From a bacterium (GTDB lineage: Bacteria > UBA8248), in NCBI GenBank assembly GCA_022828125.1, contig JAJEJD010000018.1:1-64000 (forward strand): a stretch of 64,000 bases of DNA, read 5' to 3'. Below, one piece after another: positions 1 through 64,000 of this stretch. Under the pieces are notes generated by a model. That model did not search any database. It worked only from the letters and a program-made list of their open reading frames with translations, and was not told where the DNA came from. The stretch's first letter is position 1, and every line of letters starts with the position of its first letter. The position numbers were made by a program, and so were the translations under genes.

Positions 1-585
1 CCCCCCTGTCGGGGGGACCTTCTATTTTTTATACCTCCACTTGCCGGGGTGTTGCTTTTTCTTACCCCCCTGACAAGGGGGGGTAGGGGGGGTTGGTTTT
101 GGGGTCGAGGGGGGAAGTGTTTGACGACCGAGCAGAGAGGATTCACTCCCCCCTTAGGGGGGAGTGGATTTGGACCTCGACTGAAGAGGAAAGCTCGATC
201 CTCATGCGGGGAGTGTTTCTCGTTTTCGCATCGACTTCGTAGCGGACAGGCCCCTGGGCCTGTCCGAGGTCGCGGCCTGTCCCTACCGGAACCTTCATCT
301 CGGTTTGTAAGCGTCAGACATATATGTCTGACGGTGTGTCCGCCCGGTTCCGGTTGTTCGTCAATCCGATTGCAGGAGTCGTTCGCGAACGACCCCTGCG
401 GAATGATGTGGCTCTCCCGCATTGAGAGGCTTCTTCAATAACCCCGTTTCAAGCCGGATTCGTGCGGCGCGATTCCGTGAAAATGCGCCTGATCCGGCTA
501 TCCCGGGCGGCGGGAAAAGTAGTATATTCGGTTATCCGGATATTGAGAGAAATGGAGCCGGCTCGATTCATCAAAGGAGATTGAT
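1..585. repeat. Repeat-bearing spacer upstream of the ABC importer
   Basis: No convincing gene lies here. The sequence starts with a C6/G6 palindrome, has a second unit at 63-95 of the family with core CCCCCTGACAAGGGGG, and a hairpin at 244-265 (GGACAGGCCC / GGGCCTGTCC). The same families recur at 5.97-6.31 and 10.41-10.52 kb. The 49-441 ORF reads straight through these repeats and is not protein-like. The last ~60 bases should hold the promoter of the binding-protein gene; TATATT at 523-528 is a weak candidate -10. Confidence 0.6.
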
Positions 586-1707
586 ATGAAACGAAACCTG
601 AAGACTGCTCTCTTCTGCATCCCTCTCGCCGTTATCCTGGCTGCGGCTTTCGTTGCGCCCGCCTCCGGCATGACCCCGATTTCGCCCCAGGAGAAAAAGC
701 TGATTCCGCTCGCGAAGAAGGAGGGGGCCGTCACCTTCCTCCAGACCTCCTTCAATAACCCGACGATCCGGCGCCTGGGCGCGGCCTTCGTCAAGCATTA
801 CGGCTTGGGAAGCGGCTTCAAGCTGAACTCCATCCAGAAGGGTACGGGGCCCACCGTGTCCCAGGCCCGGCAGGAGATACGGGCGAACAAGTTCAGTTTC
901 GACGCCGTCGCCGTCGCATCGGCGGGCTTTTTCATCGGCGCCGCCAAAGCGGGGGCCTTCCTGCCCCTCGACAGCGGCCAGTTGAAGAACCACGAGGAAA
1001 ACGCCAAGGCCCGCGGGATTTTCTATGACTATCCGCATTTCATCGCGCCTTTCTCCTACACCTTCCAGCCCGTCTGGAACTCGGGATGCCCCGGCGTAGG
1101 GGATTTGAAGGTCAACTCCTACAGCGACATCCTGGACAACCCCAAGCTGAAGGGGAAACTCATCGTCAGCGACGTGACCAAGAGCACCTCCTACTCCCTC
1201 ACGACCATCGGCCTGATGGAGAACGGCTTCGACGTGCACGGGATGTGGAAGAAGATGAAGGCCCTCGACCCGCTCGTGGGCTTCCGCACCTCGGCGAAGC
1301 TTCAGTTGATGGCGAACTGTGAAGGCGCCGTGGACATGTGGAACATCACCGGCCGGATGATGCAGATCATCCGCAAGAAGCCGGACCTCGCCAAGGTTCT
1401 GCGGTGGGGCACCTACAAGGACGGCCACGTCCTGTTCGGGATGCAGGCGGGCGTCGTCAAGGGCGCGGCGAATCCCAACGCGGCGAAGCTGCTGATGGAT
1501 TTCCTCCTCACCAAGGAGGCGGTGGACATCGTCGCCGAGGAGGAGATCAGCTTCTACTCCATGCTCAAGGGCTACAAGCCGCCCGCGTCCGTCAAGAAGT
1601 ACATGATGGATTTCAACAAGGTGAAGACCCTTCCCATCAAGGATCAGACCGCTGCGGCGAAGAAGTTCAAAAAGATGCGCAAGGAATGGCAGAAGGTATT
1701 CCGTTAA
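586..1707 (+). CDS. ABC transporter periplasmic substrate-binding protein (iron(III)-type family 1)
   Basis: 373 aa. Residues 1-28 form a Sec signal peptide (basic start, hydrophobic core, cleavage near APASG). The mature part has the two-lobe layout of family 1 extracellular binding proteins of the Fe3+/putrescine/phosphonate type, with a central 'FDAVAVAS' stretch and a late 'FLLTKEAVDIVAEE' stretch typical of that group. A good ribosome binding site (AAAGGAGA) sits 7 bases before the ATG. The fused permease follows after 83 bases, so the two form the import system. The substrate cannot be read from the sequence; ferric iron, thiamine, aminoethylphosphonate and organic acids all occur in this family. 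Confidence 0.88.
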   Translation: MKRNLKTALFCIPLAVILAAAFVAPASGMTPISPQEKKLIPLAKKEGAVTFLQTSFNNPTIRRLGAAFVKHYGLGSGFKLNSIQKGTGPTVSQARQEIRANKFSFDAVAVASAGFFIGAAKAGAFLPLDSGQLKNHEENAKARGIFYDYPHFIAPFSYTFQPVWNSGCPGVGDLKVNSYSDILDNPKLKGKLIVSDVTKSTSYSLTTIGLMENGFDVHGMWKKMKALDPLVGFRTSAKLQLMANCEGAVDMWNITGRMMQIIRKKPDLAKVLRWGTYKDGHVLFGMQAGVVKGAANPNAAKLLMDFLLTKEAVDIVAEEEISFYSMLKGYKPPASVKKYMMDFNKVKTLPIKDQTAAAKKFKKMRKEWQKVFR

Positions 1708-1790
1708 TCGATTGCGGCATGTCCAGGTTCCAGGCCGGGAGACGGGATATCCGTCTCCCGGCCCCGGAGCCGCTCGATTGAGGGGATATC

Positions 1791-3539
1791 ATGGCTGGTA
1801 TATCCGGGTCTGAGGTAGTTTCCCGGAACAACTTGGGCTACCTGCGAAACTTCTTTCAGGCAGAGAATCTCGCCACCGCCGTCGTCAGCATCTTCGTCAC
1901 GTTCATCGTGGTGACGCCCCTGATCGCCCTGGTGGTGGGAAGTTTCCTCGTGCTGGACGATCTGGGATTCGGCGCGGAGTGGGGTCTCGAGAACTACCGG
2001 GAGATGTTCGAGGATCCCGTCATCCGCAGATCGTTCTTCAACACCCTCTTCGTCAGTACGGGCGCCACCCTGCTGGCCACCTTCCTGGGCGTCTCGCTCG
2101 CCTGGATCAACGCCCGGACGAATTGCCCCTTCCGAGACAGGCTCGAGCCGATGAATCTCATCCCGTTCTTCCTGAGCCCATTCGTCGGGGCGATCGCCTG
2201 GCACAACCTGGCCTCGCCCAAGGTCGGGATGCTGAACAACCTGGCGCGCGGACTGTTCGGTATAGAGGGCGCCCTCCTGAACGTGAACAACCTGTTCGGG
2301 ATCATCTGGGTGACGGGGATTTTCTTTACGCCCCTCATCTATCTCTTCGTCGTGGGTTCGCTCAGGCGCATGGACCCCTCTCTCGAGGACAGCGCGCGCG
2401 TGAGCGGGGCGGGCCTGCTGCGCACCACCCTGACCGTCTCCTTGCCGCTCGTCGCGCCGGGCATCCTTTCTGGCGCGATCATCGTCTTCGTCACCAGCGC
2501 GGGGGAATTCGGCGTGCCCTTCAAGCTGGGCGCGCCCTACGGCTATGAGACCCTGACCACCCAGATATTCACCAAGGCCGTGAGCGAGCAGGCGAACACC
2601 TACATGGGCTCGGCCATGAGCATGACGCTCGGCGTCATCACGGCCATCTTCATCTGGGTGCAGCGGCGCATCATCGCGCCCCGGGAGTTCACGACCGTGA
2701 CCGGAAAGGGTTTTCGGCCCAACCTCATCGACCTGGGCCGGTGGAAGTGGGCGGCCTTCGGCTACAACGTCTTCTACATTTTCGTCACCGTCGTCCTGCC
2801 CATCTTCAGCATTCTCGTGGTGAGCCTCCACAACGTATGGGTGGGCAAGATCATACCGGCGGATTTTACTTCGCTGAATTACGAGCGCATCCTCTTTTTC
2901 TGGTCGCCTAATGTGATCCAGCCGGCGACGAACGGCATCCTGAACAGCTTCATCCTCGCCTTATCGGGTTCCACGATCGCGATGGTCCTGGCCATCATTC
3001 TCTCTTTCCAGATTCACCGCCGTAAGGGCAGGTTCGTCGGACTGCTCGATTTCCTGTGCGCCGTGCCCGTGGGCTTTCCGGGCATCGTGCTCGGTATGGG
3101 GATACTCATCGTCTACATCAAGACGCCCATCTACGGCACCCTCTGGATACTCCTCCTCGGCTACGTCACCCGGTTCTTCCCCTACGGGCAGCGGAACGTG
3201 GCCTCCGTCATGCTCGCCGTCTCGGAAGAACTCGAACAGAGCTCCCGGCTCGTCGGCGCCTCCTGGGCGACGACGCTCAGGCGCATCACCATCCCGCTCC
3301 TCAAGCCTGGCATTTTCGCGGGCTGGCTCCTCATGTTCCTGATCTTCATCCGCGAGCTCTCCATCTCGATCATCCTGTTCACCGCGGGCACGGAGACACT
3401 CTCCACCGGCATCTACTACCTCCAGGAATACGAGACGGAATCGCTCACCTGTACCCTCTCCGTCATTCAGACTTTCGTCCTCCTTGCCTGTGTCCTCCTG
3501 TTCCGTAAGATAGTCGGCCGGGAGGCGCTCGTCGCCTGA
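1791..3539 (+). CDS. ABC transporter permease, fused double-domain (iron(III)-type)
   Basis: 582 aa with about 12 membrane helices. Two homologous halves each carry the cytoplasmic EAA-type loop that docks the ATPase: 'DSARVSGAG...LPLVAPGIL' near residues 200-225 and 'QSSRLVGASW...PLLKPGIF' near 480-510. Such fused permeases are the FbpB/CysTW-like arrangement of iron(III)-type importers. The start is supported by GAGGGG upstream of the ATG. No ATP-binding subunit lies on either side in the window, so the transporter must borrow an ATPase encoded elsewhere. The next gene is a soluble dehydrogenase 87 bases downstream. Confidence 0.9.
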   Translation: MAGISGSEVVSRNNLGYLRNFFQAENLATAVVSIFVTFIVVTPLIALVVGSFLVLDDLGFGAEWGLENYREMFEDPVIRRSFFNTLFVSTGATLLATFLGVSLAWINARTNCPFRDRLEPMNLIPFFLSPFVGAIAWHNLASPKVGMLNNLARGLFGIEGALLNVNNLFGIIWVTGIFFTPLIYLFVVGSLRRMDPSLEDSARVSGAGLLRTTLTVSLPLVAPGILSGAIIVFVTSAGEFGVPFKLGAPYGYETLTTQIFTKAVSEQANTYMGSAMSMTLGVITAIFIWVQRRIIAPREFTTVTGKGFRPNLIDLGRWKWAAFGYNVFYIFVTVVLPIFSILVVSLHNVWVGKIIPADFTSLNYERILFFWSPNVIQPATNGILNSFILALSGSTIAMVLAIILSFQIHRRKGRFVGLLDFLCAVPVGFPGIVLGMGILIVYIKTPIYGTLWILLLGYVTRFFPYGQRNVASVMLAVSEELEQSSRLVGASWATTLRRITIPLLKPGIFAGWLLMFLIFIRELSISIILFTAGTETLSTGIYYLQEYETESLTCTLSVIQTFVLLACVLLFRKIVGREALVA

Positions 3540-3626
3540 TTCGTTACCGTACGGCCCGATATCATGTCTTCGAATTGCATTTTTACGGCGGCTTTTACGC
3601 CCTGGAGTATACAAAGGAGGTTATTC

Positions 3627-4514
3627 ATGGCGGTGCAGACCATTGCCATCATCAGTCCCGGAGAATTGGGAAGCGCCGTAGGCGGCGTTCTGAGAGAAAA
3701 CGGGTTCGAAGCCGTCGCCTGCCTCTCGGGGCGCAGCGCGCTCACGCGGGAGCGGGCCCTGGGGGCGGGATTCCGGGACGTTCCGACGCTGGAAGTTTTA
3801 TTGGAAGAAGCGGACCTCGTGCTTTCCATCATGCCGCCCGCCGACGCGGTGGATAAGGCCAGGGAGGTCGCGGCGGCCATGAAAGCCACCGGCCACCGGC
3901 CGGCTTATGTCGATTGCAACGCCATATCGCCCGACTCCAGCCGACGGGCCGGGAAATTCATCACGGAAGCCGGAGGGGTATACATCGACGGCGGGATCAT
4001 CGTCGGTCCGCCGCCCTGGGAGGGGAGAGTCCCGGTTTTCTACGTCAGCGGCGAACGGACCGACCCGATGACGCAACTGGAGGGGAAAGGAATCTCCGTG
4101 CGCGTGGTCGGGAGCGAGATCGGCCGCGCCTCGGGCCTCAAGATGTGCTCCGCCGCGCTCAGAAAAGGGACCCTCGCGCTGCAAACCGCCGTTCTGATCG
4201 CCGCAGAGGCGATGGGACTGACCGAGGAATTCGAAAAGGAGATGCTCGGCAGCCGCGAGGCCCTTTACCGCCAGATGGAATCGGGAACGCGGCGCCTCCC
4301 CTCCGTGGCGGCGAGGTACGTCGGCGAGATGGAGGAGATTGCCGCGGCCTTCTCGTCCGTCGGCGTCACGCCGAAGTTTCACCAGGGCGCGTATGACGTG
4401 TACCGGCTCCTCGCCGGGACGCCGTACGCCTCCGAGACCCCGGACACGATAGACGGCGGACGAACCCTGAAACAGGCGGCGAAGACCTATGCCGATCACC
4501 TGCCGATGGGATAG
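3627..4514 (+). CDS. NAD(P)-dependent 6-phosphogluconate/hydroxyisobutyrate dehydrogenase-like protein, DUF1932
   Basis: 295 aa. I chose the ATG at 3627 because AAAGGAGG lies 7 bases upstream; the track's 3564 start would add 21 unrelated residues. The N-terminal half is a Rossmann domain of the 6PGDH/HIBADH type beginning 'IAIISPGELGSAVG', followed by 'LVLSIMPPADA'. The C-terminal half has the all-helical fold of DUF1932 ('YVDCNAISP', 'GLKMCSAALRKGT'). It is a predicted oxidoreductase for a small hydroxy acid. It runs in the same direction behind the importer and may process the imported compound; that link is inference from position. Confidence 0.82.
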   Translation: MAVQTIAIISPGELGSAVGGVLRENGFEAVACLSGRSALTRERALGAGFRDVPTLEVLLEEADLVLSIMPPADAVDKAREVAAAMKATGHRPAYVDCNAISPDSSRRAGKFITEAGGVYIDGGIIVGPPPWEGRVPVFYVSGERTDPMTQLEGKGISVRVVGSEIGRASGLKMCSAALRKGTLALQTAVLIAAEAMGLTEEFEKEMLGSREALYRQMESGTRRLPSVAARYVGEMEEIAAAFSSVGVTPKFHQGAYDVYRLLAGTPYASETPDTIDGGRTLKQAAKTYADHLPMG

Positions 4515-4566
4515 ACGTCTTGAATCCGGCGCAGGGCGCTCCCGGAATCGTACCGGATAACTCAAG

Positions 4567-5847
4567 TCATCCCGCGGGTTGAACGACGGGGTGCGCCACG
4601 TCCTCTTTTCTGATCGGTTTGATTCTCGTAGGGTAGGCGAGGACGAACAGCAGCGAGGCGACGCCGGTCACGAAGCTGAGCAGGATGGAGAGCGTGTAGT
4701 CGCCCGTCATGTCGTGCAGCAGCCCGCCCAGGAACCCGCCCGTGGCCATGCCCGAACTCGCCCCTGAGATGAAGGCCCCGTAGAGGATGCCCACTCTCCT
4801 GGTGCCGTAGTATTCGCGGGTGACCATCGGGTACATCGTCCCGTGCCCGCCCATGCCGGTGCCCACCATGAGGGCGACGGCGTAGAACAAATAAATGGAA
4901 TCGGACCACCAGAGCAGGGGAATGGGGATCGTCTGCGTCAGCAGCGTGGTGAACAGCGCCCATTTCGACCCGATGCGGTCCGCCAGAACGCCCAGGCCGA
5001 TTCGGCCGATGAGCGTCCCCAGGCCCATGACGCCCACGAGGCCCGCCGCCTGTATGTGGGGAACCCCCGCCTCGATCGCGATGGGCACCAGGTGGACGAT
5101 GAGCACCGAGTGGCAGATGCAGTCGGTGGCGTGGCTCGAAATGATCATCCAGAACGGCCTGCGCTTCAATATCTCCCGCATGCCCAGGGAGGCTTCGGGG
5201 AGAATCGGGGTGGCGTCTTCCTGCCTGGCCGGGGAGCCGGCGGAGTCGCCGCCGCTTGCCTGGGGCCTTTTTTGCGGCACGAGGGACATGGCCGCGGGTA
5301 TGGCGAGGACGAAGAAAATGACGCCCAGGTACAGGTAGGAGTTTCTCCACCCGTGGGTGCTGATGAAATAACCGGTGAGGGGCGCCAGTATCAGGATGCC
5401 GAGGCCGGTACCCGAGCCGGCCAGCCCGGTGGCCAGCCCCCGGTGCCTGGTCAGGTTGCGCTGTATGAAGGCCTGCACGGGGGTCGCGATGGCGGCGCGT
5501 CCCGTGCCCGCCATCACGCCGGTGAACAGGAAGTAGTGCCACAGGTTCTGGATGAAGAAGGAAAGGAGCAGCGAACCGCCGGAGATGAGAATCCCGACGA
5601 TCAGCACGGGTCTCGTGCCGAACTTGTCGGAAAAACCGCCCGCGATCATCGAGCAGAACGCGATCATGAACATGTTGATGGAAAACGCCGCCGAGGCCGT
5701 CGAGCGGGTCCAGTCGAATTCATCCACCAGGGGGTTCAGGAATACGCCGAAAAGAAAATTGAGGCCCGAGAAGAGCCCCAGGAGAACGAAAGCGGAGACG
5801 ATGAAGAGCCAGTGTCTGGCTGAGAAGAGACGGTGTAGTCGTTCCAA
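4567..5847 (-). CDS. MFS transporter (monocarboxylate / OFA-like)
   Basis: 426 aa with about 12 predicted membrane helices in two halves and a polar central loop around residues 195-215. The MFS signature between helices 2 and 3 is visible as 'GGFSDKFGTRPV', with a second copy 'GVLADRIGSKWA' in the second half. Overall layout resembles the oxalate/formate antiporter and monocarboxylate carrier branches. The start is a TTG at 5847 with no strong ribosome binding site, so the exact start is uncertain. It converges on the DUF1932 dehydrogenase with 52 bases between the stops. Confidence 0.85.
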   Translation of the reverse strand: MERLHRLFSARHWLFIVSAFVLLGLFSGLNFLFGVFLNPLVDEFDWTRSTASAAFSINMFMIAFCSMIAGGFSDKFGTRPVLIVGILISGGSLLLSFFIQNLWHYFLFTGVMAGTGRAAIATPVQAFIQRNLTRHRGLATGLAGSGTGLGILILAPLTGYFISTHGWRNSYLYLGVIFFVLAIPAAMSLVPQKRPQASGGDSAGSPARQEDATPILPEASLGMREILKRRPFWMIISSHATDCICHSVLIVHLVPIAIEAGVPHIQAAGLVGVMGLGTLIGRIGLGVLADRIGSKWALFTTLLTQTIPIPLLWWSDSIYLFYAVALMVGTGMGGHGTMYPMVTREYYGTRRVGILYGAFISGASSGMATGGFLGGLLHDMTGDYTLSILLSFVTGVASLLFVLAYPTRIKPIRKEDVAHPVVQPAG

Positions 5848-6497
5848 ATGCGTTTTCCCAAAAACGGCCGAAAGGTTTCATAAGGGGCTGCGTAGAGGCC
5901 ATCCTAGAAGATGCGGCGCACGCCCGCAAGCGGGGTCGTCGGAAAGCCTTTGTCAAAGGATAAAGGCAACCCCCCCCTACCCCCCCTTGTCAGGGGGGTA
6001 TAAAAAGGCGATGCGCCCCATCGAGATGAGCACAAATCAACTCCCCCCTTGAGGGGGAGTCGAAGAGGCCGAGCGTTTTGTGCGAAGGCCGATTCGGTGG
6101 GGGGACATACCACAGAAAAACTCCCCCCACCGGTTCGGTTTCGGGCAAAACCCCCCTCACCTCACCGACTCCCCCTCAAGGGGGGAGTGAATCCTTTCAC
6201 TTCGGCAGGAGGTGACAAACCCCTTCGTCGGGAGGGGGTTCTTTTATACCCCCCTGACAAGGGGGGGTAGGGGGGGTTGCTTTTTCCGTAGGGACAGGTT
6301 GCGACCTGTCCCTTCAGTCGCGTTTCGCCTGACCGAGGGAGGGTTTTTCAGCAGCCCCCAAGCGGGGCGGGGCGATCCTCCATGATTTCCATTGTCCCCG
6401 GTTGCCCTTACCGCCCGCTATCGTGTAAGCAGTTCTTTTTGCGTCTCTTGGGCGCAGGCGCCGGGGCGCGGCGTGGTTCGAAAAAGGACATGAGCGG
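5848..6497. repeat. Nested inverted repeats between the MFS gene and argH
   Basis: No gene is supported. Outer units at 5968-6002 and 6246-6280 are inverted copies of the CCCCCTTGTCAGGGGG-core repeat. Inside them an exact 22-base inverted pair lies at 6041-6062 and 6166-6187 (core CCCCTTGAGGGGG). A separate hairpin, AGGGACAGGT / ACCTGTCCCT, is at 6290-6313. The nesting looks like a repeat doublet inserted around, or into, another. The argH promoter should be in the last 150 bases; I see no clear one. Confidence 0.75.
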
Positions 6498-7910
6498 ATG
6501 GCGAAGCGAGTCGTGAAGTCTCAGAAGACGAAATCCACCAAACCCTGGGGCGGCAGGTTCCGGGGCGGGACGGACGCGCGCGTCGAGGCTTTCACCGAGA
6601 GCGTCTCTTTCGATTACCGCCTGGCGCCGTACGATGTCCTCGCTTCGGTCGCCCACGCGGAGATGCTCGGAGCACAGGGCATCATCCCGAAAAAAGACGC
6701 CCGCGCCATCGTCAGGGGCCTTAAGGCCATCCTGAAGGATGTGGAGGCCGGTAAATTCACGTTCCGCGCCGAGCTCGAAGACGTGCACATGAACGTCGAG
6801 GCGGCCTTGACTAAGCGCATCGGCGCCGCCGGCGGCAGGCTGCACACCGCCCGGAGCCGGAACGACCAGGTGGCCACGTCTCTCAGGCTGTGGCTCAGAG
6901 ACCGGGTCGACGAGACAGGAGAGGCGCTCCTGGCGCTCAGGCGCGCTCTTCTCGCGCAGGCGGAGGCGCACGCCGATACCGTGATGCCCGGCTACACGCA
7001 CTTACAGCGCGCGCAGCCCGTATCGCTCGCGCATCATCTGCTCGCGTATTCCCAGATGCTCAGGCGCGACGGGGAGCGGTTTGCCGAAGTGCGCGCCCGG
7101 GTCAACGTATTGCCGCTGGGGGCGGGCGCGCTGGCGGGCACGAGCCACCCGGTGGACAGGAAAATGGTGGCGAAAAAGCTCGGCTTCGCCGCCGTCGCCG
7201 AGAACAGCATGGACGCGGTGAGCGATCGCGATTTCGCACTCGAGTTCGCGTCCGCCGCCGCCATCGCGATGATGCACTTAAGCCGCCTGGGGGAGGAGAT
7301 CATTCTCTGGGCGAGCGGGGAGTTCGGCTTCGTCGAGCTTGCGGATTCGTTCGCGACGGGAAGCTCCCTGATGCCGCAGAAGAAAAACCCCGACGTGGCC
7401 GAGATCGTCCGGGGCAAGAGCGGGCGCGTTTTCGGGGATTTGATGGCCCTGCTCACCTTGATGAAGGGGCTTCCGCTCACCTATAACCGGGACTTGCAGG
7501 AGGACAAGGAATCGGTGTTCGACGCCGCCGATACCCTGCTGGCCTCTTTGGGGGTCATGGCGCCCATGGTGGAATCCATGCGGTTTCAGCCCGAGGCGAT
7601 GGCCAAAGCCGCGGAGGGCGGGTACATGACGGCGACGGACCTGGCGGACGCCATGGTGCGCCGGGGGGTTCCGTTCAGGGAAGCGCACGAGGCGGCGGGG
7701 CGCGCCGTGAGAATCGCGCTCGAAAAGGGAGTGGCCCTCGGGAAGTTGAGCGCCGGGGATTTGGCGGAGGCGGACTCCCGGCTAGAAGCGGGTGATCTGG
7801 CGGAGACGGATTTGGGGAAATCGCTGCGCTCGAGGAGCAGCGCGGGCGGGGCTTCCAAGAGAAGCGTGAGAGCCCAGATTCGGGCCGAGAAAAAACGATT
7901 GGGAATATAG
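6498..7910 (+). CDS. argH: Argininosuccinate lyase
   Basis: 470 aa, usual length for ArgH. It cleaves argininosuccinate to arginine and fumarate, the last step of arginine synthesis, in the cytoplasm. The fumarase/aspartase superfamily signature 'GSSLMPQKKNPD' is intact and carries the catalytic serine; the 'TARSRNDQV' and 'HLQRAQPVS' conserved regions are also present. The C-terminus carries a basic tail of about 25 residues. The start ATG is preceded by AAAGGA. It is followed closely by a small lipoprotein gene and lysA, a gene order I recall from deltaproteobacteria. Confidence 0.97.
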   Translation: MAKRVVKSQKTKSTKPWGGRFRGGTDARVEAFTESVSFDYRLAPYDVLASVAHAEMLGAQGIIPKKDARAIVRGLKAILKDVEAGKFTFRAELEDVHMNVEAALTKRIGAAGGRLHTARSRNDQVATSLRLWLRDRVDETGEALLALRRALLAQAEAHADTVMPGYTHLQRAQPVSLAHHLLAYSQMLRRDGERFAEVRARVNVLPLGAGALAGTSHPVDRKMVAKKLGFAAVAENSMDAVSDRDFALEFASAAAIAMMHLSRLGEEIILWASGEFGFVELADSFATGSSLMPQKKNPDVAEIVRGKSGRVFGDLMALLTLMKGLPLTYNRDLQEDKESVFDAADTLLASLGVMAPMVESMRFQPEAMAKAAEGGYMTATDLADAMVRRGVPFREAHEAAGRAVRIALEKGVALGKLSAGDLAEADSRLEAGDLAETDLGKSLRSRSSAGGASKRSVRAQIRAEKKRLGI

Positions 7911-7914
7911 GACG

Positions 7915-8031
7915 ATGAAGAGAATTCTACTGGCGGGCGTCCTGATTATCGGGATGGCCTCCATGGCCGTGGGTTGCGGCGTCAAGGGACCGCCGAAACC
8001 TCCCAAGAGTCCGGTCGCCAAGAGTTTGTAA
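7915..8031 (+). CDS. lptM: Small LptM-type lipoprotein
   Basis: 38 aa, too short for the ORF track. The ATG is 5 bases after the argH stop and the gene lies just before lysA-dapF. It has a short lipoprotein signal peptide ending at a lipobox-like 'AVGC', followed immediately by 'GVKGPPKPP'. That matches the CG-x-KGPL-x-x-P pattern of LptM (YifL), which in E. coli lies beside dapF and binds the LptD-LptE lipopolysaccharide translocon to help its disulfide maturation. Length, lipobox, motif and neighbours all agree, but a protein this short gives limited certainty about function. Confidence 0.82.
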   Translation: MKRILLAGVLIIGMASMAVGCGVKGPPKPPKSPVAKSL

Positions 8032-8071
8032 AAACTCAGGCTCGGAAGGACTCGGAAAGAGAGATTACCGA

Positions 8072-9349
8072 ATGCACCATTTCGATTACAAAGACGGCGA
8101 GTTGTGCGCCGAAGACGTATCCCTGACGAGGCTCGCGGAGGAGGTGGGAACGCCTTACTACGTCTACAGCCACGAGACGCTTACGAGGCATTTCCGCGTC
8201 TTCAGCGAGGCGTTCGCATCCGTCCGGCACCTCATCTGCTTCGCCATGAAGAGCAACTCGAACCTGGCGATCTTGAGGCTGTTCGGCGCGATGGGCGGGG
8301 GGCTGGACATCGTTTCGGGCGGCGAGCTGTTCCGCGCGGCCAAGGCCGGGATGCCGTACGAGCGCATCGTTTTCGCAGGCGTGGGCAAGTCGGACGAGGA
8401 GATCGCCTACGCGCTGGAGAAGGGCGTTTTGCTCTTCAACGTGGAGAGCGAGGAGGAGTTGGTGAACATCGGCGCGGTGGCGAGCCGGGTGGGCAGGCAG
8501 GCGCGGGTCGCGATTCGGGTGAACCCCGACGTCGACCCCCAGACGCACCCCTACATCACCACCGGCCTCAAGAAGAGCAAGTTCGGCATCGACATCAACC
8601 GGGCGCGGGAGCAGTACCGGACGGCGGCTTCGCTCGAAGGCGTCGAGCCCTCCGGCGTGCACTGCCATATCGGGAGCCAGATCACGTCGAGCAGCCCGTT
8701 CGCCGACTCGGTGGAAATCGTGGCGCGCCTGGTGGGCGAGTTGCGCGGCGACGGGCACGACATCCGCTACCTGAACCTGGGCGGCGGCCTGGGCATCACC
8801 TATCACGACGAGGCGCCGCCGCTGCCGAGTGACTACGCGGCGGCCATACTGCCGAAGCTCAAGGATTTGGGGTGCACGCTCATTTTCGAGCCGGGCCGCG
8901 TCATCACGGGCAACGCGGGCATCCTCGTCACGCGCGTGCTGTACGGGAAGGAAAATCCCGAAAAACGCTTCGTCATCATCGACGCCGGCATGAACGACCT
9001 CATCCGTCCCAGCCTCTATCAGGCCTTTCAGGACGTGTGGCCGGTGGAGGAGGCGGCGCGGGAGAGGCCGAGGCATGTCACGGACCTGGTGGGCCCGGTG
9101 TGCGAGAGCGGGGACTATCTCGCCAAGGACCGGGATTTGCCCGAGTTTTACCGCGACGATCTGGTGGCCGTCATGAGTTCGGGGGCGTACGGCTTCACCA
9201 TGGCGTCGAACTACAACTCGCGCCCCAGGCCGCCCGAGATTCTTGTGCGCGGGGAGGAGTATCATATAATCAGGGAGCGCGAGACGTACGACGACCTCGT
9301 CCGCGGCGAGCACATTCCGGCGTTCATCGAAGAGAGGCGGATTCCGTGA
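8072..9349 (+). CDS. lysA: Diaminopimelate decarboxylase
   Basis: 425 aa. It decarboxylates meso-diaminopimelate to L-lysine, using PLP. It is a fold-type III (alanine racemase-like barrel) enzyme: the PLP lysine is in 'CFAMKSNSN', the 'HCHIGSQ' motif and the glycine-rich 'LNLGGGLGI' phosphate-binding loop are present, and the active-site cysteine motif 'CESGDYLA' is in the C-terminal domain. The start is ATG at 8072 after a purine-rich stretch. Its stop overlaps the dapF start (GTGA), so the two are translationally coupled. Confidence 0.97.
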   Translation: MHHFDYKDGELCAEDVSLTRLAEEVGTPYYVYSHETLTRHFRVFSEAFASVRHLICFAMKSNSNLAILRLFGAMGGGLDIVSGGELFRAAKAGMPYERIVFAGVGKSDEEIAYALEKGVLLFNVESEEELVNIGAVASRVGRQARVAIRVNPDVDPQTHPYITTGLKKSKFGIDINRAREQYRTAASLEGVEPSGVHCHIGSQITSSSPFADSVEIVARLVGELRGDGHDIRYLNLGGGLGITYHDEAPPLPSDYAAAILPKLKDLGCTLIFEPGRVITGNAGILVTRVLYGKENPEKRFVIIDAGMNDLIRPSLYQAFQDVWPVEEAARERPRHVTDLVGPVCESGDYLAKDRDLPEFYRDDLVAVMSSGAYGFTMASNYNSRPRPPEILVRGEEYHIIRERETYDDLVRGEHIPAFIEERRIP

Positions 9350-10170
9350 GTAAAATCGCATTCACCAAGTTCAGCGGAAGCGGCAACGACTTCATATTCA
9401 TCGACAACAGGAACCTGGAGCACCGGGCCGACGAGATGATCGGTTTCGTCCAGAGAGTCTGCCGCAGGGGCCAGTCCGTGGGCGCGGACGGGCTGATGTT
9501 CATCGAACCGAGCGAGCGGGCCGATTTCAAGTGGCGGTTCTTCAACGCCGACGGCTCCGAGGGCGAGATGTGCGGGAACGGCGGGCGCTGCGCCGCGCGC
9601 TTTGCGAGGGAGCTGGGGATCGCGGCGGATTCGGTGTCGTTCGAGACCATCGCGGGCGTCATCGACGCGACGATGAACGGCTCATCCGTCAAGCTGAGGA
9701 TGACCCAGCCCTTTGATTATCGCGCGGGTATAGAACTCGATATCAACGGGAGAGGGGTGGTGGTGGATCACATGAATACCGGCGTCCCCCACGCGGTGGA
9801 GTTCACCGACGACGTGGAGACGGTCGATATCGTGGGCGACGGCCGGGCGATCCGCACCCACGATGCCTTTGCGCCTGCGGGCGCGAACGCGAACTTCGCC
9901 CGGGTGAGCGGGGCGAATTCGGTCGTCTTGAGAACCTACGAGCGGGGCGTGGAGAACGAGACCTTGGCCTGCGGCACGGGCGCCGTGGCGACGGCGATAC
10001 TCGCCGCAACGCGCGGGCTGGTGACCGCTCCCGTGGACGTCAACGTGCGCAGCGGCGAAATCCTCAAAATCTATTTCGAGGGCACTGGCGCGGACGTGCG
10101 CGACGTCTACATGGAAGGGGAGACCAGGCTCGTCTACCAGGGAGAGATGACGGAAGAGGCTCTGCTCTGA
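9346..10170 (+). CDS. dapF: Diaminopimelate epimerase
   Basis: 274 aa, starting at a GTG that overlaps the lysA stop; the track merged it with a longer out-of-context ORF from 8872. It interconverts LL- and meso-diaminopimelate without cofactors, using two cysteines. Both are visible: 'EMCGNGGRC' and 'LACGTGA'. The opening 'FTKFSGSGNDF' is diagnostic. Together with the DapL encoded downstream this enzyme converts LL-DAP to the meso form needed for peptidoglycan and lysine. dapA, commonly next in such clusters, does not follow; a repeat spacer and a leftward sigma-factor module do. Confidence 0.97.
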   Translation: MSKIAFTKFSGSGNDFIFIDNRNLEHRADEMIGFVQRVCRRGQSVGADGLMFIEPSERADFKWRFFNADGSEGEMCGNGGRCAARFARELGIAADSVSFETIAGVIDATMNGSSVKLRMTQPFDYRAGIELDINGRGVVVDHMNTGVPHAVEFTDDVETVDIVGDGRAIRTHDAFAPAGANANFARVSGANSVVLRTYERGVENETLACGTGAVATAILAATRGLVTAPVDVNVRSGEILKIYFEGTGADVRDVYMEGETRLVYQGEMTEEALL

Positions 10171-10570
10171 AGAGGTTGCTGGAAAAGTCCTGTCTGCACC
10201 CCCGCAAACCGCCAACACCTCTTTCCTCACCCTGAGTAGCCGCCGAAGGCGGCGTATCGAAGGGCGAGAGGGCATCCTTCGATACGCGGCTCCGCCGCTA
10301 CTCAGGATGAGGGTTTGGGGCTGACCGAAGAGGGAGGGTTCACAGCAAGGGGGAATGAGGAATTCAGAGGGAATCATGCTTCACGCGCCTTCCCCTGGCT
10401 TAAAACCAACCCCCCCTACCCCCCCTTGTCAGGGGGGCAAGAAAAAGCAAAACCCCCTCAGCCCAGCGGGAGCGCATCGCCTTTTTTTACCCCCCTGTCA
10501 AGGGGGGGTAGGGGGGGGTTGCTCTTTTGACAAGGGTTTTCTTGACAGCCCCTTTGAATCAGGGGCTGCG
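10171..10570. repeat. Repeat spacer after dapF: one CCTGAGTAGC doublet and one G-rich doublet
   Basis: Two inverted doublets fill this stretch. The first (10225-10312) has left arm with core CCTGAGTAGC...TATCGAAGG and an inverted right arm ending in CTACTCAGGATGAGG; the same element recurs at 30072-30181. The second (10408-10440 and 10488-10522) is the CCCCCTTGTCAGGGGG family as an inverted pair. No gene is supported. Confidence 0.8.
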
Positions 10571-10729
10571 TTATCCTTCTTCCCCGGATGAGGCAGCGCT
10601 CAGGAAACCATCCCGCCAGAGTTCTCTCAGGAGAACGCACACTAACGCCAAAGCGATGAGTATGGCGCTTGCAAGGGCGAAATCGAGCAAGTCGTATCCG
10701 GCGTAAATCTCATACATCAAAATCCACAT
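10571..10729 (-). CDS. Possible small single-span membrane protein
   Basis: 52 aa if it starts at the ATG at 10729, which has GGAG 6 bases upstream; the track's 10753 start is a TTG. Residues ~13-35 ('LLDFALASAILIALALVCVLL') form one strong membrane helix, followed by a polar tail. It lies downstream of the terminator of the Spy-like gene, so it would need its own promoter. No family recognised; it could be a chance ORF. Confidence 0.35.
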   Translation of the reverse strand: MWILMYEIYAGYDLLDFALASAILIALALVCVLLRELWRDGFLSAASSGEEG

Positions 10730-10751
10730 GGCGGCTCCAACCGATGGGCCC

Positions 10752-10788
10752 AAAAGCCCGGGACATGGTTTTCACGCCATGCCCCGGG
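10752..10788 (-). terminator. Rho-independent terminator of the sigma/Spy module
   Basis: Read on the minus strand, a 12-bp stem (CCCGGGGCATGG with CCATGTCCCGGG, one mismatch) with an 8-base loop begins 14 bases after the Spy-like stop codon and is followed by CTTTT. Confidence 0.75.
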
Positions 10789-10801
10789 GCGTCGGGACGT
10801 T

Positions 10802-11413
10802 CTAGTAAGTCTGGGACTGCTTCCCGGAACCCTGGCCTTTGAACATCTCCTTATGGAACCCGGGTCCCCGGCCACCGCGCTTCCGGGCGATTTTCGAGAG
10901 CTGCTTCTGCTGGTCGTCGCTCAGGACGGCTTTCCCCTCCTGAATCGCCTTGAGGCGCGCAATCCGCAAATCCACCCGCATGCTCGAGATCTCGCGGATT
11001 TTCTTCTCCACGTCGGCGAGGTCGACTTTATCGGCGTCGAGCGCGCGCTTGAGGTCGATTCCGCGGGCCTTCATATCGGCGCGTTCTTTCACCGCCTTCT
11101 TGGAGAACGCGTCCCGGATGTCCTTGAGGCGCTTCACCTGATCGTCGGTGAGCTTGAGCTCTTCATGGTTCCTGAGCGCAATGGAAACCAGCGGGCGCGC
11201 CGAATAGGGCAGCGGGCCGCGCATTCCGCGGCGTCCCCGGTAGCCGGGCCAGCCGAGATGCGCGTCTTTCATCATTTTTTCGATCATTTGCGGCATCGAA
11301 TGCGGGCCCCACGGGCCAGGCTTGGGATCCTCCTGGGCCTGGGCCGCGCCGGCGAGACCGAGGCTCAGTGCGGCGGCCAGGACGGCTGTGGTAAAGCGTT
11401 TTTGACGTTTCAT
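10802..11413 (-). CDS. Spy/CpxP-like periplasmic LTXXQ-motif protein
   Basis: 203 aa. The start is the ATG at 11413, with CCGGAGGAA upstream; it gives a clean signal peptide ending 'GAAQAQ'. The mature part is helical and charged, with two LTXXQ-type motifs, 'LKLTDDQVKRL' and 'AVLSDDQQKQL', the hallmark of Spy/CpxP chaperone-like and metal-sensing periplasmic proteins. It is the last gene of a leftward set headed by an ECF sigma factor, so it is probably part of an envelope-stress response, as sensor or as protective chaperone. Confidence 0.83.
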   Translation of the reverse strand: MKRQKRFTTAVLAAALSLGLAGAAQAQEDPKPGPWGPHSMPQMIEKMMKDAHLGWPGYRGRRGMRGPLPYSARPLVSIALRNHEELKLTDDQVKRLKDIRDAFSKKAVKERADMKARGIDLKRALDADKVDLADVEKKIREISSMRVDLRIARLKAIQEGKAVLSDDQQKQLSKIARKRGGRGPGFHKEMFKGQGSGKQSQTY

Positions 11414-11479
11414 AATAAAATTCCTCCGGTGTTGCGTTCGTGCTTCCGTTTGCGGCGGCATTGCGTTTGTTGCAGGGAT

Positions 11480-12055
11480 TTACTGCTTCTTCGACTGACC
11501 GGCCGGGTCGCCTGGGCGGTACTTTCTGTACTTCCCCCATCTTTTTTTGCGTCTTTCCTCGTATTTTTTCACCATTTCGTCGAAAGATGTTTGTTGCTCG
11601 GCATTGAGGAGAGAGCGCACGTCTCTGCGAATTTCCTGCATGATGGAACTGATCTGCGGCCACATCTGGCTTCTGATCTCGCGGATACGCGCATAGTGGC
11701 GCTCGAGCGCGCGGTCCACGTTTTCCCGTTGTGTGGTATTCAGGTTCAGGTCCCGCTCCAGCCGGCGCATGAAACGCCTCTCGCCCCTGGAGCGGCGTCT
11801 CTCGCTTTTGGCGCTTTCGGTGCGGCGAATGCGGGCGCCGCGCTCCAGGCTTTTGCTTCGTAAGGAGCGGGCCACGGAAGCCGCGGGTTCCGCGGCTCCG
11901 GTGCGGGGCTCGAAGGCGCGGGACATGAATTCCTTGTGGTGCTTGTATTCCGCGTATTTGTGTCCGCCGACGTAGCCGGTGCCCGCGCCCGCCAGGAACA
12001 CGACCAAAAGCACGGCCGATGCCTTCATGAATTCTTTCGTGAACCAGGTTTTCAT
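11480..12055 (-). CDS. Membrane-anchored Spy/CnrR-like periplasmic protein
   Basis: 191 aa. Residues ~11-30 form an N-terminal membrane anchor ('ASAVLLVVFLAGAGTGYVGG') and the rest is predicted periplasmic. A very basic segment (residues ~60-95) is followed by a helical hairpin with the motifs 'LNLNTTQRENV' and 'LLNAEQQTSFDEMV', the spacing seen in Spy/CpxP and the metal-resistance sensor CnrX. In this operon of sigma factor, putative anti-sigma factor and two such proteins, it may act as the periplasmic sensor that controls the anti-sigma factor, as CnrX does. That role is inference. Confidence 0.72.
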   Translation of the reverse strand: MKTWFTKEFMKASAVLLVVFLAGAGTGYVGGHKYAEYKHHKEFMSRAFEPRTGAAEPAASVARSLRSKSLERGARIRRTESAKSERRRSRGERRFMRRLERDLNLNTTQRENVDRALERHYARIREIRSQMWPQISSIMQEIRRDVRSLLNAEQQTSFDEMVKKYEERRKKRWGKYRKYRPGDPAGQSKKQ

Positions 12056-12072
12056 CGTCTCAATCTCTCTGC

Positions 12073-12531
12073 CTAACGCTCAGGCCCGGCGTGGACGGCG
12101 TATTGAAGCAGTTCCATGCCTGTTTGCGCTTCGAGCGCGTTGCTGATCAACATCGTTGGGTTCAGGGGATTTCTGCCTGTATATTGCGCCAGATACGTTT
12201 GGCGCTCCAGGTTGCGCGCCTGCCTCTCGGCGCTTTGGCTCAAGAAAAGGCCCGCAACGATAAGCAGGACGCCCAGGGCGGCCGCCGCGAATCTCGGCCC
12301 CGTAGCGGCCAGCGCCGCGGCGAAGGAGAAGCCGTTCCGGGCTCGCCCTTCATGGGCGGCGAGCCGGGGGCGCAGCTTCTCCCAGAGTTTCTCGTCCGGC
12401 TCCGGCGCATCCTCGCGCGCGTCTTCGAACAGGGCCTTGAGTTCCGCGACCGTCTCGTCTTCGGGCCTGTGAGCGTCCCAGTCCCCCGTGCTTCGACCTC
12501 TGTCAAGAATGTTTTCCCACCAGCGCATCAA
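12073..12531 (-). CDS. Putative membrane-bound anti-sigma factor
   Basis: 152 aa. It starts within the stop codon of the ECF sigma gene (ATGA overlap), which usually marks a co-translated regulator. A cytoplasmic N-terminal part of about 75 residues is acidic and helical; one membrane helix follows ('FAAAALGVLLIVAGLFL', residues ~80-97) and a short periplasmic tail of ~55 residues. There is no HxxxCxxC zinc motif, so it would be an atypical anti-sigma factor. Function is deduced from topology and gene order, not from recognisable homology. Confidence 0.65.
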   Translation of the reverse strand: MMRWWENILDRGRSTGDWDAHRPEDETVAELKALFEDAREDAPEPDEKLWEKLRPRLAAHEGRARNGFSFAAALAATGPRFAAAALGVLLIVAGLFLSQSAERQARNLERQTYLAQYTGRNPLNPTMLISNALEAQTGMELLQYAVHAGPER

Positions 12532-13178
12532 GAATCCTCCTGCCCTTCTCGACCTTCCTTCTTGTCATCCTCGGCCGCTTTCCTGAGAGCCTTGCGCGCG
12601 CGGTTGAGCCTCGATTTCACCGTGCCGTGCCTGATCTGGAGCACTTCGGCCATTTCATCGTAACTCATTCCCTCGAGTTCGCGCATCACCAGAATCCGGC
12701 GGTGTTTCTCCGGCAATCGGGACAAGAGTTTCTGGAGTTTATCGCTCGCGCGTTTTTCCTGCATCTCACGCAGTTCGTCGTGACCTTCCGGGTTTTCGGG
12801 CGCGGGCTCATCGGCGATTTGCTCTTCGTCGATCTCCAGCGGCGGCGGCCCGCCGCGCTTCAGGTAGTCGCGGCAGTGATTGACCGCAATGCGGTAGACC
12901 CAGGTGGAAAACCTGGCGTCTCCCCGGAATTTCGGCAGGGCGAGATACGCTTTCAGGAATATCTCCTGAACGACGTCGTCGGTGTCCTCTCTGCGTTCAC
13001 CGAGCATCCCCCACACGAGGCGCTTGATTTTTGCGGCGTTTTGACGCACCAAGGGTTCGAAAGCGTCCTTGTCGCCGTTCTGGCAGCGTTTGATCCAGGC
13101 GGATTCCTGGTGTTCTTCGTGCGGGGCTTCCAAAAGTCCCATTCCCCAAGCCGGTATCGCCAGAGTGAACATCTTCAT
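12528..13178 (-). CDS. ECF RNA polymerase sigma factor (sigma-70 family, RpoE-like)
   Basis: 216 aa. Region 2 is clear ('DTDDVVQEIFLKAYLAL' and 'FSTWVYRIAVNHCRDYLKR') and region 4 ends the protein ('LEGMSYDEMAEVLQIRHGTVKSRLNRARKAL', a helix-turn-helix for -35 recognition). The linker between them is acidic. Start is either the ATG at 13178 (preceded by AAGG) or that at 13142. It heads a leftward set with a coupled membrane protein and two Spy-like periplasmic proteins, a layout expected for an envelope or metal stress regulon. It probably drives its own operon. Confidence 0.92.
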   Translation of the reverse strand: MKMFTLAIPAWGMGLLEAPHEEHQESAWIKRCQNGDKDAFEPLVRQNAAKIKRLVWGMLGERREDTDDVVQEIFLKAYLALPKFRGDARFSTWVYRIAVNHCRDYLKRGGPPPLEIDEEQIADEPAPENPEGHDELREMQEKRASDKLQKLLSRLPEKHRRILVMRELEGMSYDEMAEVLQIRHGTVKSRLNRARKALRKAAEDDKKEGREGQEDS

Positions 13179-13260
13179 CGCCTTATCGTATCAAATATGC
13201 TGTCAGAATGCGGGCGTTTTTCACATTTCTTCTCCCTACACCCCTTATGACGCCCCCAGG

Positions 13261-13290
13261 TTCCCACTTCGAGGCAAAAGCGCATATAAT
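13261..13290 (+). promoter_or_regulatory. Candidate sigma-70 promoter of dapB
   Basis: A perfect TATAAT at 13285-13290 lies 54 bases before the dapB start; TTCCCA at 13261-13266, 18 bases upstream of it, is a weak -35 match. Confidence 0.45.
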
Positions 13291-13344
13291 ACGCTTTACA
13301 ATCAATGACTTGTTGAATTTTCATTATCAGGGAAGGGGAATCCC

Positions 13345-14145
13345 GTGTCGATACGAATCGTCGTGGCCGGAGCCGGCGGCAGAATGGGGGGCCGCATCAT
13401 CCACCAGATCGCCTCATCGAGCGATCTCACCCTCTCGGGCGCGCTCGAGCGCGAGGATTTCGGGGAATTGGACGCGGATGCGGGCGCGCACGCGGGCTGC
13501 GGAGAAATGGGCGTCGCGCTCACCAGTGATACATCTTCGTTGAGCGGCGACGTGCTGGTCTCCTTCGCGATCCCAGAAGCGAGCGTCGCCCACGTTCGCC
13601 TGGCGGCGGAGAAGGGGATGGCCGCCGTCGTCGGCACCACGGGCTTCTCGGACGCCCAGCGCGAGGAGATAGCGGGCTTCGGTGACAGCATCGCCTGCGT
13701 CCTGGCGCCGAACATGAGCGTGGGGGTGAACGTTTCCTTTCGCCTGATAGAAGAGGCGGCAAGGCTCCTGGGCGAGGCCTACGACATCGAGGTAATCGAA
13801 ACGCACCACAACCAGAAAATAGACGCCCCCTCGGGTACGGCGGTGCGCATGGGGGAGATTCTGGCCCGTGTGACGGGCAGGCAATACCCCGAAGACGCCG
13901 TTTTTCACCGCGAGGGGCAGACGGGTATACGCCCCGAGGGCGTCATCGGCATGCAGACCCTGCGCGGCGGCGACGTGCCGGGCGAGCACACCGTCTATTT
14001 CTTCGGGATGGGCGAGCGGGTGGAGATCACGCACCGCGCCGGCAGCCGGGATAATTTCGCGGCGGGCGCCGTTCGCGCGATACGCTGGGTGGCGGACAAA
14101 TCCCCCGGGGTCTACGGCATGGAGGACGTTCTGGGGCTTTCATAG
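13345..14145 (+). CDS. dapB: 4-hydroxy-tetrahydrodipicolinate reductase
   Basis: 266 aa, GTG start preceded by GGAAGGGG at 7 bases. It reduces the dihydrodipicolinate intermediate with NAD(P)H in the lysine/DAP pathway. The Rossmann start 'RIVVAGAGGRMGGRI', the 'APNMSVGVN' loop and the DapB signature 'ETHHNQKIDAPSGTA' (catalytic histidines and lysine) are all intact. It has its own promoter-like sequence, as expected because a leftward module separates it from lysA-dapF. dapA, which makes its substrate, is not in the window. Confidence 0.97.
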   Translation: MSIRIVVAGAGGRMGGRIIHQIASSSDLTLSGALEREDFGELDADAGAHAGCGEMGVALTSDTSSLSGDVLVSFAIPEASVAHVRLAAEKGMAAVVGTTGFSDAQREEIAGFGDSIACVLAPNMSVGVNVSFRLIEEAARLLGEAYDIEVIETHHNQKIDAPSGTAVRMGEILARVTGRQYPEDAVFHREGQTGIRPEGVIGMQTLRGGDVPGEHTVYFFGMGERVEITHRAGSRDNFAAGAVRAIRWVADKSPGVYGMEDVLGLS

Positions 14146-14196
14146 GGCTCATCCCTTGAATTTTTACTATCGACAACACCATGAGGAGATACGTGG

Positions 14197-14718
14197 ATGG
14201 CTCATGAAATCGAAGCGGCGGGGGTCGAATACATCAAGGCTGCGGACGGGAGGACGCTGGCGCAGGTCATCAGGAACAACTTTGACGATTACGCGGCCTT
14301 CCCGCCTTATCTCGACTCGGAAGAAGAGCGCGCTCATCTGGCGGAAGCCTACTCCGGCGCCGACCCCGAAACCGAGCGGAGGACGAAGGCGCACATGACG
14401 CCGGACGAGAACCCGCTCCAGATCGTCATGCTGAACAGAAACCCCGGCGCCGTCGTGAACCCCCACTACCACGAGGTGACGGAGCGTCCCGCCAACACGA
14501 CGCGCCATCAGATCATGATCTGCCGCTCGGGCCGGATGCGGATCGGCGTCTACGCCAAAGAGGGCGACCATGCCGCCGACGTGGACCTGGCGCCCGGCGA
14601 CTTGATTCTCATGTACGAGGGGCACCGCATCGAGTTCCTGGAGGCGGGCACGAGGGCCATCGAGATCAAGGAGGGGCCCTTCCCGGAAACCGACGAGGCG
14701 GACAAGGTCGATTTTTGA
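14197..14718 (+). CDS. Cupin-domain protein
   Basis: 173 aa, ATG preceded by AGGAG. The second half is a single cupin barrel: 'NPHYHEVTERPANTTRHQIMI' gives the histidine-containing first motif and 'DLAPGDLILMYEGHRIEFLE' the second. A metal-binding role is likely; enzyme, sensor or binding protein cannot be told apart. It follows dapB by 51 bases in the same direction. No recognised link to lysine synthesis. Confidence 0.7.
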   Translation: MAHEIEAAGVEYIKAADGRTLAQVIRNNFDDYAAFPPYLDSEEERAHLAEAYSGADPETERRTKAHMTPDENPLQIVMLNRNPGAVVNPHYHEVTERPANTTRHQIMICRSGRMRIGVYAKEGDHAADVDLAPGDLILMYEGHRIEFLEAGTRAIEIKEGPFPETDEADKVDF

Positions 14719-15284
14719 TTTTCTTGAAGTGGTGAGGCCTTGTCCCGGCCAGGGGATGTTGAAAACCCTTTGCCGTTAGATCGGGAATTCACCGTAGGGG
14801 CGGACCTGCGTGTCCGCCCGTTTTTCGTTTCCGCGGGGGCAGGGCGGACACGCAGGTCCGCCCCTACGGGTCGTAATTCACCAACACCGTCATTCCGGCG
14901 AAAGCCGGAATCCATTTTACGCCTTTTGCCTTTCATCAGGGTTCCCGCGCATCATCGGGGAAGGAAAAGCCGCCGTTCATTCATCCGCGTCCGCAGAGGG
15001 ATTCCGGCTTTCGCCGGAATGACGAGCAAAAGCGGAAACCCCCGGTTTCCGGCATTCCCTCGCGCCCTGGTCGGAATGGACCTGTAGGTGGCGGTCCCTC
15101 CTCGGGACCGCCCCACGCATATATGCGGCCCATGGTTGAAAGGCGAAAAAGAAGGGTCGCATGTATGCGACCCCTACGGGCGTCCTTACCGTGATACCAG
15201 CCTCAGCCTCAACCGTTGCGGGATTTTGCCTTTGTAGTAACAGGCCCCTGTGCCTGCCCTGGTTGCCCCGCGCCTACCCCCGCC
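14719..15284. repeat. Cluster of unrelated palindromic repeats
   Basis: No gene is supported. Within 400 bases there are: a 27-base exact inverted repeat (14793-14819 / 14842-14868, arm starting CGTAGGGGCGGACC); a doublet of the ATTCCGGCGAAAGCCGGAAT family (14888-14918 and 14999-15024, opposite orientation); a hairpin GGCGGTCCC / GGGACCGCC at 15090-15112; the palindrome GCATATATGC at 15117-15126; and GGGTCGCAT / ATGCGACCC at 15154-15173. The spacer also carries a GTTGAAAACCC motif near 14757 that recurs beside other repeats. Confidence 0.85.
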
Positions 15285-16253
15285 CTAGGCGCCCGAAGCG
15301 GCGACCCCGACTTGCTTGGCGAGGGTTTTCGCCGCCTCCTGGTAGGATTTCTGCAGTTCGGGGCTCGGCGCGACCGGGTTGTGGTAGCGGCCCAGGAAGC
15401 GGTTCTCCTTGCTCCAGAGTTCCCGCACCTGGAGGATGGAATCGACGGTGCCGTCGCTCTTCTCGTCCACGAACATGTAGTAGTAGCGGCTGTACTGGTT
15501 CGTGACGTTTCCGAAGAATTTCTCGTCCTTGTGGTAGATTTTCTGGAACGCCTCGGCCGGGGCCTGGAGCCTTAAGGTCCTTCCGCCGAATATCGAATCG
15601 GACACTTCGAGCGTATATTTCTTGCCGCCGATCGTCTGGTTGACCGAATAGACGCTGCCCGAAAGCGTCGGTTTCCTGTCCCCCAGCGCGAATGCGCTCA
15701 GTTTCCCGTAGAGGCTGGTGTTCACGGATTTCGAAAAGTTGTTCGAGATGCCGTAGACCACGAGCAGTATCACCGCCGCGGCGAGGAAAACGAGGGTGGG
15801 GGAGCGTCTCGCCGGTTTCCCGTCTTCTTCCATGCCCCGGTTGGTGGCCACGTCCTCTCTCATCTCGGAGAGGTCCTTGTACATCTCCTCCGGCGTGAGT
15901 TCCAGAGGCTCAGGCAGCGGTTCGGGTTCGGGCGCCGCCTTCTTGGCCGGAGCGGCCGCCGCAGCACCTCCGCCTGCCGCCGCTGCCGCCGGGGCCGCAG
16001 CGCCGCCGCCCGCGAAGAAATCCGCGTTTATCTGGGTGTATTTGCTCCATTGGGAGGGCAGGTCGCTTTCTTCGAAAATGGCGTCCACCGGACAGGCCGG
16101 CACGCAGGCCGCGCAGTCGATGCACTCGACGGGGTCGATGTAGAGCATCGGGCTCGATCCGTCCGCCGCCTCATGGATGCAGTCGACCGGGCATACGTCT
16201 ACGCATGCGGTGTCCTTGGTGTCGATGCATGGTTCCGCGATGACGTGGGTCAT
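15285..16253 (-). CDS. 7Fe-type ferredoxin fused to an Ala-rich linker, membrane helix and extracytoplasmic domain
   Basis: 322 aa, starting at the ATG at 16253 (GAGGAG upstream). Residues 1-60 are a 3Fe-4S/4Fe-4S ferredoxin (FdxA-like): the first cluster set is C-x7-C-x3-C-P plus a later C, the second 'CIDCAACVPACP'. Then comes an Ala/Gly-rich linker (~85-120), an acidic stretch, one membrane helix near 165-190 ('PTLVFLAAAVILLVVYG'), and a ~130-residue C-terminal domain without cysteines that I do not recognise. The layout places the ferredoxin in the cytoplasm tethered to the membrane, with the last domain outside. FdxA ferredoxins normally end after ~110 residues, so the rest is unusual. 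Confidence 0.82.
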   Translation of the reverse strand: MTHVIAEPCIDTKDTACVDVCPVDCIHEAADGSSPMLYIDPVECIDCAACVPACPVDAIFEESDLPSQWSKYTQINADFFAGGGAAAPAAAAAGGGAAAAAPAKKAAPEPEPLPEPLELTPEEMYKDLSEMREDVATNRGMEEDGKPARRSPTLVFLAAAVILLVVYGISNNFSKSVNTSLYGKLSAFALGDRKPTLSGSVYSVNQTIGGKKYTLEVSDSIFGGRTLRLQAPAEAFQKIYHKDEKFFGNVTNQYSRYYYMFVDEKSDGTVDSILQVRELWSKENRFLGRYHNPVAPSPELQKSYQEAAKTLAKQVGVAASGA

Positions 16254-16512
16254 CGGAATGCGCTCCTCAAGCAAGAGTCCGGGCAAATGATTGCGCACCT
16301 TGACGGCGCGATTTCGAACGCGGGGATGTTAGCACTTTTTTTCGGGGAAACACAATCCGCATGGGGGATAAGGCAAGGTTTTGGGGGTGGAGGGCGGTGC
16401 GTCTGTAGTCTCGCTGATATTAAAGTCGCCAAAACCATATTCCGCTCAGATTTAGGCGCGTTCTTCGATATAGTGCATACGTTAAATCTGACTGTAACTT
16501 AAGAAATTTTCT

Positions 16513-16926
16513 TCACCACCCCAGATCCCGGCAAACGAACTTTCGTCCACCATCAGCGGCAACAGGACGCTTCGGCGCGAAACAGGCGGCCCACTTAAAG
16601 TCGCCATAGCCAGACCCGGTTAGCTGTTTACGGCCTGGTTTCAGGGTCCAAAAAACGTAGTATTCATCTCCTCTTGGTTGTATGTCACAATGTGATGGAT
16701 GGTTCGGATCCATAAATTGGCTGTTGATTTTTGTGTAACAGTAACCAATGTTTATCGTTTTCGTGCACGTGTTGTAGTAGTGTTCATGCTTCTTTATTCT
16801 GCCGAGCCCATCCCGTAAATCCACCCAAACCAGACGGATGCAATCCATCGCCGACTGGGCAAAGCCCGCGGCAGGAATGAGCAACGTGATCACCAAAATC
16901 GCTAAAGCAAGCGAGTGTCTATTCAT
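16513..16926 (-). CDS. Small secreted cysteine-containing protein, unknown function
   Basis: 137 aa from the ATG at 16926; the track's start 33 residues earlier would bury the signal peptide. Residues 1-23 form a clear Sec signal ('LALAILVITLLIPAAGFAQS'). The mature part has six cysteines, suggesting three disulfides, plus several tyrosines and tryptophans. No family recognised. Its base composition and that of the flanking spacer are visibly more AT-rich than the neighbouring dap genes, which fits recent acquisition. Confidence 0.6.
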   Translation of the reverse strand: MNRHSLALAILVITLLIPAAGFAQSAMDCIRLVWVDLRDGLGRIKKHEHYYNTCTKTINIGYCYTKINSQFMDPNHPSHCDIQPRGDEYYVFWTLKPGRKQLTGSGYGDFKWAACFAPKRPVAADGGRKFVCRDLGW

Positions 16927-17515
16927 CGTTGATTCCTTTTCCGCAGGAATGCATTGCCTTAATTTTTTACCTATCCCCCGGATTTGACAGTGATTCTCAC
17001 AGGTGCGCGATTGCCGAAAAGACACATGCTATCCGACTTCTATTTTCTCTCAGCAATGACGCGCAACGTTATGGATAATGCTTAAAATATAGGGCATCGC
17101 ACACGTCATCGCGTCCCCAGAATTAGGGAGATATGGCGGAATTATTTGAATTTTTTCAGGGGATTTTCGGGAAATCCAACGACTATAACGCCGGCTATTA
17201 ACTTCGAATTCGTGACCTAGCTGGCGGGTTGACAAAAACCGCGTAGGCGACGCCGTCATTTCCGGTTTCTCATGGCGAGTTGTGCCAGATACTCACCGCC
17301 TTCTCCCACTCGGCGTATCCGCCGGATTTTGCAGCATTCCAACCCCACCCCCAAACCTTGCCGTTCAATCCAAGCCGTGCTAGGTTTCCGGCTCATGGAA
17401 TCTGGAAAACCGAGCATCTTGCGAGAAACTGCATCAGGAAAACCATGCAACTAGCTGAAACATAATTGCTAACGGATATATCAATTTCTGTCCCACATCA
17501 CTCTTGAGGAATTTC
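16927..17515. other. Spacer of about 590 bases without a recognisable gene
   Basis: The track gives only overlapping 60-70 aa ORFs on both strands here (17050-17465), none with a believable start or protein-like composition. The stretch is more AT-rich than its surroundings and lacks the palindromic repeats that fill the other spacers. It must contain the dapL promoter; I could not place it. Confidence 0.5.
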
Positions 17516-18691
17516 ATGGCGTCAATCAATATCGAACGCGCGCACAGGCTCAAGCGCCTGCCTCCCTATCTCTTCGCGGAAATCGACCGGATGAAGGCGG
17601 AAGTCGCCGATTCGGGAATGGACATCATCAGCCTGGGGATCGGCGACCCGGACCTGCCGACGCCCGGCCACATCATCGAAGAGTTGGACGTGGCCTCGCG
17701 CAAGATCACGAACCACCAGTATCCCTCCTATGAGGGCATGCCGTCCTACCGCAAGGCCGTGGCGGACTGGTACGGGTCGCGCTTCGGGGTCGCTCTCGAC
17801 CCGGCTTCGGAAGTCATCTCCCTCATCGGTTCGAAAGAGGGCATCGCGCACATACCGCTGGCGTTCGTGGACCCGGGCGACCACGTGCTCGTGCCGGACC
17901 CGGCGTATCCCGTCTACGAGATAGGAACCTATTTCGCGGACGGTAAGGTGCACTTCATGCCCCTGGTCGCGGAAAACGATTTCCTGCCCGATCTGGGCGC
18001 GATTCCCACGGACGTGGCGAAGAACACGAAGCTCATGTTCATCAACTACCCGAACAACCCCACCGCCGCCTGTGCGGAAGTGGATTTCTACAACGAACTC
18101 GTCGAGTTCGCCCGGGCGTATGGCATCATCGTCTGCAGCGACAACGCCTACTCCGAGATGGCTTTTGACGGGTACGAGCCCATCAGCTTCCTGAATGCGG
18201 AGGGTGCGAAGGACGTGGGCGTCGAGTTCCACTCGTGCTCGAAGACCTACAACATGACGGGCTGGCGCATCGCGAGCGCCGTGGGGAACGCGGAGGTCCT
18301 GGCGGGTCTCGGCGCCATCAAGACGAACGTGGACTCGGGCGTGTTCGGCGCGGTGCAGGAAGCGGGCATCAAGGCGATGAGCGCGGATCAGGCCTGCGTG
18401 GCCGAGATGCGCAAGATGTACCAGGGCAGGCGCGACGTCGTGATGGAAGGCCTCAAGAAACTGGGCCTTCAGGCGAATACGCCCAAGGCCACGTTCTACG
18501 TCTGGGTGCGGTGCCCCGAGGGCTTCACCTCAAGTGAGTTCACCGCGCACGTTCTGAGAAATTGCGGCGTCGTCACCACGCCGGGGAACGGTTTCGGCCC
18601 CTCCGGCGAGGGATATATCCGCTTCGCCCTGACGGTCCCTGAAGCCAGGCTCAAGGAAGCGCTCGAGAGAATCGAGAAGGCGGGCTTTTGA
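17516..18691 (+). CDS. dapL: LL-diaminopimelate aminotransferase
   Basis: 391 aa from the ATG at 17516; the track's TTG start at 17504 overlaps the TTGAGGA ribosome binding site. It is a class I/II PLP aminotransferase that makes LL-diaminopimelate from tetrahydrodipicolinate and glutamate in one step, bypassing the acylated intermediates. Supporting motifs: '[13 protein letters not shown]' (substrate region), 'NYPNNPTAA', '[12 protein letters not shown]' and the PLP lysine in '[13 protein letters not shown]'. These match DapL more than plain aspartate transaminases. Position near dapB and dapF supports the call. Confidence 0.92.
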
Positions 18692-19197
18692 GCAATAAAG
18701 CGCGCGCTTTCATCGGCGCGGGCGCCAACCTCGGCGAACCGGTTCGCCAGATTCGGCAGGCGCAAGATGCGCTGCAAAAAAGCCCGGGCATAAAATTTCT
18801 CGGCGCCTCGTCCCTCTACCGCACACAGCCGGTGGGTCCCGTCGAGCAGCCTCCCTTCATCAACGCCGTGTTTGCGCTCGAATGCAACGTGAGCCCCAGG
18901 GAGTTGCTCGCTCTCCTTCTGGAAATCGAGCAAAACATGGGCCGCGTCCGAAAAGAGCGCTGGGGGCCCCGGGTGATCGACCTGGACCTGCTCTTCTTCG
19001 GTGAGGAAATCATCGAGGAGCCGGGTCTGGAAGTCCCCCATCCCAGGCTGCATGAGAGGCGCTTTGTCCTCGCGCCCCTGGCCGAAATCGCGCCCGACTT
19101 CGTTCACCCCGTCATCAAGAAATCCGTTTCCGAACTGCTGGCCAGTCTCCCCGCGGGAGATTTCTGGGTCGAGAAGTTTCAAGCGGAATCTCTTTGA
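18688..19197 (+). CDS. folK: 2-amino-4-hydroxy-6-hydroxymethyldihydropteridine pyrophosphokinase
   Basis: 169 aa, TTG start overlapping the dapL stop (TTGA), so translation is coupled. HPPK transfers pyrophosphate from ATP to the pterin in folate synthesis. Diagnostic parts: 'GAGANLGEP' near the start, '[11 protein letters not shown]', and the signature '[17 protein letters not shown]' with the Mg-binding aspartates, then '[19 protein letters not shown]'. No fused dihydropteroate synthase or aldolase domain is present. Confidence 0.95.
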
Positions 19198-19698
19198 GGC
19201 CTGCGCCCGGTTTCGGGTTTTGGCCGTCATTCCGGCGAAAGCCGGAATCCATTTTCGCCTTTGATTTTTCGCCTCCTCGTTCGGACGTCTTTACTCCCGG
19301 GCGAGGAGGAGCGGAATCGAACACAAAAACGAAAGGCGAATTGTTTGGATTCCGCACCCGGACGCCGCGCAACAACAAGATCGTGGCCGCCCTGTTCGGT
19401 GAAAAGTCAAAATGGATTCCGGCTTTCGCCGGAATGACGGCGGTGGTCAATTCCGACCAAAGATGACTTTTCAACAATCCCTTCTCAGTCGCGTTTGACC
19501 TTCGGCGGCTACTTAGGGTGAGGTTGATATGGCGGTATGCAATACGATGGTTTGACGCGATTGATATATGAGCATCAAATGCTTTCGCTCCAAGAAAGGC
19601 CTTTTTCAACAACCCCTTGTTTTTCCCTCTGATTTTTAAGAAGATAGCCTACCGCCGCCCACTACGGCGCATGTTGCCCGTTATCCCGGTGATTTTCG
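19198..19698. repeat. MITE-like spacer between folK and panC
   Basis: An exact 31-base inverted pair (19225-19255 and 19409-19439, core ATTCCGGCGAAAGCCGGAAT) bounds a 215-base element. A degenerate half of the CCTGAGTAGC family lies at 19499-19525. The motif TTTTCAACAA(T/C)CCC occurs twice (near 19469 and 19600). No gene is supported. Confidence 0.8.
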
Positions 19699-20553
19699 AT
19701 GAAAGTCCTTGATACGCCTCAAGATATGCGTGCGCTGGCCGAAGTTCTCAGGCGCGACGACGCGCCGCTCGGGCTGGTTCCCACGATGGGCGCGCTGCAC
19801 GAGGGGCACAAAAGCCTCATCGCCCGGGCGAGGGAGGAGTGTGGCGCCGCCGTCGTGAGCATTTTCGTGAACCCGGCCCAATTCGCAGCCGGTGAGGATT
19901 ACGACACCTACCCGAGGACTTTCGAGGCGGATCTGGAGGCCTGCCGGGAGATGGGCGTAGCCTGCGTATATGCGCCCAGGGCGAATGCCATGTACCCCGG
20001 CGGATACGACACCTGGGTGGACGTGCCGGGCCTGGGAGCGCCCCTTTGCGGGAGCCACCGGCAGGGGCACTTCCGGGGCGTGGCCACGGTCGTGCTCAAG
20101 CTCATCGCAGCCTGCCTCCCGCACCGGGCCTATTTCGGCGAGAAGGATTACCAGCAACTCGTCCTGATCCGCCGGATGGCGCAAGACCTCGACTTAGGCG
20201 TTGAGATCGTTCCCTGCCCGATAGTCCGCGAGGACGACGGGCTGGCGCTCAGCAGCAGGAACGCCTACTTGTCGACGGATGAGCGATCCCGCGCGCGCGC
20301 CATCAGCGCCGCCTTGTTCGACGCCAAAAAGAAGGTGGCGGCCGGGGAGAGATTTTCCGCCGCCATCATCGGTGCTTGCATGGATGAACTGGAGAAAGCG
20401 GGGTCCAGGGTCGATTATGTGGAGATCGTGGAACCGGCGACACTCGAAAGGGTAGATAAAATAAACGGCGCCGCCCGGATGGCCGTGGCGGCCTATATCG
20501 GCGAAACCAGGCTTATCGATAACATCCTGTTGGAGCCTCACGATGAGGCGTAG
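19699..20553 (+). CDS. panC: Pantothenate synthetase (pantoate-beta-alanine ligase)
   Basis: 284 aa. It joins pantoate and beta-alanine with ATP to give pantothenate, the CoA precursor. The nucleotidyltransferase start 'LVPTMGALHEGHKSL' contains the HIGH-like motif; 'SIFVNPAQF', 'YFGEKDYQQL' and 'LALSSRNAYLS' are the further family signatures. Ordinary length. The next gene starts inside its last codons (11-base overlap), so it is translationally coupled to the TPR/Tol-type gene run. Confidence 0.97.
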   Translation: MKVLDTPQDMRALAEVLRRDDAPLGLVPTMGALHEGHKSLIARAREECGAAVVSIFVNPAQFAAGEDYDTYPRTFEADLEACREMGVACVYAPRANAMYPGGYDTWVDVPGLGAPLCGSHRQGHFRGVATVVLKLIAACLPHRAYFGEKDYQQLVLIRRMAQDLDLGVEIVPCPIVREDDGLALSSRNAYLSTDERSRARAISAALFDAKKKVAAGERFSAAIIGACMDELEKAGSRVDYVEIVEPATLERVDKINGAARMAVAAYIGETRLIDNILLEPHDEA

Positions 20554-23206
20554 TCTCCTCGTTATCGCGGCGCTCGTTCTGGCGGGGGCCGCCCTCGCGC
20601 CGACATCCCTGGTTCGGGCGCAACTCCAGGAAACCCCGCAGTCTCATCTCGAATTCGGCCTGAACACCTTCCAGGATGGCTTTTACGAGCCTGCGATTGA
20701 CGCCTTCCGGGCCTACTTGAAAGCAGCAGGCGACAGCGAAGCGGCTTCGATCGTGCGTTATCTGCTCGCCGAGGCGCTTCGTCGTGACGATCGGCCGGGA
20801 GAGGCCATCGCCGCGTATCAGGCGTTCGTGAACCGGTATCCACGCCACGAAAGGGCCGGCGAGGTTCAGTTTCGAATCGGCGTGCTCGCCGAGCGGATCG
20901 GGGACAGGAAAGGGGCGATCCGCGCCTATTCTTCCGTGAATCCCGGGCGCTACCGGATAGAGGCCGTCTACCGGGTCGCCGCGCTCAGGCTGGCGAAGCG
21001 CGAGTGGCGGGGCGCGGTCGCCGCGCTCGATGAATTCATCAAGTCGGCGCCCAAGGATCCCCGCGCGGAAGATGCCCTCTTCGAGCGGGCCATCGCCCTG
21101 GATCACATACCGCTGATCAAGGAGGCCGAGAAGGCGTACAGCCTGGTCGTGCGCCGTTTCCCGCGCAACCCGAGAGCGCATGCCTTCAGGCTGCGGCTGG
21201 CGAAAATACAGCTTGAGCTCAAGAAGTTCGGTTCGGCGGAGAAGACTTTCGACTCCTTGTTTCAGGGACGACCCGGAGAGAAAAAACGCGCCGACCTGAG
21301 GCTGGGGCAAGCCGCGAGTCTGTTCGCGCAGAAGAAGTACCCCGAGGCGGGCGCGGCATTCGAGGCCGTTCTGGGCATGAAACTTTCAGAACCACAACGC
21401 AGGACGGCGGAGCGGGGCCTGGCCGCTTCCTGGTGGCGCGCCGGTGAATACGCGAAGGCCGCACCGGCCTATCAACGCTTGATTCGGAACCCGGCCGGGG
21501 ACGGGGCCTATCTCCTGTTTTTCCTGCAAAGCGTGGAAAAGGCGGGGCTATGCGCGGGAGGAGGCGAAAAATATCTCGCTTTTGCGCTCGACGCTCTCGG
21601 CAAAGGCGCGCCGCTGCCTTCTTCTTCACGCTTCCGGATGGCGGATTGCCTGCTTCGCGCGGGCTTGAAGAAAGAGGCGCTGGGCCAATACGGCGAACTC
21701 ATCCGGCGCGCGCCGGATACGCGCGAGGCGGTGTGGTCCGGGCTGCGTCTGGCCGACTTGCTCGAAAAAGAGCCTGAGCGGAACACGCAAGAGCTTCTCA
21801 AACGCTATCGGCAGGTATTGGCGTCGTTCGAGGGGCTCAGAAAATCTGAGAAAAAACTCGAGCCCGAGATCATGCGGGCCGTATATCAGGGCGTTCTCAG
21901 GGCGGCGTTCATCCACAACGCGCGAAAGGATTGCGCCCGCTCCGTCGCCCTGGCGAAAGTGGTTCCCGAAGCGTATGTTCCGCGGACCTTGCGCGCGGAG
22001 GTGGCTTTTTTGAGAGCCGAGTGCGCGTGGAAAGCCGCAAGATTCGATGAGGCGGGCGCGTATTATCGCCAAGTCGCCTCAGGCAAGAGACGCCCCGGAC
22101 TCGGCATCCGGGCGCGGTATCGACTGGGCGAGTTGGCCGAGAGGCGCGGCGACAAAAAAGATGCCTTGAAGCGTTTTCAGGACGTTTTGCCGCATCTTCC
22201 CGAAGAGTTGAAGCGCGAGGCGCGCTTGAAGATCGGCGACCTGTACCGCGCGCAGGGCGATTTGCAAAATGCGCGGGCATTTCTTCTTCCGCTTGCCGGC
22301 GATGAGGCGGTGAGCGCTCCGAGGAGGCGTTCGATCTGGTATTTCCTGGCGCGAAATGCCGTCAGCGCGCGGGACTGGAAAGGCGCGGATGCGGCCTTCT
22401 CGTCCTGGAACGCGCTCGACCCGCCCGATCCCGGCGAGGGGCTGAGGCTCTGGGCGCTCGTGTTGTTCGAGCGAAAAGACTGTGCTCGCGCCGTCAAGAC
22501 CTCGCAGCGGGCGCTTCGACATGAGAGGACGAAGAACGAGAAATTGGCGTTACACCGGCACCGGGCGGCGTGTTTTCTGAAAGAGAACAATTTGCGGGAA
22601 TTCGCGGGGGCGCTTCGCCATATCCACACCCTGGCCCCCCAGGATGCGGATGTGGCCCTGAGGCTGGGCGAAGCCTTCGAGAACCTGGGAGATAACGACA
22701 AGGCCGCTCAAGCCTATACGGATTTTCTGGGCAAATTCCCTGAAAACGGTAAAGCGGGTATGGTGGCCTTGCGCCTTGGTACGATTGAACTGCAAAGAAA
22801 AAGGTCCGAGGCGGCGACGGCGGCCTTTCGAATCGCCGCGAAATCGGATGACGGGAACATTTCCGGTCCCGCCCGGTTCCAAATCGCTGTGCGGTTCGAG
22901 GAAGAGGGGGAATGGAACAAGGCGCTCGATATCTTCGAGTCGTTGATGCGCTCGGGCCCGGGCGGTCGGGAGTGGGTGCGCTCGGCGGCCTGGCGCGCCG
23001 CGGCGATTCGTGAATCGCGCCGTGAGTGGAAGAAGGCCATCCGCCATTACCGGAGCATTGCGGCACTCGAGAACGGAGGGGTTTCGGCGCGGATGGGAGA
23101 AGAAATCAAGAAAGCGAGACTGAGGATTCGCCGGCTTGAGTCTTACCTGGCTTCGGTCAAGGAGCGCGAATGGAAAATGAACAACCAAAAGCCGATGCTT
23201 CGATGA
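20543..23206 (+). CDS. Large periplasmic TPR-repeat protein (first of two)
   Basis: 887 aa with an N-terminal Sec signal peptide (cleavage near residues 24-27, 'SLVRAQ'). The mature protein is almost entirely tetratricopeptide-like helical repeats; recurrent 'A..AY..F..RYP.....G.....R.G' units start at residue ~35 and run to the end. TPR arrays bind partner proteins. It is the first of a closely spaced set of two TPR proteins plus TolQ-, TolR- and TonB-like proteins, with only 7 bases to the next gene, so I expect a periplasmic scaffold of an energised envelope complex. No enzymatic domain seen. Confidence 0.8.
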   Translation: MRRSLLVIAALVLAGAALAPTSLVRAQLQETPQSHLEFGLNTFQDGFYEPAIDAFRAYLKAAGDSEAASIVRYLLAEALRRDDRPGEAIAAYQAFVNRYPRHERAGEVQFRIGVLAERIGDRKGAIRAYSSVNPGRYRIEAVYRVAALRLAKREWRGAVAALDEFIKSAPKDPRAEDALFERAIALDHIPLIKEAEKAYSLVVRRFPRNPRAHAFRLRLAKIQLELKKFGSAEKTFDSLFQGRPGEKKRADLRLGQAASLFAQKKYPEAGAAFEAVLGMKLSEPQRRTAERGLAASWWRAGEYAKAAPAYQRLIRNPAGDGAYLLFFLQSVEKAGLCAGGGEKYLAFALDALGKGAPLPSSSRFRMADCLLRAGLKKEALGQYGELIRRAPDTREAVWSGLRLADLLEKEPERNTQELLKRYRQVLASFEGLRKSEKKLEPEIMRAVYQGVLRAAFIHNARKDCARSVALAKVVPEAYVPRTLRAEVAFLRAECAWKAARFDEAGAYYRQVASGKRRPGLGIRARYRLGELAERRGDKKDALKRFQDVLPHLPEELKREARLKIGDLYRAQGDLQNARAFLLPLAGDEAVSAPRRRSIWYFLARNAVSARDWKGADAAFSSWNALDPPDPGEGLRLWALVLFERKDCARAVKTSQRALRHERTKNEKLALHRHRAACFLKENNLREFAGALRHIHTLAPQDADVALRLGEAFENLGDNDKAAQAYTDFLGKFPENGKAGMVALRLGTIELQRKRSEAATAAFRIAAKSDDGNISGPARFQIAVRFEEEGEWNKALDIFESLMRSGPGGREWVRSAAWRAAAIRESRREWKKAIRHYRSIAALENGGVSARMGEEIKKARLRIRRLESYLASVKEREWKMNNQKPMLR

Positions 23207-23213
23207 GGGATAA

Positions 23214-26200
23214 ATGATGCGGTTCCCGGCGTATGGTATACGGCGCAGGCTTCTCCTCGGCCTGGCGGCGATATGCTTTGCTAGTCCGGGTGCGGAAAAT
23301 CATGCGTCGGCGCAGGACAACAGCGCCGCCGGGGGGGAGCAACTCACCATTTCCCTGCCCGAAGTCGTGGTAGAATCGCCCAGCATCGAGCATCTCATCG
23401 CTGCCCGCGTTCGGCCCGTGCCCCCCAAGCGGCTGGGCGTTCGCCTTCCCCCCGTATTCATCAAGCTCGAAGCTCCATCGATTCGCCTGCCCGTCCGCCC
23501 GATACCGGTTGAGAAAAAACCGGACCAGGATTTGACGCTATACTTCGGGAGTACGTCGGATGATTTTGTCAGCGAGAGTGAACATTTCAACACGGCGTAT
23601 GCCTATCTGCGTAAGGGATCGCCCGTAGAGGCGCTCGCTCTTTTCGATGCTTTGGCGAATAAAACGAAGCTTCATTTCTGGCGCGCGGCGGCGCTCTACT
23701 GGGCGGGAGAGACGCTTCTGGATTTAAGAAAACCTCAGGAGGCGAGGGCTAGAAGAGAGAGGTTGTCGAGCCTGCTGCTGGCCGACGGGCTGCAATATGC
23801 GGCGGCCGCAAGATACGCCCTGGCTCTGGAGCGTTGCGAGGCGCGTGACTACGAGGGGTGTCTCGGTCTGCTGGATGGGGGATCGTGGGAAAAAGGAAAC
23901 TTCGCCTATGAGGAGGCGATTTTCCTGAAAGGCTGGGCGCAGTCGAAAGCGGGCGCCGTCGATGAGGCGATCGAGACCTGGACGACGCTTGCGGACGCGA
24001 AAGGGCGGCTGGCGTTTCAGTCCCTCGTGGCGCTCGGGCATATCCATCTCCAAAGAGGAAATCATGCCCGGGCGGAAAAACGCTATGCGGCCGCCGAAAC
24101 GTTCGCCTCGGGCGGAGGTGAGACCGACGAGGCGCTTCAGGGAGAAGCGCTGTACGGCATCGGGTGGACGCGGTTGTTCCTGGGCCGGGTCGAGGAGGCA
24201 AAGCGCGCTTTTTCTCTTTTCATACGTGATCACCCGAAGCATCTCCTCGGGGTTTTCGTGCACGCGGGTTTGCTTTCCGCTGAAATCGAGTCGATCCGGC
24301 AATCCCGGAAAGGGTTGAAAGCGTTAAGAACCCGCCTTTCGGGATTTTCTCGCGCCAATCGCCGAAAAACGCTCGCCGGCGCTTTGCGCCTGCAACTGGC
24401 CTGGAAGCTGTTCCGGATCGGGGTGTATGAAGAAGCATCCGTTCTGGCGGGCAAGGTGAGCGACGAGTTCCCGCTCGGCAGGATCTACCGCATCGCGAGA
24501 ATCGTGGAAGGCCTCTCCCGGTACCATCTCGGGAAAGTGAAGCGCGCCTACGGGATTCTGCGGCAGGGCGCGGATTACCCGCCGGTTTCCGCTCACCGGC
24601 TGGCGGAGCAGGATGCCGCTCGCTCTGCGGCGATGGGGACGGCTTTCGCCGCATTCAGGCTCAGAGATTTCAAGGGCGCTTTGAATGTGCTGAAACATTG
24701 GGCTTTCCTGCCGGAGAGAGGTTCGGCGATTTCGCCGGACGGGCTGGCCATGTTGTGGTATGGGGAGGCGGCCTTCGAATTGGGCCGTCTTGATGAGGCG
24801 GCTCGCGCCTTCCGGGCGGTTCCCGAACGGACGCCCGAGTATTACCGCGCCCTGGGAGGACTCGCGTGGGTCCAGTACCGGAAGATGAACTGGAAAGAAG
24901 CGGCGCTCGCCTTCGACCGCGTTTTCGAGCATAAGCCGGGGGGAGTCCTGGCGGCGGAAGCTCTCGCTCGCGCGGGTGAGGCTCGCTTCAACCTCAGAAA
25001 CTACGACGGCGCCCTGCAATCTTTCGAAAGGATAGAGAAGAAATACAGAGGCAGCGACGTCGCCAAAGAGGCGTTGTACCAGAAGGCGAGATTGCTTTTC
25101 AGGCGCAGTCGTTTCGATGCGGCGGAGAAGAATTTTCATGTCTTTTTGAAGCGCTACCCCGAAAGCAAAGCGGTGCCCGAGATAAAATATCTTCTGGCGC
25201 TGGTTCCTTTCCGCAAAGGCGATTACGCCCTGGCGCGGGAGAAACTTCTTGAATTTCTCGAATTGCATCGAGATTCCTCTCGGGCGGGAGATGCCTATTT
25301 GCGCCTGGCCGACTCATCGTACAACCAGGGAAGCTACAGGGAGGCGAACCGGTTATATCGCCTCATGATGAACGGATATCCTGCCCACCTGAAGTACTCC
25401 GAAGCCGTCTATGGCCGTTTGCTCACCCACCTTCAACTCGGGGAGTATGCGAACTTCTTATCGGGCGCGCGTGAGTATGTTGACCGCTATCCGGAGAGCA
25501 ACCTGAGCATTTCCCTGGCATTTCAAATCGGCGAGGTTCTGCTCACGCAGCGGAATACGGCAGGCGCCCTGAGGGCGTACAAGGACGTCATCGCGCAATA
25601 CCCGCAAAACCAGCTGGCCGCTCATGCCCTCTTGAGGATGGCAGGCATACATCGAAGCGAAAAAGATATCGACAAAGCCCTTGATTCGTATGAGACTTTG
25701 TTGACCCGGTATCCGGCGGGCGGTTTCCGCGCCGATGGGCTTTTCGCCGTCGGGGAAACCCTGGCCGGCATTGGGCGGTGCACGGAGGCGAAGCAGAGAC
25801 TGACGGAATTTTTGGAGACGTATCCGGGCCATGACTATGAAATGCTGGCTCGATTCGCCCTGGGGCGCTGCCTGGTTCGGCTGGTCGAGCATGGCGCGGC
25901 GCTCTCTCACCTTGCGATGGTCATGAACAGTGAATCCGCAGGTGTGGATTTGCGCAGTCAATCCGCGCTCCTGGCGGCCGAGCTATACAGGAAGCGAAGA
26001 AAATATGCCGATGCGCGGCGCGCGCTGGGCTTCGCGGTCGAGTATGGCGCGCCCGAACTGGCGGCGGAGGCGTTCTTCGCGCACGCCCGGATATTCTCCG
26101 AGCGGAGAGACCCGGGCGCGGCGGCCGAGTATTTGAAGTTGACCTATCGATACCCGGATCAGAAAATATGGGTAGCGCGGGCGTTGGGGCGGGCAGGTGA

Positions 26201-26348
26201 GCTGTACGAAAAAGCGGGGAAACGAAAGCTCGCCCTCCGGGTGTACCGGAAGATGAGCAAGGTGGTGGAAGAGCCCGCATGGAAGCGAAAAGCCCGAATC
26301 GCCATCAGGCGGATTACGAAACAAACCAAAAAGCGTGCGCGGCGGTGA
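23214..26348 (+). CDS. Very large TPR-repeat envelope protein (second of two)
   Basis: 1044 aa; ATG preceded by GAGGGA. A signal peptide covers about residues 1-33 ('LLLGLAAICFASPG'). A proline-rich segment of ~60 residues (~55-105) follows, then TPR and Tol-Pal YbgF/BamD-like repeats to a basic C-terminus. Many repeats show 'A...YP.......A...L' spacing ('FFLKRYPESKAVPEIKYLLA'-like units), the type seen in YbgF, which works with Tol-Pal. The TolQ homolog starts 37 bases downstream. Paired large TPR proteins beside TolQR sets also occur in gliding-motility loci of myxobacteria, but nothing here proves that role. Confidence 0.8.
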   Translation: MMRFPAYGIRRRLLLGLAAICFASPGAENHASAQDNSAAGGEQLTISLPEVVVESPSIEHLIAARVRPVPPKRLGVRLPPVFIKLEAPSIRLPVRPIPVEKKPDQDLTLYFGSTSDDFVSESEHFNTAYAYLRKGSPVEALALFDALANKTKLHFWRAAALYWAGETLLDLRKPQEARARRERLSSLLLADGLQYAAAARYALALERCEARDYEGCLGLLDGGSWEKGNFAYEEAIFLKGWAQSKAGAVDEAIETWTTLADAKGRLAFQSLVALGHIHLQRGNHARAEKRYAAAETFASGGGETDEALQGEALYGIGWTRLFLGRVEEAKRAFSLFIRDHPKHLLGVFVHAGLLSAEIESIRQSRKGLKALRTRLSGFSRANRRKTLAGALRLQLAWKLFRIGVYEEASVLAGKVSDEFPLGRIYRIARIVEGLSRYHLGKVKRAYGILRQGADYPPVSAHRLAEQDAARSAAMGTAFAAFRLRDFKGALNVLKHWAFLPERGSAISPDGLAMLWYGEAAFELGRLDEAARAFRAVPERTPEYYRALGGLAWVQYRKMNWKEAALAFDRVFEHKPGGVLAAEALARAGEARFNLRNYDGALQSFERIEKKYRGSDVAKEALYQKARLLFRRSRFDAAEKNFHVFLKRYPESKAVPEIKYLLALVPFRKGDYALAREKLLEFLELHRDSSRAGDAYLRLADSSYNQGSYREANRLYRLMMNGYPAHLKYSEAVYGRLLTHLQLGEYANFLSGAREYVDRYPESNLSISLAFQIGEVLLTQRNTAGALRAYKDVIAQYPQNQLAAHALLRMAGIHRSEKDIDKALDSYETLLTRYPAGGFRADGLFAVGETLAGIGRCTEAKQRLTEFLETYPGHDYEMLARFALGRCLVRLVEHGAALSHLAMVMNSESAGVDLRSQSALLAAELYRKRRKYADARRALGFAVEYGAPELAAEAFFAHARIFSERRDPGAAAEYLKLTYRYPDQKIWVARALGRAGELYEKAGKRKLALRVYRKMSKVVEEPAWKRKARIAIRRITKQTKKRARR

Positions 26349-26385
26349 AAATCGAACGCCCACATTAACGCAAAGGTGCATATCG

Positions 26386-26985
26386 ATGTTTGAATTTTTG
26401 GCCACAGGCGGGGTGTTGATGATTCCGTTGGGTGTTTGCTCCATCTTGGCCTTGGCCATTATCCTGGAGCGGACCCTGAATCTACGCACAAGGAAAATCA
26501 TTCAGCTCGACATATTGCAGCAGGTCAGGGATCTGGTTGCGGAGAACCAGGTGTCCGACGCCATAACCCTTTGCCGACGCTATCCTTCGGTCATGGGCAG
26601 GATACTGCTCGTTACGATAGCGAATCACGACAGAGACCGGGAAGAACTCCGATCCGTCGTGGAGGATGCCGGCAGGCAGGAGGTCACTACGCTCGACAGG
26701 AATCTGGGAGCTCTCGGAACGATCGCCGCCATATCGCCGCTCATTGGGCTGACGGGTACGGTTTTCGGCATGATTCGCACCTTCGCCGTCATCAGTGAAA
26801 AGGGAATCGCTCACCCCAGCCAACTGGCGGGCGGCATCTACGAAGCGCTCATCACGACGGCGACCGGACTCGTCATCGCCATACCCACGCTCATTTTCTA
26901 CAACTATTTCACCAACAAGGCGGACCGCCTCATCCTGGAAATCGAAAAACATTCCTACCGGGTCGTCGAGACGCTGAAGCGGTGA
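26386..26985 (+). CDS. TolQ/ExbB/MotA-family proton channel protein
   Basis: 199 aa from the ATG at 26386; the upstream track start adds unrelated residues. Three membrane helices: ~10-28, ~105-130 ('LGTIAAISPLIGLTGTVFGMI') and ~150-170 ('ALITTATGLVIAIPTLIFYNYF'). The 'PLIGLTGTVFGMI' and 'LITTATGLVIAIP' stretches are the family signature of the inner-membrane channel that uses proton flow to drive TolA, TonB or similar energy transducers. The TolR-type partner starts 7 bases downstream. ExbB, TolQ and other paralogs cannot be separated by eye. Confidence 0.92.
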   Translation: MFEFLATGGVLMIPLGVCSILALAIILERTLNLRTRKIIQLDILQQVRDLVAENQVSDAITLCRRYPSVMGRILLVTIANHDRDREELRSVVEDAGRQEVTTLDRNLGALGTIAAISPLIGLTGTVFGMIRTFAVISEKGIAHPSQLAGGIYEALITTATGLVIAIPTLIFYNYFTNKADRLILEIEKHSYRVVETLKR

Positions 26986-26992
26986 GCGAGCG

Positions 26993-27418
26993 ATGAAATT
27001 TCGTGATATCAGGCGCGTGCGGGCCGAACCCGGCATGACGGCCATGATCGACATTATCTTTCTGCTGCTCCTGTTCTTTGTCCTGAGTTCTTCATTCGTT
27101 CTGCAGCCGGGCGTCAAGGTGGAATTGCCGCGAACCGTCACGCAGGAACACCCCGTCCGCAAGGATTTGATACTCATCATTTCGCGTGATGAAAGGGTTT
27201 TTCTGAATAACGATCAGGTGCCCCTGAAGTCGCTCTGGGGCCGGTTGATAGAAGAGTTGAAGGTGCAGCCGGAGGGCCTGATCATCATTCGGGCGGACAA
27301 GGGCGTGCCGCACGGTATGGTGGTGCAGGTGATGGATATCGCCAAGCAGGCGGGCGCCCTGCGCATGTCGATTGCGACGGCGCCGACGAAACGGGTGCAG
27401 AAAAAGACGACGAACTAG
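26993..27418 (+). CDS. TolR/ExbD-family biopolymer transport protein
   Basis: 141 aa. One N-terminal membrane helix (~residues 15-38) carries the conserved aspartate of the proton path in 'TAMIDIIFLLLLFFVL', exactly as in ExbD/TolR. The periplasmic domain 'VFLNNDQVPLKSL...GLIIIRADKGVPHGMVVQVMDIAKQAG' has the typical ExbD fold. It lies between the TolQ-like and TonB-like genes with small gaps and should form the motor with them. Confidence 0.93.
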   Translation: MKFRDIRRVRAEPGMTAMIDIIFLLLLFFVLSSSFVLQPGVKVELPRTVTQEHPVRKDLILIISRDERVFLNNDQVPLKSLWGRLIEELKVQPEGLIIIRADKGVPHGMVVQVMDIAKQAGALRMSIATAPTKRVQKKTTN

Positions 27419-27443
27419 CCCGGGGGAGGCCGGCTCAAAGACC

Positions 27444-28289
27444 ATGAGCTTTTCACTTATCCTGACGATTCTGGTTTCCATCGCCATTCATACGGGGTTG
27501 ATTCTGCTCGGCCCCGCCGTGACGCTGGGCCCGATATTCGCCGGACAAACCGAAAGAATGGAAGTCGACCTCGTGCGCCGCGAGGTTCCCATCCCCGAAG
27601 CGCTGCTGCCGAAGGTGCTGCCCGAGGTTCCCCTGCCGGAACCGCTGGATCTGAGCCGTATGCTTCAAAAACGATCCCTGGGCGATCGGGACCTGAATCT
27701 GGACTTGAAGTCGAAGCTCGTAGCGCCCGATCCGGGGGAGTTGCCCGAGAGCGAGCCGCTGCCCGATGCCCCGGCTCTGGAAATGCCGAAACCGGTGCTT
27801 GCGCCCGGCGAGATACCTTCGATGAGCGCTTTGCAGGCGGGCGGGGCGCTGGACGAAATCGTTTTGCCGGTGGATGAAAAGGCGAAGGCAGGGGAATCAA
27901 GGGGCTTGAAGCGCAGGAAAAAGGTGGCGCTGCCGGGTTCCGAAGCGGACCGGAAAATGCTGGAGCAATTATCGCGTCTGAGTTTCCCCCGATCCGCCGG
28001 GCGGAAGAGCCGGACCAACATCGCGGGGCCGGCGGCGAGGCGGAGAATCCTGTTTCAGCCCAAACCTCCGAAACTCGAGAGGCTCGAGAGCACGACGGAG
28101 ATCGTGCTGAAGTTCTGGGTGTTGCCCGACGGCACCGTCGGCCGCGTCATTCCGACCAGAAAGGCGAGCGCCTACCTCGAGGGCCTGGCTTCGAACCACC
28201 TGAAGCGCTGGCGCTTCAGTCCGCTTCCGCCGGGAGCCGAGGACAAGGAGCAATGGGGCGAGATCGCCTTCCGTTTCCTGTTACGCTGA
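27444..28289 (+). CDS. TonB-family energy transducer
   Basis: 281 aa from the ATG at 27444; the track's earlier start overlaps the ExbD-like gene. An N-terminal membrane helix ('LTILVSIAIHTGLILLG') is followed by a long Pro/Glu/Leu-rich periplasmic spacer and a C-terminal TonB-like domain ('LKFWVLPDGTVGRVIPTRKAS' ... 'LKRWRFSPLP'). It should carry energy from the TolQR-like motor to an outer-membrane or periplasmic partner, here plausibly the two TPR proteins. No TonB-dependent receptor is encoded in the window. Confidence 0.85.
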   Translation: MSFSLILTILVSIAIHTGLILLGPAVTLGPIFAGQTERMEVDLVRREVPIPEALLPKVLPEVPLPEPLDLSRMLQKRSLGDRDLNLDLKSKLVAPDPGELPESEPLPDAPALEMPKPVLAPGEIPSMSALQAGGALDEIVLPVDEKAKAGESRGLKRRKKVALPGSEADRKMLEQLSRLSFPRSAGRKSRTNIAGPAARRRILFQPKPPKLERLESTTEIVLKFWVLPDGTVGRVIPTRKASAYLEGLASNHLKRWRFSPLPPGAEDKEQWGEIAFRFLLR

Positions 28290-28299
28290 GGAGTTTGTC

Positions 28300-28758
28300 T
28301 TGGAATACGAATCTACAGGCTTGTTTTATGAGGAATTCGAAGAGGGGAGGGCGTGGAAGACCGCCGCGCGCACGATAGGCGAGTCCGACGTCAACGCCTT
28401 CTCCGCCCTGACGGGCGATTACACCTACCTGCACACCGATGCGGAGGCGGCGGCCAGGACGCCTTTCGGAGAAAGGGTGGGCCACGGATTGCTCGGGCTT
28501 TCCTTTCTCATGGGTCTGGTGACGAGGCTCGGCATCGTCGAGGGGACGGTCGAGGCGTTCCTGGGCGTGGAGTGGCGGTTCCGCGGCCCGATTCGCTTCG
28601 GCGATACGATCGCGGGCGAGGTCGTGGTGAAGTCGAGGCGCATCTCGAGCAAGGGGCAGGGGATTGTGACGCTCGCCCTTGCGCTCCTGAACCAGCGCGG
28701 TGAGCGCATACACGAGGGCGACGTCACCATCATGGTGGAGCGAAAGGAGAAAGAATGA
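28300..28758 (+). CDS. MaoC-like (R)-hydratase / acyl dehydratase
   Basis: 152 aa, TTG start preceded by GAGGAG. A hot-dog fold of the MaoC/(R)-specific enoyl-CoA hydratase type: 'ITESDVNAFSALTGDYTYLHTD' type motif (here 'IGESDVNAFSALTGDYTYLHTDAE') carries the catalytic Asp and His, and 'FGERVGHGLLGLS' follows. It acts on short CoA-thioester substrates. It is 10 bases behind the TonB-like gene, probably co-transcribed, but no functional link with it is evident. Confidence 0.87.
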   Translation: MEYESTGLFYEEFEEGRAWKTAARTIGESDVNAFSALTGDYTYLHTDAEAAARTPFGERVGHGLLGLSFLMGLVTRLGIVEGTVEAFLGVEWRFRGPIRFGDTIAGEVVVKSRRISSKGQGIVTLALALLNQRGERIHEGDVTIMVERKEKE

Positions 28759-28937
28759 ATCCTGTTATCTATCATATTATTAGTTAGATAGAATGGTTAT
28801 CCGAATGTATTTTTTGAAGTCCGGGGACGCATAATTCTTCCCGGAATCACCGGAAAGAAAAGGTCGTTATTTCGGGCGTTCGCAATTCTTGATGTCTCGA
28901 TTTGCCATTTTCGTGTCCAACCTGAAAGGAGGCTCCG

Positions 28938-29966
28938 ATGCGCGCCGTGGTTCTGCATGAATGGGGAGGCCCCCTGACGCTCGAAACGGTGCCCGACCCG
29001 GCACCGGGCCACGGGGAGGTCGTGCTGCGCGTGCACGCCTGCGCGCCGGATCAGTTCGACGTGACCATCCGCGCGGGCCGGATCGGCGGAAAGCTGCCTC
29101 TCATCATGGGGCACGAGATCGCGGGCGAGGTGGCCGCACTCGGGCCGGGCGTCGAGGGATGGGCCGAGGGCGACCGTGCGATCGTTCACGCCTATCTCAC
29201 CTGCGGGCGGTGCCGGTTCTGCCGGCTCGGGCGGGTGACGCTTTGCGAGGATTTCCTGGGCTACTTCGGGGTGCACCAGGACGGCGGCTACGCCGAGTAC
29301 GTGCGGGCCCCGGCGGAGAACCTGTGCGCCATTCCCGAAGGGGTGGGCTACGCCGAGGCCACGACCATCGTGAGCCCGGTGGCGACCCCGCTCAAGGCCA
29401 TCAAGACGCGCGCGGGCGTGCGCCCGGGAGATGACGTGGTCGTCGTCGGCGCCTGTGGCGGCGTGGGGATCCACGCAGTCCAGATCGCAAAAGCCTTCGG
29501 CGCGCGCGTCATCGCAGTGGACATCGACGACGCCAAACTCGCCCGCGCGCGGGAACTGGGCGCGGACCACGCGGTGAACGGCCTGAAGGAGGACTTCGCC
29601 GAGGTGGTCGAAGAGGTCACCGGCGGGGAGGGTGCCGAGGCCGTGCTGGAGTTCGTGGGCACGGAGCAGACGCTGCCGAAAAGCTTCGCTTCGCTCGCGC
29701 GGACGGGCGTGCTCGTCGTCGTGGGCTTTCAGCCCGGAACCGTCTTCGCGAGCGACCCCACCCGCTTCGTGAACGATGAGATCACGGTTACGGGTTCCCG
29801 CTACGTGAACCGCGCGGAGCTGGCCGAGGCCGCCGACTGGGTCGGGGCGGGCCGGGTGAAGCCGGTCGTATCAAAGACCTACCCCCTGGCCGAGGTGGAA
29901 CAAGCGCTGGCCGACCTGTCGGAGAACAAGGTGGTCGGCCGCGCGCCGGTTCTGATCGATTCGTGA
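28938..29966 (+). CDS. Zinc-dependent medium-chain alcohol dehydrogenase
   Basis: 342 aa with a strong AAAGGAGG ribosome binding site. Zinc-binding groups are intact: catalytic zinc ligands around 'CAPDQFD' and 'GHEIAGEV', and the structural zinc lobe 'CGRCRFCRLGRVTLC'. The NAD(P) Rossmann motif is 'VVGACGGVGIHAVQ' and 'VIAVDIDDAKL' suggests NAD preference. Substrate unknown. It stands alone on the plus strand between MaoC and a repeat spacer. Confidence 0.9.
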   Translation: MRAVVLHEWGGPLTLETVPDPAPGHGEVVLRVHACAPDQFDVTIRAGRIGGKLPLIMGHEIAGEVAALGPGVEGWAEGDRAIVHAYLTCGRCRFCRLGRVTLCEDFLGYFGVHQDGGYAEYVRAPAENLCAIPEGVGYAEATTIVSPVATPLKAIKTRAGVRPGDDVVVVGACGGVGIHAVQIAKAFGARVIAVDIDDAKLARARELGADHAVNGLKEDFAEVVEEVTGGEGAEAVLEFVGTEQTLPKSFASLARTGVLVVVGFQPGTVFASDPTRFVNDEITVTGSRYVNRAELAEAADWVGAGRVKPVVSKTYPLAEVEQALADLSENKVVGRAPVLIDS

Positions 29967-30469
29967 GGTCAAACGCGAGCGAGAAGGGGGTGTTAAAAAA
30001 GCCCTCACATCTCTCTCATCCTGAGTAGCGGCCCCTCGATTTCGCTCGGGGCAGGCTCCGCCCCCCATCTTCCTCATCCTGAGTAGCCGCCGAAGGCGGC
30101 GTATCGAAGGATGCCCTCTCGCATGTCGGAAGACGCCTTCCATCCTTCGATACGGCGCTTACGCGCCTACTCAGGATGAGGTTTTATGGCCACCTGCGCG
30201 GTAGGAAGGAGGGCCGCCGCGTAACCCCAATATGGCCCGCTCCCGAATCAGGGTTTTTCAGCAGACCCTCAAGGGGGAGTGAAGTCTCCTCCCTCCCCGG
30301 TTGGCTTTATACGCAGAATCACGAAAGCAGGACTTTTTCAGGGGGTAGGGGGGGCTTTTCGACGAAGGAGGTCGGGGATTCGCGCGAAAGCAGCCTTCCT
30401 GCTAAAGGCAATGTCCCCCGACGAGGAGTTTTTCAACTGCCCCTCATCAATCGGGCTTGACCCCACCGA
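29967..30469. repeat. Repeat spacer with CCTGAGTAGC-family elements
   Basis: A complete inverted doublet lies at 30072-30181, with arms CCTCATCCTGAGTAGC and CTACTCAGGATGAGG around a ~110-base unit, related to 10225-10312. A half copy with the same orientation as the left arm is at 30013-30050. Further on, remnants of the G-rich family (AGGGGGTAGGGGGGG near 30338-30353) and two TTTTTCA(G/A)C motifs are present. No gene is supported. Confidence 0.8.
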
Positions 30470-31312
30470 TCAGGTGGCCGCAGGCTTCCAGTCGTAAATC
30501 CGCTGCAGGGCGCCTCCCATGAGAGTCGCGCGCTCATCATCGCTCAGTCGGTCCGTGAGACGGAACGGCGCCACGGCCTGCTCGTAGGTCAGCAGGTTGA
30601 CCGCGCGCGTCCAGTCGGTGCCCCACAGGCAGCGGTCGAAACCGAATGCGTCGAAAACTGTGCATAGTGGGTCCCAGATGTCGTCGTAGGGGTAGGGCTC
30701 GTGAGACAGCGTGCAGGCGCCGGTGACCTTCACGGCGACGTTTTCGTGATCTGCAAGCGCGAGGAGCTTAGGCAAGTCGGCGAAGGGCGCCGGCGGCGCC
30801 GGCGGATAGAAGGGCTGCTCCAGACCTAAGTGATCGACCACCAGCATCGCGTTCGGGTGCGCGCGTGCATACCGCGCGAAATGCTCCAGCAAGCCCCAGC
30901 CCATGAGGTTGACCGGCATGGAGGCGCAGGCGGCGGCGGCGAGAACCCGGCCGATTCCCGGATGCTCGGGGTCGAGGCCGGGGCCGGGGTTCAGCATGAT
31001 GCGCACCCCCACCGTCCCCTCCAGCGCGGCCCACTCCGCAATCGTCTCCCCTACGGCGGGGTCGGTCGGGTCGACCGGCTTGATCAAGGCGAACCGGCCC
31101 GGATGCGCGGCATGGACTTCCAGCGCATAGGAGGCGTCGTAGCGGTAGAGCGCGAACGGCGAGATGAGCACGGCGGCATCGACCCCGACCGCATCCATGG
31201 CGGCGGCCATGTCGTCACCCGTGACCTCGGGCGGTCCCGGCAGAGCACCGGCCCATGGCCGCCCCGGGTAGTCCCTCTCATAGGCGTGGACCTGCGCGTC
31301 TAACGTCAGCAT
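30470..31312 (-). CDS. Amidohydrolase family 2 (metal-dependent lactonase-like) protein
   Basis: 280 aa from the ATG at 31312. A TIM-barrel amidohydrolase of the Amidohydro_2 group, with the N-terminal metal motif reduced to D-x-Q-x-H ('LDAQVHAY'), a central 'LVVDHLG' histidine, and the C-terminal 'LWGTDWTRAV' aspartate. This subfamily includes lactonases and decarboxylases of aromatic or sugar acid degradation; substrate unknown. It lies 94 bases beyond the MoaD/ThiS-like gene in the lar direction and could be the end of that transcript. Confidence 0.82.
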   Translation of the reverse strand: MLTLDAQVHAYERDYPGRPWAGALPGPPEVTGDDMAAAMDAVGVDAAVLISPFALYRYDASYALEVHAAHPGRFALIKPVDPTDPAVGETIAEWAALEGTVGVRIMLNPGPGLDPEHPGIGRVLAAAACASMPVNLMGWGLLEHFARYARAHPNAMLVVDHLGLEQPFYPPAPPAPFADLPKLLALADHENVAVKVTGACTLSHEPYPYDDIWDPLCTVFDAFGFDRCLWGTDWTRAVNLLTYEQAVAPFRLTDRLSDDERATLMGGALQRIYDWKPAAT

Positions 31313-31406
31313 GGTTTGCGTCCCCCCTCCGGCGGGCAAAAGCGCAAAGATTCCTTTCGCTACGCTAGCTTATTGACCGCTTTCGCCGCCATACCCAGAG
31401 AGCGGT

Positions 31407-31649
31407 TCACCCTCCAACGATGGGCGGGAACACGCAAAGTTCCGACCCTTCGGGAATCACGACGGATTTCTTCGCGTGGCGGCCGTCGAGCAGGACGATA
31501 TAGGCCTCCTCGTAAGGTATCTCGAAGCGGTCGAGCACGTCATAAATGCTCGTGCCCTCGGGCAGGGTGATTTCGGCTACGCCCTCCGCATCCTGCTCGG
31601 CGGGCATCTTATCCGCGAAATCGGCGAACAATTTGATACGGATCTTCAT
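31407..31649 (-). CDS. MoaD/ThiS-like ubiquitin-fold sulfur carrier
   Basis: 80 aa from the ATG at 31649. It has a beta-grasp pattern ('MKIRIKLFADFADKMP' ... 'VFPPIVGG') ending in Gly-Gly, the tail that MoeB/ThiF-type enzymes adenylate and convert to a thiocarboxylate. It is downstream of larC on the same strand. Lar cofactor sulfur is supplied by LarE itself, so this protein may instead serve molybdopterin synthesis (MsrP at 47.5 kb needs it), thiamine, or another sulfur transfer. No E1-like activator is encoded nearby. Confidence 0.82.
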   Translation of the reverse strand: MKIRIKLFADFADKMPAEQDAEGVAEITLPEGTSIYDVLDRFEIPYEEAYIVLLDGRHAKKSVVIPEGSELCVFPPIVGG

Positions 31650-31718
31650 GGATAGTCTCTCGTTTCTTTCTTGCCGGGGCTGCACTGCGCCTCACGCATC
31701 ATCTGCTAATGTGTGTCT

Positions 31719-32960
31719 TCAAGACCCGCTCCCCGTCATTTCCCTCGCGCGCGCCAGGGCCGCCTCGAACACCTCTTTCAGGGGAATCCCGCTCTCCTCC
31801 GCCAGGCGCCTGCAATCCTCGTATTCGGGCGCGAGGTTCGTGAGCGCGCCCTCGAAGGTTCCCTTCTTGACGCGCACCCGGCCCCAGGGGAGGTCGACTT
31901 CCAGCCACGTGCGCTCGGCGACCGCGCGCCCCGTCGTGCGGCGGCGGACGCCCAGGGTCGACGTTTCGCGGAACAGGAAGCGGGTGAGGGCGTCTTGTTT
32001 CGCGAGAGGAGATAGAATCGTGAGCAGTTGCGCGGGCCTTCCCTTCTTGCCCGTCACGGGTATGGAGAACGCATCGAGCGCGCCCGCCTTGAGCGCCCCT
32101 TCGATGACGTGCGGGAACAGTTCGGGGCTCATATCGTCAATGTTGGCTTCGAGCACGCAGATGGTGGCGGGCGGCTCGCCGCCTTCGGCGCCCGCCTCGC
32201 TTTCTCCCAAAAAGGCACGGACGACGTTGGGGGTGCCCGGCTGGTCCTTATCCCCCGCGCCGTAGCCCACCCGCGCTATCGTCATCTCGGGCATGGGGCC
32301 GAAAAATTCCGCGCTCTCGATGAGCAGCAAGGCCCCCGTGGGCGTCAGAACCTCGCCATCGAGGTCGCTGCGCGCCACGGGCACGCCTTCGAGCAGCTTG
32401 GCGGTCGCGGGTGCGGGAACCGGCATCCGCCCGTGCGCGCACTGCACGAACCCGCTTCCCACCGGCAGGGGAGAAGCCGCCACCCGCTCGACGCCCAGCA
32501 TGTGGAGTCCCAGAAAATAGCCCGTGACGTCGATGATGGAATCAATCGCGCCGACCTCGTGGAAATGGATGTCTTCGACCTCGACCCCGTGAATGCCCGC
32601 CTCCACGACGCCCAGGCGGTAAAACGCGGCAACGGCGTGTCTTTTGGGAACCTCCGGTATCGGCGCATTTTCGAGGATTTCCCGAATCTGGCTGTAAGAG
32701 CGGCCATGGTGATCCGCATGGTGGTGAGAACCTTCTTGTTCGTGATGATGATGGTGCACTTCATGAGTGATGTTCACCTTGAACTTGCGCGACGTAACAC
32801 CTTGTTTCAAAACGTTATCATTAGAAATGGAATAGCCGCTAATTTCCAGCTTCGCAAGCTCTCCTTCAAGGGTCGTGAAATCGAGGCCTAAGTCTATCAG
32901 GGCGCCCACGAGCATATCCCCGGCGGCGCCTGCGAAGCAGTCGAAATAGATTGTCTTCAT
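31719..32960 (-). CDS. larC: Nickel-pincer cofactor biosynthesis nickel insertase LarC
   Basis: 413 aa from the ATG at 32960, which overlaps the larB stop (ATGA); the track extends it upstream in error. LarC inserts nickel into the dithio-nicotinate nucleotide to finish the nickel-pincer nucleotide (NPN). The family start 'IYFDCFAGAAGDM' and 'HFHEVGAIDSIIDV' are present, and a histidine-rich loop (HHHHH and HHHADHH, residues ~70-88) is a plausible nickel store. It is one continuous frame, without the larC1/larC2 frameshift known in Lactiplantibacillus. Confidence 0.94.
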   Translation of the reverse strand: MKTIYFDCFAGAAGDMLVGALIDLGLDFTTLEGELAKLEISGYSISNDNVLKQGVTSRKFKVNITHEVHHHHHEQEGSHHHADHHGRSYSQIREILENAPIPEVPKRHAVAAFYRLGVVEAGIHGVEVEDIHFHEVGAIDSIIDVTGYFLGLHMLGVERVAASPLPVGSGFVQCAHGRMPVPAPATAKLLEGVPVARSDLDGEVLTPTGALLLIESAEFFGPMPEMTIARVGYGAGDKDQPGTPNVVRAFLGESEAGAEGGEPPATICVLEANIDDMSPELFPHVIEGALKAGALDAFSIPVTGKKGRPAQLLTILSPLAKQDALTRFLFRETSTLGVRRRTTGRAVAERTWLEVDLPWGRVRVKKGTFEGALTNLAPEYEDCRRLAEESGIPLKEVFEAALARAREMTGSGS

Positions 32961-33715
32961 GGAGCGGCCGTTTGTTTGTTGATCAAGTGCGCCTGACATG
33001 CCGCGCCGAAGCCGTTGTTGATGTTCACCACGCTCAAGCCCGAAGCGCACGAGTTCAGCATGGCGAAAAGCGCCGTCAGACCGCCCAGATTCGCGCCGTA
33101 GCCCACGGATGTGGGCACCGCGATGACGGGGCACGCCACCAGACCCGCGACAACCGAGGGCAGGGCGCCCTCCATGCCCGCCACGGCGATGACGGCGTTC
33201 GCCTCGCGCAGGGTCTCGACTTCGGCCAGGAGGCGGTGCAGGCCCGCCACGCCCACGTCGTAGACGCGCGTCACATTTGAACCCAGCACCCGCGCGGTCA
33301 CCGCCGCCTCCTCGGCGACGGGCATATCGGAGGTGCCCGCGCAGACGACCGCTAGAGAGCCAACCGGAGCGGGCGGATTTTCGCACGGGATTTCGACGAT
33401 GCGTGCGGTTTCGTGGTGATTCGCGCGGGGAGAAAGCCCGAGCAGGGCCTGCACCTGCTCCGCGCCCGCATGCGTGACCATGACGGTCTGATCTTTCGCC
33501 ATCAGACTCCTGGCGATTTCGACGACCTGTTCCCTGGTTTTGCCCGCGCCGTAGACGACCTCGGGAAAGCCGTTTCGGAGCGCGCGGTGATGATCCACCC
33601 GCGTGTGGCCCAAATCCTCGAAGGGCAGGTCCCGCAAGCGCGCGGCGGCGTCATCGGGCGCAAGGCGGCCCCCTTTCACCTGTTCGAGCAGTTCGAGGAT
33701 GAGGTCGGGGTTCAC
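32957..33715 (-). CDS. larB: Nickel-pincer cofactor biosynthesis carboxylase LarB
   Basis: 252 aa. LarB carboxylates nicotinic acid adenine dinucleotide and hydrolyses its phosphoanhydride, the first NPN step. The C-terminal two thirds resemble PurE/AIR carboxylase: 'VVCAGTSDMPVAEEAAVTA', 'VIAVAGMEGALPSVVAGL' and the Gly-rich 'PTSVGYGANLGG'. It overlaps larE by 4 bases upstream and larC by 4 bases downstream, so the three are one translationally coupled unit. Confidence 0.94.
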   Translation of the reverse strand: MNPDLILELLEQVKGGRLAPDDAAARLRDLPFEDLGHTRVDHHRALRNGFPEVVYGAGKTREQVVEIARSLMAKDQTVMVTHAGAEQVQALLGLSPRANHHETARIVEIPCENPPAPVGSLAVVCAGTSDMPVAEEAAVTARVLGSNVTRVYDVGVAGLHRLLAEVETLREANAVIAVAGMEGALPSVVAGLVACPVIAVPTSVGYGANLGGLTALFAMLNSCASGLSVVNINNGFGAACQAHLINKQTAAP

Positions 33716-34560
33716 GAGAGGATGAGGAGATCGGAGCCGCGAGCGGTATTGAGCACTTCGTTCATGCTCCCCGAGCGGAATCCTTCGAGATCGATGGTCA
33801 CGTAGGTGAAGCCGGCTTCTTTCATGCGGGCGATCACTTGCTGTGCGGTTTCCTCATCCACCAGCCGCGCGATGTCGGTTTTCGGAACCTCGATTCTGGC
33901 GACGTCGCCGTGGTGGCGCACCCGCAGCTGCCGGAAGCCCAGCTCCCGCAAGCTGCTTTCTGCCTTTTCAACCTGGGCGATTTTCTCGGGCGTGATGCGG
34001 TCTCCGTAAGGGAAGCGGCTCGAGAGGCATGCCTGCGCCGGCTTGTCCCAGGTGGGGAGGCCGAAGGATTGGGAAAGGGTGCGGATGTCCTCTTTCGTCA
34101 TGCCCACCTCCATGAGCGGGCTCCGCACGCCCAGCTCACGCGCCGCCTGCATCCCGGGCCTATGGTCTCCCACGTCGTCGGCGTTCGAGCCGTCAACGAT
34201 GACCGCCGTCTTCTCTTGAGCCGCCACGCGGCTCAGGACGGTATAGAGCTCGTTCTTGCAGAAATAACAGCGGTTCGGCGGATTGTTCCCGAACGATTCG
34301 TCCGCTATTTCGTCGGTATCCACGATGAGGTGGCGAATCCCGATTTGCGCTGCGAGTATGCTGGATTCTTCGAGTTCGGATGTTGCCAGGGTGACGGAGC
34401 GGCCCGTGACGGCGAGCGCGCCTGAGCCCAGGACGTCGTGAGCCACTTTGGCCAGAAAGGTGCTGTCCACGCCTGCAGAGAACGCGACAAGAACGCTCCC
34501 CATCTCTTTGAGGGCTTGTTCGAGCCTTTTCAGTTTCGCGTCCGGCTTCGCATTGCTCAA
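33712..34560 (-). CDS. larE: ATP-dependent sulfur transferase LarE
   Basis: 282 aa. LarE adenylates the LarB product and gives up sulfur from one of its cysteines (sacrificially) or from a cluster-bound sulfide. The PP-loop ATP motif is 'AFSAGVDST'. The conserved 'CYFCKNELY' (CxxC) and 'ACLSSRFPYGD' are present; the latter holds the cysteine that most likely aligns with the sulfur donor of the Lactiplantibacillus enzyme. The presence of extra cysteines makes the cluster-dependent version possible. It starts the minus-strand larEBC set and is divergent from hisC. Confidence 0.93.
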   Translation of the reverse strand: MSNAKPDAKLKRLEQALKEMGSVLVAFSAGVDSTFLAKVAHDVLGSGALAVTGRSVTLATSELEESSILAAQIGIRHLIVDTDEIADESFGNNPPNRCYFCKNELYTVLSRVAAQEKTAVIVDGSNADDVGDHRPGMQAARELGVRSPLMEVGMTKEDIRTLSQSFGLPTWDKPAQACLSSRFPYGDRITPEKIAQVEKAESSLRELGFRQLRVRHHGDVARIEVPKTDIARLVDEETAQQVIARMKEAGFTYVTIDLEGFRSGSMNEVLNTARGSDLLILS

Positions 34561-34787
34561 GATGAACCTCCGTTCGACGGCTGATCCACCTTATTCTAGC
34601 CCGTCCCGCTCTCCGAGGGCAACGCATCGACATTGCGGCCTTCATGGCGTATGACGATATCCGGTCCCCGGCGGGCAGAAGCCGCGAGCGCCCTTGAACA
34701 CCGGGTGTGGCCAAATCGTGTCGGATGGTCTATATGTTCGCCGTTCGGGGAGTTCGGGGCGAGGACGACAAAGAGAGGGGTAGGGCT

Positions 34788-35876
34788 TTGAACGTGGAAG
34801 AGTTGCTCAGAAAGGGCGTATCGTCGCTCAAGTCGTATGTGCCGGGGCGCTCCATCGAGGAGGTAGCCGCCGAGTTCGGGCTGAGTGAGGTCGTCAAGCT
34901 TGCCAGCAACGAGAATGCGCTCGGTCCGGCACCTGGCGCTGTGGATGCGATTCGCGGCGCGCTCGACGGTCTGCACCGCTACCCCGACGGCGGAGCGAAG
35001 GCGCTGGCGGGCCGGCTGGCGGAAAAACTGGGCGTCTCCCCGTCGTGCGTTTTCATGGGAAACGGAGGCGACGACGTTCTCTCCGTCATGAGCAGGACGT
35101 TTCTGAACGAAGGCGACGAGGTGGTGATACCCCAGCCCACCTTCAGCCCCTATGCGCACGTGAGCCGGGTGATGGGCGCGCAGATCGTTTTCTCGCCCCT
35201 GCGCGACATGCGAATCGATTTGGACGATGTTCTCACCCGGATATCCGGGCGCACGAAAATCGTTTTCCTCTGCTCACCGAACAACCCCACGGGCGGGATT
35301 TTGACCGGGGATGAACTCGTCTCCTTTCTCGAAAAACTGCCCGGAGGCCTGCTGGTGCTCCTGGATGAGGCCTACGGCGATTTCGCGGACGATCCGGCCT
35401 ATCCCGACAGCGTCTCCATGATCGATCGCTTCCCGCTGGTCGTTCTGCGCTCGTTCTCGAAAATCTACGGTCTGGCGGGACTGCGCGTGGGATTCGCCGT
35501 GAGCCGCGAGGGCGTCGTCGGGTACATGAACCGCGTCCGCGAACCATTCAACGTGAACCAGCTCGCGCAGGCGGCGGCCCTGGCCGCGCTGGAAGACGAC
35601 GGCTACAAGGAACGCGCCGTTGTTCTGGTGCGCGCGGGCAGGGAAGCGCTCTATGCGGCGTTCGGCGAGATGGGGCTCGAATACGTGGAGAGCCAGGCCA
35701 ATTTCATCTTCGTGCGCGTGGGCGAGGGCGACGCGGCGATGAACGCGCTGATGCGCGAGGGCGTCATCGTTCGTCCCGGCAGCGCTTTCGGGCATCCCGA
35801 ATGGATTCGCGTCACCGTCGGACTCCCCGAGGAGAATGAGCGCTTTCTCACGAAGCTCAGGGATTTTCTCGCCTGA
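34788..35876 (+). CDS. hisC: Histidinol-phosphate aminotransferase
   Basis: 362 aa if it starts at the TTG at 34788, which has GAGAGGGG about 8 bases upstream and gives the usual family length; the track's GTG at 34707 adds 27 unlikely residues. Class II PLP aminotransferase of histidine synthesis (it also can act on aromatic acids). Motifs: 'KLASNENALGP', 'GNGGDDVLS', 'PNNPTGG', 'LLDEAYGDFA' and the PLP lysine in 'LRSFSKIYGLAGLRVGF'. It is alone, not in a his operon. Confidence 0.9.
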   Translation: MNVEELLRKGVSSLKSYVPGRSIEEVAAEFGLSEVVKLASNENALGPAPGAVDAIRGALDGLHRYPDGGAKALAGRLAEKLGVSPSCVFMGNGGDDVLSVMSRTFLNEGDEVVIPQPTFSPYAHVSRVMGAQIVFSPLRDMRIDLDDVLTRISGRTKIVFLCSPNNPTGGILTGDELVSFLEKLPGGLLVLLDEAYGDFADDPAYPDSVSMIDRFPLVVLRSFSKIYGLAGLRVGFAVSREGVVGYMNRVREPFNVNQLAQAAALAALEDDGYKERAVVLVRAGREALYAAFGEMGLEYVESQANFIFVRVGEGDAAMNALMREGVIVRPGSAFGHPEWIRVTVGLPEENERFLTKLRDFLA

Positions 35877-36076
35877 AGCCGTTTTCTCGGCGGAATCAGG
35901 AAAAGAGTATACGCACGTTCTCCGGGTCGGGGCTGTTTGCAGGGGAGCATATGGACCTGTTGAAAAGCCCCCCGTTCCTCCTTTTCAGGGGGTAAGCGGC
36001 ACCCCCGACGCGGACTTGGTCAACAACCTCCTTGAGGGTCGGATTTCTCTGCAGACCTTTCTGGAGCGTATTTGAA

Positions 36077-36126
36077 AATAAAGAACCCCCGATGCCGGAG
36101 ATTTTACCTCCAGCGTCGGGGGTTTC
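36077..36126 (-). terminator. Rho-independent terminator downstream of HU
   Basis: A ~17-bp stem (AACCCCCGA.GC.GGAG paired with CTCC.GC.TCGGGGGTT) with a 7-base loop at 36085-36124. On the minus strand it is followed by CTTTATTTTC, so it suits the HU gene; it could also stop hisC from the other side. Confidence 0.8.
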
Positions 36127-36172
36127 GCTCTATGGGATGATTTTCGTCTGAAGCGTCCTCAAAAGCCGGCGT

Positions 36173-36448
36173 TTATTTGTTCACCGCGTCTTTGAGGCTC
36201 TTGCCAGCGGAGAACTTGGGCGCCTTGCTCGCCTTGATCGAGATTGTCTCGCCCGTTTGCGGGTTGCGTCCCGTACGCGCGGACCGCCTGGAAACGGAAA
36301 AAGTCCCGAATCCGACCAAGGAAACCCGATCCCCTTTTTTCAGAGCTTGTGTTACGGAATCAAGCAGGGATTTCAGCGCCCGGTCCGCGGCTGCTTTCGA
36401 GATGCCGGCGTCCCCGGCGATTTTTTCAACCAGATCGGATCTCTGCAT
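36173..36448 (-). CDS. hup: HU-family DNA-binding protein
   Basis: 91 aa, standard HU length. The DNA-binding arm is intact ('[24 protein letters not shown]', proline and basic residues that intercalate the minor groove). ATG preceded by GGGAGGA. HU dimers bend and compact DNA. A terminator lies 47 bases after its stop and an AT-rich ~270-base spacer precedes it, so it is monocistronic. Confidence 0.96.
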
Positions 36449-36724
36449 TGGGGTCCTCCCACTTTCGATGACGGGCTTTAATCAATAATTGGTAGTCCAA
36501 ATGTTTTTCTAATGAGGTGTACCAATCTATCGTAGCCGCGCGGAGAGGTCAATAGAGAACATGGCGAAGAGCGGGTTTTTTTATCAAGAGGTGAGGTACT
36601 ATGCTCATAAATATTTTTATATCAATTACTTAGAAGATCAAAAAATCTTCATCGGAACTTAAGGATACTGTTCACTTCGTGGTTTTGTCGTTTCGTTTAA
36701 TTTTCGCTCGGCATATGCTTTGAA

Positions 36725-38443
36725 CTATCGGAGCGAGAGTCCGGTGCGGCGGGGCATTTTGCGAAGCCGCTCGTATCGCGCGACGGTGGGCTGATCGAGC
36801 AGGGGCTTGGGTTCGTTCTCGAGGTTTTGCTGGTGGACGTCGTCCGCGAAACCCTCGATTCCGACCCTGGGCAGCGCCTTGCCGATGAAGCGCTCGATAT
36901 TCTTGACGGGCGTGATTTCACCGGGCGACATGAGCGTCATGGCGTAGCCGATGCGGCCGGCGCGCGCCGTTCTGCCCGCGCGATGCACGTAGTCCTCGGG
37001 ATATTCGGGCACGTCGTAATTGATGACGTGCGAGATGCCCGTCACGTCGATGCCGCGCGAAACGATGTCCGTCGCCACGAGAATGCGGTGCCTGCCCTGA
37101 CGAAAGCCCGTCAGCGCGCGCTCCCTCTGGCGCTGGCTTCGGTCGGAGTGAATCTTGGCGACGGAAATTTTCTCGTTTTCCAGAAAATTGCACAGCACAT
37201 CGGCCCCGGCCTTGGTTCTCGTGAAGATGAGAACGCTGGTGGGGTTGTATTTGTCAATGATGCCCAGCACACCGCGGGGCTTGTTCACCATGCTGATGGG
37301 GTAGACGCCGTGGTGGATGCCCTCCGCCGGCGTCGAGGGCGGCGAGATGTTGATTTGTACCGGGTCGCTCACTGCGCGATTCGCCAGATCCTGAATTTTC
37401 TCGGGCATGGTGGCGGAGAATAGCATGGTCTGCCGCTTTTGGGGGAGGCGCTTGAGGATTTCGGTAATTTCCTCGGCGAAGCCCATGTCCAGCATTCGGT
37501 CGGCCTCGTCGATGATGAGTATCTCGAGATTCCTGAAATGAACGGATTTCCGGTTCAGGTGATCGAGCAGCCTGCCGGGTGTGGCGACGATGACGTCCAC
37601 TTTCTCTCGAAAAGCCTGGAACTGGGGTTCGTAGTCCACCCCGCCGTAGATGACGGCGCACGAGGTTTCGAGGTGTTTTCCCAGCCGGTGGAATTGATCC
37701 GAGACCTGAATGGCCAACTCCCGCGTAGGCGTCAGGACGAGACATCGGGTGCCCGAGCCGCCTTGCAAGCGTTCGAGCGCCGGAAGGGCGAACGAGGCCG
37801 TTTTCCCCGTGCCAGTCTGGGCGCAGCCGATGATGTCTCGCCCCTCGCGCGCGACGGGAATCGCCTCCCTCTGGATGGGGGTGGGCGCGGTGAAACCGAG
37901 GCCGTGAATCCCGCGGAGCAACTCCGCTCCGAAGCCGAGCTCCCGGAAGCCCTCGGGCGCGTCGCCTGGGTCGAAATCACCCACGCCGATGTCAGCGGGG
38001 TCTTTTTGATAGGTGATGCCGTTATACGAGGGATTCGCGGCTTTCTGGGATTTTTGCGGTGCGGTTTTCGCTCCGGCTGTTGCGGGTTTTCTCTTTCGGC
38101 GTCTTCTTGTCTTGTTTTTGGGTGTTTTGTCGTCGTTTTCCGGTTTTTTCGATTCTATGGTCGCTGCGTTTTGCTTATGCAAGGGTTCTCCATTACTTTG
38201 TTTTCTCCGCGAACGCCTGCGCCGGCGGCGCGGTTTCGCGGGATTCGTTCCGTTCGAGCCGGTTTCTTCCTTCGGGGATTCACCGTTGAGAGGTGTCGAG
38301 GCGGAAAGCGGTTCTTTCCGCGCGGCTTGGTCTGCGGTTGAAATGGAAGCGGATTCCTGAACCTCGGGGCTAGACTGGCTGTCAGGGGCTTCTGCTTTGC
38401 TTTTGGAGCGAATGATGCTCGCTAAACGTTTGATTATTCTCAC
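36725..38443 (-). CDS. DEAD-box ATP-dependent RNA helicase with Arg-rich N-terminal extension
   Basis: 572 aa, GTG start without a clear ribosome binding site. The helicase core (residues ~165-530) has all motifs: 'GFTAPTPIQ' (Q), 'AQTGTGKT' (I), 'PTRELA' (Ia), 'DEAD' (II), 'SAT' (III), 'ATDIVSRGIDV' (V) and 'HRAGRTAR' (VI). Ahead of it is a ~145-residue disordered region with two blocks of consecutive arginines/lysines ('RRRRRRSRRK', 'TRRRRKRK'), probably an RNA- or degradosome-binding tail. RhlB/RhlE-like; the exact subfamily is not certain. Confidence 0.93.
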   Translation of the reverse strand: MRIIKRLASIIRSKSKAEAPDSQSSPEVQESASISTADQAARKEPLSASTPLNGESPKEETGSNGTNPAKPRRRRRRSRRKQSNGEPLHKQNAATIESKKPENDDKTPKNKTRRRRKRKPATAGAKTAPQKSQKAANPSYNGITYQKDPADIGVGDFDPGDAPEGFRELGFGAELLRGIHGLGFTAPTPIQREAIPVAREGRDIIGCAQTGTGKTASFALPALERLQGGSGTRCLVLTPTRELAIQVSDQFHRLGKHLETSCAVIYGGVDYEPQFQAFREKVDVIVATPGRLLDHLNRKSVHFRNLEILIIDEADRMLDMGFAEEITEILKRLPQKRQTMLFSATMPEKIQDLANRAVSDPVQINISPPSTPAEGIHHGVYPISMVNKPRGVLGIIDKYNPTSVLIFTRTKAGADVLCNFLENEKISVAKIHSDRSQRQRERALTGFRQGRHRILVATDIVSRGIDVTGISHVINYDVPEYPEDYVHRAGRTARAGRIGYAMTLMSPGEITPVKNIERFIGKALPRVGIEGFADDVHQQNLENEPKPLLDQPTVARYERLRKMPRRTGLSLR

Positions 38444-38521
38444 GGTGTGTGTTTATAGGGAAGATGCTCGCGTCTGTCAAGCGCGGCAAGCGAGGACTTG
38501 CGGTTGGAGGGGAACCTGTTC

Positions 38522-39523
38522 ATGACGCAAAAAGGATTCGTATTGTGGCACCAGGAGACTATGGACGCGCGCGATGTTCCGCGATTCGCCCGGTGGTGCG
38601 AGGATTCAGGCCTGGATTCGCTCTGGTTTCCTGAGACCTGGGTGCGCGACGGCGGAATCCTCATCGCCATGGCGGCGCAGGCGGTGGACAAGATCAAGCT
38701 GGGAGCTGCGGTGTTCAACATCTACGGTAGGACGCCCGGCCTCATGGCGCAGACGGCGGCGGAACTCGACGTGCTGAGCGATGGCCGCTTTCATTTGGGA
38801 ATCGGCTCGAGCGGACAGGCGGTCATCGAGAACTGGCACGGGATGCCCTTCGGCAGTCCGCTCAAGCGCTCCCGGGAGATGGTCGCAGCCCTGCGTCAGG
38901 CGTTTCGCGGAGAGCGCGTGGAATTGGATGGTGAAATCTACCGGCTGAGCGGCTTCAAGCTGCGCCGCAAGCCGGTGCAGGAGCGTCTGCCCATCTATCT
39001 GGGGTCGAACGGCCCGAACTACACGAGGCTGACCGGGGAGATCGCAGACGGCTGGATTCCTTTCTGCATTCCGTTCTCAAGGACGAAGGATGCCCTCAAA
39101 TTTCTCGAAGAGGGCGCCGAATCGGCGGGCAGGGCGGTCTCGGAGATCGACGTGGCGCCCTTCGTCTACACGGCGCCTTTTGACGATCTCGACCGCGCGC
39201 GCGCCCTCGTGAAGCCCGAACTCGGCTTCTATATCGGCGCGATGGGCGATTACTACCAGGCCCAGCTCAAGCGCTGGGGCTACGGGGAGGACGCTCGTAA
39301 AATCCGGGCGGCCTGGAGGAGAGGCGGCCGCAGAGCAGCGGGAGAGGCGCTCTCGGATGAACTGGTGGACGACCTCGCCATCTGCGGCCCCAAATCCAGA
39401 TGCAACGAAATGCTGGCGGCTCTCCGGGAGATGGGCGTCACGCAGCCGCTTTTCCGGATCCCCGACGAGACGCCCGAAGAGGACGTGAAGCGCGCCCTCG
39501 GGGTTTTGGGAGAACTCGACTAG
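38522..39523 (+). CDS. LLM-class flavin-dependent oxidoreductase (luciferase-like)
   Basis: 333 aa from the ATG at 38522 (GGAGGGG upstream). Bacterial luciferase-like TIM barrel: 'WCEDSGLDSLWFPE', 'KIKLGAAVFNIYGRTPGLMAQTAAELD', 'RFHLGIGSSG' and 'YLGSNGPNYTRLTGEIADGWI' are the FMN/F420 binding layout. The overall pattern resembles F420-dependent members, but the cofactor cannot be decided by eye. It is monocistronic between the divergent DEAD-box gene and the convergent DinB gene. Confidence 0.88.
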   Translation: MTQKGFVLWHQETMDARDVPRFARWCEDSGLDSLWFPETWVRDGGILIAMAAQAVDKIKLGAAVFNIYGRTPGLMAQTAAELDVLSDGRFHLGIGSSGQAVIENWHGMPFGSPLKRSREMVAALRQAFRGERVELDGEIYRLSGFKLRRKPVQERLPIYLGSNGPNYTRLTGEIADGWIPFCIPFSRTKDALKFLEEGAESAGRAVSEIDVAPFVYTAPFDDLDRARALVKPELGFYIGAMGDYYQAQLKRWGYGEDARKIRAAWRRGGRRAAGEALSDELVDDLAICGPKSRCNEMLAALREMGVTQPLFRIPDETPEEDVKRALGVLGELD

Positions 39524-39527
39524 CGAA

Positions 39528-40052
39528 CTATGCGGGGTATCGCCCCCAGCCTGCGATATGGCCCCTCAGATAGCAGATTTGCCCGATGTGTGAAAGGTGG
39601 TCGCCGAGAAACCTTCCCAGGACCAGACCGAGCTTGGTGGGCTTCTTGGTGTAGAAATCGATTTCTTCCCTGTCGAGGTCCGCCGCGCTCAACCCCGAGA
39701 GGCAGGAAAGCGTTTTCTCGCGCACCGCTTCGAAATAGCCCATCAGAGATTCCTTGCCGACTCTAAGAGCCAGGACCTGTTCGAGCGTGAAGCCCACGCC
39801 GGTGCATTCGGGGTCGGGCGCCATGTCGAACCGCTCGTGCCATTTCCCCGCTATCCAAAGTTCCGGGGTTCCGCCAAGGAACGAAAACGTCCTGTCCTCA
39901 AAGCGCGTCATGTGCCAGATGAGCCAGCCCATGGGGTTGTCGTTCGGGCCCGGTTGAAAGGTCAGGTCCGCCTCGGTAACGTCTTCCATGACCTCTCTCA
40001 GCCGCATGCCGTAGGCTTCCAGGCGCTCCTTGATGATTGTCGGCGCATCCAT
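39528..40052 (-). CDS. DinB-superfamily protein
   Basis: 174 aa from the ATG at 40052 with GGAGG-type ribosome binding site. Four-helix bundle of the DinB/YfiT type: histidines at 'WLIWHMTRFED' and 'LGDHLSHIGQICYLRGH' are the metal-binding positions. Members act as thiol- (bacillithiol/mycothiol/glutathione-) dependent transferases, isomerases or hydrolases; the substrate is unknown. It follows the selenoprotein gene on the same strand but is separated from it by a terminator. Confidence 0.82.
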   Translation of the reverse strand: MDAPTIIKERLEAYGMRLREVMEDVTEADLTFQPGPNDNPMGWLIWHMTRFEDRTFSFLGGTPELWIAGKWHERFDMAPDPECTGVGFTLEQVLALRVGKESLMGYFEAVREKTLSCLSGLSAADLDREEIDFYTKKPTKLGLVLGRFLGDHLSHIGQICYLRGHIAGWGRYPA

Positions 40053-40084
40053 GTCCGGGTTTTCCTCCGCTCCTGGTGGAAACG

Positions 40085-40110
40085 AAAAACGCCCCTCGAA
40101 AACGGGGGCG
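40085..40110 (-). terminator. Rho-independent terminator after the selenoprotein gene
   Basis: Minus strand: stem CGCCCC / GGGGCG with a 9-base loop, followed by five T (40089-40085), 20 bases after the selenoprotein stop codon. Confidence 0.8.
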
Positions 40111-40130
40111 CATTTCAAAGACGAATTTCG

Positions 40131-40823
40131 CTAGATAGCCGTGCCGGCGCGTGCGGTGAAGATGGTTTGCTCCATTTTTGGCATTCCCTCGAATGCGGGG
40201 TCTTCGTTCACCATCCGGGCCAGATATTCATCCACGTGCTCCGCATTGGACCATGTGCATTTGTAGGCCACCTTCCCGTCCTTGCCGATGAGCCAGATGG
40301 TGTTCGGCAGGTCTCCGAGCATGGCGTGCACCTTCTGGTCCATCTCGTCGACGAGAATGTTGGTTTCCATGCCCTTGATCTCGGCCAGCTTCTGCGCGTA
40401 GCTCCGCTTGTGCTCGTAGGATTCATGGTTTCTGATCTCGGGGAATCCGCGCTCGCCCGCGTGGGGTTCCCTCACGTAGAGATTGAAGACGATCACGTCG
40501 CGGTCCGCATATTTCCCCTGCAACTCTTCATAAAACGGCACCTGCCGCCTGTATGGCGGTCACGTGATGGCGCCCGTGGTGATCACCACGTATTTCTTGC
40601 CCAGATAATCCTCCATACGGTGGACGTTCCCGTGAATGTCCTTGAGTTCGAAGTCGGGGAAGGGGGTGCCTGGAGGAAGTACGTTTGGAAATTTCTCATA
40701 AAAACTCTTGACCCGTTTGCTCGTGACGAGTTTGATGGTCTTCCACAGGTTCAGGTATTGCCAGGACCAAAAACCCGCCAGCGGCCCCCAGGGTTTCGGG
40801 ACGGAATCGTTAGCCGGCCTCAT
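40131..40823 (-). CDS. Deiodinase-family selenoprotein with in-frame UGA (Sec at codon 88)
   Basis: 230 residues counting selenocysteine. The track splits it into 40560-40952 and 40131-40541, but both are in the same frame and joined by a single TGA at 40562-40560. Start is ATG 40823 with GAGGAG upstream. The joint reads 'VVITTGAIT-U-PPYRRQ', matching the iodothyronine deiodinase motif (CT-U-PPF) in a thioredoxin-like fold; 'DFELKDIHGNVHRMEDY' precedes it and 'IVFNLYVREPHAGE', 'LPNTIWLIGKDGKVAYKC' follow, as in deiodinase-family proteins. A bSECIS-like hairpin follows the UGA. Probable role: a thiol/selenol reductase or dehalogenase-like redox enzyme; substrate unknown. selA-D are not in the window. 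Confidence 0.88.
40533..40562 (-). promoter_or_regulatory. Bacterial SECIS element for selenocysteine insertion
   Basis: After the UGA (40562-40560) and a 9-base spacer comes a 7-bp stem, AGGCGGC paired with GCCGTTT (two G-U), closed by the loop AGGU (40543-40540). Loop sequence and distance (first loop G 18 bases past the UGA) fit SelB-binding elements such as that of fdhF. A competing hairpin, CCGCC / GGCGG, is possible upstream. Confidence 0.75.
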
Positions 40824-41021
40824 ATAGGGAAACTCCTCTGCGATGTGTGCTGAATTGTATGATGGCGTATGCCCAAGTCTCTTGTTTACCCAATCACTGG
40901 CTGAAAAACAACCGCCCGAAGCGGGAGGCAAAAGGCGGCTCCTGGAGGGCAAATTTTTTGAATTTCTTTCACGATATGCTTCAAAATTTTATTGTCGTTT
41001 ATCTAAAGTAGATTGTAGGAA

Positions 41022-41825
41022 TTAAAAATCGAACGACAGTTGCGGTTCCTTCTCCCCCGAGGCGTCTTTTGGGGGATGTTTCGCAGAATCGTTCTCTTCT
41101 TCCTGGAAACGAGGCGGTTTTTTGAGGGGTTTCGCTGCGCTCGATTCTTCAGGCTTCGCATGGGTGGGAACTTCGGATTCCCCCGGCGGGGTCCATTTCG
41201 GCTTTCTCGTTTCAGGCCGGGCCTCCGAGACCGGATTTCCGGGGTTCTGAGGAGCGTTTCCCGCCTGGGCACTGGAGATCGCCGATTCGAGAGCCGCCGT
41301 GAGGTCCTTGGGTCTTTGCCAGGCGGTTTCTTGCGGGGATGCCCGATCTCCGCCCCTCGTGCGCATGAGTTTGGTTTTCAAATCCTCGATGCGCGCGTAA
41401 AAGCCGGGACTGTGGGGCGTGGTGGGGATTCGGAGAAATTTTCGGTCGATGTGGTGCATGAGTTCGTGGATGAGTGTATCCAGAAACGTCTTGCCTGCGA
41501 CGACTTGCTTGCGAATAGACGTGAGATTCGCGATTTGGATCGTTTCTTTTCGGCAGTGGTAGACGCCGTAGAGTTTGTAGGCGAGTTTTCCTTCATACAA
41601 TTTGTGGGGCTGCCGCTCGTTGATCACGCTCAGGCGCGCGCGGGGGATTTTCAGGCTGCGGCAGATGTTGTCGAGTAGTTCCTGGCCCAGCGCTTCACGC
41701 TCGCTCGCGCTCTGGGATTCGATGAGTTTTCTGGTGAGTTCGCGCTCTTGGGTCTTGGGTCGGTATTCGAGCGCCGGGAATTTGTTGGAGCGTGTGAAAT
41801 CCGGCGTATCGCGGCGCCTACCCAT
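41022..41825 (-). CDS. SprT-like zinc metallopeptidase-domain protein with disordered tail
   Basis: 267 aa from the ATG at 41825 (a TTG at 41861 is the alternative). The core holds the zincin motif 'LIHELMHHID' (HExxH) with conserved surroundings 'YHCRKETIQIANLTS', typical of SprT/WLM-type domains used in DNA-protein crosslink repair or of uncharacterised zinc proteases. A third metal ligand may be 'HSPGFYARI'. The last ~110 residues are low complexity, rich in Pro, Glu and Lys and probably disordered, ending 'QLSFDF'. That hydrophobic end looks like a possible clamp-binding (QLxxF-like) peptide. Confidence 0.65.
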   Translation of the reverse strand: MGRRRDTPDFTRSNKFPALEYRPKTQERELTRKLIESQSASEREALGQELLDNICRSLKIPRARLSVINERQPHKLYEGKLAYKLYGVYHCRKETIQIANLTSIRKQVVAGKTFLDTLIHELMHHIDRKFLRIPTTPHSPGFYARIEDLKTKLMRTRGGDRASPQETAWQRPKDLTAALESAISSAQAGNAPQNPGNPVSEARPETRKPKWTPPGESEVPTHAKPEESSAAKPLKKPPRFQEEENDSAKHPPKDASGEKEPQLSFDF

Positions 41826-41938
41826 GAGAAAAGGTTTCCGAGACGAGTCCGGGCGGAACAAGTCGCAGATATGCGATGGGCCAACGAGACGAAATTATAC
41901 GTGAATCAAACCTCCGTGGCGAGAGGCCTGTTTCGGGC

Positions 41939-42976
41939 CTAGTCGGTCTCGAGAATCTCCTCGATCGTCACAATCCGTCTCTCGGCGTTGCTCTTGAGAA
42001 TTGCCCGCATGATGGCGAGCGCGCGAACCCCGTGGCGTCCGGTGACCTCGGGGTCCCTATCCTCTCGAATGGCGCCGACGAGGTCGTCGAATTGTTCGCG
42101 GTTGGCCAGGAGTCTCCCCTCCACGAGGTCGTGATCGAGTTCCACGATTGTGGTTTCGAGGCCGCCCATCAGGTCGATAGGTCGCTTGAGGGTCGGATTT
42201 TCCGTCGTGGAGAGGCTCAGGTTCGCTTCCGTGCCCTGAATGTCGTAGGCGAAGTGGAACGGGGCCAGATAGCTGCTGGAGATGACGCCCATCAGCCCGC
42301 TCTTGAAGCGCAGGATGGCGGCGGCGGCGTCTTCCTGGGGGTTGGGGCCGCCTACCTTGGCGCATGAGCCGCTCACCTCGTCCACGTCGCCGAAGAGGTA
42401 TTCCATCATGTCCGCGAGATGGATGGTGTAGCTGTAGAGCGGCCCGCCCGGGTTCTCCGTGGCGTCCCACCGCATGCTCTGGGGACCCGAGGTGAAGCCG
42501 TGGTTGTTCGAGAACGTGGCGACCGTGTAGTTCACCAGTCCCAAATCCCCGCTATCCACGATTTCCTTCGCCTTGCGGAACATTGGCCAGCGCCTGAAGT
42601 TCTGTCCCATGTGGAGTTTCACGCCGTGGTCTCTGCACGCCTGTTCGACGGCTTTCGCGTCCGAGACGCTGAGGGCCATGGGCTTTTCCAGGTGAATGTG
42701 CTTGCCCGCGCGGGCGGCGGCCATGGCGATTTCCTTGTGCACGGAGTTCGCTGTGGCGATGACGACGGCTTCAGTCTCAGGGTCGGCCATCACCTCGTCA
42801 ATAGAAGTAAAATTCTTTCCGCTGTATTTGCCGACAAACTCCTCACGGGTAGTGGGCGTGCGGGCGTAACCGCCTGTTACTTCCACCTTGCCGGAGGCGA
42901 GGGCGGCGTCTGCGAGCACGGCGCCCCACCAGCCGAGCCCGATGAAGGCCATACCGATTTTCGGTGCATCATTCAT
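41939..42976 (-). CDS. Gfo/Idh/MocA-family oxidoreductase
   Basis: 345 aa; ATG with AAGGAG upstream. N-terminal Rossmann domain 'MAFIGLGWWGAVLADA', then the family hallmark 'HIHLEKPMALSVSDA' (EKP lysine) and the C-terminal barrel with 'YSYTIHLADMMEYLFG', whose histidine is the usual catalytic one. NAD(P)-dependent dehydrogenase of a sugar, inositol or similar polyol; substrate unknown. It lies 66 bases downstream of the crotonase gene on the same strand. Confidence 0.9.
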   Translation of the reverse strand: MNDAPKIGMAFIGLGWWGAVLADAALASGKVEVTGGYARTPTTREEFVGKYSGKNFTSIDEVMADPETEAVVIATANSVHKEIAMAAARAGKHIHLEKPMALSVSDAKAVEQACRDHGVKLHMGQNFRRWPMFRKAKEIVDSGDLGLVNYTVATFSNNHGFTSGPQSMRWDATENPGGPLYSYTIHLADMMEYLFGDVDEVSGSCAKVGGPNPQEDAAAAILRFKSGLMGVISSSYLAPFHFAYDIQGTEANLSLSTTENPTLKRPIDLMGGLETTIVELDHDLVEGRLLANREQFDDLVGAIREDRDPEVTGRHGVRALAIMRAILKSNAERRIVTIEEILETD

Positions 42977-43042
42977 CTACTGGCTCCTTCGTATCAAAGC
43001 ATATCTGAATTTGCTGCCGGGAAGCGTTTGCGCAGATGTTTT

Positions 43043-43810
43043 CTAGCGGCCCTGCCATTCGGGTTTTCTCTTCTCCATGAAGGCCGCGAGACCCTCCTGC
43101 GTGTCGCGGGAGGTCTGGAGGCGGTAGCTGATGAGTTTGGCATTGGCGATGCCCTCGCGCACGTCGGGCGTTCTGAGGCCTTTGAGCACCGCTTCTTTCG
43201 TGTGTTGGACCGCAAGGGGTGCGTTCTGGTTGATGAGTTCGGCCATGGCGCGGGCCTCGTCCATCAGCGCGTCCTGGGGAACCACCTTGTTGACCATGCC
43301 CCAGCGTTCAGCTTCATCCGCGGTGATGTTCCTGCCGGTCAGCATGAATTCCATGGCGATGCCGGGCGGAATGGTCTTGGGCAGGCGCTGGTGGCCGCCG
43401 AGGCTCATCGCGCCGTATTTGGGCTGCGGGTAGCCGAAAACGGCGTTTTCAGAAGCGATCCGGATGTCGCACGAGAGCGCCATCGAGCATCCCCCGCCAT
43501 AGGCGTAGCCGTTCACCGCGGCGATGATGGGCTTGTAGATCTCGTATTCGCCGTACCACATTGTGGGAGAGTCGTGCTCATTGTACTGGCCCTCGCTCTC
43601 GACGACCGAAGTGAGGTCATGGCCGGCGCAGAACGCGCGGTCCCCCGCGCCGGTGATGATGGCCGTCCATACGTTGTTGTCTTTCATGAATTTCTGACTG
43701 AGGTCGTACAAATCGTCCACCATTTCCTCGGTGTACGAGTTGAGTTTCTCGGGCCGGTTCAGGGTGATGATGGCGGTTCTGCCTTCCACTTCATAATTGA
43801 TGTTGCTCAT
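43043..43810 (-). CDS. Crotonase-superfamily (enoyl-CoA hydratase/isomerase-like) protein
   Basis: 255 aa, ATG with GGAGAAG upstream. Crotonase fold with oxyanion-hole stretches 'AFCAGHDLTS' and 'GYAYGGGCSMALSCDIRIAS'. The two catalytic glutamates of enoyl-CoA hydratase are both replaced: Ser in 'GGGCSMA' and Gln in 'FGYPQPKYG'. A classic hydratase is therefore unlikely; an isomerase, decarboxylase, dehalogenase or other CoA activity is possible. Confidence 0.88.
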   Translation of the reverse strand: MSNINYEVEGRTAIITLNRPEKLNSYTEEMVDDLYDLSQKFMKDNNVWTAIITGAGDRAFCAGHDLTSVVESEGQYNEHDSPTMWYGEYEIYKPIIAAVNGYAYGGGCSMALSCDIRIASENAVFGYPQPKYGAMSLGGHQRLPKTIPPGIAMEFMLTGRNITADEAERWGMVNKVVPQDALMDEARAMAELINQNAPLAVQHTKEAVLKGLRTPDVREGIANAKLISYRLQTSRDTQEGLAAFMEKRKPEWQGR

Positions 43811-44057
43811 AGGACTTCTCCATATTGGTTTGACGAATGCGCTCGTTGCGTGTCCTTTGGGCCGAAATTAGCGAGGCGACGGGGTTAAGTCAACGTCGGA
43901 GTGGAATCCTGCTCTTTCGACATACCTCCGAGTCTGCGTTTTCTTGACAGGTCAAGGCGCGGGTGCTAGCGTCGCCGCGAATTTCATATTCGGAACAATT
44001 GTTTGCAGACTCGATATATTCAAGCTGAAACCTTTGTTTTTGGAGGAGGAAGACGCA

Positions 44058-45296
44058 ATGACGGACTACCCCACGTGGGCGCGCGGGTCGATGATGGTCG
44101 ACTGGGAGCACCGGATCGATATGGACCGGATGCGCCGAGAGCGCGTCGAGAAGACCCAGGCGGCGATGAAGGAAAAGGGCATCGACGCCCTCATCCTCTG
44201 GAAGGATGAGAACGTGCGCTACCTGACCAGCGCGCGCGTCATCATGATTCAGTACCGCTCCTCCACCACCTACGGCGTCTTGCTGAGGCAGGAGGGCAAC
44301 CCGACGCTGCTCGCCTCGAGCGGCGAGGCGCACCGCATCGAGGAGTGCATGCCCTGGATAGACGACTACGTGCCCATCGGCATCCTCGAGGAGCCGGGCC
44401 TCGTCGAGCACACGGTGGGCACCGACATCAAGAAGCGTTTTGATGACTGGGGGGTTTCGAACGGCACCATCGGCCTCGACGGCCACACCTTCACACAGCG
44501 GGCAATGATTGAAAAATACTTCCCCGAGGCCACCTTCGTAGACGGCGAGCAGTTCATGTACATGAGCCGTGTGCAGAAGACGCCGGACGAGATCGCCTGC
44601 CTGCACCAGGCGTGCGCCATCGCCGACGCCGTGACCATCACGGCGTTAAACCACGCCGATCCGGGCGTGCGCGAGTTCGACGTGGCGGCAGAAGCGATGA
44701 AGACGCTCTTCACCCACGGCGGGGAGTTCGGGCATCTGGCGTCCCCGTTCGTCGCTTCGGGCGAGCACATGGCGCCGCCGACGCGCTTTCCCACCGATAA
44801 AATCATCAGAAACGCGGACATCGTCTTCATCGACATTGGCGCCTGCTGGAACGGGTATTTCGGCGATTGCGGGCGCGCGAAGGTGGCCGGCGGCCCGCCC
44901 CATCCCATGCAGAAGAAGGTGTATACGACCGTCTACAAGTCGCTCAAGGCGGGAATCAAAAAAATGCGCCCCGGCTACACGAACGACGATTCGGCGGCGG
45001 AATTTCTGGAAGTCGCTCGTTCCGCGGGCCTCGAGGACAACTTCATCAAGCTCTTCATCGGGCACGGATGCGGCATCTCGCCCAACGAGCCGCCCTACGT
45101 GGGCGAGGTGATGCCTGGCGCCGAGAGCGTGGATTTCGTGCCGGGGATGACGTTCGCCATCGAGCCGCTCATATTCGTTCCGGGGATTCCGGGCGGAGCC
45201 GGCGTGCGCATCGAGGATCACATTCTCATCACCGAGGATGAACCCGTCTACATGACGCGCGCTCCCTATTGCGAGGAGCTGATCATCCAGGACTGA
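44058..45296 (+). CDS. M24-family metallopeptidase (Xaa-Pro peptidase / creatinase fold)
   Basis: 412 aa from the ATG at 44058 (GGAGGAGGA upstream). An N-terminal creatinase-like domain is followed by a pita-bread domain with all five metal ligands: Asp in 'FIDIGACWNGYFGDCGRA' (two), His in 'LFIGHGCGISPNEPP', Glu in 'FAIEPLIF' and Glu in 'VRIEDHILI'. It should hydrolyse a Xaa-Pro dipeptide or a related amide; creatinase-like or dimethylsulfoniopropionate-lyase-type (DddP) activities share this fold. A terminator follows at once. Confidence 0.9.
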   Translation: MTDYPTWARGSMMVDWEHRIDMDRMRRERVEKTQAAMKEKGIDALILWKDENVRYLTSARVIMIQYRSSTTYGVLLRQEGNPTLLASSGEAHRIEECMPWIDDYVPIGILEEPGLVEHTVGTDIKKRFDDWGVSNGTIGLDGHTFTQRAMIEKYFPEATFVDGEQFMYMSRVQKTPDEIACLHQACAIADAVTITALNHADPGVREFDVAAEAMKTLFTHGGEFGHLASPFVASGEHMAPPTRFPTDKIIRNADIVFIDIGACWNGYFGDCGRAKVAGGPPHPMQKKVYTTVYKSLKAGIKKMRPGYTNDDSAAEFLEVARSAGLEDNFIKLFIGHGCGISPNEPPYVGEVMPGAESVDFVPGMTFAIEPLIFVPGIPGGAGVRIEDHILITEDEPVYMTRAPYCEELIIQD

Positions 45297-45316
45297 GCAG
45301 GCGCTTGGTCGAATCG

Positions 45317-45348
45317 GCGCCCCTGGCCGAAAGCCGGGGGCGCTTTTT
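45317..45348 (+). terminator. Rho-independent terminator after the M24 peptidase gene
   Basis: An 11-bp stem GCGCCCCTGGC / GCCGGGGGCGC (one wobble) with a 5-base loop, followed by TTTTT, 20 bases after the stop codon. Confidence 0.9.
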
Positions 45349-45375
45349 CGTTTTGTTGGTTGTGAGGCGAGGCAT

Positions 45376-46236
45376 GTGTTGACAGAGATTCCCCTGGCCG
45401 TTGCGGCGTCGGCTTTTTTTGCGCTGACCTTCATCTTCTCGCGCCTGGCGACGCGGGAGGCGACGCCCGTGTTCGGCGGGTTCGTGGCCTCGGCCACGGT
45501 AACGCTGCTCTATCTGCCCTGGATAGCGGCGAGCGTGCCGCTGAGCGCTTTCGCCAACCCGCACCTGCTCTGGTTCGTGGGGCTCGGCGTCATCACCCCC
45601 AGCATTTCGAGGACGTTTCAGTTCGCGGGCGTCCAGCGCATCGGGGCGGCTCCCTCGGGTATCCTGCGAGGGCTGGGGCCGCTTTTCTCGAGTACGCTGG
45701 CCGTCTTGCTGCTGGGCGAGCAACTCACGCCCGTCCTCGCCCTGGGAACTGCGCTCATCGTATGCGGCATCATCGTCTTGTCGATCAGGAAAGACGAGAT
45801 TCGCTCGTGGGCGCTCGCCGGAATCGCCTATGCCATCGGCGCCACGCTCATATGGGTCATGCGCGATCTCATCATCCGCTACTCCTCGCCCGACGTGCCG
45901 TATAAGACGCTCGCGATTTTCGTAATGGCGGGGACGTCGAGCATCGTCATGGCTCTGGTTCTGGCGAATTCCAGAAGCGGACGGAAGGACTTCACCGGGA
46001 AGGGCCTCTTTTATTTCATCCTCGTGGGACTCGCCAGCTTCTCGGCCCTGACATCGCTTTTCTTCGCCCTCGAGGAGGGGCGCATCGTCGTCGTGACGCC
46101 GATCACCTCGGCCCAACCCCTGTTCGTGCTGCTTTTCTCGCGGTTCTTGCCGCAAGGCATGGAGCCGCTGACGCCGCTCATGGTGCTGGGTGCAGCCTTC
46201 ATCGTCGCGGGAGGCGCGCTGATCAGCCTGGCGTGA
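45376..46236 (+). CDS. EamA-family (DMT) transporter, first copy
   Basis: 286 aa with about ten membrane helices in two EamA repeats. The first repeat ends with 'GAAPSGILRGLGPLFSSTLAVLLLGEQ' and the second with 'VVVTPITSAQPLFVLLFSRFL', the usual signature positions. Start is a GTG (45376) with GCGAGG upstream. DMT carriers usually export metabolites such as amino acids or organic acids. Its stop is directly adjacent to the stop of the convergent Ldh_2 gene. Confidence 0.88.
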   Translation: MLTEIPLAVAASAFFALTFIFSRLATREATPVFGGFVASATVTLLYLPWIAASVPLSAFANPHLLWFVGLGVITPSISRTFQFAGVQRIGAAPSGILRGLGPLFSSTLAVLLLGEQLTPVLALGTALIVCGIIVLSIRKDEIRSWALAGIAYAIGATLIWVMRDLIIRYSSPDVPYKTLAIFVMAGTSSIVMALVLANSRSGRKDFTGKGLFYFILVGLASFSALTSLFFALEEGRIVVVTPITSAQPLFVLLFSRFLPQGMEPLTPLMVLGAAFIVAGGALISLA

Positions 46237-47295
46237 CTAGTCGGCGAGTTTGTCCTCGAGACCGAGTTCTCCGGCCAATTCCCTGAGCTGGGCGAGCACG
46301 GGCGCGGCGACGGGCACGCCGTCCCTGCGCATCTGCTCTTTTCGGCGCGCGAGGTTCTCGCCGGGTATCCGGATGGGGCCTCCCCCCTCCATGGGGGCGG
46401 AATTTCTGATCTCGCGGATCCTCAGGTCCATCTCCGCCTTGAAGTCGTCCAGCTCGCGGAAGATGTCCGGCCGCATGGCGAAGAACACCTGGCCGGTGTT
46501 CGTGGGCGTCTTGAAATCCTTGTTGAAGTCTATGACGTCAGAGCCGAAGGCCGCTCCGTTCAGAACGCCGGCGAGGGCGCCGATCATCATGTTCAGTCCA
46601 TAGCCCTTGTGGCCCCCGATGGGCAGCAGAAAACCCTCCTCGGCGCGCGATGCGTCGGTGAGGGGTTTGCCGTCTTTGGTCATCATCCAGCCCTCGGGCA
46701 TCGGTTTTCCCTCCTGGGCGTAGACCTTCACCTTTCCGTAAGATGTCTCGGTGGTGGCCATGTCGAGGACGAAGGGCGGCTCCTCGCCCGCAGGGATGGC
46801 GTAGGCGATGGGGTTGGTGCTCAGGAGCATGTCGACGCCGCCCCAGGGCGGCATGTGGTTGGCGTTGGCGACAGCCATGTACATCCCGATCATGTCGTGC
46901 GCGAGGGGCAGGGCGGCATAGACGCCCGCGGCGCCCGCGTGGTTTCCGCGGTGGATGCCGATCCACGCCAGCCCGTTTTCCCGCGCTTTTTGGATGGCGA
47001 GTTCAGCGGCGAACGTGACGACCACCTGGCCGAAGCCGTTGTCCCCGTCGACCAGTGCGCTCACGGAAGTTTCGCGCTCGGCGCGGATGTCGGGCCTCAG
47101 GTTGTAGCCGCCTTCCCGGATTCTGCGGCAATAGGGAGGGAGCCGGAAGATGCCGTGTCCGTGCATCCCGTGGAGGTCGGCTTCGATCATGCGGACGGCG
47201 CAGATACGGGCGTGCTCGTCCAGAACGTCGTGCGCTGATAAGACGGCGTGAATGAAATTCTCCAGGCGTTCTACGGGGTAGCGTATTTCGGACAT
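46237..47295 (-). CDS. Ldh_2-family malate/L-lactate (2-hydroxyacid) dehydrogenase
   Basis: 352 aa from the ATG at 47295 (CGAGGAG upstream). Member of the Ldh_2/MdhA family, NAD(P)-dependent and not Rossmann-type. Markers: 'LHGMHGHGIFRLP', 'GIHRGNHAGAAG' (catalytic histidine), 'PIAYAIPAGEEPPFVLDMATT' and 'PIGGHKGYGLNMMI'. Family activities include malate, lactate, ureidoglycolate and sulfolactate dehydrogenases. Its stop (TAG) lies immediately next to the EamA stop. Confidence 0.92.
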   Translation of the reverse strand: MSEIRYPVERLENFIHAVLSAHDVLDEHARICAVRMIEADLHGMHGHGIFRLPPYCRRIREGGYNLRPDIRAERETSVSALVDGDNGFGQVVVTFAAELAIQKARENGLAWIGIHRGNHAGAAGVYAALPLAHDMIGMYMAVANANHMPPWGGVDMLLSTNPIAYAIPAGEEPPFVLDMATTETSYGKVKVYAQEGKPMPEGWMMTKDGKPLTDASRAEEGFLLPIGGHKGYGLNMMIGALAGVLNGAAFGSDVIDFNKDFKTPTNTGQVFFAMRPDIFRELDDFKAEMDLRIREIRNSAPMEGGGPIRIPGENLARRKEQMRRDGVPVAAPVLAQLRELAGELGLEDKLAD

Positions 47296-47535
47296 GGGTC
47301 TCCTCGATCGAATGGTCGTCTCTGTGCCTGCGGGGCGCGCCTGCGCGGCGTATGCGCACAGTTCCAACTGTATAGATTCCTTGAAACCGGGTTTTCTCAC
47401 TACTTGGTGAGAATTCTATGATATATTCCTGAAGGCCGTCATGGAAGGCGAATCTGCGTACATGGCATAGTTTGAAACGATTTGCCTGCTCTGGAGAATA
47501 CACCCGGCTCCAGCCGCCACCCAAAAGGGGACGAT

Positions 47536-48540
47536 ATGAATTACATCAAAAAGCCCGAATGGTCGATGCCCGAGCGTGAAGCCACGCCCGAATCCGTTTT
47601 TCTGAACCGCCGCAAGTTCCTGGCGGGCGGCGCGGGTCTGATGCTGAGCCAGATGGTGACGCCTCCCTACTGGCCCGAACGCGATGGGCCGCTCGCCCTG
47701 GCGCAGGCGAAAAAGACGGGCGCGCATCCCAAGGATCAAACGGTGGGCCTATACCCGGCGCGCCGGAATCCCGCCTTCACGCTGGATCGGCCCCTCACGG
47801 AAGAAAAAGTCGCGGCCGAGTACAACAATTTCTACGAATTCGGCGGCACCAAGGCAATCTCCTGGCTGGCCAGACGCATGGAGACGCGCCCGTGGCAGGT
47901 AGAGGTGAAAGGCCACGTCAAGAAGCCCAAAACCTACGATATCGACGAGTTGATCAAGGGCATGACGCTGGAGGAGCGGCTTTATCGTTTCCGCTGCGTG
48001 GAAGCGTGGGCGATGGCCGTTCCGTGGACGGGTTTCAGGATTTCCGAACTCATCAAGAAAGTAGAACCCACGAGCAAGGCGAAATACGTCAAATTCACCA
48101 CCTTCCTGAACCGCAAGGTGGCGTTGGGACAGCTCCAGGTCTGGTACCCGTGGCCGTACGTGGAAGGCCTGACCATGAAGGAGGCCATGAACGAACTGGC
48201 GATAATGGGCACGGGCATTTACGGTCATCCCATGCCGCAGCAGCACGGCGCGCCCCTGCGGTTGGTGGTTCCCTGGAAATATGGATTCAAGAGTATAAAA
48301 TCCGTCGTTTCCATCGAATTCACCGAAAAGCGGCCCCGCACGTTCTGGGAGAAGGCGGGGCCCAGTGAGTACGGCTTCTGGGCCAACATCAACCCGAAGT
48401 TCAATCACCCCAGATGGTCCCAGGCGTCGGAGCGCATGCTGGGAACGAACAAGAGAAGGCCGACGCTCCTGTTCAACGGCTATGCGAAGTGGGTGGGGGA
48501 CATGTACCCGGACATGAACGACCGGAAGTATTTCATGTAG
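47536..48540 (+). CDS. msrP: Protein-methionine-sulfoxide reductase catalytic subunit MsrP (YedY-like molybdoenzyme)
   Basis: 334 aa, the length of E. coli MsrP, from the ATG at 47536. A twin-arginine signal ('LNRRKFLAGG') exports the folded enzyme. The molybdopterin-binding sulfite-oxidase fold is clear, with the Mo-ligand cysteine in 'YRFRCVEAWAM' and 'GHPMPQQHGAPLRLVVPWKYG'. MsrP repairs oxidised methionines of periplasmic proteins, with electrons from the haem membrane protein MsrQ; no msrQ is near here, so another donor or a remote gene must serve. It has its own terminator. Confidence 0.92.
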   Translation: MNYIKKPEWSMPEREATPESVFLNRRKFLAGGAGLMLSQMVTPPYWPERDGPLALAQAKKTGAHPKDQTVGLYPARRNPAFTLDRPLTEEKVAAEYNNFYEFGGTKAISWLARRMETRPWQVEVKGHVKKPKTYDIDELIKGMTLEERLYRFRCVEAWAMAVPWTGFRISELIKKVEPTSKAKYVKFTTFLNRKVALGQLQVWYPWPYVEGLTMKEAMNELAIMGTGIYGHPMPQQHGAPLRLVVPWKYGFKSIKSVVSIEFTEKRPRTFWEKAGPSEYGFWANINPKFNHPRWSQASERMLGTNKRRPTLLFNGYAKWVGDMYPDMNDRKYFM

Positions 48541-48555
48541 GCTTCGGATTTAGAC

Positions 48556-48602
48556 AAAAAACCATCTTCCGGCCTTATCGGTCGCCGGAGGATGGTTTTT
48601 TT
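48556..48602. terminator. Bidirectional terminator between msrP and the transsulfuration gene
   Basis: A long stem (AAAAAACCATC.TCCGG paired with CCGGA.GATGGTTTTTT) with a ~12-base loop, having T-runs on both strands, sits between the two convergent genes. Confidence 0.92.
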
Positions 48603-48612
48603 GTGTGGCAAA

Positions 48613-49788
48613 TTACGCTTTCAGGGCTTGATCGAGATCCTCGATTAAATCGTCCGCATCCTCGATTCCCACGGACAGGCGAATCAGGGTATCGCTGATG
48701 CCGAGCGCTTCTCTGCTCTCCTCGGTGAGAGAAGCGTGGGTCATGATGGCGGGATGCTCCACGAGGGATTCGGTGCCGCCCAGGCTCTCCGCCAGGGTGA
48801 ACAACTGTACGTTTTCGAGAAACCTGCGCGCCTCGGGCAGGCCGCCTTTTAAGTAGAACGCCAGCATCCCCCCGAAACCGCTCATCTGCCTTTTCGCCAG
48901 ATCGTGCTGGGGGTGGGATTCCAGCCCCGGATATATGACCTTTTCCACCCCGGGGTGCCCCTCAAAATGCCTGGCGATTTTCATGGCGTTTTCCTGGTGT
49001 TTTTCCATCCGCACGGGGAGGGTGTCGATGCCCCGCATGGTCATGTAGCAATCGAAGGGGGCGGGCGTCGCACCGAGCGCGTTCTGGTAGTGCTTTATGC
49101 GCTCATGGAGCGCCCGGCTTTTCGTCACCAGGGCGCCGCCGACGACGTCGCTGTGCCCGCCGATGTATTTCGTCGTGCTATGAACGGCGATGTCAGCGCC
49201 CAGAGCGAGCGGCCTCTGGAAGTAGGGGCTCATGAAGGTGTTGTCCACGGCGACGATGGCGCCGTCTTTCCCGTACGTGGAGGCGATACTCCGGATGTCG
49301 GCCATCTTGAGGAGCGGGTTCGTGGGGCTCTCTATCCAGATGAGCCTCGTGTTCTCCCTGATCTTCCCGGCGAGGGACTCTTCATCCGCCATGTCGACGT
49401 AGTCGCACGCGATCCCGAATTTCTCGAACCCCCGTAAATCCTTGCCCGTGATGAGACGGAAGGTTCCGCCGTACACGTCGTCCGAACAGAGCATGTGGTC
49501 GCCGTGCGAGAGCAGGGCGAAGAGTACCGTGGTGGTGGCGCCCAGACCTGAGGAAAAGGCCAGCCCGTGACACTCGGCATCCGTGCCTTCGGGACGTTCG
49601 AGGCCTGCGATGTTCATCTCGAGCGCCTCTCGCGTCGGGTTGCCCGAACGCGAGTATTCGAAATCGCCGACGGGCTCGCCGGGCGTATGCTGCTTGAACG
49701 TGCTGCTCAGGCAGATGTCGGGCTTCACGGCGCCGGTGAGTTCGTTGGGTTCTTTTCCGTGGTGAACCGCTCTGGTGGATATTTTCAT
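48613..49788 (-). CDS. Cystathionine gamma-lyase/-synthase family PLP enzyme
   Basis: 391 aa, ATG with GGAGC upstream. Transsulfuration-family fold type I: opening 'TRAVHHGKEPNELTGAV', 'YGGTFRLI', and the PLP lysine in 'HSTTKYIGGHSDVVGG'. Cystathionine synthase, beta-lyase and gamma-lyase share these features. Because a cystathionine beta-synthase-like gene sits immediately upstream, gamma-lyase of reverse transsulfuration (cystathionine to cysteine) is the more likely role. Confidence 0.9.
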   Translation of the reverse strand: MKISTRAVHHGKEPNELTGAVKPDICLSSTFKQHTPGEPVGDFEYSRSGNPTREALEMNIAGLERPEGTDAECHGLAFSSGLGATTTVLFALLSHGDHMLCSDDVYGGTFRLITGKDLRGFEKFGIACDYVDMADEESLAGKIRENTRLIWIESPTNPLLKMADIRSIASTYGKDGAIVAVDNTFMSPYFQRPLALGADIAVHSTTKYIGGHSDVVGGALVTKSRALHERIKHYQNALGATPAPFDCYMTMRGIDTLPVRMEKHQENAMKIARHFEGHPGVEKVIYPGLESHPQHDLAKRQMSGFGGMLAFYLKGGLPEARRFLENVQLFTLAESLGGTESLVEHPAIMTHASLTEESREALGISDTLIRLSVGIEDADDLIEDLDQALKA

Positions 49789-49836
49789 GTTGCTCCAAGA
49801 AGGCGGGGGTAGTGGTTACTGTTTCCGTATCGGCCT

Positions 49837-50844
49837 CTATGACGCGCTTTCGGGTGTCGCCGCCTGTTCCATCTCATCTTTATCGAGGAATGCGTTGGCG
49901 ACCATCCATTCGTCGGAGAAAATCTTGCTGAGATAGAACATACCCGAATCCGGCATGAGGGTGACGACTCTCTGCGGTTTTTCGAGGGATTCCGCGTACC
50001 GCACGGCGCCTGCCACCGCGCCGCCCGCAGAGCCGCCCACCAGAATGCCTTCTTCTCTCGCCAGTCTCCGCGCCATCAGGAGGCATTCCTTGTCGGTCAC
50101 GCGGACGACTTCGTCGATGTTATCGAAGCTGAGCGTGGCGGGCTTGAAGCTCTCGCCGATGCCTTCGGTCTTGTAGGAACCCGCCTCGGGGTCGGTTTCC
50201 CCGTAGAAAAGGCCATAGAGAATCGAACCGATGGGGTCGACGCCCACGATCTTGATATCGGGATTCTTCTCTTTCAGGAACCTTCCCGTGCCCGATATGG
50301 TGCCACCCGTGCCCAGACCCGTGACGAAGGCGTCGAATTCGCCTCCCGTCTGACGCCATATCTCGGGGCCCGTCATGCGGTAGTGGGACTCGGGATTGTT
50401 AGTGTTGTTGTACTGGTTCGCCAGTATGCAGTTGGGCGTATCCTCTACGATCCTGCGCGCAACGCTGTAGTGGCTCTCCGGGTCGTCCAGCGCGACCGTA
50501 GGCGTGACGATGACTTTAGCGCCGTATGCGCGGAGCCGGTCGACTTTCTCCTGGCTCATCTTGTCGGGCATCACGAAAACGCAATTGTAGCCCTTGATGG
50601 CGGCGACGATGGCGAGTCCCGCGCCGGTGTTCCCCGACGTGGCCTCGACAATCATACCGCCCGGCTTGAGTTCGCCCTTTTTCTCCGCGTCTTCGATGAT
50701 CAGCGGAGCGATGCGGTCTTTCACCGAGAGGCCCGGATTCATGTATTCGACCTTGACGAACAGTTCCGATTCGACTTCCTCGCCGATGGAGTTGAGCCTT
50801 ACGATAGGCGTGTCGCCGATGGCCTCCAGAATGTTGTTTTTCAC
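49837..50844 (-). CDS. Cystathionine beta-synthase / cysteine synthase-like PLP enzyme
   Basis: 335 aa, GTG start with GAGGG upstream. Fold type II: PLP lysine in 'GLSVKDRIA', the 'EATSGNTGAGLA' substrate loop, 'GTGGTISGTGRFLKEK' phosphate loop. It lacks the C-terminal CBS (Bateman) domains of eukaryotic CBS. The 'SVGKTEGIGE' type region reads 'YKTEGIGESF', which resembles bacterial CBS more than CysK. With the downstream lyase it can turn homocysteine and serine into cysteine. Confidence 0.9.
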   Translation of the reverse strand: MKNNILEAIGDTPIVRLNSIGEEVESELFVKVEYMNPGLSVKDRIAPLIIEDAEKKGELKPGGMIVEATSGNTGAGLAIVAAIKGYNCVFVMPDKMSQEKVDRLRAYGAKVIVTPTVALDDPESHYSVARRIVEDTPNCILANQYNNTNNPESHYRMTGPEIWRQTGGEFDAFVTGLGTGGTISGTGRFLKEKNPDIKIVGVDPIGSILYGLFYGETDPEAGSYKTEGIGESFKPATLSFDNIDEVVRVTDKECLLMARRLAREEGILVGGSAGGAVAGAVRYAESLEKPQRVVTLMPDSGMFYLSKIFSDEWMVANAFLDKDEMEQAATPESAS

Positions 50845-50922
50845 TTGCTTGCACCCTCGAAAACGGCTTGAAAATCTGGGAGTCTCATACTGCGAGGCGA
50901 TTATGCGGCATCCGCGCGGCGT

Positions 50923-52161
50923 CTACAAATCATCGAGAATTTCGACGGCCTGAAACGATTTTCCCTCCATGAACTCGAGGCTCGCCCCACCGCCCGTGCT
51001 CACGTGGCTCACTTGTTCGCTCAGCCCGGCCATCTCGATGGCCGCCGCGCTGTCGCCGCCGCCGATGACGGTCGTGGCGCCGTTTTTCGTCGCCTCCGCG
51101 AGGGCATGCGCGACGGCGAACGTGCCCACGTCGAATGGCTTGACCTCGAAGACGCCCATCGGGCCGTTCCAGACGATGGTTTTGGCCTCGGAAATCATCC
51201 CCGAGAACCGGCGCGCGGTTTCCGGGCCGATGTCGAGGCCCATCAGTCCCTCTGGAATCACGCCCTGGAACACCTCGAAGGACGCGCCTTCTTCGATGGC
51301 GCGCGCGGTGATTACATCTGTCGGTAAAACGAGTTTCTCACCCCCTAAAGATTGCAGCCGCGCGGCGACTTCGACCCTGTCTTCTTCCACGAGGCTCGCG
51401 CCCGTCTCCTGGCCCTTTGCCCGCATGAAGGTATAGACCATGGCCCCGCCGATGATCACCCGGTCGCACTTGGATAATAGAGTTTCGATGACCATCATCT
51501 TATCGGAGACTTTCTTGCCTCCGATGATGGCGAGAAAGGGTCTTTTTGGCGCATTCAGCGCCTCGCCTAGGTATTGAAGTTCCTTTTCGAGTAAAAATCC
51601 CGCGACGCGGGGTTTGCCCGCCATCATCTGCGGCACGGTGAGCATACTCGCGTTGTCCCGGTGGCAAGTGCCGAAGGCGTCGTTTACATAAATGTCGGCC
51701 AATGAGGCCAGCCCTTGCGCAAAGGCGTCTTTTTCCTGTCTTTTGACCTCGTCCTTCGAGGCCGCCTTGTCCTTGATCTGCTCGGCCTTGTGGAAGCGCA
51801 GATTCTCAAGCAGGCAGCATTCCCCGTCTATCAGCGCTTCGACGGCGTTCTCGGCAGCGGGTCCCACGCAGTCTTTCGCAAAAACAACGCTCTTGCCGAG
51901 CAATTCCCCGAGACGCTCGGCGATGGGCGCGAGCGTCCACCTGGCGTCGGCCTCGGGGCCTTCTCCCGTCGGGCGTCCAAGGTGGCTCATGAGAACGAGG
52001 CGTCCGCCCCCGGTCAGTATGTGGTTGATCGTAGGCAACGCCATGCGGATCCTGCGGTCATCGGCGATGCGGCCGTTCGCGTCCTGCGGGACGTTGAAGT
52101 CCACACGCATCAGCACGCGCTTGCCGCGCACGTCGATGTCCGAAATGCTTTTCTTCGTCAT
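50923..52161 (-). CDS. pgk: Phosphoglycerate kinase
   Basis: 412 aa from the ATG at 52161; the track's start lies 43 residues earlier. Glycolytic ATP-forming step between 1,3-bisphosphoglycerate and 3-phosphoglycerate. All signatures are present: 'KRVLMRVDFNVP', 'LMSHLGRPTG', 'RPFLAIIGGKKVSDKM' and the C-terminal 'VIGGGDSAAAIE' with 'VSTGGGASLEFMEG'. It is monocistronic here; gap, tpi or eno genes are not adjacent. Confidence 0.97.
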   Translation of the reverse strand: MTKKSISDIDVRGKRVLMRVDFNVPQDANGRIADDRRIRMALPTINHILTGGGRLVLMSHLGRPTGEGPEADARWTLAPIAERLGELLGKSVVFAKDCVGPAAENAVEALIDGECCLLENLRFHKAEQIKDKAASKDEVKRQEKDAFAQGLASLADIYVNDAFGTCHRDNASMLTVPQMMAGKPRVAGFLLEKELQYLGEALNAPKRPFLAIIGGKKVSDKMMVIETLLSKCDRVIIGGAMVYTFMRAKGQETGASLVEEDRVEVAARLQSLGGEKLVLPTDVITARAIEEGASFEVFQGVIPEGLMGLDIGPETARRFSGMISEAKTIVWNGPMGVFEVKPFDVGTFAVAHALAEATKNGATTVIGGGDSAAAIEMAGLSEQVSHVSTGGGASLEFMEGKSFQAVEILDDL

Positions 52162-52342
52162 GGATTGCCGCCTCTGCGAAAGTGAACGCCGCCTGGAATG
52201 CCGCCGAAGGACAAGTCGTGTATAAGAAAAATCGTCATGAAAATCCAGCGCCCGGCCGAAGGTTTTCGAGGTCGCGCATTTTGTCCGCATTCGCTCCGGG
52301 TACGGTTACGAGTATGAACGGATCGCCGGGAAAGGGAAACAG

Positions 52343-53137
52343 ATGATCACGATAGATTTGAGCGGAAAAATCGCCTTGGTTACGGGTTCGAGCCAGGGCA
52401 TCGGGCAGGCGTGCGCGATGGTGTTGGCGCGCGCGGGGGCGAGCGTCGCCCTCGCGGCCCGGAACGAGGAGAATTTGAAGCAGACCGCTTCTGACATCAT
52501 CGCCGCCGGAGGACGTGCGGAAGTGATGGCGGGCGACCTCACTGCTGAGGGTCAAACCGAGCGCGTCGTCGAGGAGAGTTGCGCGCGGTTCGGGGGAATC
52601 GACTTTCTCGTAAGCGCCGCGGGCGTGAGCAGGCGCACGGACCCCATCGTGACGACGGATGAGGACATCGACCTCGCCATCGACTTGAAACTCCGCGCCG
52701 CCATCCGCCTGACGAAAGCCGTGATTCCGCAGATGAGAAAGCGGGGCGGGGGCGCAATCGTCTATTTCTCGGGACTGAGCCACGTCCATACCTCCGAGTA
52801 CCACGGCTCGGGCTGCATCCCGAACGCAGGCCTCGCCGCCTACAAGCATCAACTCGCCCGAAGGCTCGCGCCGGAGAACATCCGCGTGAACCTCATCAAC
52901 CCCGGGACGACGGACACCCCGAGGTACGTCCGGCAGACGACGAAAATCGCGGAACTCACGAATCGCACCTATGAGGAAGTGGATGCCGAAAGGCGCGCCG
53001 AATTGCCCATGGGCCGCCTCACGCGGGCCGAGGATTGCGCGAACGCGGCGTTGTTCCTGGTCTCCGGCCTGGCTTCTAACATCACGGGCGAGTCCATCAA
53101 CGTGGACGGCGGTCGGTGCGACGTGGTGAGGGCCTAG
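52343..53137 (+). CDS. SDR-family protein lacking the YxxxK catalytic motif
   Basis: 264 aa, ATG with AAGGGAAACAG upstream. A classic-SDR cofactor motif is present ('VTGSSQGIGQACA'), 'SAAGVS' (NNAG position) and the C-terminal 'INVDGG'. In the active site, counting back from 'LARRLAPENIRVN', the YxxxK positions read G and N ('GCIPN'), so Tyr and Lys are absent; the earlier Ser/His region is also altered. It is a divergent SDR with perhaps another chemistry. Its stop TAG overlaps the next gene's stop in the palindrome CTAG. Confidence 0.88.
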   Translation: MITIDLSGKIALVTGSSQGIGQACAMVLARAGASVALAARNEENLKQTASDIIAAGGRAEVMAGDLTAEGQTERVVEESCARFGGIDFLVSAAGVSRRTDPIVTTDEDIDLAIDLKLRAAIRLTKAVIPQMRKRGGGAIVYFSGLSHVHTSEYHGSGCIPNAGLAAYKHQLARRLAPENIRVNLINPGTTDTPRYVRQTTKIAELTNRTYEEVDAERRAELPMGRLTRAEDCANAALFLVSGLASNITGESINVDGGRCDVVRA

Positions 53138-53898
53138 AGCGCGCTGCTGCCGCCGTCGAGGTATATCGTCTGCCCGGTCATATAGTCGCTCTGGGGGCCG
53201 CAAAGGTAGACGACGAGGGGCCGGATTTCTTCGAGTTCGCCGTAGCGCTTCATGGGAACGTAGCGCAGGAATTCCTCGCTCTGCGCCGGGTCGGCAATTC
53301 GATCGACCGTCATCGGGGTGGGGAAGCGGCCCGGCGCGATGTTGTTCACCTGAATGTTCTGCTCCGCAAGCTCTACGGCGAGCGCCTCGGTGAATCCTCT
53401 CACGCCTGCTTTTGACGCCGCATAGGCGACCTGGTTGGGGCGGCCCCGGCTGCCTGCGCCCGAGCCGAGGTTGACGATTTTGCCTCCTCCCGCCTCGAGC
53501 ATGAAGCGCACCGCCGCGCGGCAGCAGTAGAACATGCCGCTCAGGTTCAAGTCGATGGTCTGATGCCAGATTTCGTTCGTCATTTCGAGAATCGGGCTGG
53601 GGAGCGAGACGCCCGCGTTGTTGATGAGAATGTGCGGGCCGCCGAGTTCTTTGTTGACCTGCTCGAACAAAGCGTTCACACGAGCCGGATCCGTGACGTC
53701 GCAGACGGCGGGTCTGGCCCGTACGCCGAATTTCTCGCATTCCTTCGCGGTCTCGGCCATCGGCCCGGACTGCCTGCCGGTGAGGACGAGGTCCGCGCCC
53801 GCCTCCGCCAGTGCAACCGCCATCGAGGCGCCCAGTCCCTGGCCGCCGCCCGTGATGCAGGCTACCTTGCCACTTAAATCTACGCCGGGTGAGGTCAT
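53134..53898 (-). CDS. SDR-family oxidoreductase, canonical
   Basis: 254 aa from the ATG at 53898 (GGAGCAG upstream). Complete SDR signature: 'ITGGGQGLGASMA' cofactor loop, 'NNAGVS', 'YAASKAGVRG' with catalytic Tyr and Lys, and 'YLDGG' near the end. It converges on the preceding SDR and shares its stop bases. NAD(P)-dependent dehydrogenase, substrate unknown. Confidence 0.92.
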   Translation of the reverse strand: MTSPGVDLSGKVACITGGGQGLGASMAVALAEAGADLVLTGRQSGPMAETAKECEKFGVRARPAVCDVTDPARVNALFEQVNKELGGPHILINNAGVSLPSPILEMTNEIWHQTIDLNLSGMFYCCRAAVRFMLEAGGGKIVNLGSGAGSRGRPNQVAYAASKAGVRGFTEALAVELAEQNIQVNNIAPGRFPTPMTVDRIADPAQSEEFLRYVPMKRYGELEEIRPLVVYLCGPQSDYMTGQTIYLDGGSSAL

Positions 53899-54092
53899 AT
53901 CTGCTCCGCTTTTCAGTCCGCCCGGCGAAAGGCCCCGCGCCGCGATTACGTTTGCGCGCGCAAAGTCGCTGCGGGACTTTACCACCATGCGGTAGTGGGG
54001 TACATAAGGCATGGTTCAGCAATCAATTCGACAGACATTCTCTTCCACAATTTTGGCGAAGAGTCAAAGAGAACATCATTTGTGAGGATGCG

Positions 54093-55334
54093 ATGAGTCT
54101 CGCGCAGGCGCCTGCGGCGATCAGCAGCGAAAACATGGAGTTGCTCGGCTATCACGACCTGGAAGACAGGCCCGCCTTCAAAACGGCGATTCAGGAGGTG
54201 GACGGTCGGTTTTACCTTTACCTCTCGCAATTCTGGGTGAGTGGCTGGAGCATTCTCGACGTAACTGATCCCGAAGACCCCAAACTCCTCAAGTTCATCG
54301 AGGGGCCAGACAACACCTGGACGCTGCAGGTGCAGGTGGCGGATGGTTTGCTCATCACCTCCCTGGAGAGAATCCCTCCCGGCTGGGGGCCGAGACCCGA
54401 GGATCCGCCCGAGGCCGAGGGCGTCTACATCTGGGACGTGAAAAAAGACCCCGCTGATCCGCAGCTTCTCTCCCACTGGCAGACGGGGGCCGACGGGACG
54501 CACAGGAATTTTTATAACGGCGGCCGCTACGCCCATCTCTCCGCATACGCGCCCGGCTATGACGGGAACATCTACCGCATTCTGGATCTGGCCGATCCCC
54601 GAAATCCCAAAGAAGCGGGCCGCTTCTGGCTGCCCGAGCAGGAGGGGGTTGAAACCGATATGTCGGACGACTGGAGCGAGGGAATGCGCGTGTTCCAGCA
54701 TGGTCCGGCCCATGCGGAAAACGGGCGTGCTTATTTACCGTATGCCCGCGGCGGATTCGTAATCGCGGATATAGAAGACATCTCGAACCCCAAGCTCGTC
54801 AGCCGCTTCAACGTCTATCCGCCGCTGGGCAGCGCGATCGCCGTGCACACGGCGTATCCCTATCTCAATCGGGGGTTCGCCATCATCAACAGCGAGGCGC
54901 TCAAGGAGAATTGCGACGAGCCGCTCAACTACACGGCGATCATCGACATCGAAGACGAAGCGGAGCCGAGACTCATGTCGCTTTTCCCGGTGCCCGAGCC
55001 GCCGCCGGGCTATTCCCACAAGAGTTTCTGTGAGCGCGGCGGGCGCTTCGGCCCGCACAACCAGCACCACCCCCAGGGGCTCGATTGTTTAGAGCAAAGG
55101 GAAGACCGCGTCTATCTGACGTATTTCAACGCAGGCCTCAGGGTCTATGACATCTCCGAACCCATCCACCCGCGTGAGATCGCGCACTACATCCCCGCCG
55201 ACCCGGCGAAACGTCTCGGCATGCTGCCCAAGACGCTCGTCACCCAGAGCGAGGACGTCATCGTGGACAGGCGCGGGATCATTTACGTGACGGACAAGAA
55301 CCACGGACTTCATATTTTGCGTTGCACCGTTTAG
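54093..55334 (+). CDS. LVIVD-repeat (beta-propeller) protein
   Basis: 413 aa from the ATG at 54093; TGAGGATG just upstream is a reasonable ribosome binding site. At least six LVIVD-type repeats ('WSILDVTDPEDPKLL', 'VYIWDVKKDPADPQLL', 'IYRILDLADPRNPKEA', 'FVIADIEDISNPKLV', 'TAIIDIEDEAEPRLM', 'LRVYDISEPIHPREI') make a propeller; five cysteines and several histidines ('NQHHP') occur near the end. No signal peptide is seen. The gene for a cyclase follows after 20 bases and probably shares the transcript. Function unknown, likely enzyme or binding scaffold. Confidence 0.8.
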   Translation: MSLAQAPAAISSENMELLGYHDLEDRPAFKTAIQEVDGRFYLYLSQFWVSGWSILDVTDPEDPKLLKFIEGPDNTWTLQVQVADGLLITSLERIPPGWGPRPEDPPEAEGVYIWDVKKDPADPQLLSHWQTGADGTHRNFYNGGRYAHLSAYAPGYDGNIYRILDLADPRNPKEAGRFWLPEQEGVETDMSDDWSEGMRVFQHGPAHAENGRAYLPYARGGFVIADIEDISNPKLVSRFNVYPPLGSAIAVHTAYPYLNRGFAIINSEALKENCDEPLNYTAIIDIEDEAEPRLMSLFPVPEPPPGYSHKSFCERGGRFGPHNQHHPQGLDCLEQREDRVYLTYFNAGLRVYDISEPIHPREIAHYIPADPAKRLGMLPKTLVTQSEDVIVDRRGIIYVTDKNHGLHILRCTV

Positions 55335-55354
55335 GCGAAAAGGAGAAAAATTCT

Positions 55355-56044
55355 ATGCCTACGATCGTTGACCTTTCACGAGAGATCTATCATCGCACGC
55401 CCGCATATCCGGGCCAGCCGCCCATCCTCTACGCCGAGTGGAAAAACCACGAAGAGGCCTTCAAGGACTCGGGCAACGTCTGGGGGAACGCCCTGAACTT
55501 CGTCACCATGCCCGAGCACGGCACCACGCATCTCGACGCGCCGCGTCATTTCCACCAGGACGCGCAGCCGATGAACGAGTACCCGCTCGAGAACTGTATC
55601 GTGCGCGGCATCTGCATCGATCTGCAGCATATTGAACCTAGGGCGGAAATCAGCTCGTCCGACTTGGACGAAGCGGTGAAGAAGACCGGCCTGTCGATTC
55701 CCCAGGGAGGCACCATCCTCCTCTGCACGGGCCATCACGCACGCACGTTCCCCACGAAGGCCTATGGGTCGGATAATCCGGGCATCAACGTGGAAGCCAC
55801 CGAATGGCTTGCGGATCAGGGAATCGTCCATTTCGGGATCGATTCCATGCGTCCCGGCCCCGAGGGCGATGTGAACGCCCTGGTGCACAAAACCTGCTGG
55901 GAGAGGGGGATTACCCACCTCGAAAGCCTTTGTAACTTGGAAGCGCTGCTCGGCAAGGGCGAGTTCCAGTTCATCTCTCTTCCTCTAAAGTTCCGTGAGG
56001 GAACAGGAAGTCCCGTTCGCGCCGTGGCGGTTCTCGACGATTAG
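55355..56044 (+). CDS. Cyclase family protein (kynurenine formamidase-like)
   Basis: 229 aa from the ATG at 55355 (AAGGAG upstream). It has the metal-binding cyclase signature 'HGTTHLDAPRHF' (His, Asp, His) and the second 'CTGHHARTFP' histidines. The family includes kynurenine formamidases and isatin hydrolases: metal-dependent hydrolysis of a ring amide or ester. It lies 20 bases after the LVIVD gene, suggesting a shared pathway. A strong terminator follows. Confidence 0.88.
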   Translation: MPTIVDLSREIYHRTPAYPGQPPILYAEWKNHEEAFKDSGNVWGNALNFVTMPEHGTTHLDAPRHFHQDAQPMNEYPLENCIVRGICIDLQHIEPRAEISSSDLDEAVKKTGLSIPQGGTILLCTGHHARTFPTKAYGSDNPGINVEATEWLADQGIVHFGIDSMRPGPEGDVNALVHKTCWERGITHLESLCNLEALLGKGEFQFISLPLKFREGTGSPVRAVAVLDD

Positions 56045-56053
56045 TTCGTATTC

Positions 56054-56092
56054 CGGGGTCCTTGTCGCCTGATGGCAAGGACCCCGCCTTTT
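56054..56092 (+). terminator. Rho-independent terminator after the cyclase gene
   Basis: An 11-bp stem CGGGGTCCTTG / CAAGGACCCCG with a short loop, followed by TTTT, 9 bases after the stop. Confidence 0.88.
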
Positions 56093-56179
56093 CGATGAAT
56101 GGTCAAAATATGATAGGCTAGGCGTCTATCTTCGACATCCGCCCCGGGGAGGGGAGTTTTCAAGCCCTCCACAGAGCCT

Positions 56180-56914
56180 ATGCCAGAGTCTCCCAAGCCC
56201 CGATCGGAGTATGCGCTCGAACTGGGACGACGTATCGAACGCGCGCGTGAGCGCAAGGGGTTGAACCGCAACCAATTGGCGCGCGCCGCCGGAGTCACGT
56301 GGGCGAATCTCACACGCTATGAGCAAGGCCAGAACGAACCGAGCGCAGGCAAACTGTTTGAAATCGCAAAAGTGCTCGACGTGTCCGGCGATTGGCTGCT
56401 GGGTCGAACCGGCGCGCCGGAGATTCCAGGCGCCGGGCCTTTGGACGTCACCTTGAGCATGAGTGATAACTTGCTGGCGCCGGGCAAGGTGAGCGATGCG
56501 GAGTTTCGCGCCGTGCCTTTGGTGTCGGGTTCCATCGCGGCGGGCAGCGCCAGAATCGTGGATGAGCAAATCGAGGAATACGCTCTTATCCATGTTTCTC
56601 AAATTGCAGGGCGTGGGGATTTGGTATCCGTCCGAGTAGACCGTCAGATGGGCCGCAGTATGATTCCCACGATACAGCCGGGCGCCGTGGTCGTCATCGA
56701 TCGCCGTGACAAGGCGATCGTTCCCAATGGCATTTACGCCGTTCGGGATGAATCCGGCGGGTGTACGCTGAAGCGGCTGCAGTGGACCCCGCCTCGTCTA
56801 TGGCTGGTGCCCGAGAATCGTGAAGACGTCGTCACGCATATTGATTTGGACGGGGAAGAGCCCGCCGATAGAATCGTGGGCCGCGTCGTCTGGGCCTACC
56901 AGCCGCTCGCCTGA
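56180..56914 (+). CDS. LexA/CI-like transcriptional repressor (XRE HTH + S24 peptidase)
   Basis: 244 aa. The N-terminal XRE helix-turn-helix (residues ~10-65: 'GLNRNQLARAAGVTWANLTRYEQGQ') is followed by an S24 peptidase domain: the catalytic Ser is in 'GRSMIPTIQPG', and a lysine in 'CTLKRLQ' is the likely partner. The region 'AVPLVSGSIAAGSA' holds a possible cleavage site. Similar to phage CI/LexA-type SOS- or prophage-regulated repressors. Not linked to obvious phage genes here. Confidence 0.85.
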   Translation: MPESPKPRSEYALELGRRIERARERKGLNRNQLARAAGVTWANLTRYEQGQNEPSAGKLFEIAKVLDVSGDWLLGRTGAPEIPGAGPLDVTLSMSDNLLAPGKVSDAEFRAVPLVSGSIAAGSARIVDEQIEEYALIHVSQIAGRGDLVSVRVDRQMGRSMIPTIQPGAVVVIDRRDKAIVPNGIYAVRDESGGCTLKRLQWTPPRLWLVPENREDVVTHIDLDGEEPADRIVGRVVWAYQPLA

Positions 56915-56939
56915 GAGGGCTTTTTCAAACATTCCTAAA

Positions 56940-57932
56940 CTAGGAGTCCATCAACTCCTTACATTTTTCCGTGAGAGCGGGGATGACTTTCTTGTAGTCG
57001 CCCACGATGCCGTAGCGCGCGCGCTGGAAGATGGGCGCTTCGGCGTCCGTGTTGATGGCCACGATGTTCTTGCTCGGCCCCGCCCCGACCATGTGCTGCA
57101 TGGCGCCTGATATGCCGACGGCGATATAGAGATTGGGGCTCACGATCTTGCCCGTCTGGCCCACCTGCATAGGCGTCGGCACCCAGCCGGCGTCGACGGC
57201 GGCGCGGCTCGCGCCCACGGCCGCTTTGAGCACCTTGGCGAGATCCTGAAGGTATTCGAAATTCTCCGGCCCTCCCAAACCGCGTCCGCCGCTCACGACG
57301 ATTTCCGCATCTTCGAGACGCACGCCTTCTGCTTCCACCTTTTTCGCCTCCACGAAATTCATGCGAATTTCGTCTGCGTCCACGGAAACGCCGATTTCCA
57401 TGAACTCTCCCTCGCGGCCCTCTTCGATATCGGCCAGCGGCAGGGCTTTCGCGCGCGTGGACGCGATGGAGAGTGAATCCGTTTTCGAGCGGACGTGGCT
57501 GATGGCGCTGCCCCCGTGCACTGGACGGATGGCGGCGAGCTTTCCGTCCTCAATCGAGAGGTCCGTGCAGTCGTGCGCGTAGCTTGCCCCATGCCGGAAA
57601 GCGAGCCTGGGCGCCACGTCCCGCCCCATGGAGGTATTGGCGACGAGGAAGATGTTCGGGTTCTCTTCTCCGAGGACGGCGTCGATGACTTTCAGATAAG
57701 CTGCATTGGTGTATCCATCCAGAATATCCGACTCGGCCGCCAGCACCTTGTCGGCTCCCAGGGCGATGAGTCCTTTCGCCAGTTCATGCGTGCCCGCACC
57801 GCCGAGGAGGAGAGCGACCAGGGAACCGCCTTTTTCGTCGGCGAGTTTTCGTCCGATACCGCAAAGCTCACTGCTCACGAGCGCGAGTTTGTCTCCCGCG
57901 CGCTCAGCCAGAATGAGGACGTTATTCGACAT
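56940..57932 (-). CDS. etfA: Electron transfer flavoprotein alpha subunit
   Basis: 330 aa, ATG. The FAD-binding C-terminal domain is intact: '[26 protein letters not shown]' and '[13 protein letters not shown]'. With EtfB it accepts electrons from acyl-CoA and other dehydrogenases and passes them to ETF-quinone oxidoreductase. It begins 18 bases after etfB on the same strand. Confidence 0.95.
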
Positions 57933-57950
57933 GATGTTGTCTTTTCTCCC

Positions 57951-58751
57951 TTAGATGATTTTATCTTCACGAAGGCGTAGGGCCAGAGCGCCGGCTGCTT
58001 CTTCGAGTGATTCGCCTTCGATGAATTCGCAGTTCCCGTCAAAAACGGGTTTGTAGAATTTGGTGACTTCAAAAGTGGCCGCCTCTTTTCCGACCGATGT
58101 GGGGTCGATTCCGACGTCCGCCGCGCCCCAGACGGGAATCTGCTTGCGCGACGCCATCAGGATGCCTTTCACCGAGGGGAGGCGGGGCGTATTGATCTCG
58201 TTGCTGGCGGTGAGCAGGCACGGGGTCGATACTTCCACGACCTCCACGCCGTCCTCCAGGGCGCGTTCGCACTGGAGCCCCGAGTCGGTTTTCTCCACTT
58301 TTTGTAGCTGGCTTACGCTCGGAAGGTCGAGCGCTTCCGCGAGGGCGAGGGCGGTGGTGCCATAGCTCCAGTCACTGCTCAGCCTGCCGCAGAGAATGAC
58401 GTCAAAACCGTCGATCTTTTGAATCGCGCCCGCCAGAATCCGCGCCGTGGCGAAGGCGTCGGAACCCTCAAAGGCCTCGTCCTGGAGCAAAACGGCTTCA
58501 TCGCATCCCATGGCCAGGCATTTTTTGAGTCCGTCCCTGGTTTTTTCGTCGCCCATCGTCACGACGGTGACTTTTCCGCCGTGTTCCTCCTTGAGGTTGA
58601 TGGCCGCCTCGACGGCGTTTTCGCAAAAGCCGTTGATGACGGGCGATACGTTCGCGGGCGGGATAACGTCCAGCTTCTCCTCATCTACCTTGAAATCGCG
58701 GGGAGGGATGTCGGGGTCTTGTACTTGCTTGATGCAGACGATGATATCCAA
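57951..58751 (-). CDS. etfB: Electron transfer flavoprotein beta subunit
   Basis: 266 aa, ATG at 58751. Standard EtfB: 'IIVCIKQVQDPDI' start, 'NPFCENAVEAAINLKE' type region ('GFCENAVEAA'), 'CGRLSSDWSYGTTALALAEAL', binding AMP at the ETF heterodimer. Upstream a ~297-base spacer to the divergent Mrp gene holds the operon promoter. Confidence 0.95.
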   Translation of the reverse strand: MDIIVCIKQVQDPDIPPRDFKVDEEKLDVIPPANVSPVINGFCENAVEAAINLKEEHGGKVTVVTMGDEKTRDGLKKCLAMGCDEAVLLQDEAFEGSDAFATARILAGAIQKIDGFDVILCGRLSSDWSYGTTALALAEALDLPSVSQLQKVEKTDSGLQCERALEDGVEVVEVSTPCLLTASNEINTPRLPSVKGILMASRKQIPVWGAADVGIDPTSVGKEAATFEVTKFYKPVFDGNCEFIEGESLEEAAGALALRLREDKII

Positions 58752-59048
58752 AGGGTTGAATCTCCTAATTCTCGCCGGATCGAATCCGAAATGGTTGTTT
58801 GAAGTGCTCGGATATGTTCTGAATCAACAAAACGAGACGGCCTAAAAATAATGAGATGGAGTCGATGCGTCAACCGAGAAAGGCGTTTTTCCCGATTTTG
58901 CGCGATCCGTAAAATATTGGTTCCGCTTTCACGTTTGACACTCAAAAAAATCCGGGGGATAAGATGAAAACTGATTGATGTGAGAATTCCGCTTGTCGGC
59001 AAGCGATTTTTCAGCGCGTGTCCCATTTTGGATTAGAGGATTCCTTCA
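58752..59048. other. Divergent promoter spacer between etfB and the Mrp gene
   Basis: No gene or RNA recognised. AT-richer than the flanks and should hold both promoters, which I could not place confidently. Confidence 0.5.
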
Positions 59049-60140
59049 ATGGCAGAAGCTACCGAAGCCCAGATTATCGAGGCCCTGAAAAAGGTGCGAG
59101 ATCCCGAGGTCGGGAAAGATCTCGTGAGCCTCAACATGATCAAGGACGTGCAGATTTGTGGTGATGCGGTCGCCTTCACACTGCAGTTGACCACACCCGC
59201 GCATCCGCGCAAGGAAGAGTTCGAGCAGGAGTGCAAGCTGGCCGTCGGCTCTTTGGAGAACGTGAATTCGGTGAACGTCCGGGTGACGAGCCACGTCACC
59301 GCGCGTCCCTCGATGGCGGGCAAAATGGACGTCGCGGGTGTGAAGAACATCATCGCCATAGCGAGCGGGAAGGGCGGGGTTGGCAAGTCCACCGTGGCGG
59401 TGAACGTTGCGCTCGCCCTGAGCAGTGAAGGCGCGAAGGTGGGGGTGCTCGACGCGGACATATACGGGCCGAGCCAGCCCCTGATGCTCGGAATCCCGGC
59501 CGCGCGGCCCATCGCCGAGGAGGAGAACAAGATAAGGCCCCTGGAGGCGCACGGTCTCAAAGTCATGTCGATGGGGTTTCTGGTCGATGAGGACAGCCCC
59601 GTCATCTGGCGCGGCCCCATGGTCATGCGGGCGCTCGTGCAGTTTTTGAGCGAGACGATTTGGGGGGAACTCGACTATCTGGTTCTGGACCTGCCGCCCG
59701 GCACCGGAGACGCGCAACTGACCATCGTTCAGCAGGTATCCCTGGCGGGCGCCGTCATCGTCAGCACGCCGCAGGACATCGCTCTTCTCGATGCGCGCAA
59801 GGGCCTGCAGATGTTCCGGAAAACCGACGTGCCCATTCTCGGGATCATCGAAAACATGAGCTACTACATGTGCCCCGAATGCGGGCATCGCGAGAACATC
59901 TTCGACACGGGCGGCGGGGAGAAGGCCTCCCAGCGCTACGAAGTCCCGTTCTTGGGCGCCGTTCCACTCGACATTAAGGTGAGGCTGGGGGGAGACTTCG
60001 GCGTGCCCGTCGTAGCGGGAGAGCCGGATCACCCAACAGCCAGGGCGTTTCGAGAGGCGGCCAGAAAAGTGGCCGAGCAGGTGGCCATCGCCAACGCCTC
60101 GGGGCCCATATCGGTGCCCGAACTCAAGATCATCGGATAG
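59049..60140 (+). CDS. apbC: Mrp/NBP35-type Fe-S carrier P-loop ATPase
   Basis: 363 aa. An N-terminal MIP18/DUF59 domain (residues 1-80; 'VRDPEVGKDLVSLNMI') is followed by a ParA/MinD-like ATPase with the deviant Walker A 'SGKGGVGKST', 'DADIYGPSQP', 'DLPPGTGDAQL', and the C-terminal CxxC 'MCPECGH' that bridges a [4Fe-4S] cluster between two subunits. It is an iron-sulfur cluster scaffold or carrier. It is monocistronic, though close to the 2-hydroxyacid dehydrogenase. Confidence 0.95.
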   Translation: MAEATEAQIIEALKKVRDPEVGKDLVSLNMIKDVQICGDAVAFTLQLTTPAHPRKEEFEQECKLAVGSLENVNSVNVRVTSHVTARPSMAGKMDVAGVKNIIAIASGKGGVGKSTVAVNVALALSSEGAKVGVLDADIYGPSQPLMLGIPAARPIAEEENKIRPLEAHGLKVMSMGFLVDEDSPVIWRGPMVMRALVQFLSETIWGELDYLVLDLPPGTGDAQLTIVQQVSLAGAVIVSTPQDIALLDARKGLQMFRKTDVPILGIIENMSYYMCPECGHRENIFDTGGGEKASQRYEVPFLGAVPLDIKVRLGGDFGVPVVAGEPDHPTARAFREAARKVAEQVAIANASGPISVPELKIIG

Positions 60141-60299
60141 AAGAGTTAGCGATAGCGTGTGCCTCCATGCCGGAAGGCCAAGTTCGCAAATTCGAATGAG
60201 ATCAGCGAATTATCTTTAAGCCCATCAGTCGTTTCGTTCATTTGTGTGGCTTTTCTCCGGCGAGGCGAGTGGGCGAATTTTCATTAGAGGAAGGTAATC

Positions 60300-61247
60300 A
60301 TGGCGAAAGTAGTGTTGATCGATCCGCTTTATTCGACGCCTGCGTGGAACGTGGCTTCCGACTGGCTGGGCGCGGAGCACGAGGTTGTCGCTCCGGCCGA
60401 GTACACGCCTGAGGCCATCGAGCCGCTGCTGCCGGAGTCGGAAGGCATTCTCACCGTGTTCCGGCCCGTCTCGCCCGAGATGATGGACATGGCTCCGAAC
60501 CTCAAGGTGGTCGCCAAACCGGGTGCCGGCGTGGACAACATCGACGTCGATGCGGCGAACGAGCGCGGCGTCATGGTGTGCAACGTCGAGGGCGTGCGGG
60601 GGCGCTCCGTGGCGGAGCACGCTTTTTTCATGGCGCTTTATGTCGCGCGCCACGCCTGGATGCGGGATGAGCAGGAAACCTGGGAGCACGTGCCCGCCGT
60701 GCAGTTGGGCGGCAAATCGCTCGGCATCGTGGGCCTTGGGGATATCGGCCGGAGGGCGGCGCGCATCGGCCATGGTTTCGGCATGGAACTACTCATCAAC
60801 ACGCGGACGGAGGATCCCTCCTACGTGCCGGAAGCGAAACTCGAGTTCATGTCGTTCGACGCGCTCTTGCCTCGGGCCGATTTCCTGATTCTGTGCATGC
60901 CCCTGGCGCCCGAGATGCGGGGCATCATGAACAGGGAAAATCTCTTGAAAATGAAGGCAGACGCCATTCTCATCAATGTTTCGAGAGGCCCCGCCGTGGT
61001 GAGTGACGACCTTCTGGAGGTGATGCGCGGCGGCCATCTCGCGGGTGCGGGGCTCGACGTCACCGATCCCGAGCCGCTGCCTAAGGACCATGGCCTGTGG
61101 GGGCTCGAGAACGTCATCATCAGCCCGCACCACGCTTCCCGGACGCCCGAGACGCAGGTCGCCGCCATGGACCGCACCGCGGAGAACATGCGTCTGGCCT
61201 TAGGTGGCCAAAGACCCGTAAACATCGTGAATCCAGGGGTCATGTAA
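60300..61247 (+). CDS. D-isomer-specific 2-hydroxyacid dehydrogenase
   Basis: 315 aa, ATG with GAGGAAGG upstream. Rossmann motif 'LGIVGLGDIGRRAARI', and catalytic Arg in 'INVSRGPAVV', Glu in 'DPEPLPKDH' and His in 'ISPHHASRTPE'. NAD(P)-linked reduction of a 2-oxo acid (phosphoglycerate, glyoxylate, hydroxypyruvate and others). No ACT or regulatory domain, so it is not a standard 3-phosphoglycerate dehydrogenase SerA. The EamA gene starts 52 bases downstream. Confidence 0.93.
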   Translation: MAKVVLIDPLYSTPAWNVASDWLGAEHEVVAPAEYTPEAIEPLLPESEGILTVFRPVSPEMMDMAPNLKVVAKPGAGVDNIDVDAANERGVMVCNVEGVRGRSVAEHAFFMALYVARHAWMRDEQETWEHVPAVQLGGKSLGIVGLGDIGRRAARIGHGFGMELLINTRTEDPSYVPEAKLEFMSFDALLPRADFLILCMPLAPEMRGIMNRENLLKMKADAILINVSRGPAVVSDDLLEVMRGGHLAGAGLDVTDPEPLPKDHGLWGLENVIISPHHASRTPETQVAAMDRTAENMRLALGGQRPVNIVNPGVM

Positions 61248-61299
61248 GCGATTCCCCAAGCCGGACAGGCCGACGCAGGCCGGCCGGGTCGGAGTGTGA

Positions 61300-62157
61300 A
61301 TGCCATTTGAATTGGTTGCCCTGAGCCCGGCCATCTTCTTCGCCCTCTCGAGCATCATGACCAGGAGAGGGCTGGACGGCAGCACGCCGCACACGGGCAG
61401 CCTGGTCGTCCTGATCATGCAGCTTGTTTTCTTCTCCGCCTGCCTGGTGGTCGTGGATTTCTCCCGGATATCGGTTTCGGTTCACTGGATCGCTTTTCTG
61501 GCGGCGGGGATTTCCTCGCCCGCGCTGTCGCTGATGTTCCTGTTTCGTTCGATCCAGAGGATCGGCGTCGCCTCCACCAGCCCCATCTCCAACACCCACC
61601 CCATTTTCGGGGCGTTCTGGGCCTTTCTGGTGCTGGGGGAACGCCCGCCCGCCGTCTTGTGGCTGGGTATCCTCGTCGTCGTGGCCGGTGTTTTCTGCAT
61701 GACGAGCGGGGGAGGTCCGCTCGCCAGAGGCCGCGTGCTGTTGTTGCCGGTCACCGCGGCGGCTTTTATGGGGCTCGCCCACACGTTCAGGAAAATGGGG
61801 CTCGGAGGCATGGAATCCCTTGTTTTCGGGGGGTTTCTGCAATCCGTCTCGGCATGCGCCCTGGGCCCTTTGATCCTGAAGGCGAGCACCGGGTGGAGCC
61901 CGTTCGTGTTCAACAAGGCCTCGCTCGGAAACTTCATCCTGGCGGGTCTCGCGATGGCCGCCGCCCAGTTGACGTTGATGGCCGCCCTGAGCATGGGGGA
62001 GGTGTCGCGCGTGACGCCCCTGGTGGCGACGGTGCCGCTCTTCATGCTCGTGCTGGCGCCCCTGATACTCGGCAGGCGCGAGCGGATCACCCCGCGCATC
62101 GTCCTGGGCGTGCTGATCACGGTGGCGGGCGTGATTCTGGTGACTTCGCTGCGCTAG
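61300..62157 (+). CDS. EamA-family (DMT) transporter, second copy
   Basis: 285 aa with about ten membrane helices in two EamA repeats. The first ends 'GVASTSPISNTHPIFGAFWAFLVLGERPP' and the second 'SRVTPLVATVPLFMLVLAPLILGRRE'. It is divergent from the copy at 45.4 kb but shares the fold. It follows the D-2-hydroxyacid dehydrogenase and may export a related metabolite; this is inference. Confidence 0.88.
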   Translation: MPFELVALSPAIFFALSSIMTRRGLDGSTPHTGSLVVLIMQLVFFSACLVVVDFSRISVSVHWIAFLAAGISSPALSLMFLFRSIQRIGVASTSPISNTHPIFGAFWAFLVLGERPPAVLWLGILVVVAGVFCMTSGGGPLARGRVLLLPVTAAAFMGLAHTFRKMGLGGMESLVFGGFLQSVSACALGPLILKASTGWSPFVFNKASLGNFILAGLAMAAAQLTLMAALSMGEVSRVTPLVATVPLFMLVLAPLILGRRERITPRIVLGVLITVAGVILVTSLR

Positions 62158-62477
62158 CCCGCAGTTCCCCGCATTTGCCCCTGTCGCGGGGCTCGAGGGC
62201 CATGGCAGAATTCCCCTGCGCCCGGATTCCGCGGCGTCAAAGCCCATGAAAAAATTTGTCGGAAATTTATCGAAAAACCCCGTGAATTTATCGAAATTTA
62301 TCGAATTTTTCGGAAATTCGACCCGGCTGCGCGTGTGGGAGTCCGCGTGGATGGCGCCGTGCGCGCCGCATCCTCGGATGAGGGCAAATGCGGGAAAATG
62401 CGTTCTCCATTGAGAGCCGAATCTTGAGCGTTCCTGAAATTGGCGCGGGGGATTTCCCGGCAGCAGGGAGAGGGTGC
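62158..62477. other. Spacer with AT-rich direct repeats
   Basis: No gene. At 62251-62320 three copies of ATTTATCGA (62265, 62286, 62296), plus GGAAATTCG, form a 70-base AT-rich tract in otherwise GC-rich DNA. It separates ordinary metabolic genes from the unrecognised pair at the window end. Confidence 0.6.
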
Positions 62478-63449
62478 TCAGGCGGCGATTTCGAGACGGG
62501 GCGATTCTCTTAAGGCGGGGGAGCCGAGTTTTTCCAGAACGTGAGGATTTCGCCGGACGATCTCGAAGAGCATCCCGAGGCTGAGGTGGTTGCCGAAATC
62601 ATCGTCCCATTCCAGCCGGTTCTTGCAGTTCTCCCTTGTCAACCGGAAGCGGGACCAGGAGAGTTTCCCGTCGGCTTGTTCTTCCATCCCCACGATGAGT
62701 TCGTCTCCGTAGAACCAGGTCCACATTTCCAAATCGCCGACGCGGACGGGTTCGACTTCGGGCCGGCCGCCCCTGAACCTGCCGTATGCTCCCACGCGAG
62801 CGAATGAAGTTTCATTATCGGCGGTGACGCCGAGCTCATGGAGAATCTTCATCCCCAGTTCGAATGAGATTCGGGGGTCGTCGTTTTCGTGGGCGGAGAA
62901 TTCCACCGCTTCGCTCTTCTCCAAATCGATTTTCAGCAGAGCGAAAGGCTCCTCTCCCTTCAGGAGCAGCCACAGCCCGGATTCGCCGGACTCGACCTCC
63001 TTCCAATAACTCTGCGCATCCTCGCGCTTGCGAACGCAGATTTCGAGAGTTTTTCCGATCTCCATGAGCTTCTTGAGGGAGCGCACCTCTTCGAGCCGGA
63101 ACTTGTCGCATAGGGGTATGATTCTTGGACTGGCTTCTGCTTCTGCGCGCCTCTCGCGGGCCTCGGTCAATGCCTTGCGGAAGTGCTCTGCATTCTTGCT
63201 GGCTTCTTCAAAAGTATGGCGGCAGCTTTTGAGGAGTTTCCCGGCCTTGCGCCTCACGGCCTCGTCCTCATGCCCGGAGCACTTGAGAGCTTCCCGTATG
63301 GTCCTGAGAGCGGCGCGCACGGTCCGCTCGCCGGTCTCTCCCTTCTCTTGCAGGTATGTGTCGATCCCTTTCTTGAGTTTCTCAAAGGGGAAACTCTCGC
63401 CTGCTTCTTTTCTCAGGCGGTTCCACTGCATCAGGCAATCAGCGTTCAT
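62478..63449 (-). CDS. Unrecognised protein (helical N-terminus, possible nucleic-acid or plasmid-type role)
   Basis: 323 aa, ATG with GAAGGAG upstream. The first ~150 residues are helical, very rich in Glu, Lys and Arg, partly coiled-coil-like ('TFEEASKNAEHFRKALTEARERRAEAE'). The middle has a compact domain ('GLWLLLKGEEPFALLKIDLEKSEAVEFSAHENDD') faintly like the PcfJ group of plasmid and phage proteins; I am not confident. It follows the truncated gene by 30 bases, so the two are probably co-transcribed. Confidence 0.6.
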   Translation of the reverse strand: MNADCLMQWNRLRKEAGESFPFEKLKKGIDTYLQEKGETGERTVRAALRTIREALKCSGHEDEAVRRKAGKLLKSCRHTFEEASKNAEHFRKALTEARERRAEAEASPRIIPLCDKFRLEEVRSLKKLMEIGKTLEICVRKREDAQSYWKEVESGESGLWLLLKGEEPFALLKIDLEKSEAVEFSAHENDDPRISFELGMKILHELGVTADNETSFARVGAYGRFRGGRPEVEPVRVGDLEMWTWFYGDELIVGMEEQADGKLSWSRFRLTRENCKNRLEWDDDFGNHLSLGMLFEIVRRNPHVLEKLGSPALRESPRLEIAA

Positions 63450-63479
63450 GTTTTCTCCTTCCTCTTCGGCTCGTTTCTT

Positions 63480-64000
63480 CTATTCGTCCGCCTCGTCTTC
63501 CGCGCCGGTTTCGCCGGTCAGCATTTTCCCGAGTTTCACGGCGGCGGCCATCATCTCCTCACAGGCGGCCCATTCATCGTCCGTGATCTGCGCCTCCAGC
63601 CAATTCACGCGCTCACGTGTCGCGTCTTCGCCCTCGCCGCGCAGGCGCTTGGGGATCTGGCCGAGACGCGCGTGCCCGTGGGAGAGGACCCACCCGGCGC
63701 GGGGTGAGCCGCAGGTCAAGCGCTCGCGGAGTTCAGGGAAAAGATGGCCCCTGCAGCCGATGTCGGGGTCGAACTCGACGTCTTCGGGCTCCAGCGCACC
63801 GTTGCCGGCTTCCAGATTCTCAGCCAGTCGCTTCAGGAAGTTGGAGAAGGGGTTCCCGCTTTCCCGATATGCCTCCCAGCGGGGGTCGTCCCACTCGAGG
63901 TTCCCGGGGTGGCGGAACAGGTCGCGCCTCTCGATGGATTCCTCCTCCTCCTGGTATGCCCAGGCGGAGTCTGCGAGATGCGCGGGCAGGGCGCGGTTGA
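63480..64000 (-). CDS. Unrecognised acidic protein, 5' end cut by the window edge
   Basis: At least 172 codons are open from the window end to the TAG at 63480; the ORF track lists only the last 79. The visible part is acidic, with 'ESIERRDLFRHPGNLEWDDPRWEAYRE', a run 'YQEEEES' and an acidic tail ending 'GAEDEADE'. No family recognised. The true start is beyond position 64000. Together with the next gene it may belong to an accessory element. Confidence 0.6.
   Translation of the reverse strand, partial: NRALPAHLADSAWAYQEEEESIERRDLFRHPGNLEWDDPRWEAYRESGNPFSNFLKRLAENLEAGNGALEPEDVEFDPDIGCRGHLFPELRERLTCGSPRAGWVLSHGHARLGQIPKRLRGEGEDATRERVNWLEAQITDDEWAACEEMMAAAVKLGKMLTGETGAEDEADE

Follow-up and report, generated by a model that had tools for sequence, protein, structure and literature searches.

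TonB pulls on outer-membrane receptors, and TolA on Pal–TolB. TPR proteins encoded beside TonB or TolQR motors are also already known. In the Vibrio TonB2 system, the TPR protein TtpD2 is encoded together with ExbBD–TonB and is needed for transport (PMC6957404). The Fibrobacter succinogenes cluster FSU_2396–2403, which is raised on cellulose, comprises genes for OmpA, TPR, TPR, ..., ExbB, ExbD, ExbD and TonB, and complexes from outer-membrane vesicles have been reported to contain its TPR protein FSU_2397 (PMC6851124). Clusters of the type TPR-tolQ-tolR-tolR-vWA have been listed for the PVC group without a function (PMC12204202). The Agl/Glt gliding system of Myxococcus contains the TPR proteins GltD/GltE, the TonB-domain transducer GltG and the TolQR-type motor AglRQS (PMC3169522). 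Here we compare these systems with a locus in a 64-kb window (the whole stretch of DNA that was analyzed), with which contig C21 begins; the contig belongs to a 3.9-Mb MAG with a completeness of 97%. The locus encodes two giant TPR proteins next to a TonB-type motor, and one of them carries a segment resembling the TonB box of receptors.

Architecture of the locus

Open reading frames and Pfam matches define a panC–TPR1–TPR2–ExbB–ExbD–TonB block at positions 19699–28289, with the following features.

19699..20553, + strand: panC, the neighbour overlapping TPR1 (PF02569 Pantoate_ligase, 9e-102)
20543..23206, + strand: TPR1, an 887-aa exported TPR protein, two genes upstream of exbB (open frame; TPR families; FQDGFYEPA)
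23214..26348, + strand: TPR2, a 1044-aa exported TPR protein (open frame; TPR families; AlphaFold2 model)
23343..23381, + strand: TonB-box-like segment LTISLPEVVVESP, TPR2 residues 44–56 (conservation; same segment on sister-cassette barrels)
23382..23558, + strand: conserved Pro-rich linker of TPR2, SIEHLIAARVRPVPPKRLGVRLP..., residues 57–115 (family alignment)
26386..26985, + strand: ExbB/TolQ-like proton-channel subunit, 199 aa, three TM segments (PF01618 MotA_ExbB, 4e-34)
26993..27418, + strand: ExbD/TolR-like subunit, 141 aa (PF02472, 2e-29)
27050–27052, + strand: ExbD TM aspartate Asp20 (inside the TM helix)
27444..28289, + strand: TonB, 281 aa (PF03544 TonB_C, 3.7e-4; model; PDB matches 1u07 and 2gsk)

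The overlap between panC and TPR1 is 11 bases. TPR1 and TPR2 match Pfam TPR families at 1e-31 and 8e-39, and inspection by eye assigned both a Sec-type signal peptide without a lipobox, the likely cleavage in TPR1 being after residue 26 (between VRA and Q). For ExbB and TonB, the first GTG/TTG codons are disfavoured; the shorter frames from ATG 26386 and ATG 27444 are the likely ones because these starts align across relatives. The frames and Pfam matches bear out the earlier note on this DNA, which had recognized the two exported TPR proteins, the TolQ/TolR/TonB-like run, the panC overlap and a Pro-rich segment in TPR2, the last of which lies after the signal peptide. Its observation that the window lacks a TonB receptor and TolB extends to the entire contig: a match search found no cognate TonB-dependent transporter (box, plug and barrel) in the cassette or on its contig, and no TolB match on that contig.

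The transducer matches Pfam TonB_C under the curated cut-off. This weak call was rescued by the structure model of its C-terminal domain (about residues 196–278; pLDDT mostly 75–94), for which the best PDB matches are the E. coli TonB CTD 1u07 and BtuB:TonB 2gsk (Foldseek, E about 1e-3); as modeled, the domain is a true TonB fold. The TM helix of TonB carries Ser12/His16, nearly invariant in the family alignment, and the protein has a conserved Pro-rich motif, VPIPEALLPKVLPEVPLPEPLDL. The motor features of a TonB–ExbB–ExbD system are present, namely ExbB and ExbD with the TM aspartate, and a transducer with the TM Ser/His and a TonB-fold C-terminal domain. The name TolQ–TolR used in the earlier note fits to the extent that the genes are TolQ/ExbB- and TolR/ExbD-like, but it is loose, given a transducer of TonB type by fold and a Tol–Pal system elsewhere in the genome.

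Like the TonB–ExbB–ExbD systems of BtuB and FhuA, the locus combines motor subunits and a TonB fold with a hydrophobic box-like segment behind the signal peptide of a neighbour; unlike them, the bearer of this segment is a TPR solenoid without barrel or plug, and no receptor is linked. Membership in the Vibrio TonB2/Ttp group was rejected: there, one 425-aa TPR protein is encoded downstream of tonB along with TtpB/TtpC, whereas here two giant TPR genes stand upstream, and the cassette contains no TtpC/TtpB, no further ExbB-like gene and no other gene. The Fibrobacter cluster, likened here by gene content, also has two TPR genes near exbB-exbD-tonB, but differs in its two ExbD genes and its OmpA gene; by analogy, it hints at surface assemblies as the process served. 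In the PVC clusters, too, a TPR gene adjoins a TolQR-like motor with its transducer, but that transducer is of vWA type and there are two TolR, in contrast to the TonB-fold transducer and single ExbD of the cassette.

The Agl/Glt system, to which the earlier note had compared the locus, has TPR proteins, a TonB-domain transducer and a TolQR-type motor in common with it. The TPR proteins might then be envelope-spanning parts of a gliding or surface-adhesion machine, moved by the motor. We consider this very unlikely, and gliding machinery was rejected on its features. Agl/Glt has two TolR-like subunits, the FHA–TonB transducer GltG and several further Glt proteins in scattered loci, whereas the cassette has one ExbD, a transducer without an FHA domain (Pfam) and none of the Glt outer-membrane partners; the scores for GltE (35 of 225 bits) and GltC (16 of 450 bits) are far under the cut-offs.

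Conservation and genome context

The nearest named relatives of this genome are Nitrospinota/Tectomicrobia MAGs, several of which we take to stem from sponges or marine water. TPR2 is present in 16 of 18 family genomes, and the two without it are 67–70% complete. As far as the contigs reach, all 16 keep the order aminotransferase-HPPK-panC-TPR1-TPR2-ExbB-ExbD-TonB-MaoC, with TPR2 identities that range between 85% and 30%; ExbB identity within the family is 56–98%. Given an order kept over such divergence, the arrangement of TPR genes and motor is not a matter of chance. The functional link between them proposed earlier gains support from this fixed synteny, and the opposite pattern, with TPR genes absent, unlinked or reordered in relatives, was not what we found. 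panC is a conserved neighbour within the family, but the cassettes of other families were not seen to include it. The TPR1 slot of the most distant member (L051 6486–8027) is occupied by a 513-aa protein, in which a short TPR-like part is followed by a long charged part, probably a coiled-coil. The main text of the Aplysina Tectomicrobium metaproteome makes no mention of the TPR or motor proteins.

Downstream of MaoC, an alcohol dehydrogenase-like gene (window 28938–29966) and an amidohydrolase-like gene (30470–31339) are found in some family members, whereas others lack them at this place. Two inverted-repeat elements (14889–15023 and 19223–19441) have the 20-mer CCGGCTTTCGCCGGAATGAC in common at their ends, with four exact copies against 0.03 expected. 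The second, with 40-nt arms at 93%, lies between HPPK and panC, in a gap whose length varies among relatives. These elements have the look of a small mobile repeat.

ExbB/TolQ is also encoded at two further places in the genome. A complete TolQ-TolR-TolA-TolB-Pal set with a CpoB-like protein is found on contig C31, and a group of receptor, periplasmic binding protein and TonB on contig C22; the cassette of the window is therefore an additional motor, separate from Tol–Pal. Three TonB receptors are encoded in the genome, none of them on the cassette's contig, and one has a clear canonical box (LDPITVTA), with a periplasmic binding protein and its own TonB nearby. Contig C4 encodes, directly behind groES-groEL-like genes and without adjoining ExbBD, a protein of 565 aa that has a TonB C-terminal domain (L178 3858–5555).

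TPR1 and TPR2 score 151 and 206 bits against the NCBIfam YbgF model, whose cut-off is 90 bits, which might point to a second Tol–Pal-like envelope-constriction system with enlarged CpoB/YbgF proteins. We rate this reading as the least probable of all those considered, the YbgF score being one that adds up over many repeats. CpoB/YbgF is a protein of about 260 aa, an N-terminal coiled-coil followed by one short TPR domain, encoded beside pal, whereas TPR1 and TPR2 are several times longer and TPR2 is TPR throughout. The cassette lacks TolB and Pal, and in fold comparison its transducer is nearer TonB than TolA. Both CpoB/YbgF identity and Tol–Pal membership were rejected, as TolB, Pal, TolA and a CpoB candidate already sit in the separate, complete system on C31.

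Sister cassettes outside the family

A profile of the cassette's TonB C-terminal domain matched 93 genomes in a sample of 386 over the domain, and 40 neighbourhoods of these matches were annotated with home-made profiles for TPR, ExbB, ExbD and TonB. Cassettes related to that of the window thus came to light in many other families. Where exbBD adjoin this type of TonB, the upstream genes usually encode giant TPR proteins. Form A, TPR1-giant TPR2-ExbB-ExbD-TonB as in the window, occurs at L112, L114, L118, L119, L125, L180, L181 and L183, and also at L110, where TPR1 cannot be seen. In form B the order is TPR1-like giant TPR-protein X-ExbB-ExbD-TonB; it occurs at L120, L123, L126, L130, L135, L138, L144 and L147 and, in one further phylum, at most of the longer loci. 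Few further TPR-type cassettes came from the phyla of G049, G065 and G104, which have one or two genomes each, and a few more from that of G094.

Protein X of form B is 470–680 aa long (open frame). In part of the cases it matches the barrel of TonB receptors (PF00593 at 7e-17 in L130; weak or no matches in others); the receptor matches are confined to the barrel region, and no plug domain was matched in the form-B X proteins. Plug-less receptor-like barrels with a box, adjoining giant TPR genes, are seen at L120 5891–7648, L130 518–2083 and similar places. A dedicated barrel elsewhere in the genomes of the window's own family was not found: a profile from an alignment of 16 barrels matched only the last strands of ordinary receptors, and the idea of a hidden partner barrel there was rejected.

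In a scan of named genomes, several distant exbB relatives (Omnitrophota, Planctomycetes and Verrucomicrobia) have TPR genes beside exbB-exbD, and the Verrucomicrobia-type loci have two ExbD genes, matching the published PVC clusters. Not all TonB matches have a cassette, some standing alone or in long proteins. The same type of C-terminal domain is found in proteins of 450–756 aa at L113 8147–10417, L115 1–1950, L116 3692–5044 and L122 9852–11783, near which the profiles found no ExbB or ExbD; these proteins are possibly other transducers.

A putative TonB box on TPR2

The segment LTISLPEVVVESP lies some 10 residues past the point where the signal peptide of TPR2 is predicted to be cleaved, and the 12-residue stretch from residue 48 ranks 20 of 1033 for conservation (four genera). 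In the AlphaFold2 model (mean pLDDT 83.8), TPR2 forms a single uninterrupted TPR solenoid (about 50 helices, residues ~107–1043) behind a disordered N-terminus, with pLDDT below 50 for residues 6–67 and of 25–29 for the segment. We found no sequence feature anchoring TPR2 to the outer membrane. In BtuB, the Ton-box pentapeptide ETVIV pairs with the sheet of the TonB CTD, with a Kd of 9.4 uM as a yardstick (PMC5413942). Judged by sequence, the TPR2 segment resembles such a receptor box in that it is short, hydrophobic, near the mature N-terminus and apparently free to pair with the TonB sheet.

A long periplasmic solenoid could also be a scaffold that positions or activates ExbBD–TonB, as TPR proteins place flagellar stators, and the fold matches of TPR2 include 9hmf_K, a chain of the periplasmic scaffold in the Campylobacter flagellar motor. 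However, these matches are generic to TPR proteins, with IFT-A, Ski3 and Ctr9 ranking higher, and a scaffold would leave unexplained why the box shifts between two kinds of bearer, TPR proteins and outer-membrane barrels. Such a role appears improbable to us.

This shift is seen across the sister cassettes. Form-A giant TPR2 proteins carry LPEVVIIGED, LPEVVIVGKD and LPEVVVVGED (LPEVVVESP in the window), form-B X proteins carry LPDVLILGQDR, LPEVLVYGRD and similar segments, and LPEVVIIGED is identical letter for letter in the L110 TPR2 and the L130 barrel. The consensus behind the signal peptide, LPEVV[IV]xG, is found on folds unrelated to each other (giant TPR and plug-less barrel). The strict pattern LP[DE][VIL][VIL][VIL] within the first 170 residues was present in 21 of 38 proteins encoded first upstream of exbB versus 0 of 31 second upstream (Fisher 1e-7), a value to be read in the light of a pattern chosen after the data were seen, of many related form-B loci and of many barrel cases from one phylum. 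Split by type, the exbB-proximal proteins with the pattern were 4 of 7 among the TPR proteins and 17 of 31 among the others, which include unrelated genes such as lysS. The one occurrence among 211 other proteins is the L110 TPR protein, where a small, probably spurious frame lies between the TPR gene and exbB; at all 22 loci with the strict pattern its bearer is the exbB-proximal protein and never that of the TPR1 slot. The internal rate of the pattern is 2 in 114,687 residues, and shuffled starts give about 0.001. Some exbB-proximal proteins have variants (LPEVTIIAE, LPQELIVAA and IPDIIIRAT), the most distant family member has LKIPPVTIN at the segment position, and no box is recognizable in the exbB-proximal proteins of L135, L146 and L167. 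The TPR1 slot has a signature of its own, ..DGLY..A, a loose and post hoc pattern found in 20 of 21 second-upstream TPR proteins versus 1 of 6 exbB-proximal ones; TPR1 of the window has it as FQDGFYEPA. The core of the cassette would then consist of TPR1, a box protein, ExbB, ExbD and TonB, with an apparently exchangeable exbB-proximal slot that keeps its tag.

The segment could bind TPR1 instead of TonB, because TPR1 is as constant a component as TonB. TPR grooves bind extended peptides, and both cassette types pair the box protein with a TPR1-slot protein; LPEVVV might thus be a docking site through which TPR1 keeps TPR2 or the barrel within the same complex, with TonB acting elsewhere, for example on the unlinked receptors, all three of which are encoded outside the cassette. 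We regard this as unlikely. The sole receptor with a clear canonical box is the one served by its own periplasmic binding protein and TonB, and on the receptor-like barrel the box lies behind the signal peptide, beside exbBD-tonB, the classical place of a TonB box. The best reading of these sequence comparisons is that the TPR2 segment is a putative TonB box and TPR2 a direct client of TonB. The earlier proposal that the TPR proteins are the target or the track of the motor is thereby supported in part, as a target and for TPR2 alone; nothing was found in support of a track.

A putative model for the cassette

The present comparisons enable us to propose a dedicated proton-driven machine, in which TonB captures the box of TPR2 and pulls or remodels TPR2 and TPR1, with a client that is exchangeable between cassettes. 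We hold the chances of this model to be about even. Initially, ExbB–ExbD would use the proton gradient to drive the periplasm-spanning TonB, a step that rests on knowledge of the family and on the conserved residues. By strand augmentation, as with receptors, the TonB C-terminal domain would then grip LTISLPEVVVESP in the disordered N-terminal part of mature TPR2. Afterwards, force may pass to the TPR2 solenoid and its partner TPR1, pulling or remodelling both. In the sister cassettes, the client in place of TPR2 would be an outer-membrane beta-barrel that lacks a plug and bears the same box. The process driven would most likely be a remodelling of an outer-membrane or surface assembly.

Our literature search, whose coverage leaves aside most subscription journals, returned only Tol–Pal reviews and nothing that connects TPR proteins with a TonB box; the box-bearing TPR client appears to be what is new here. 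If true, a portable box that marks the client would allow a peptide-binding test of what the motor drives, and would serve as a rule for recognizing, in other genomes, which proteins an orphan TonB motor has as its clients. More broadly, and more tentatively than for the model itself, TonB may have clients that are not receptors: a family of cassettes across many bacterial families would pull on an exchangeable box protein, either a plug-less barrel or a soluble, giant TPR solenoid, and the gradient would then drive an outer-membrane or surface assembly and not nutrient uptake.
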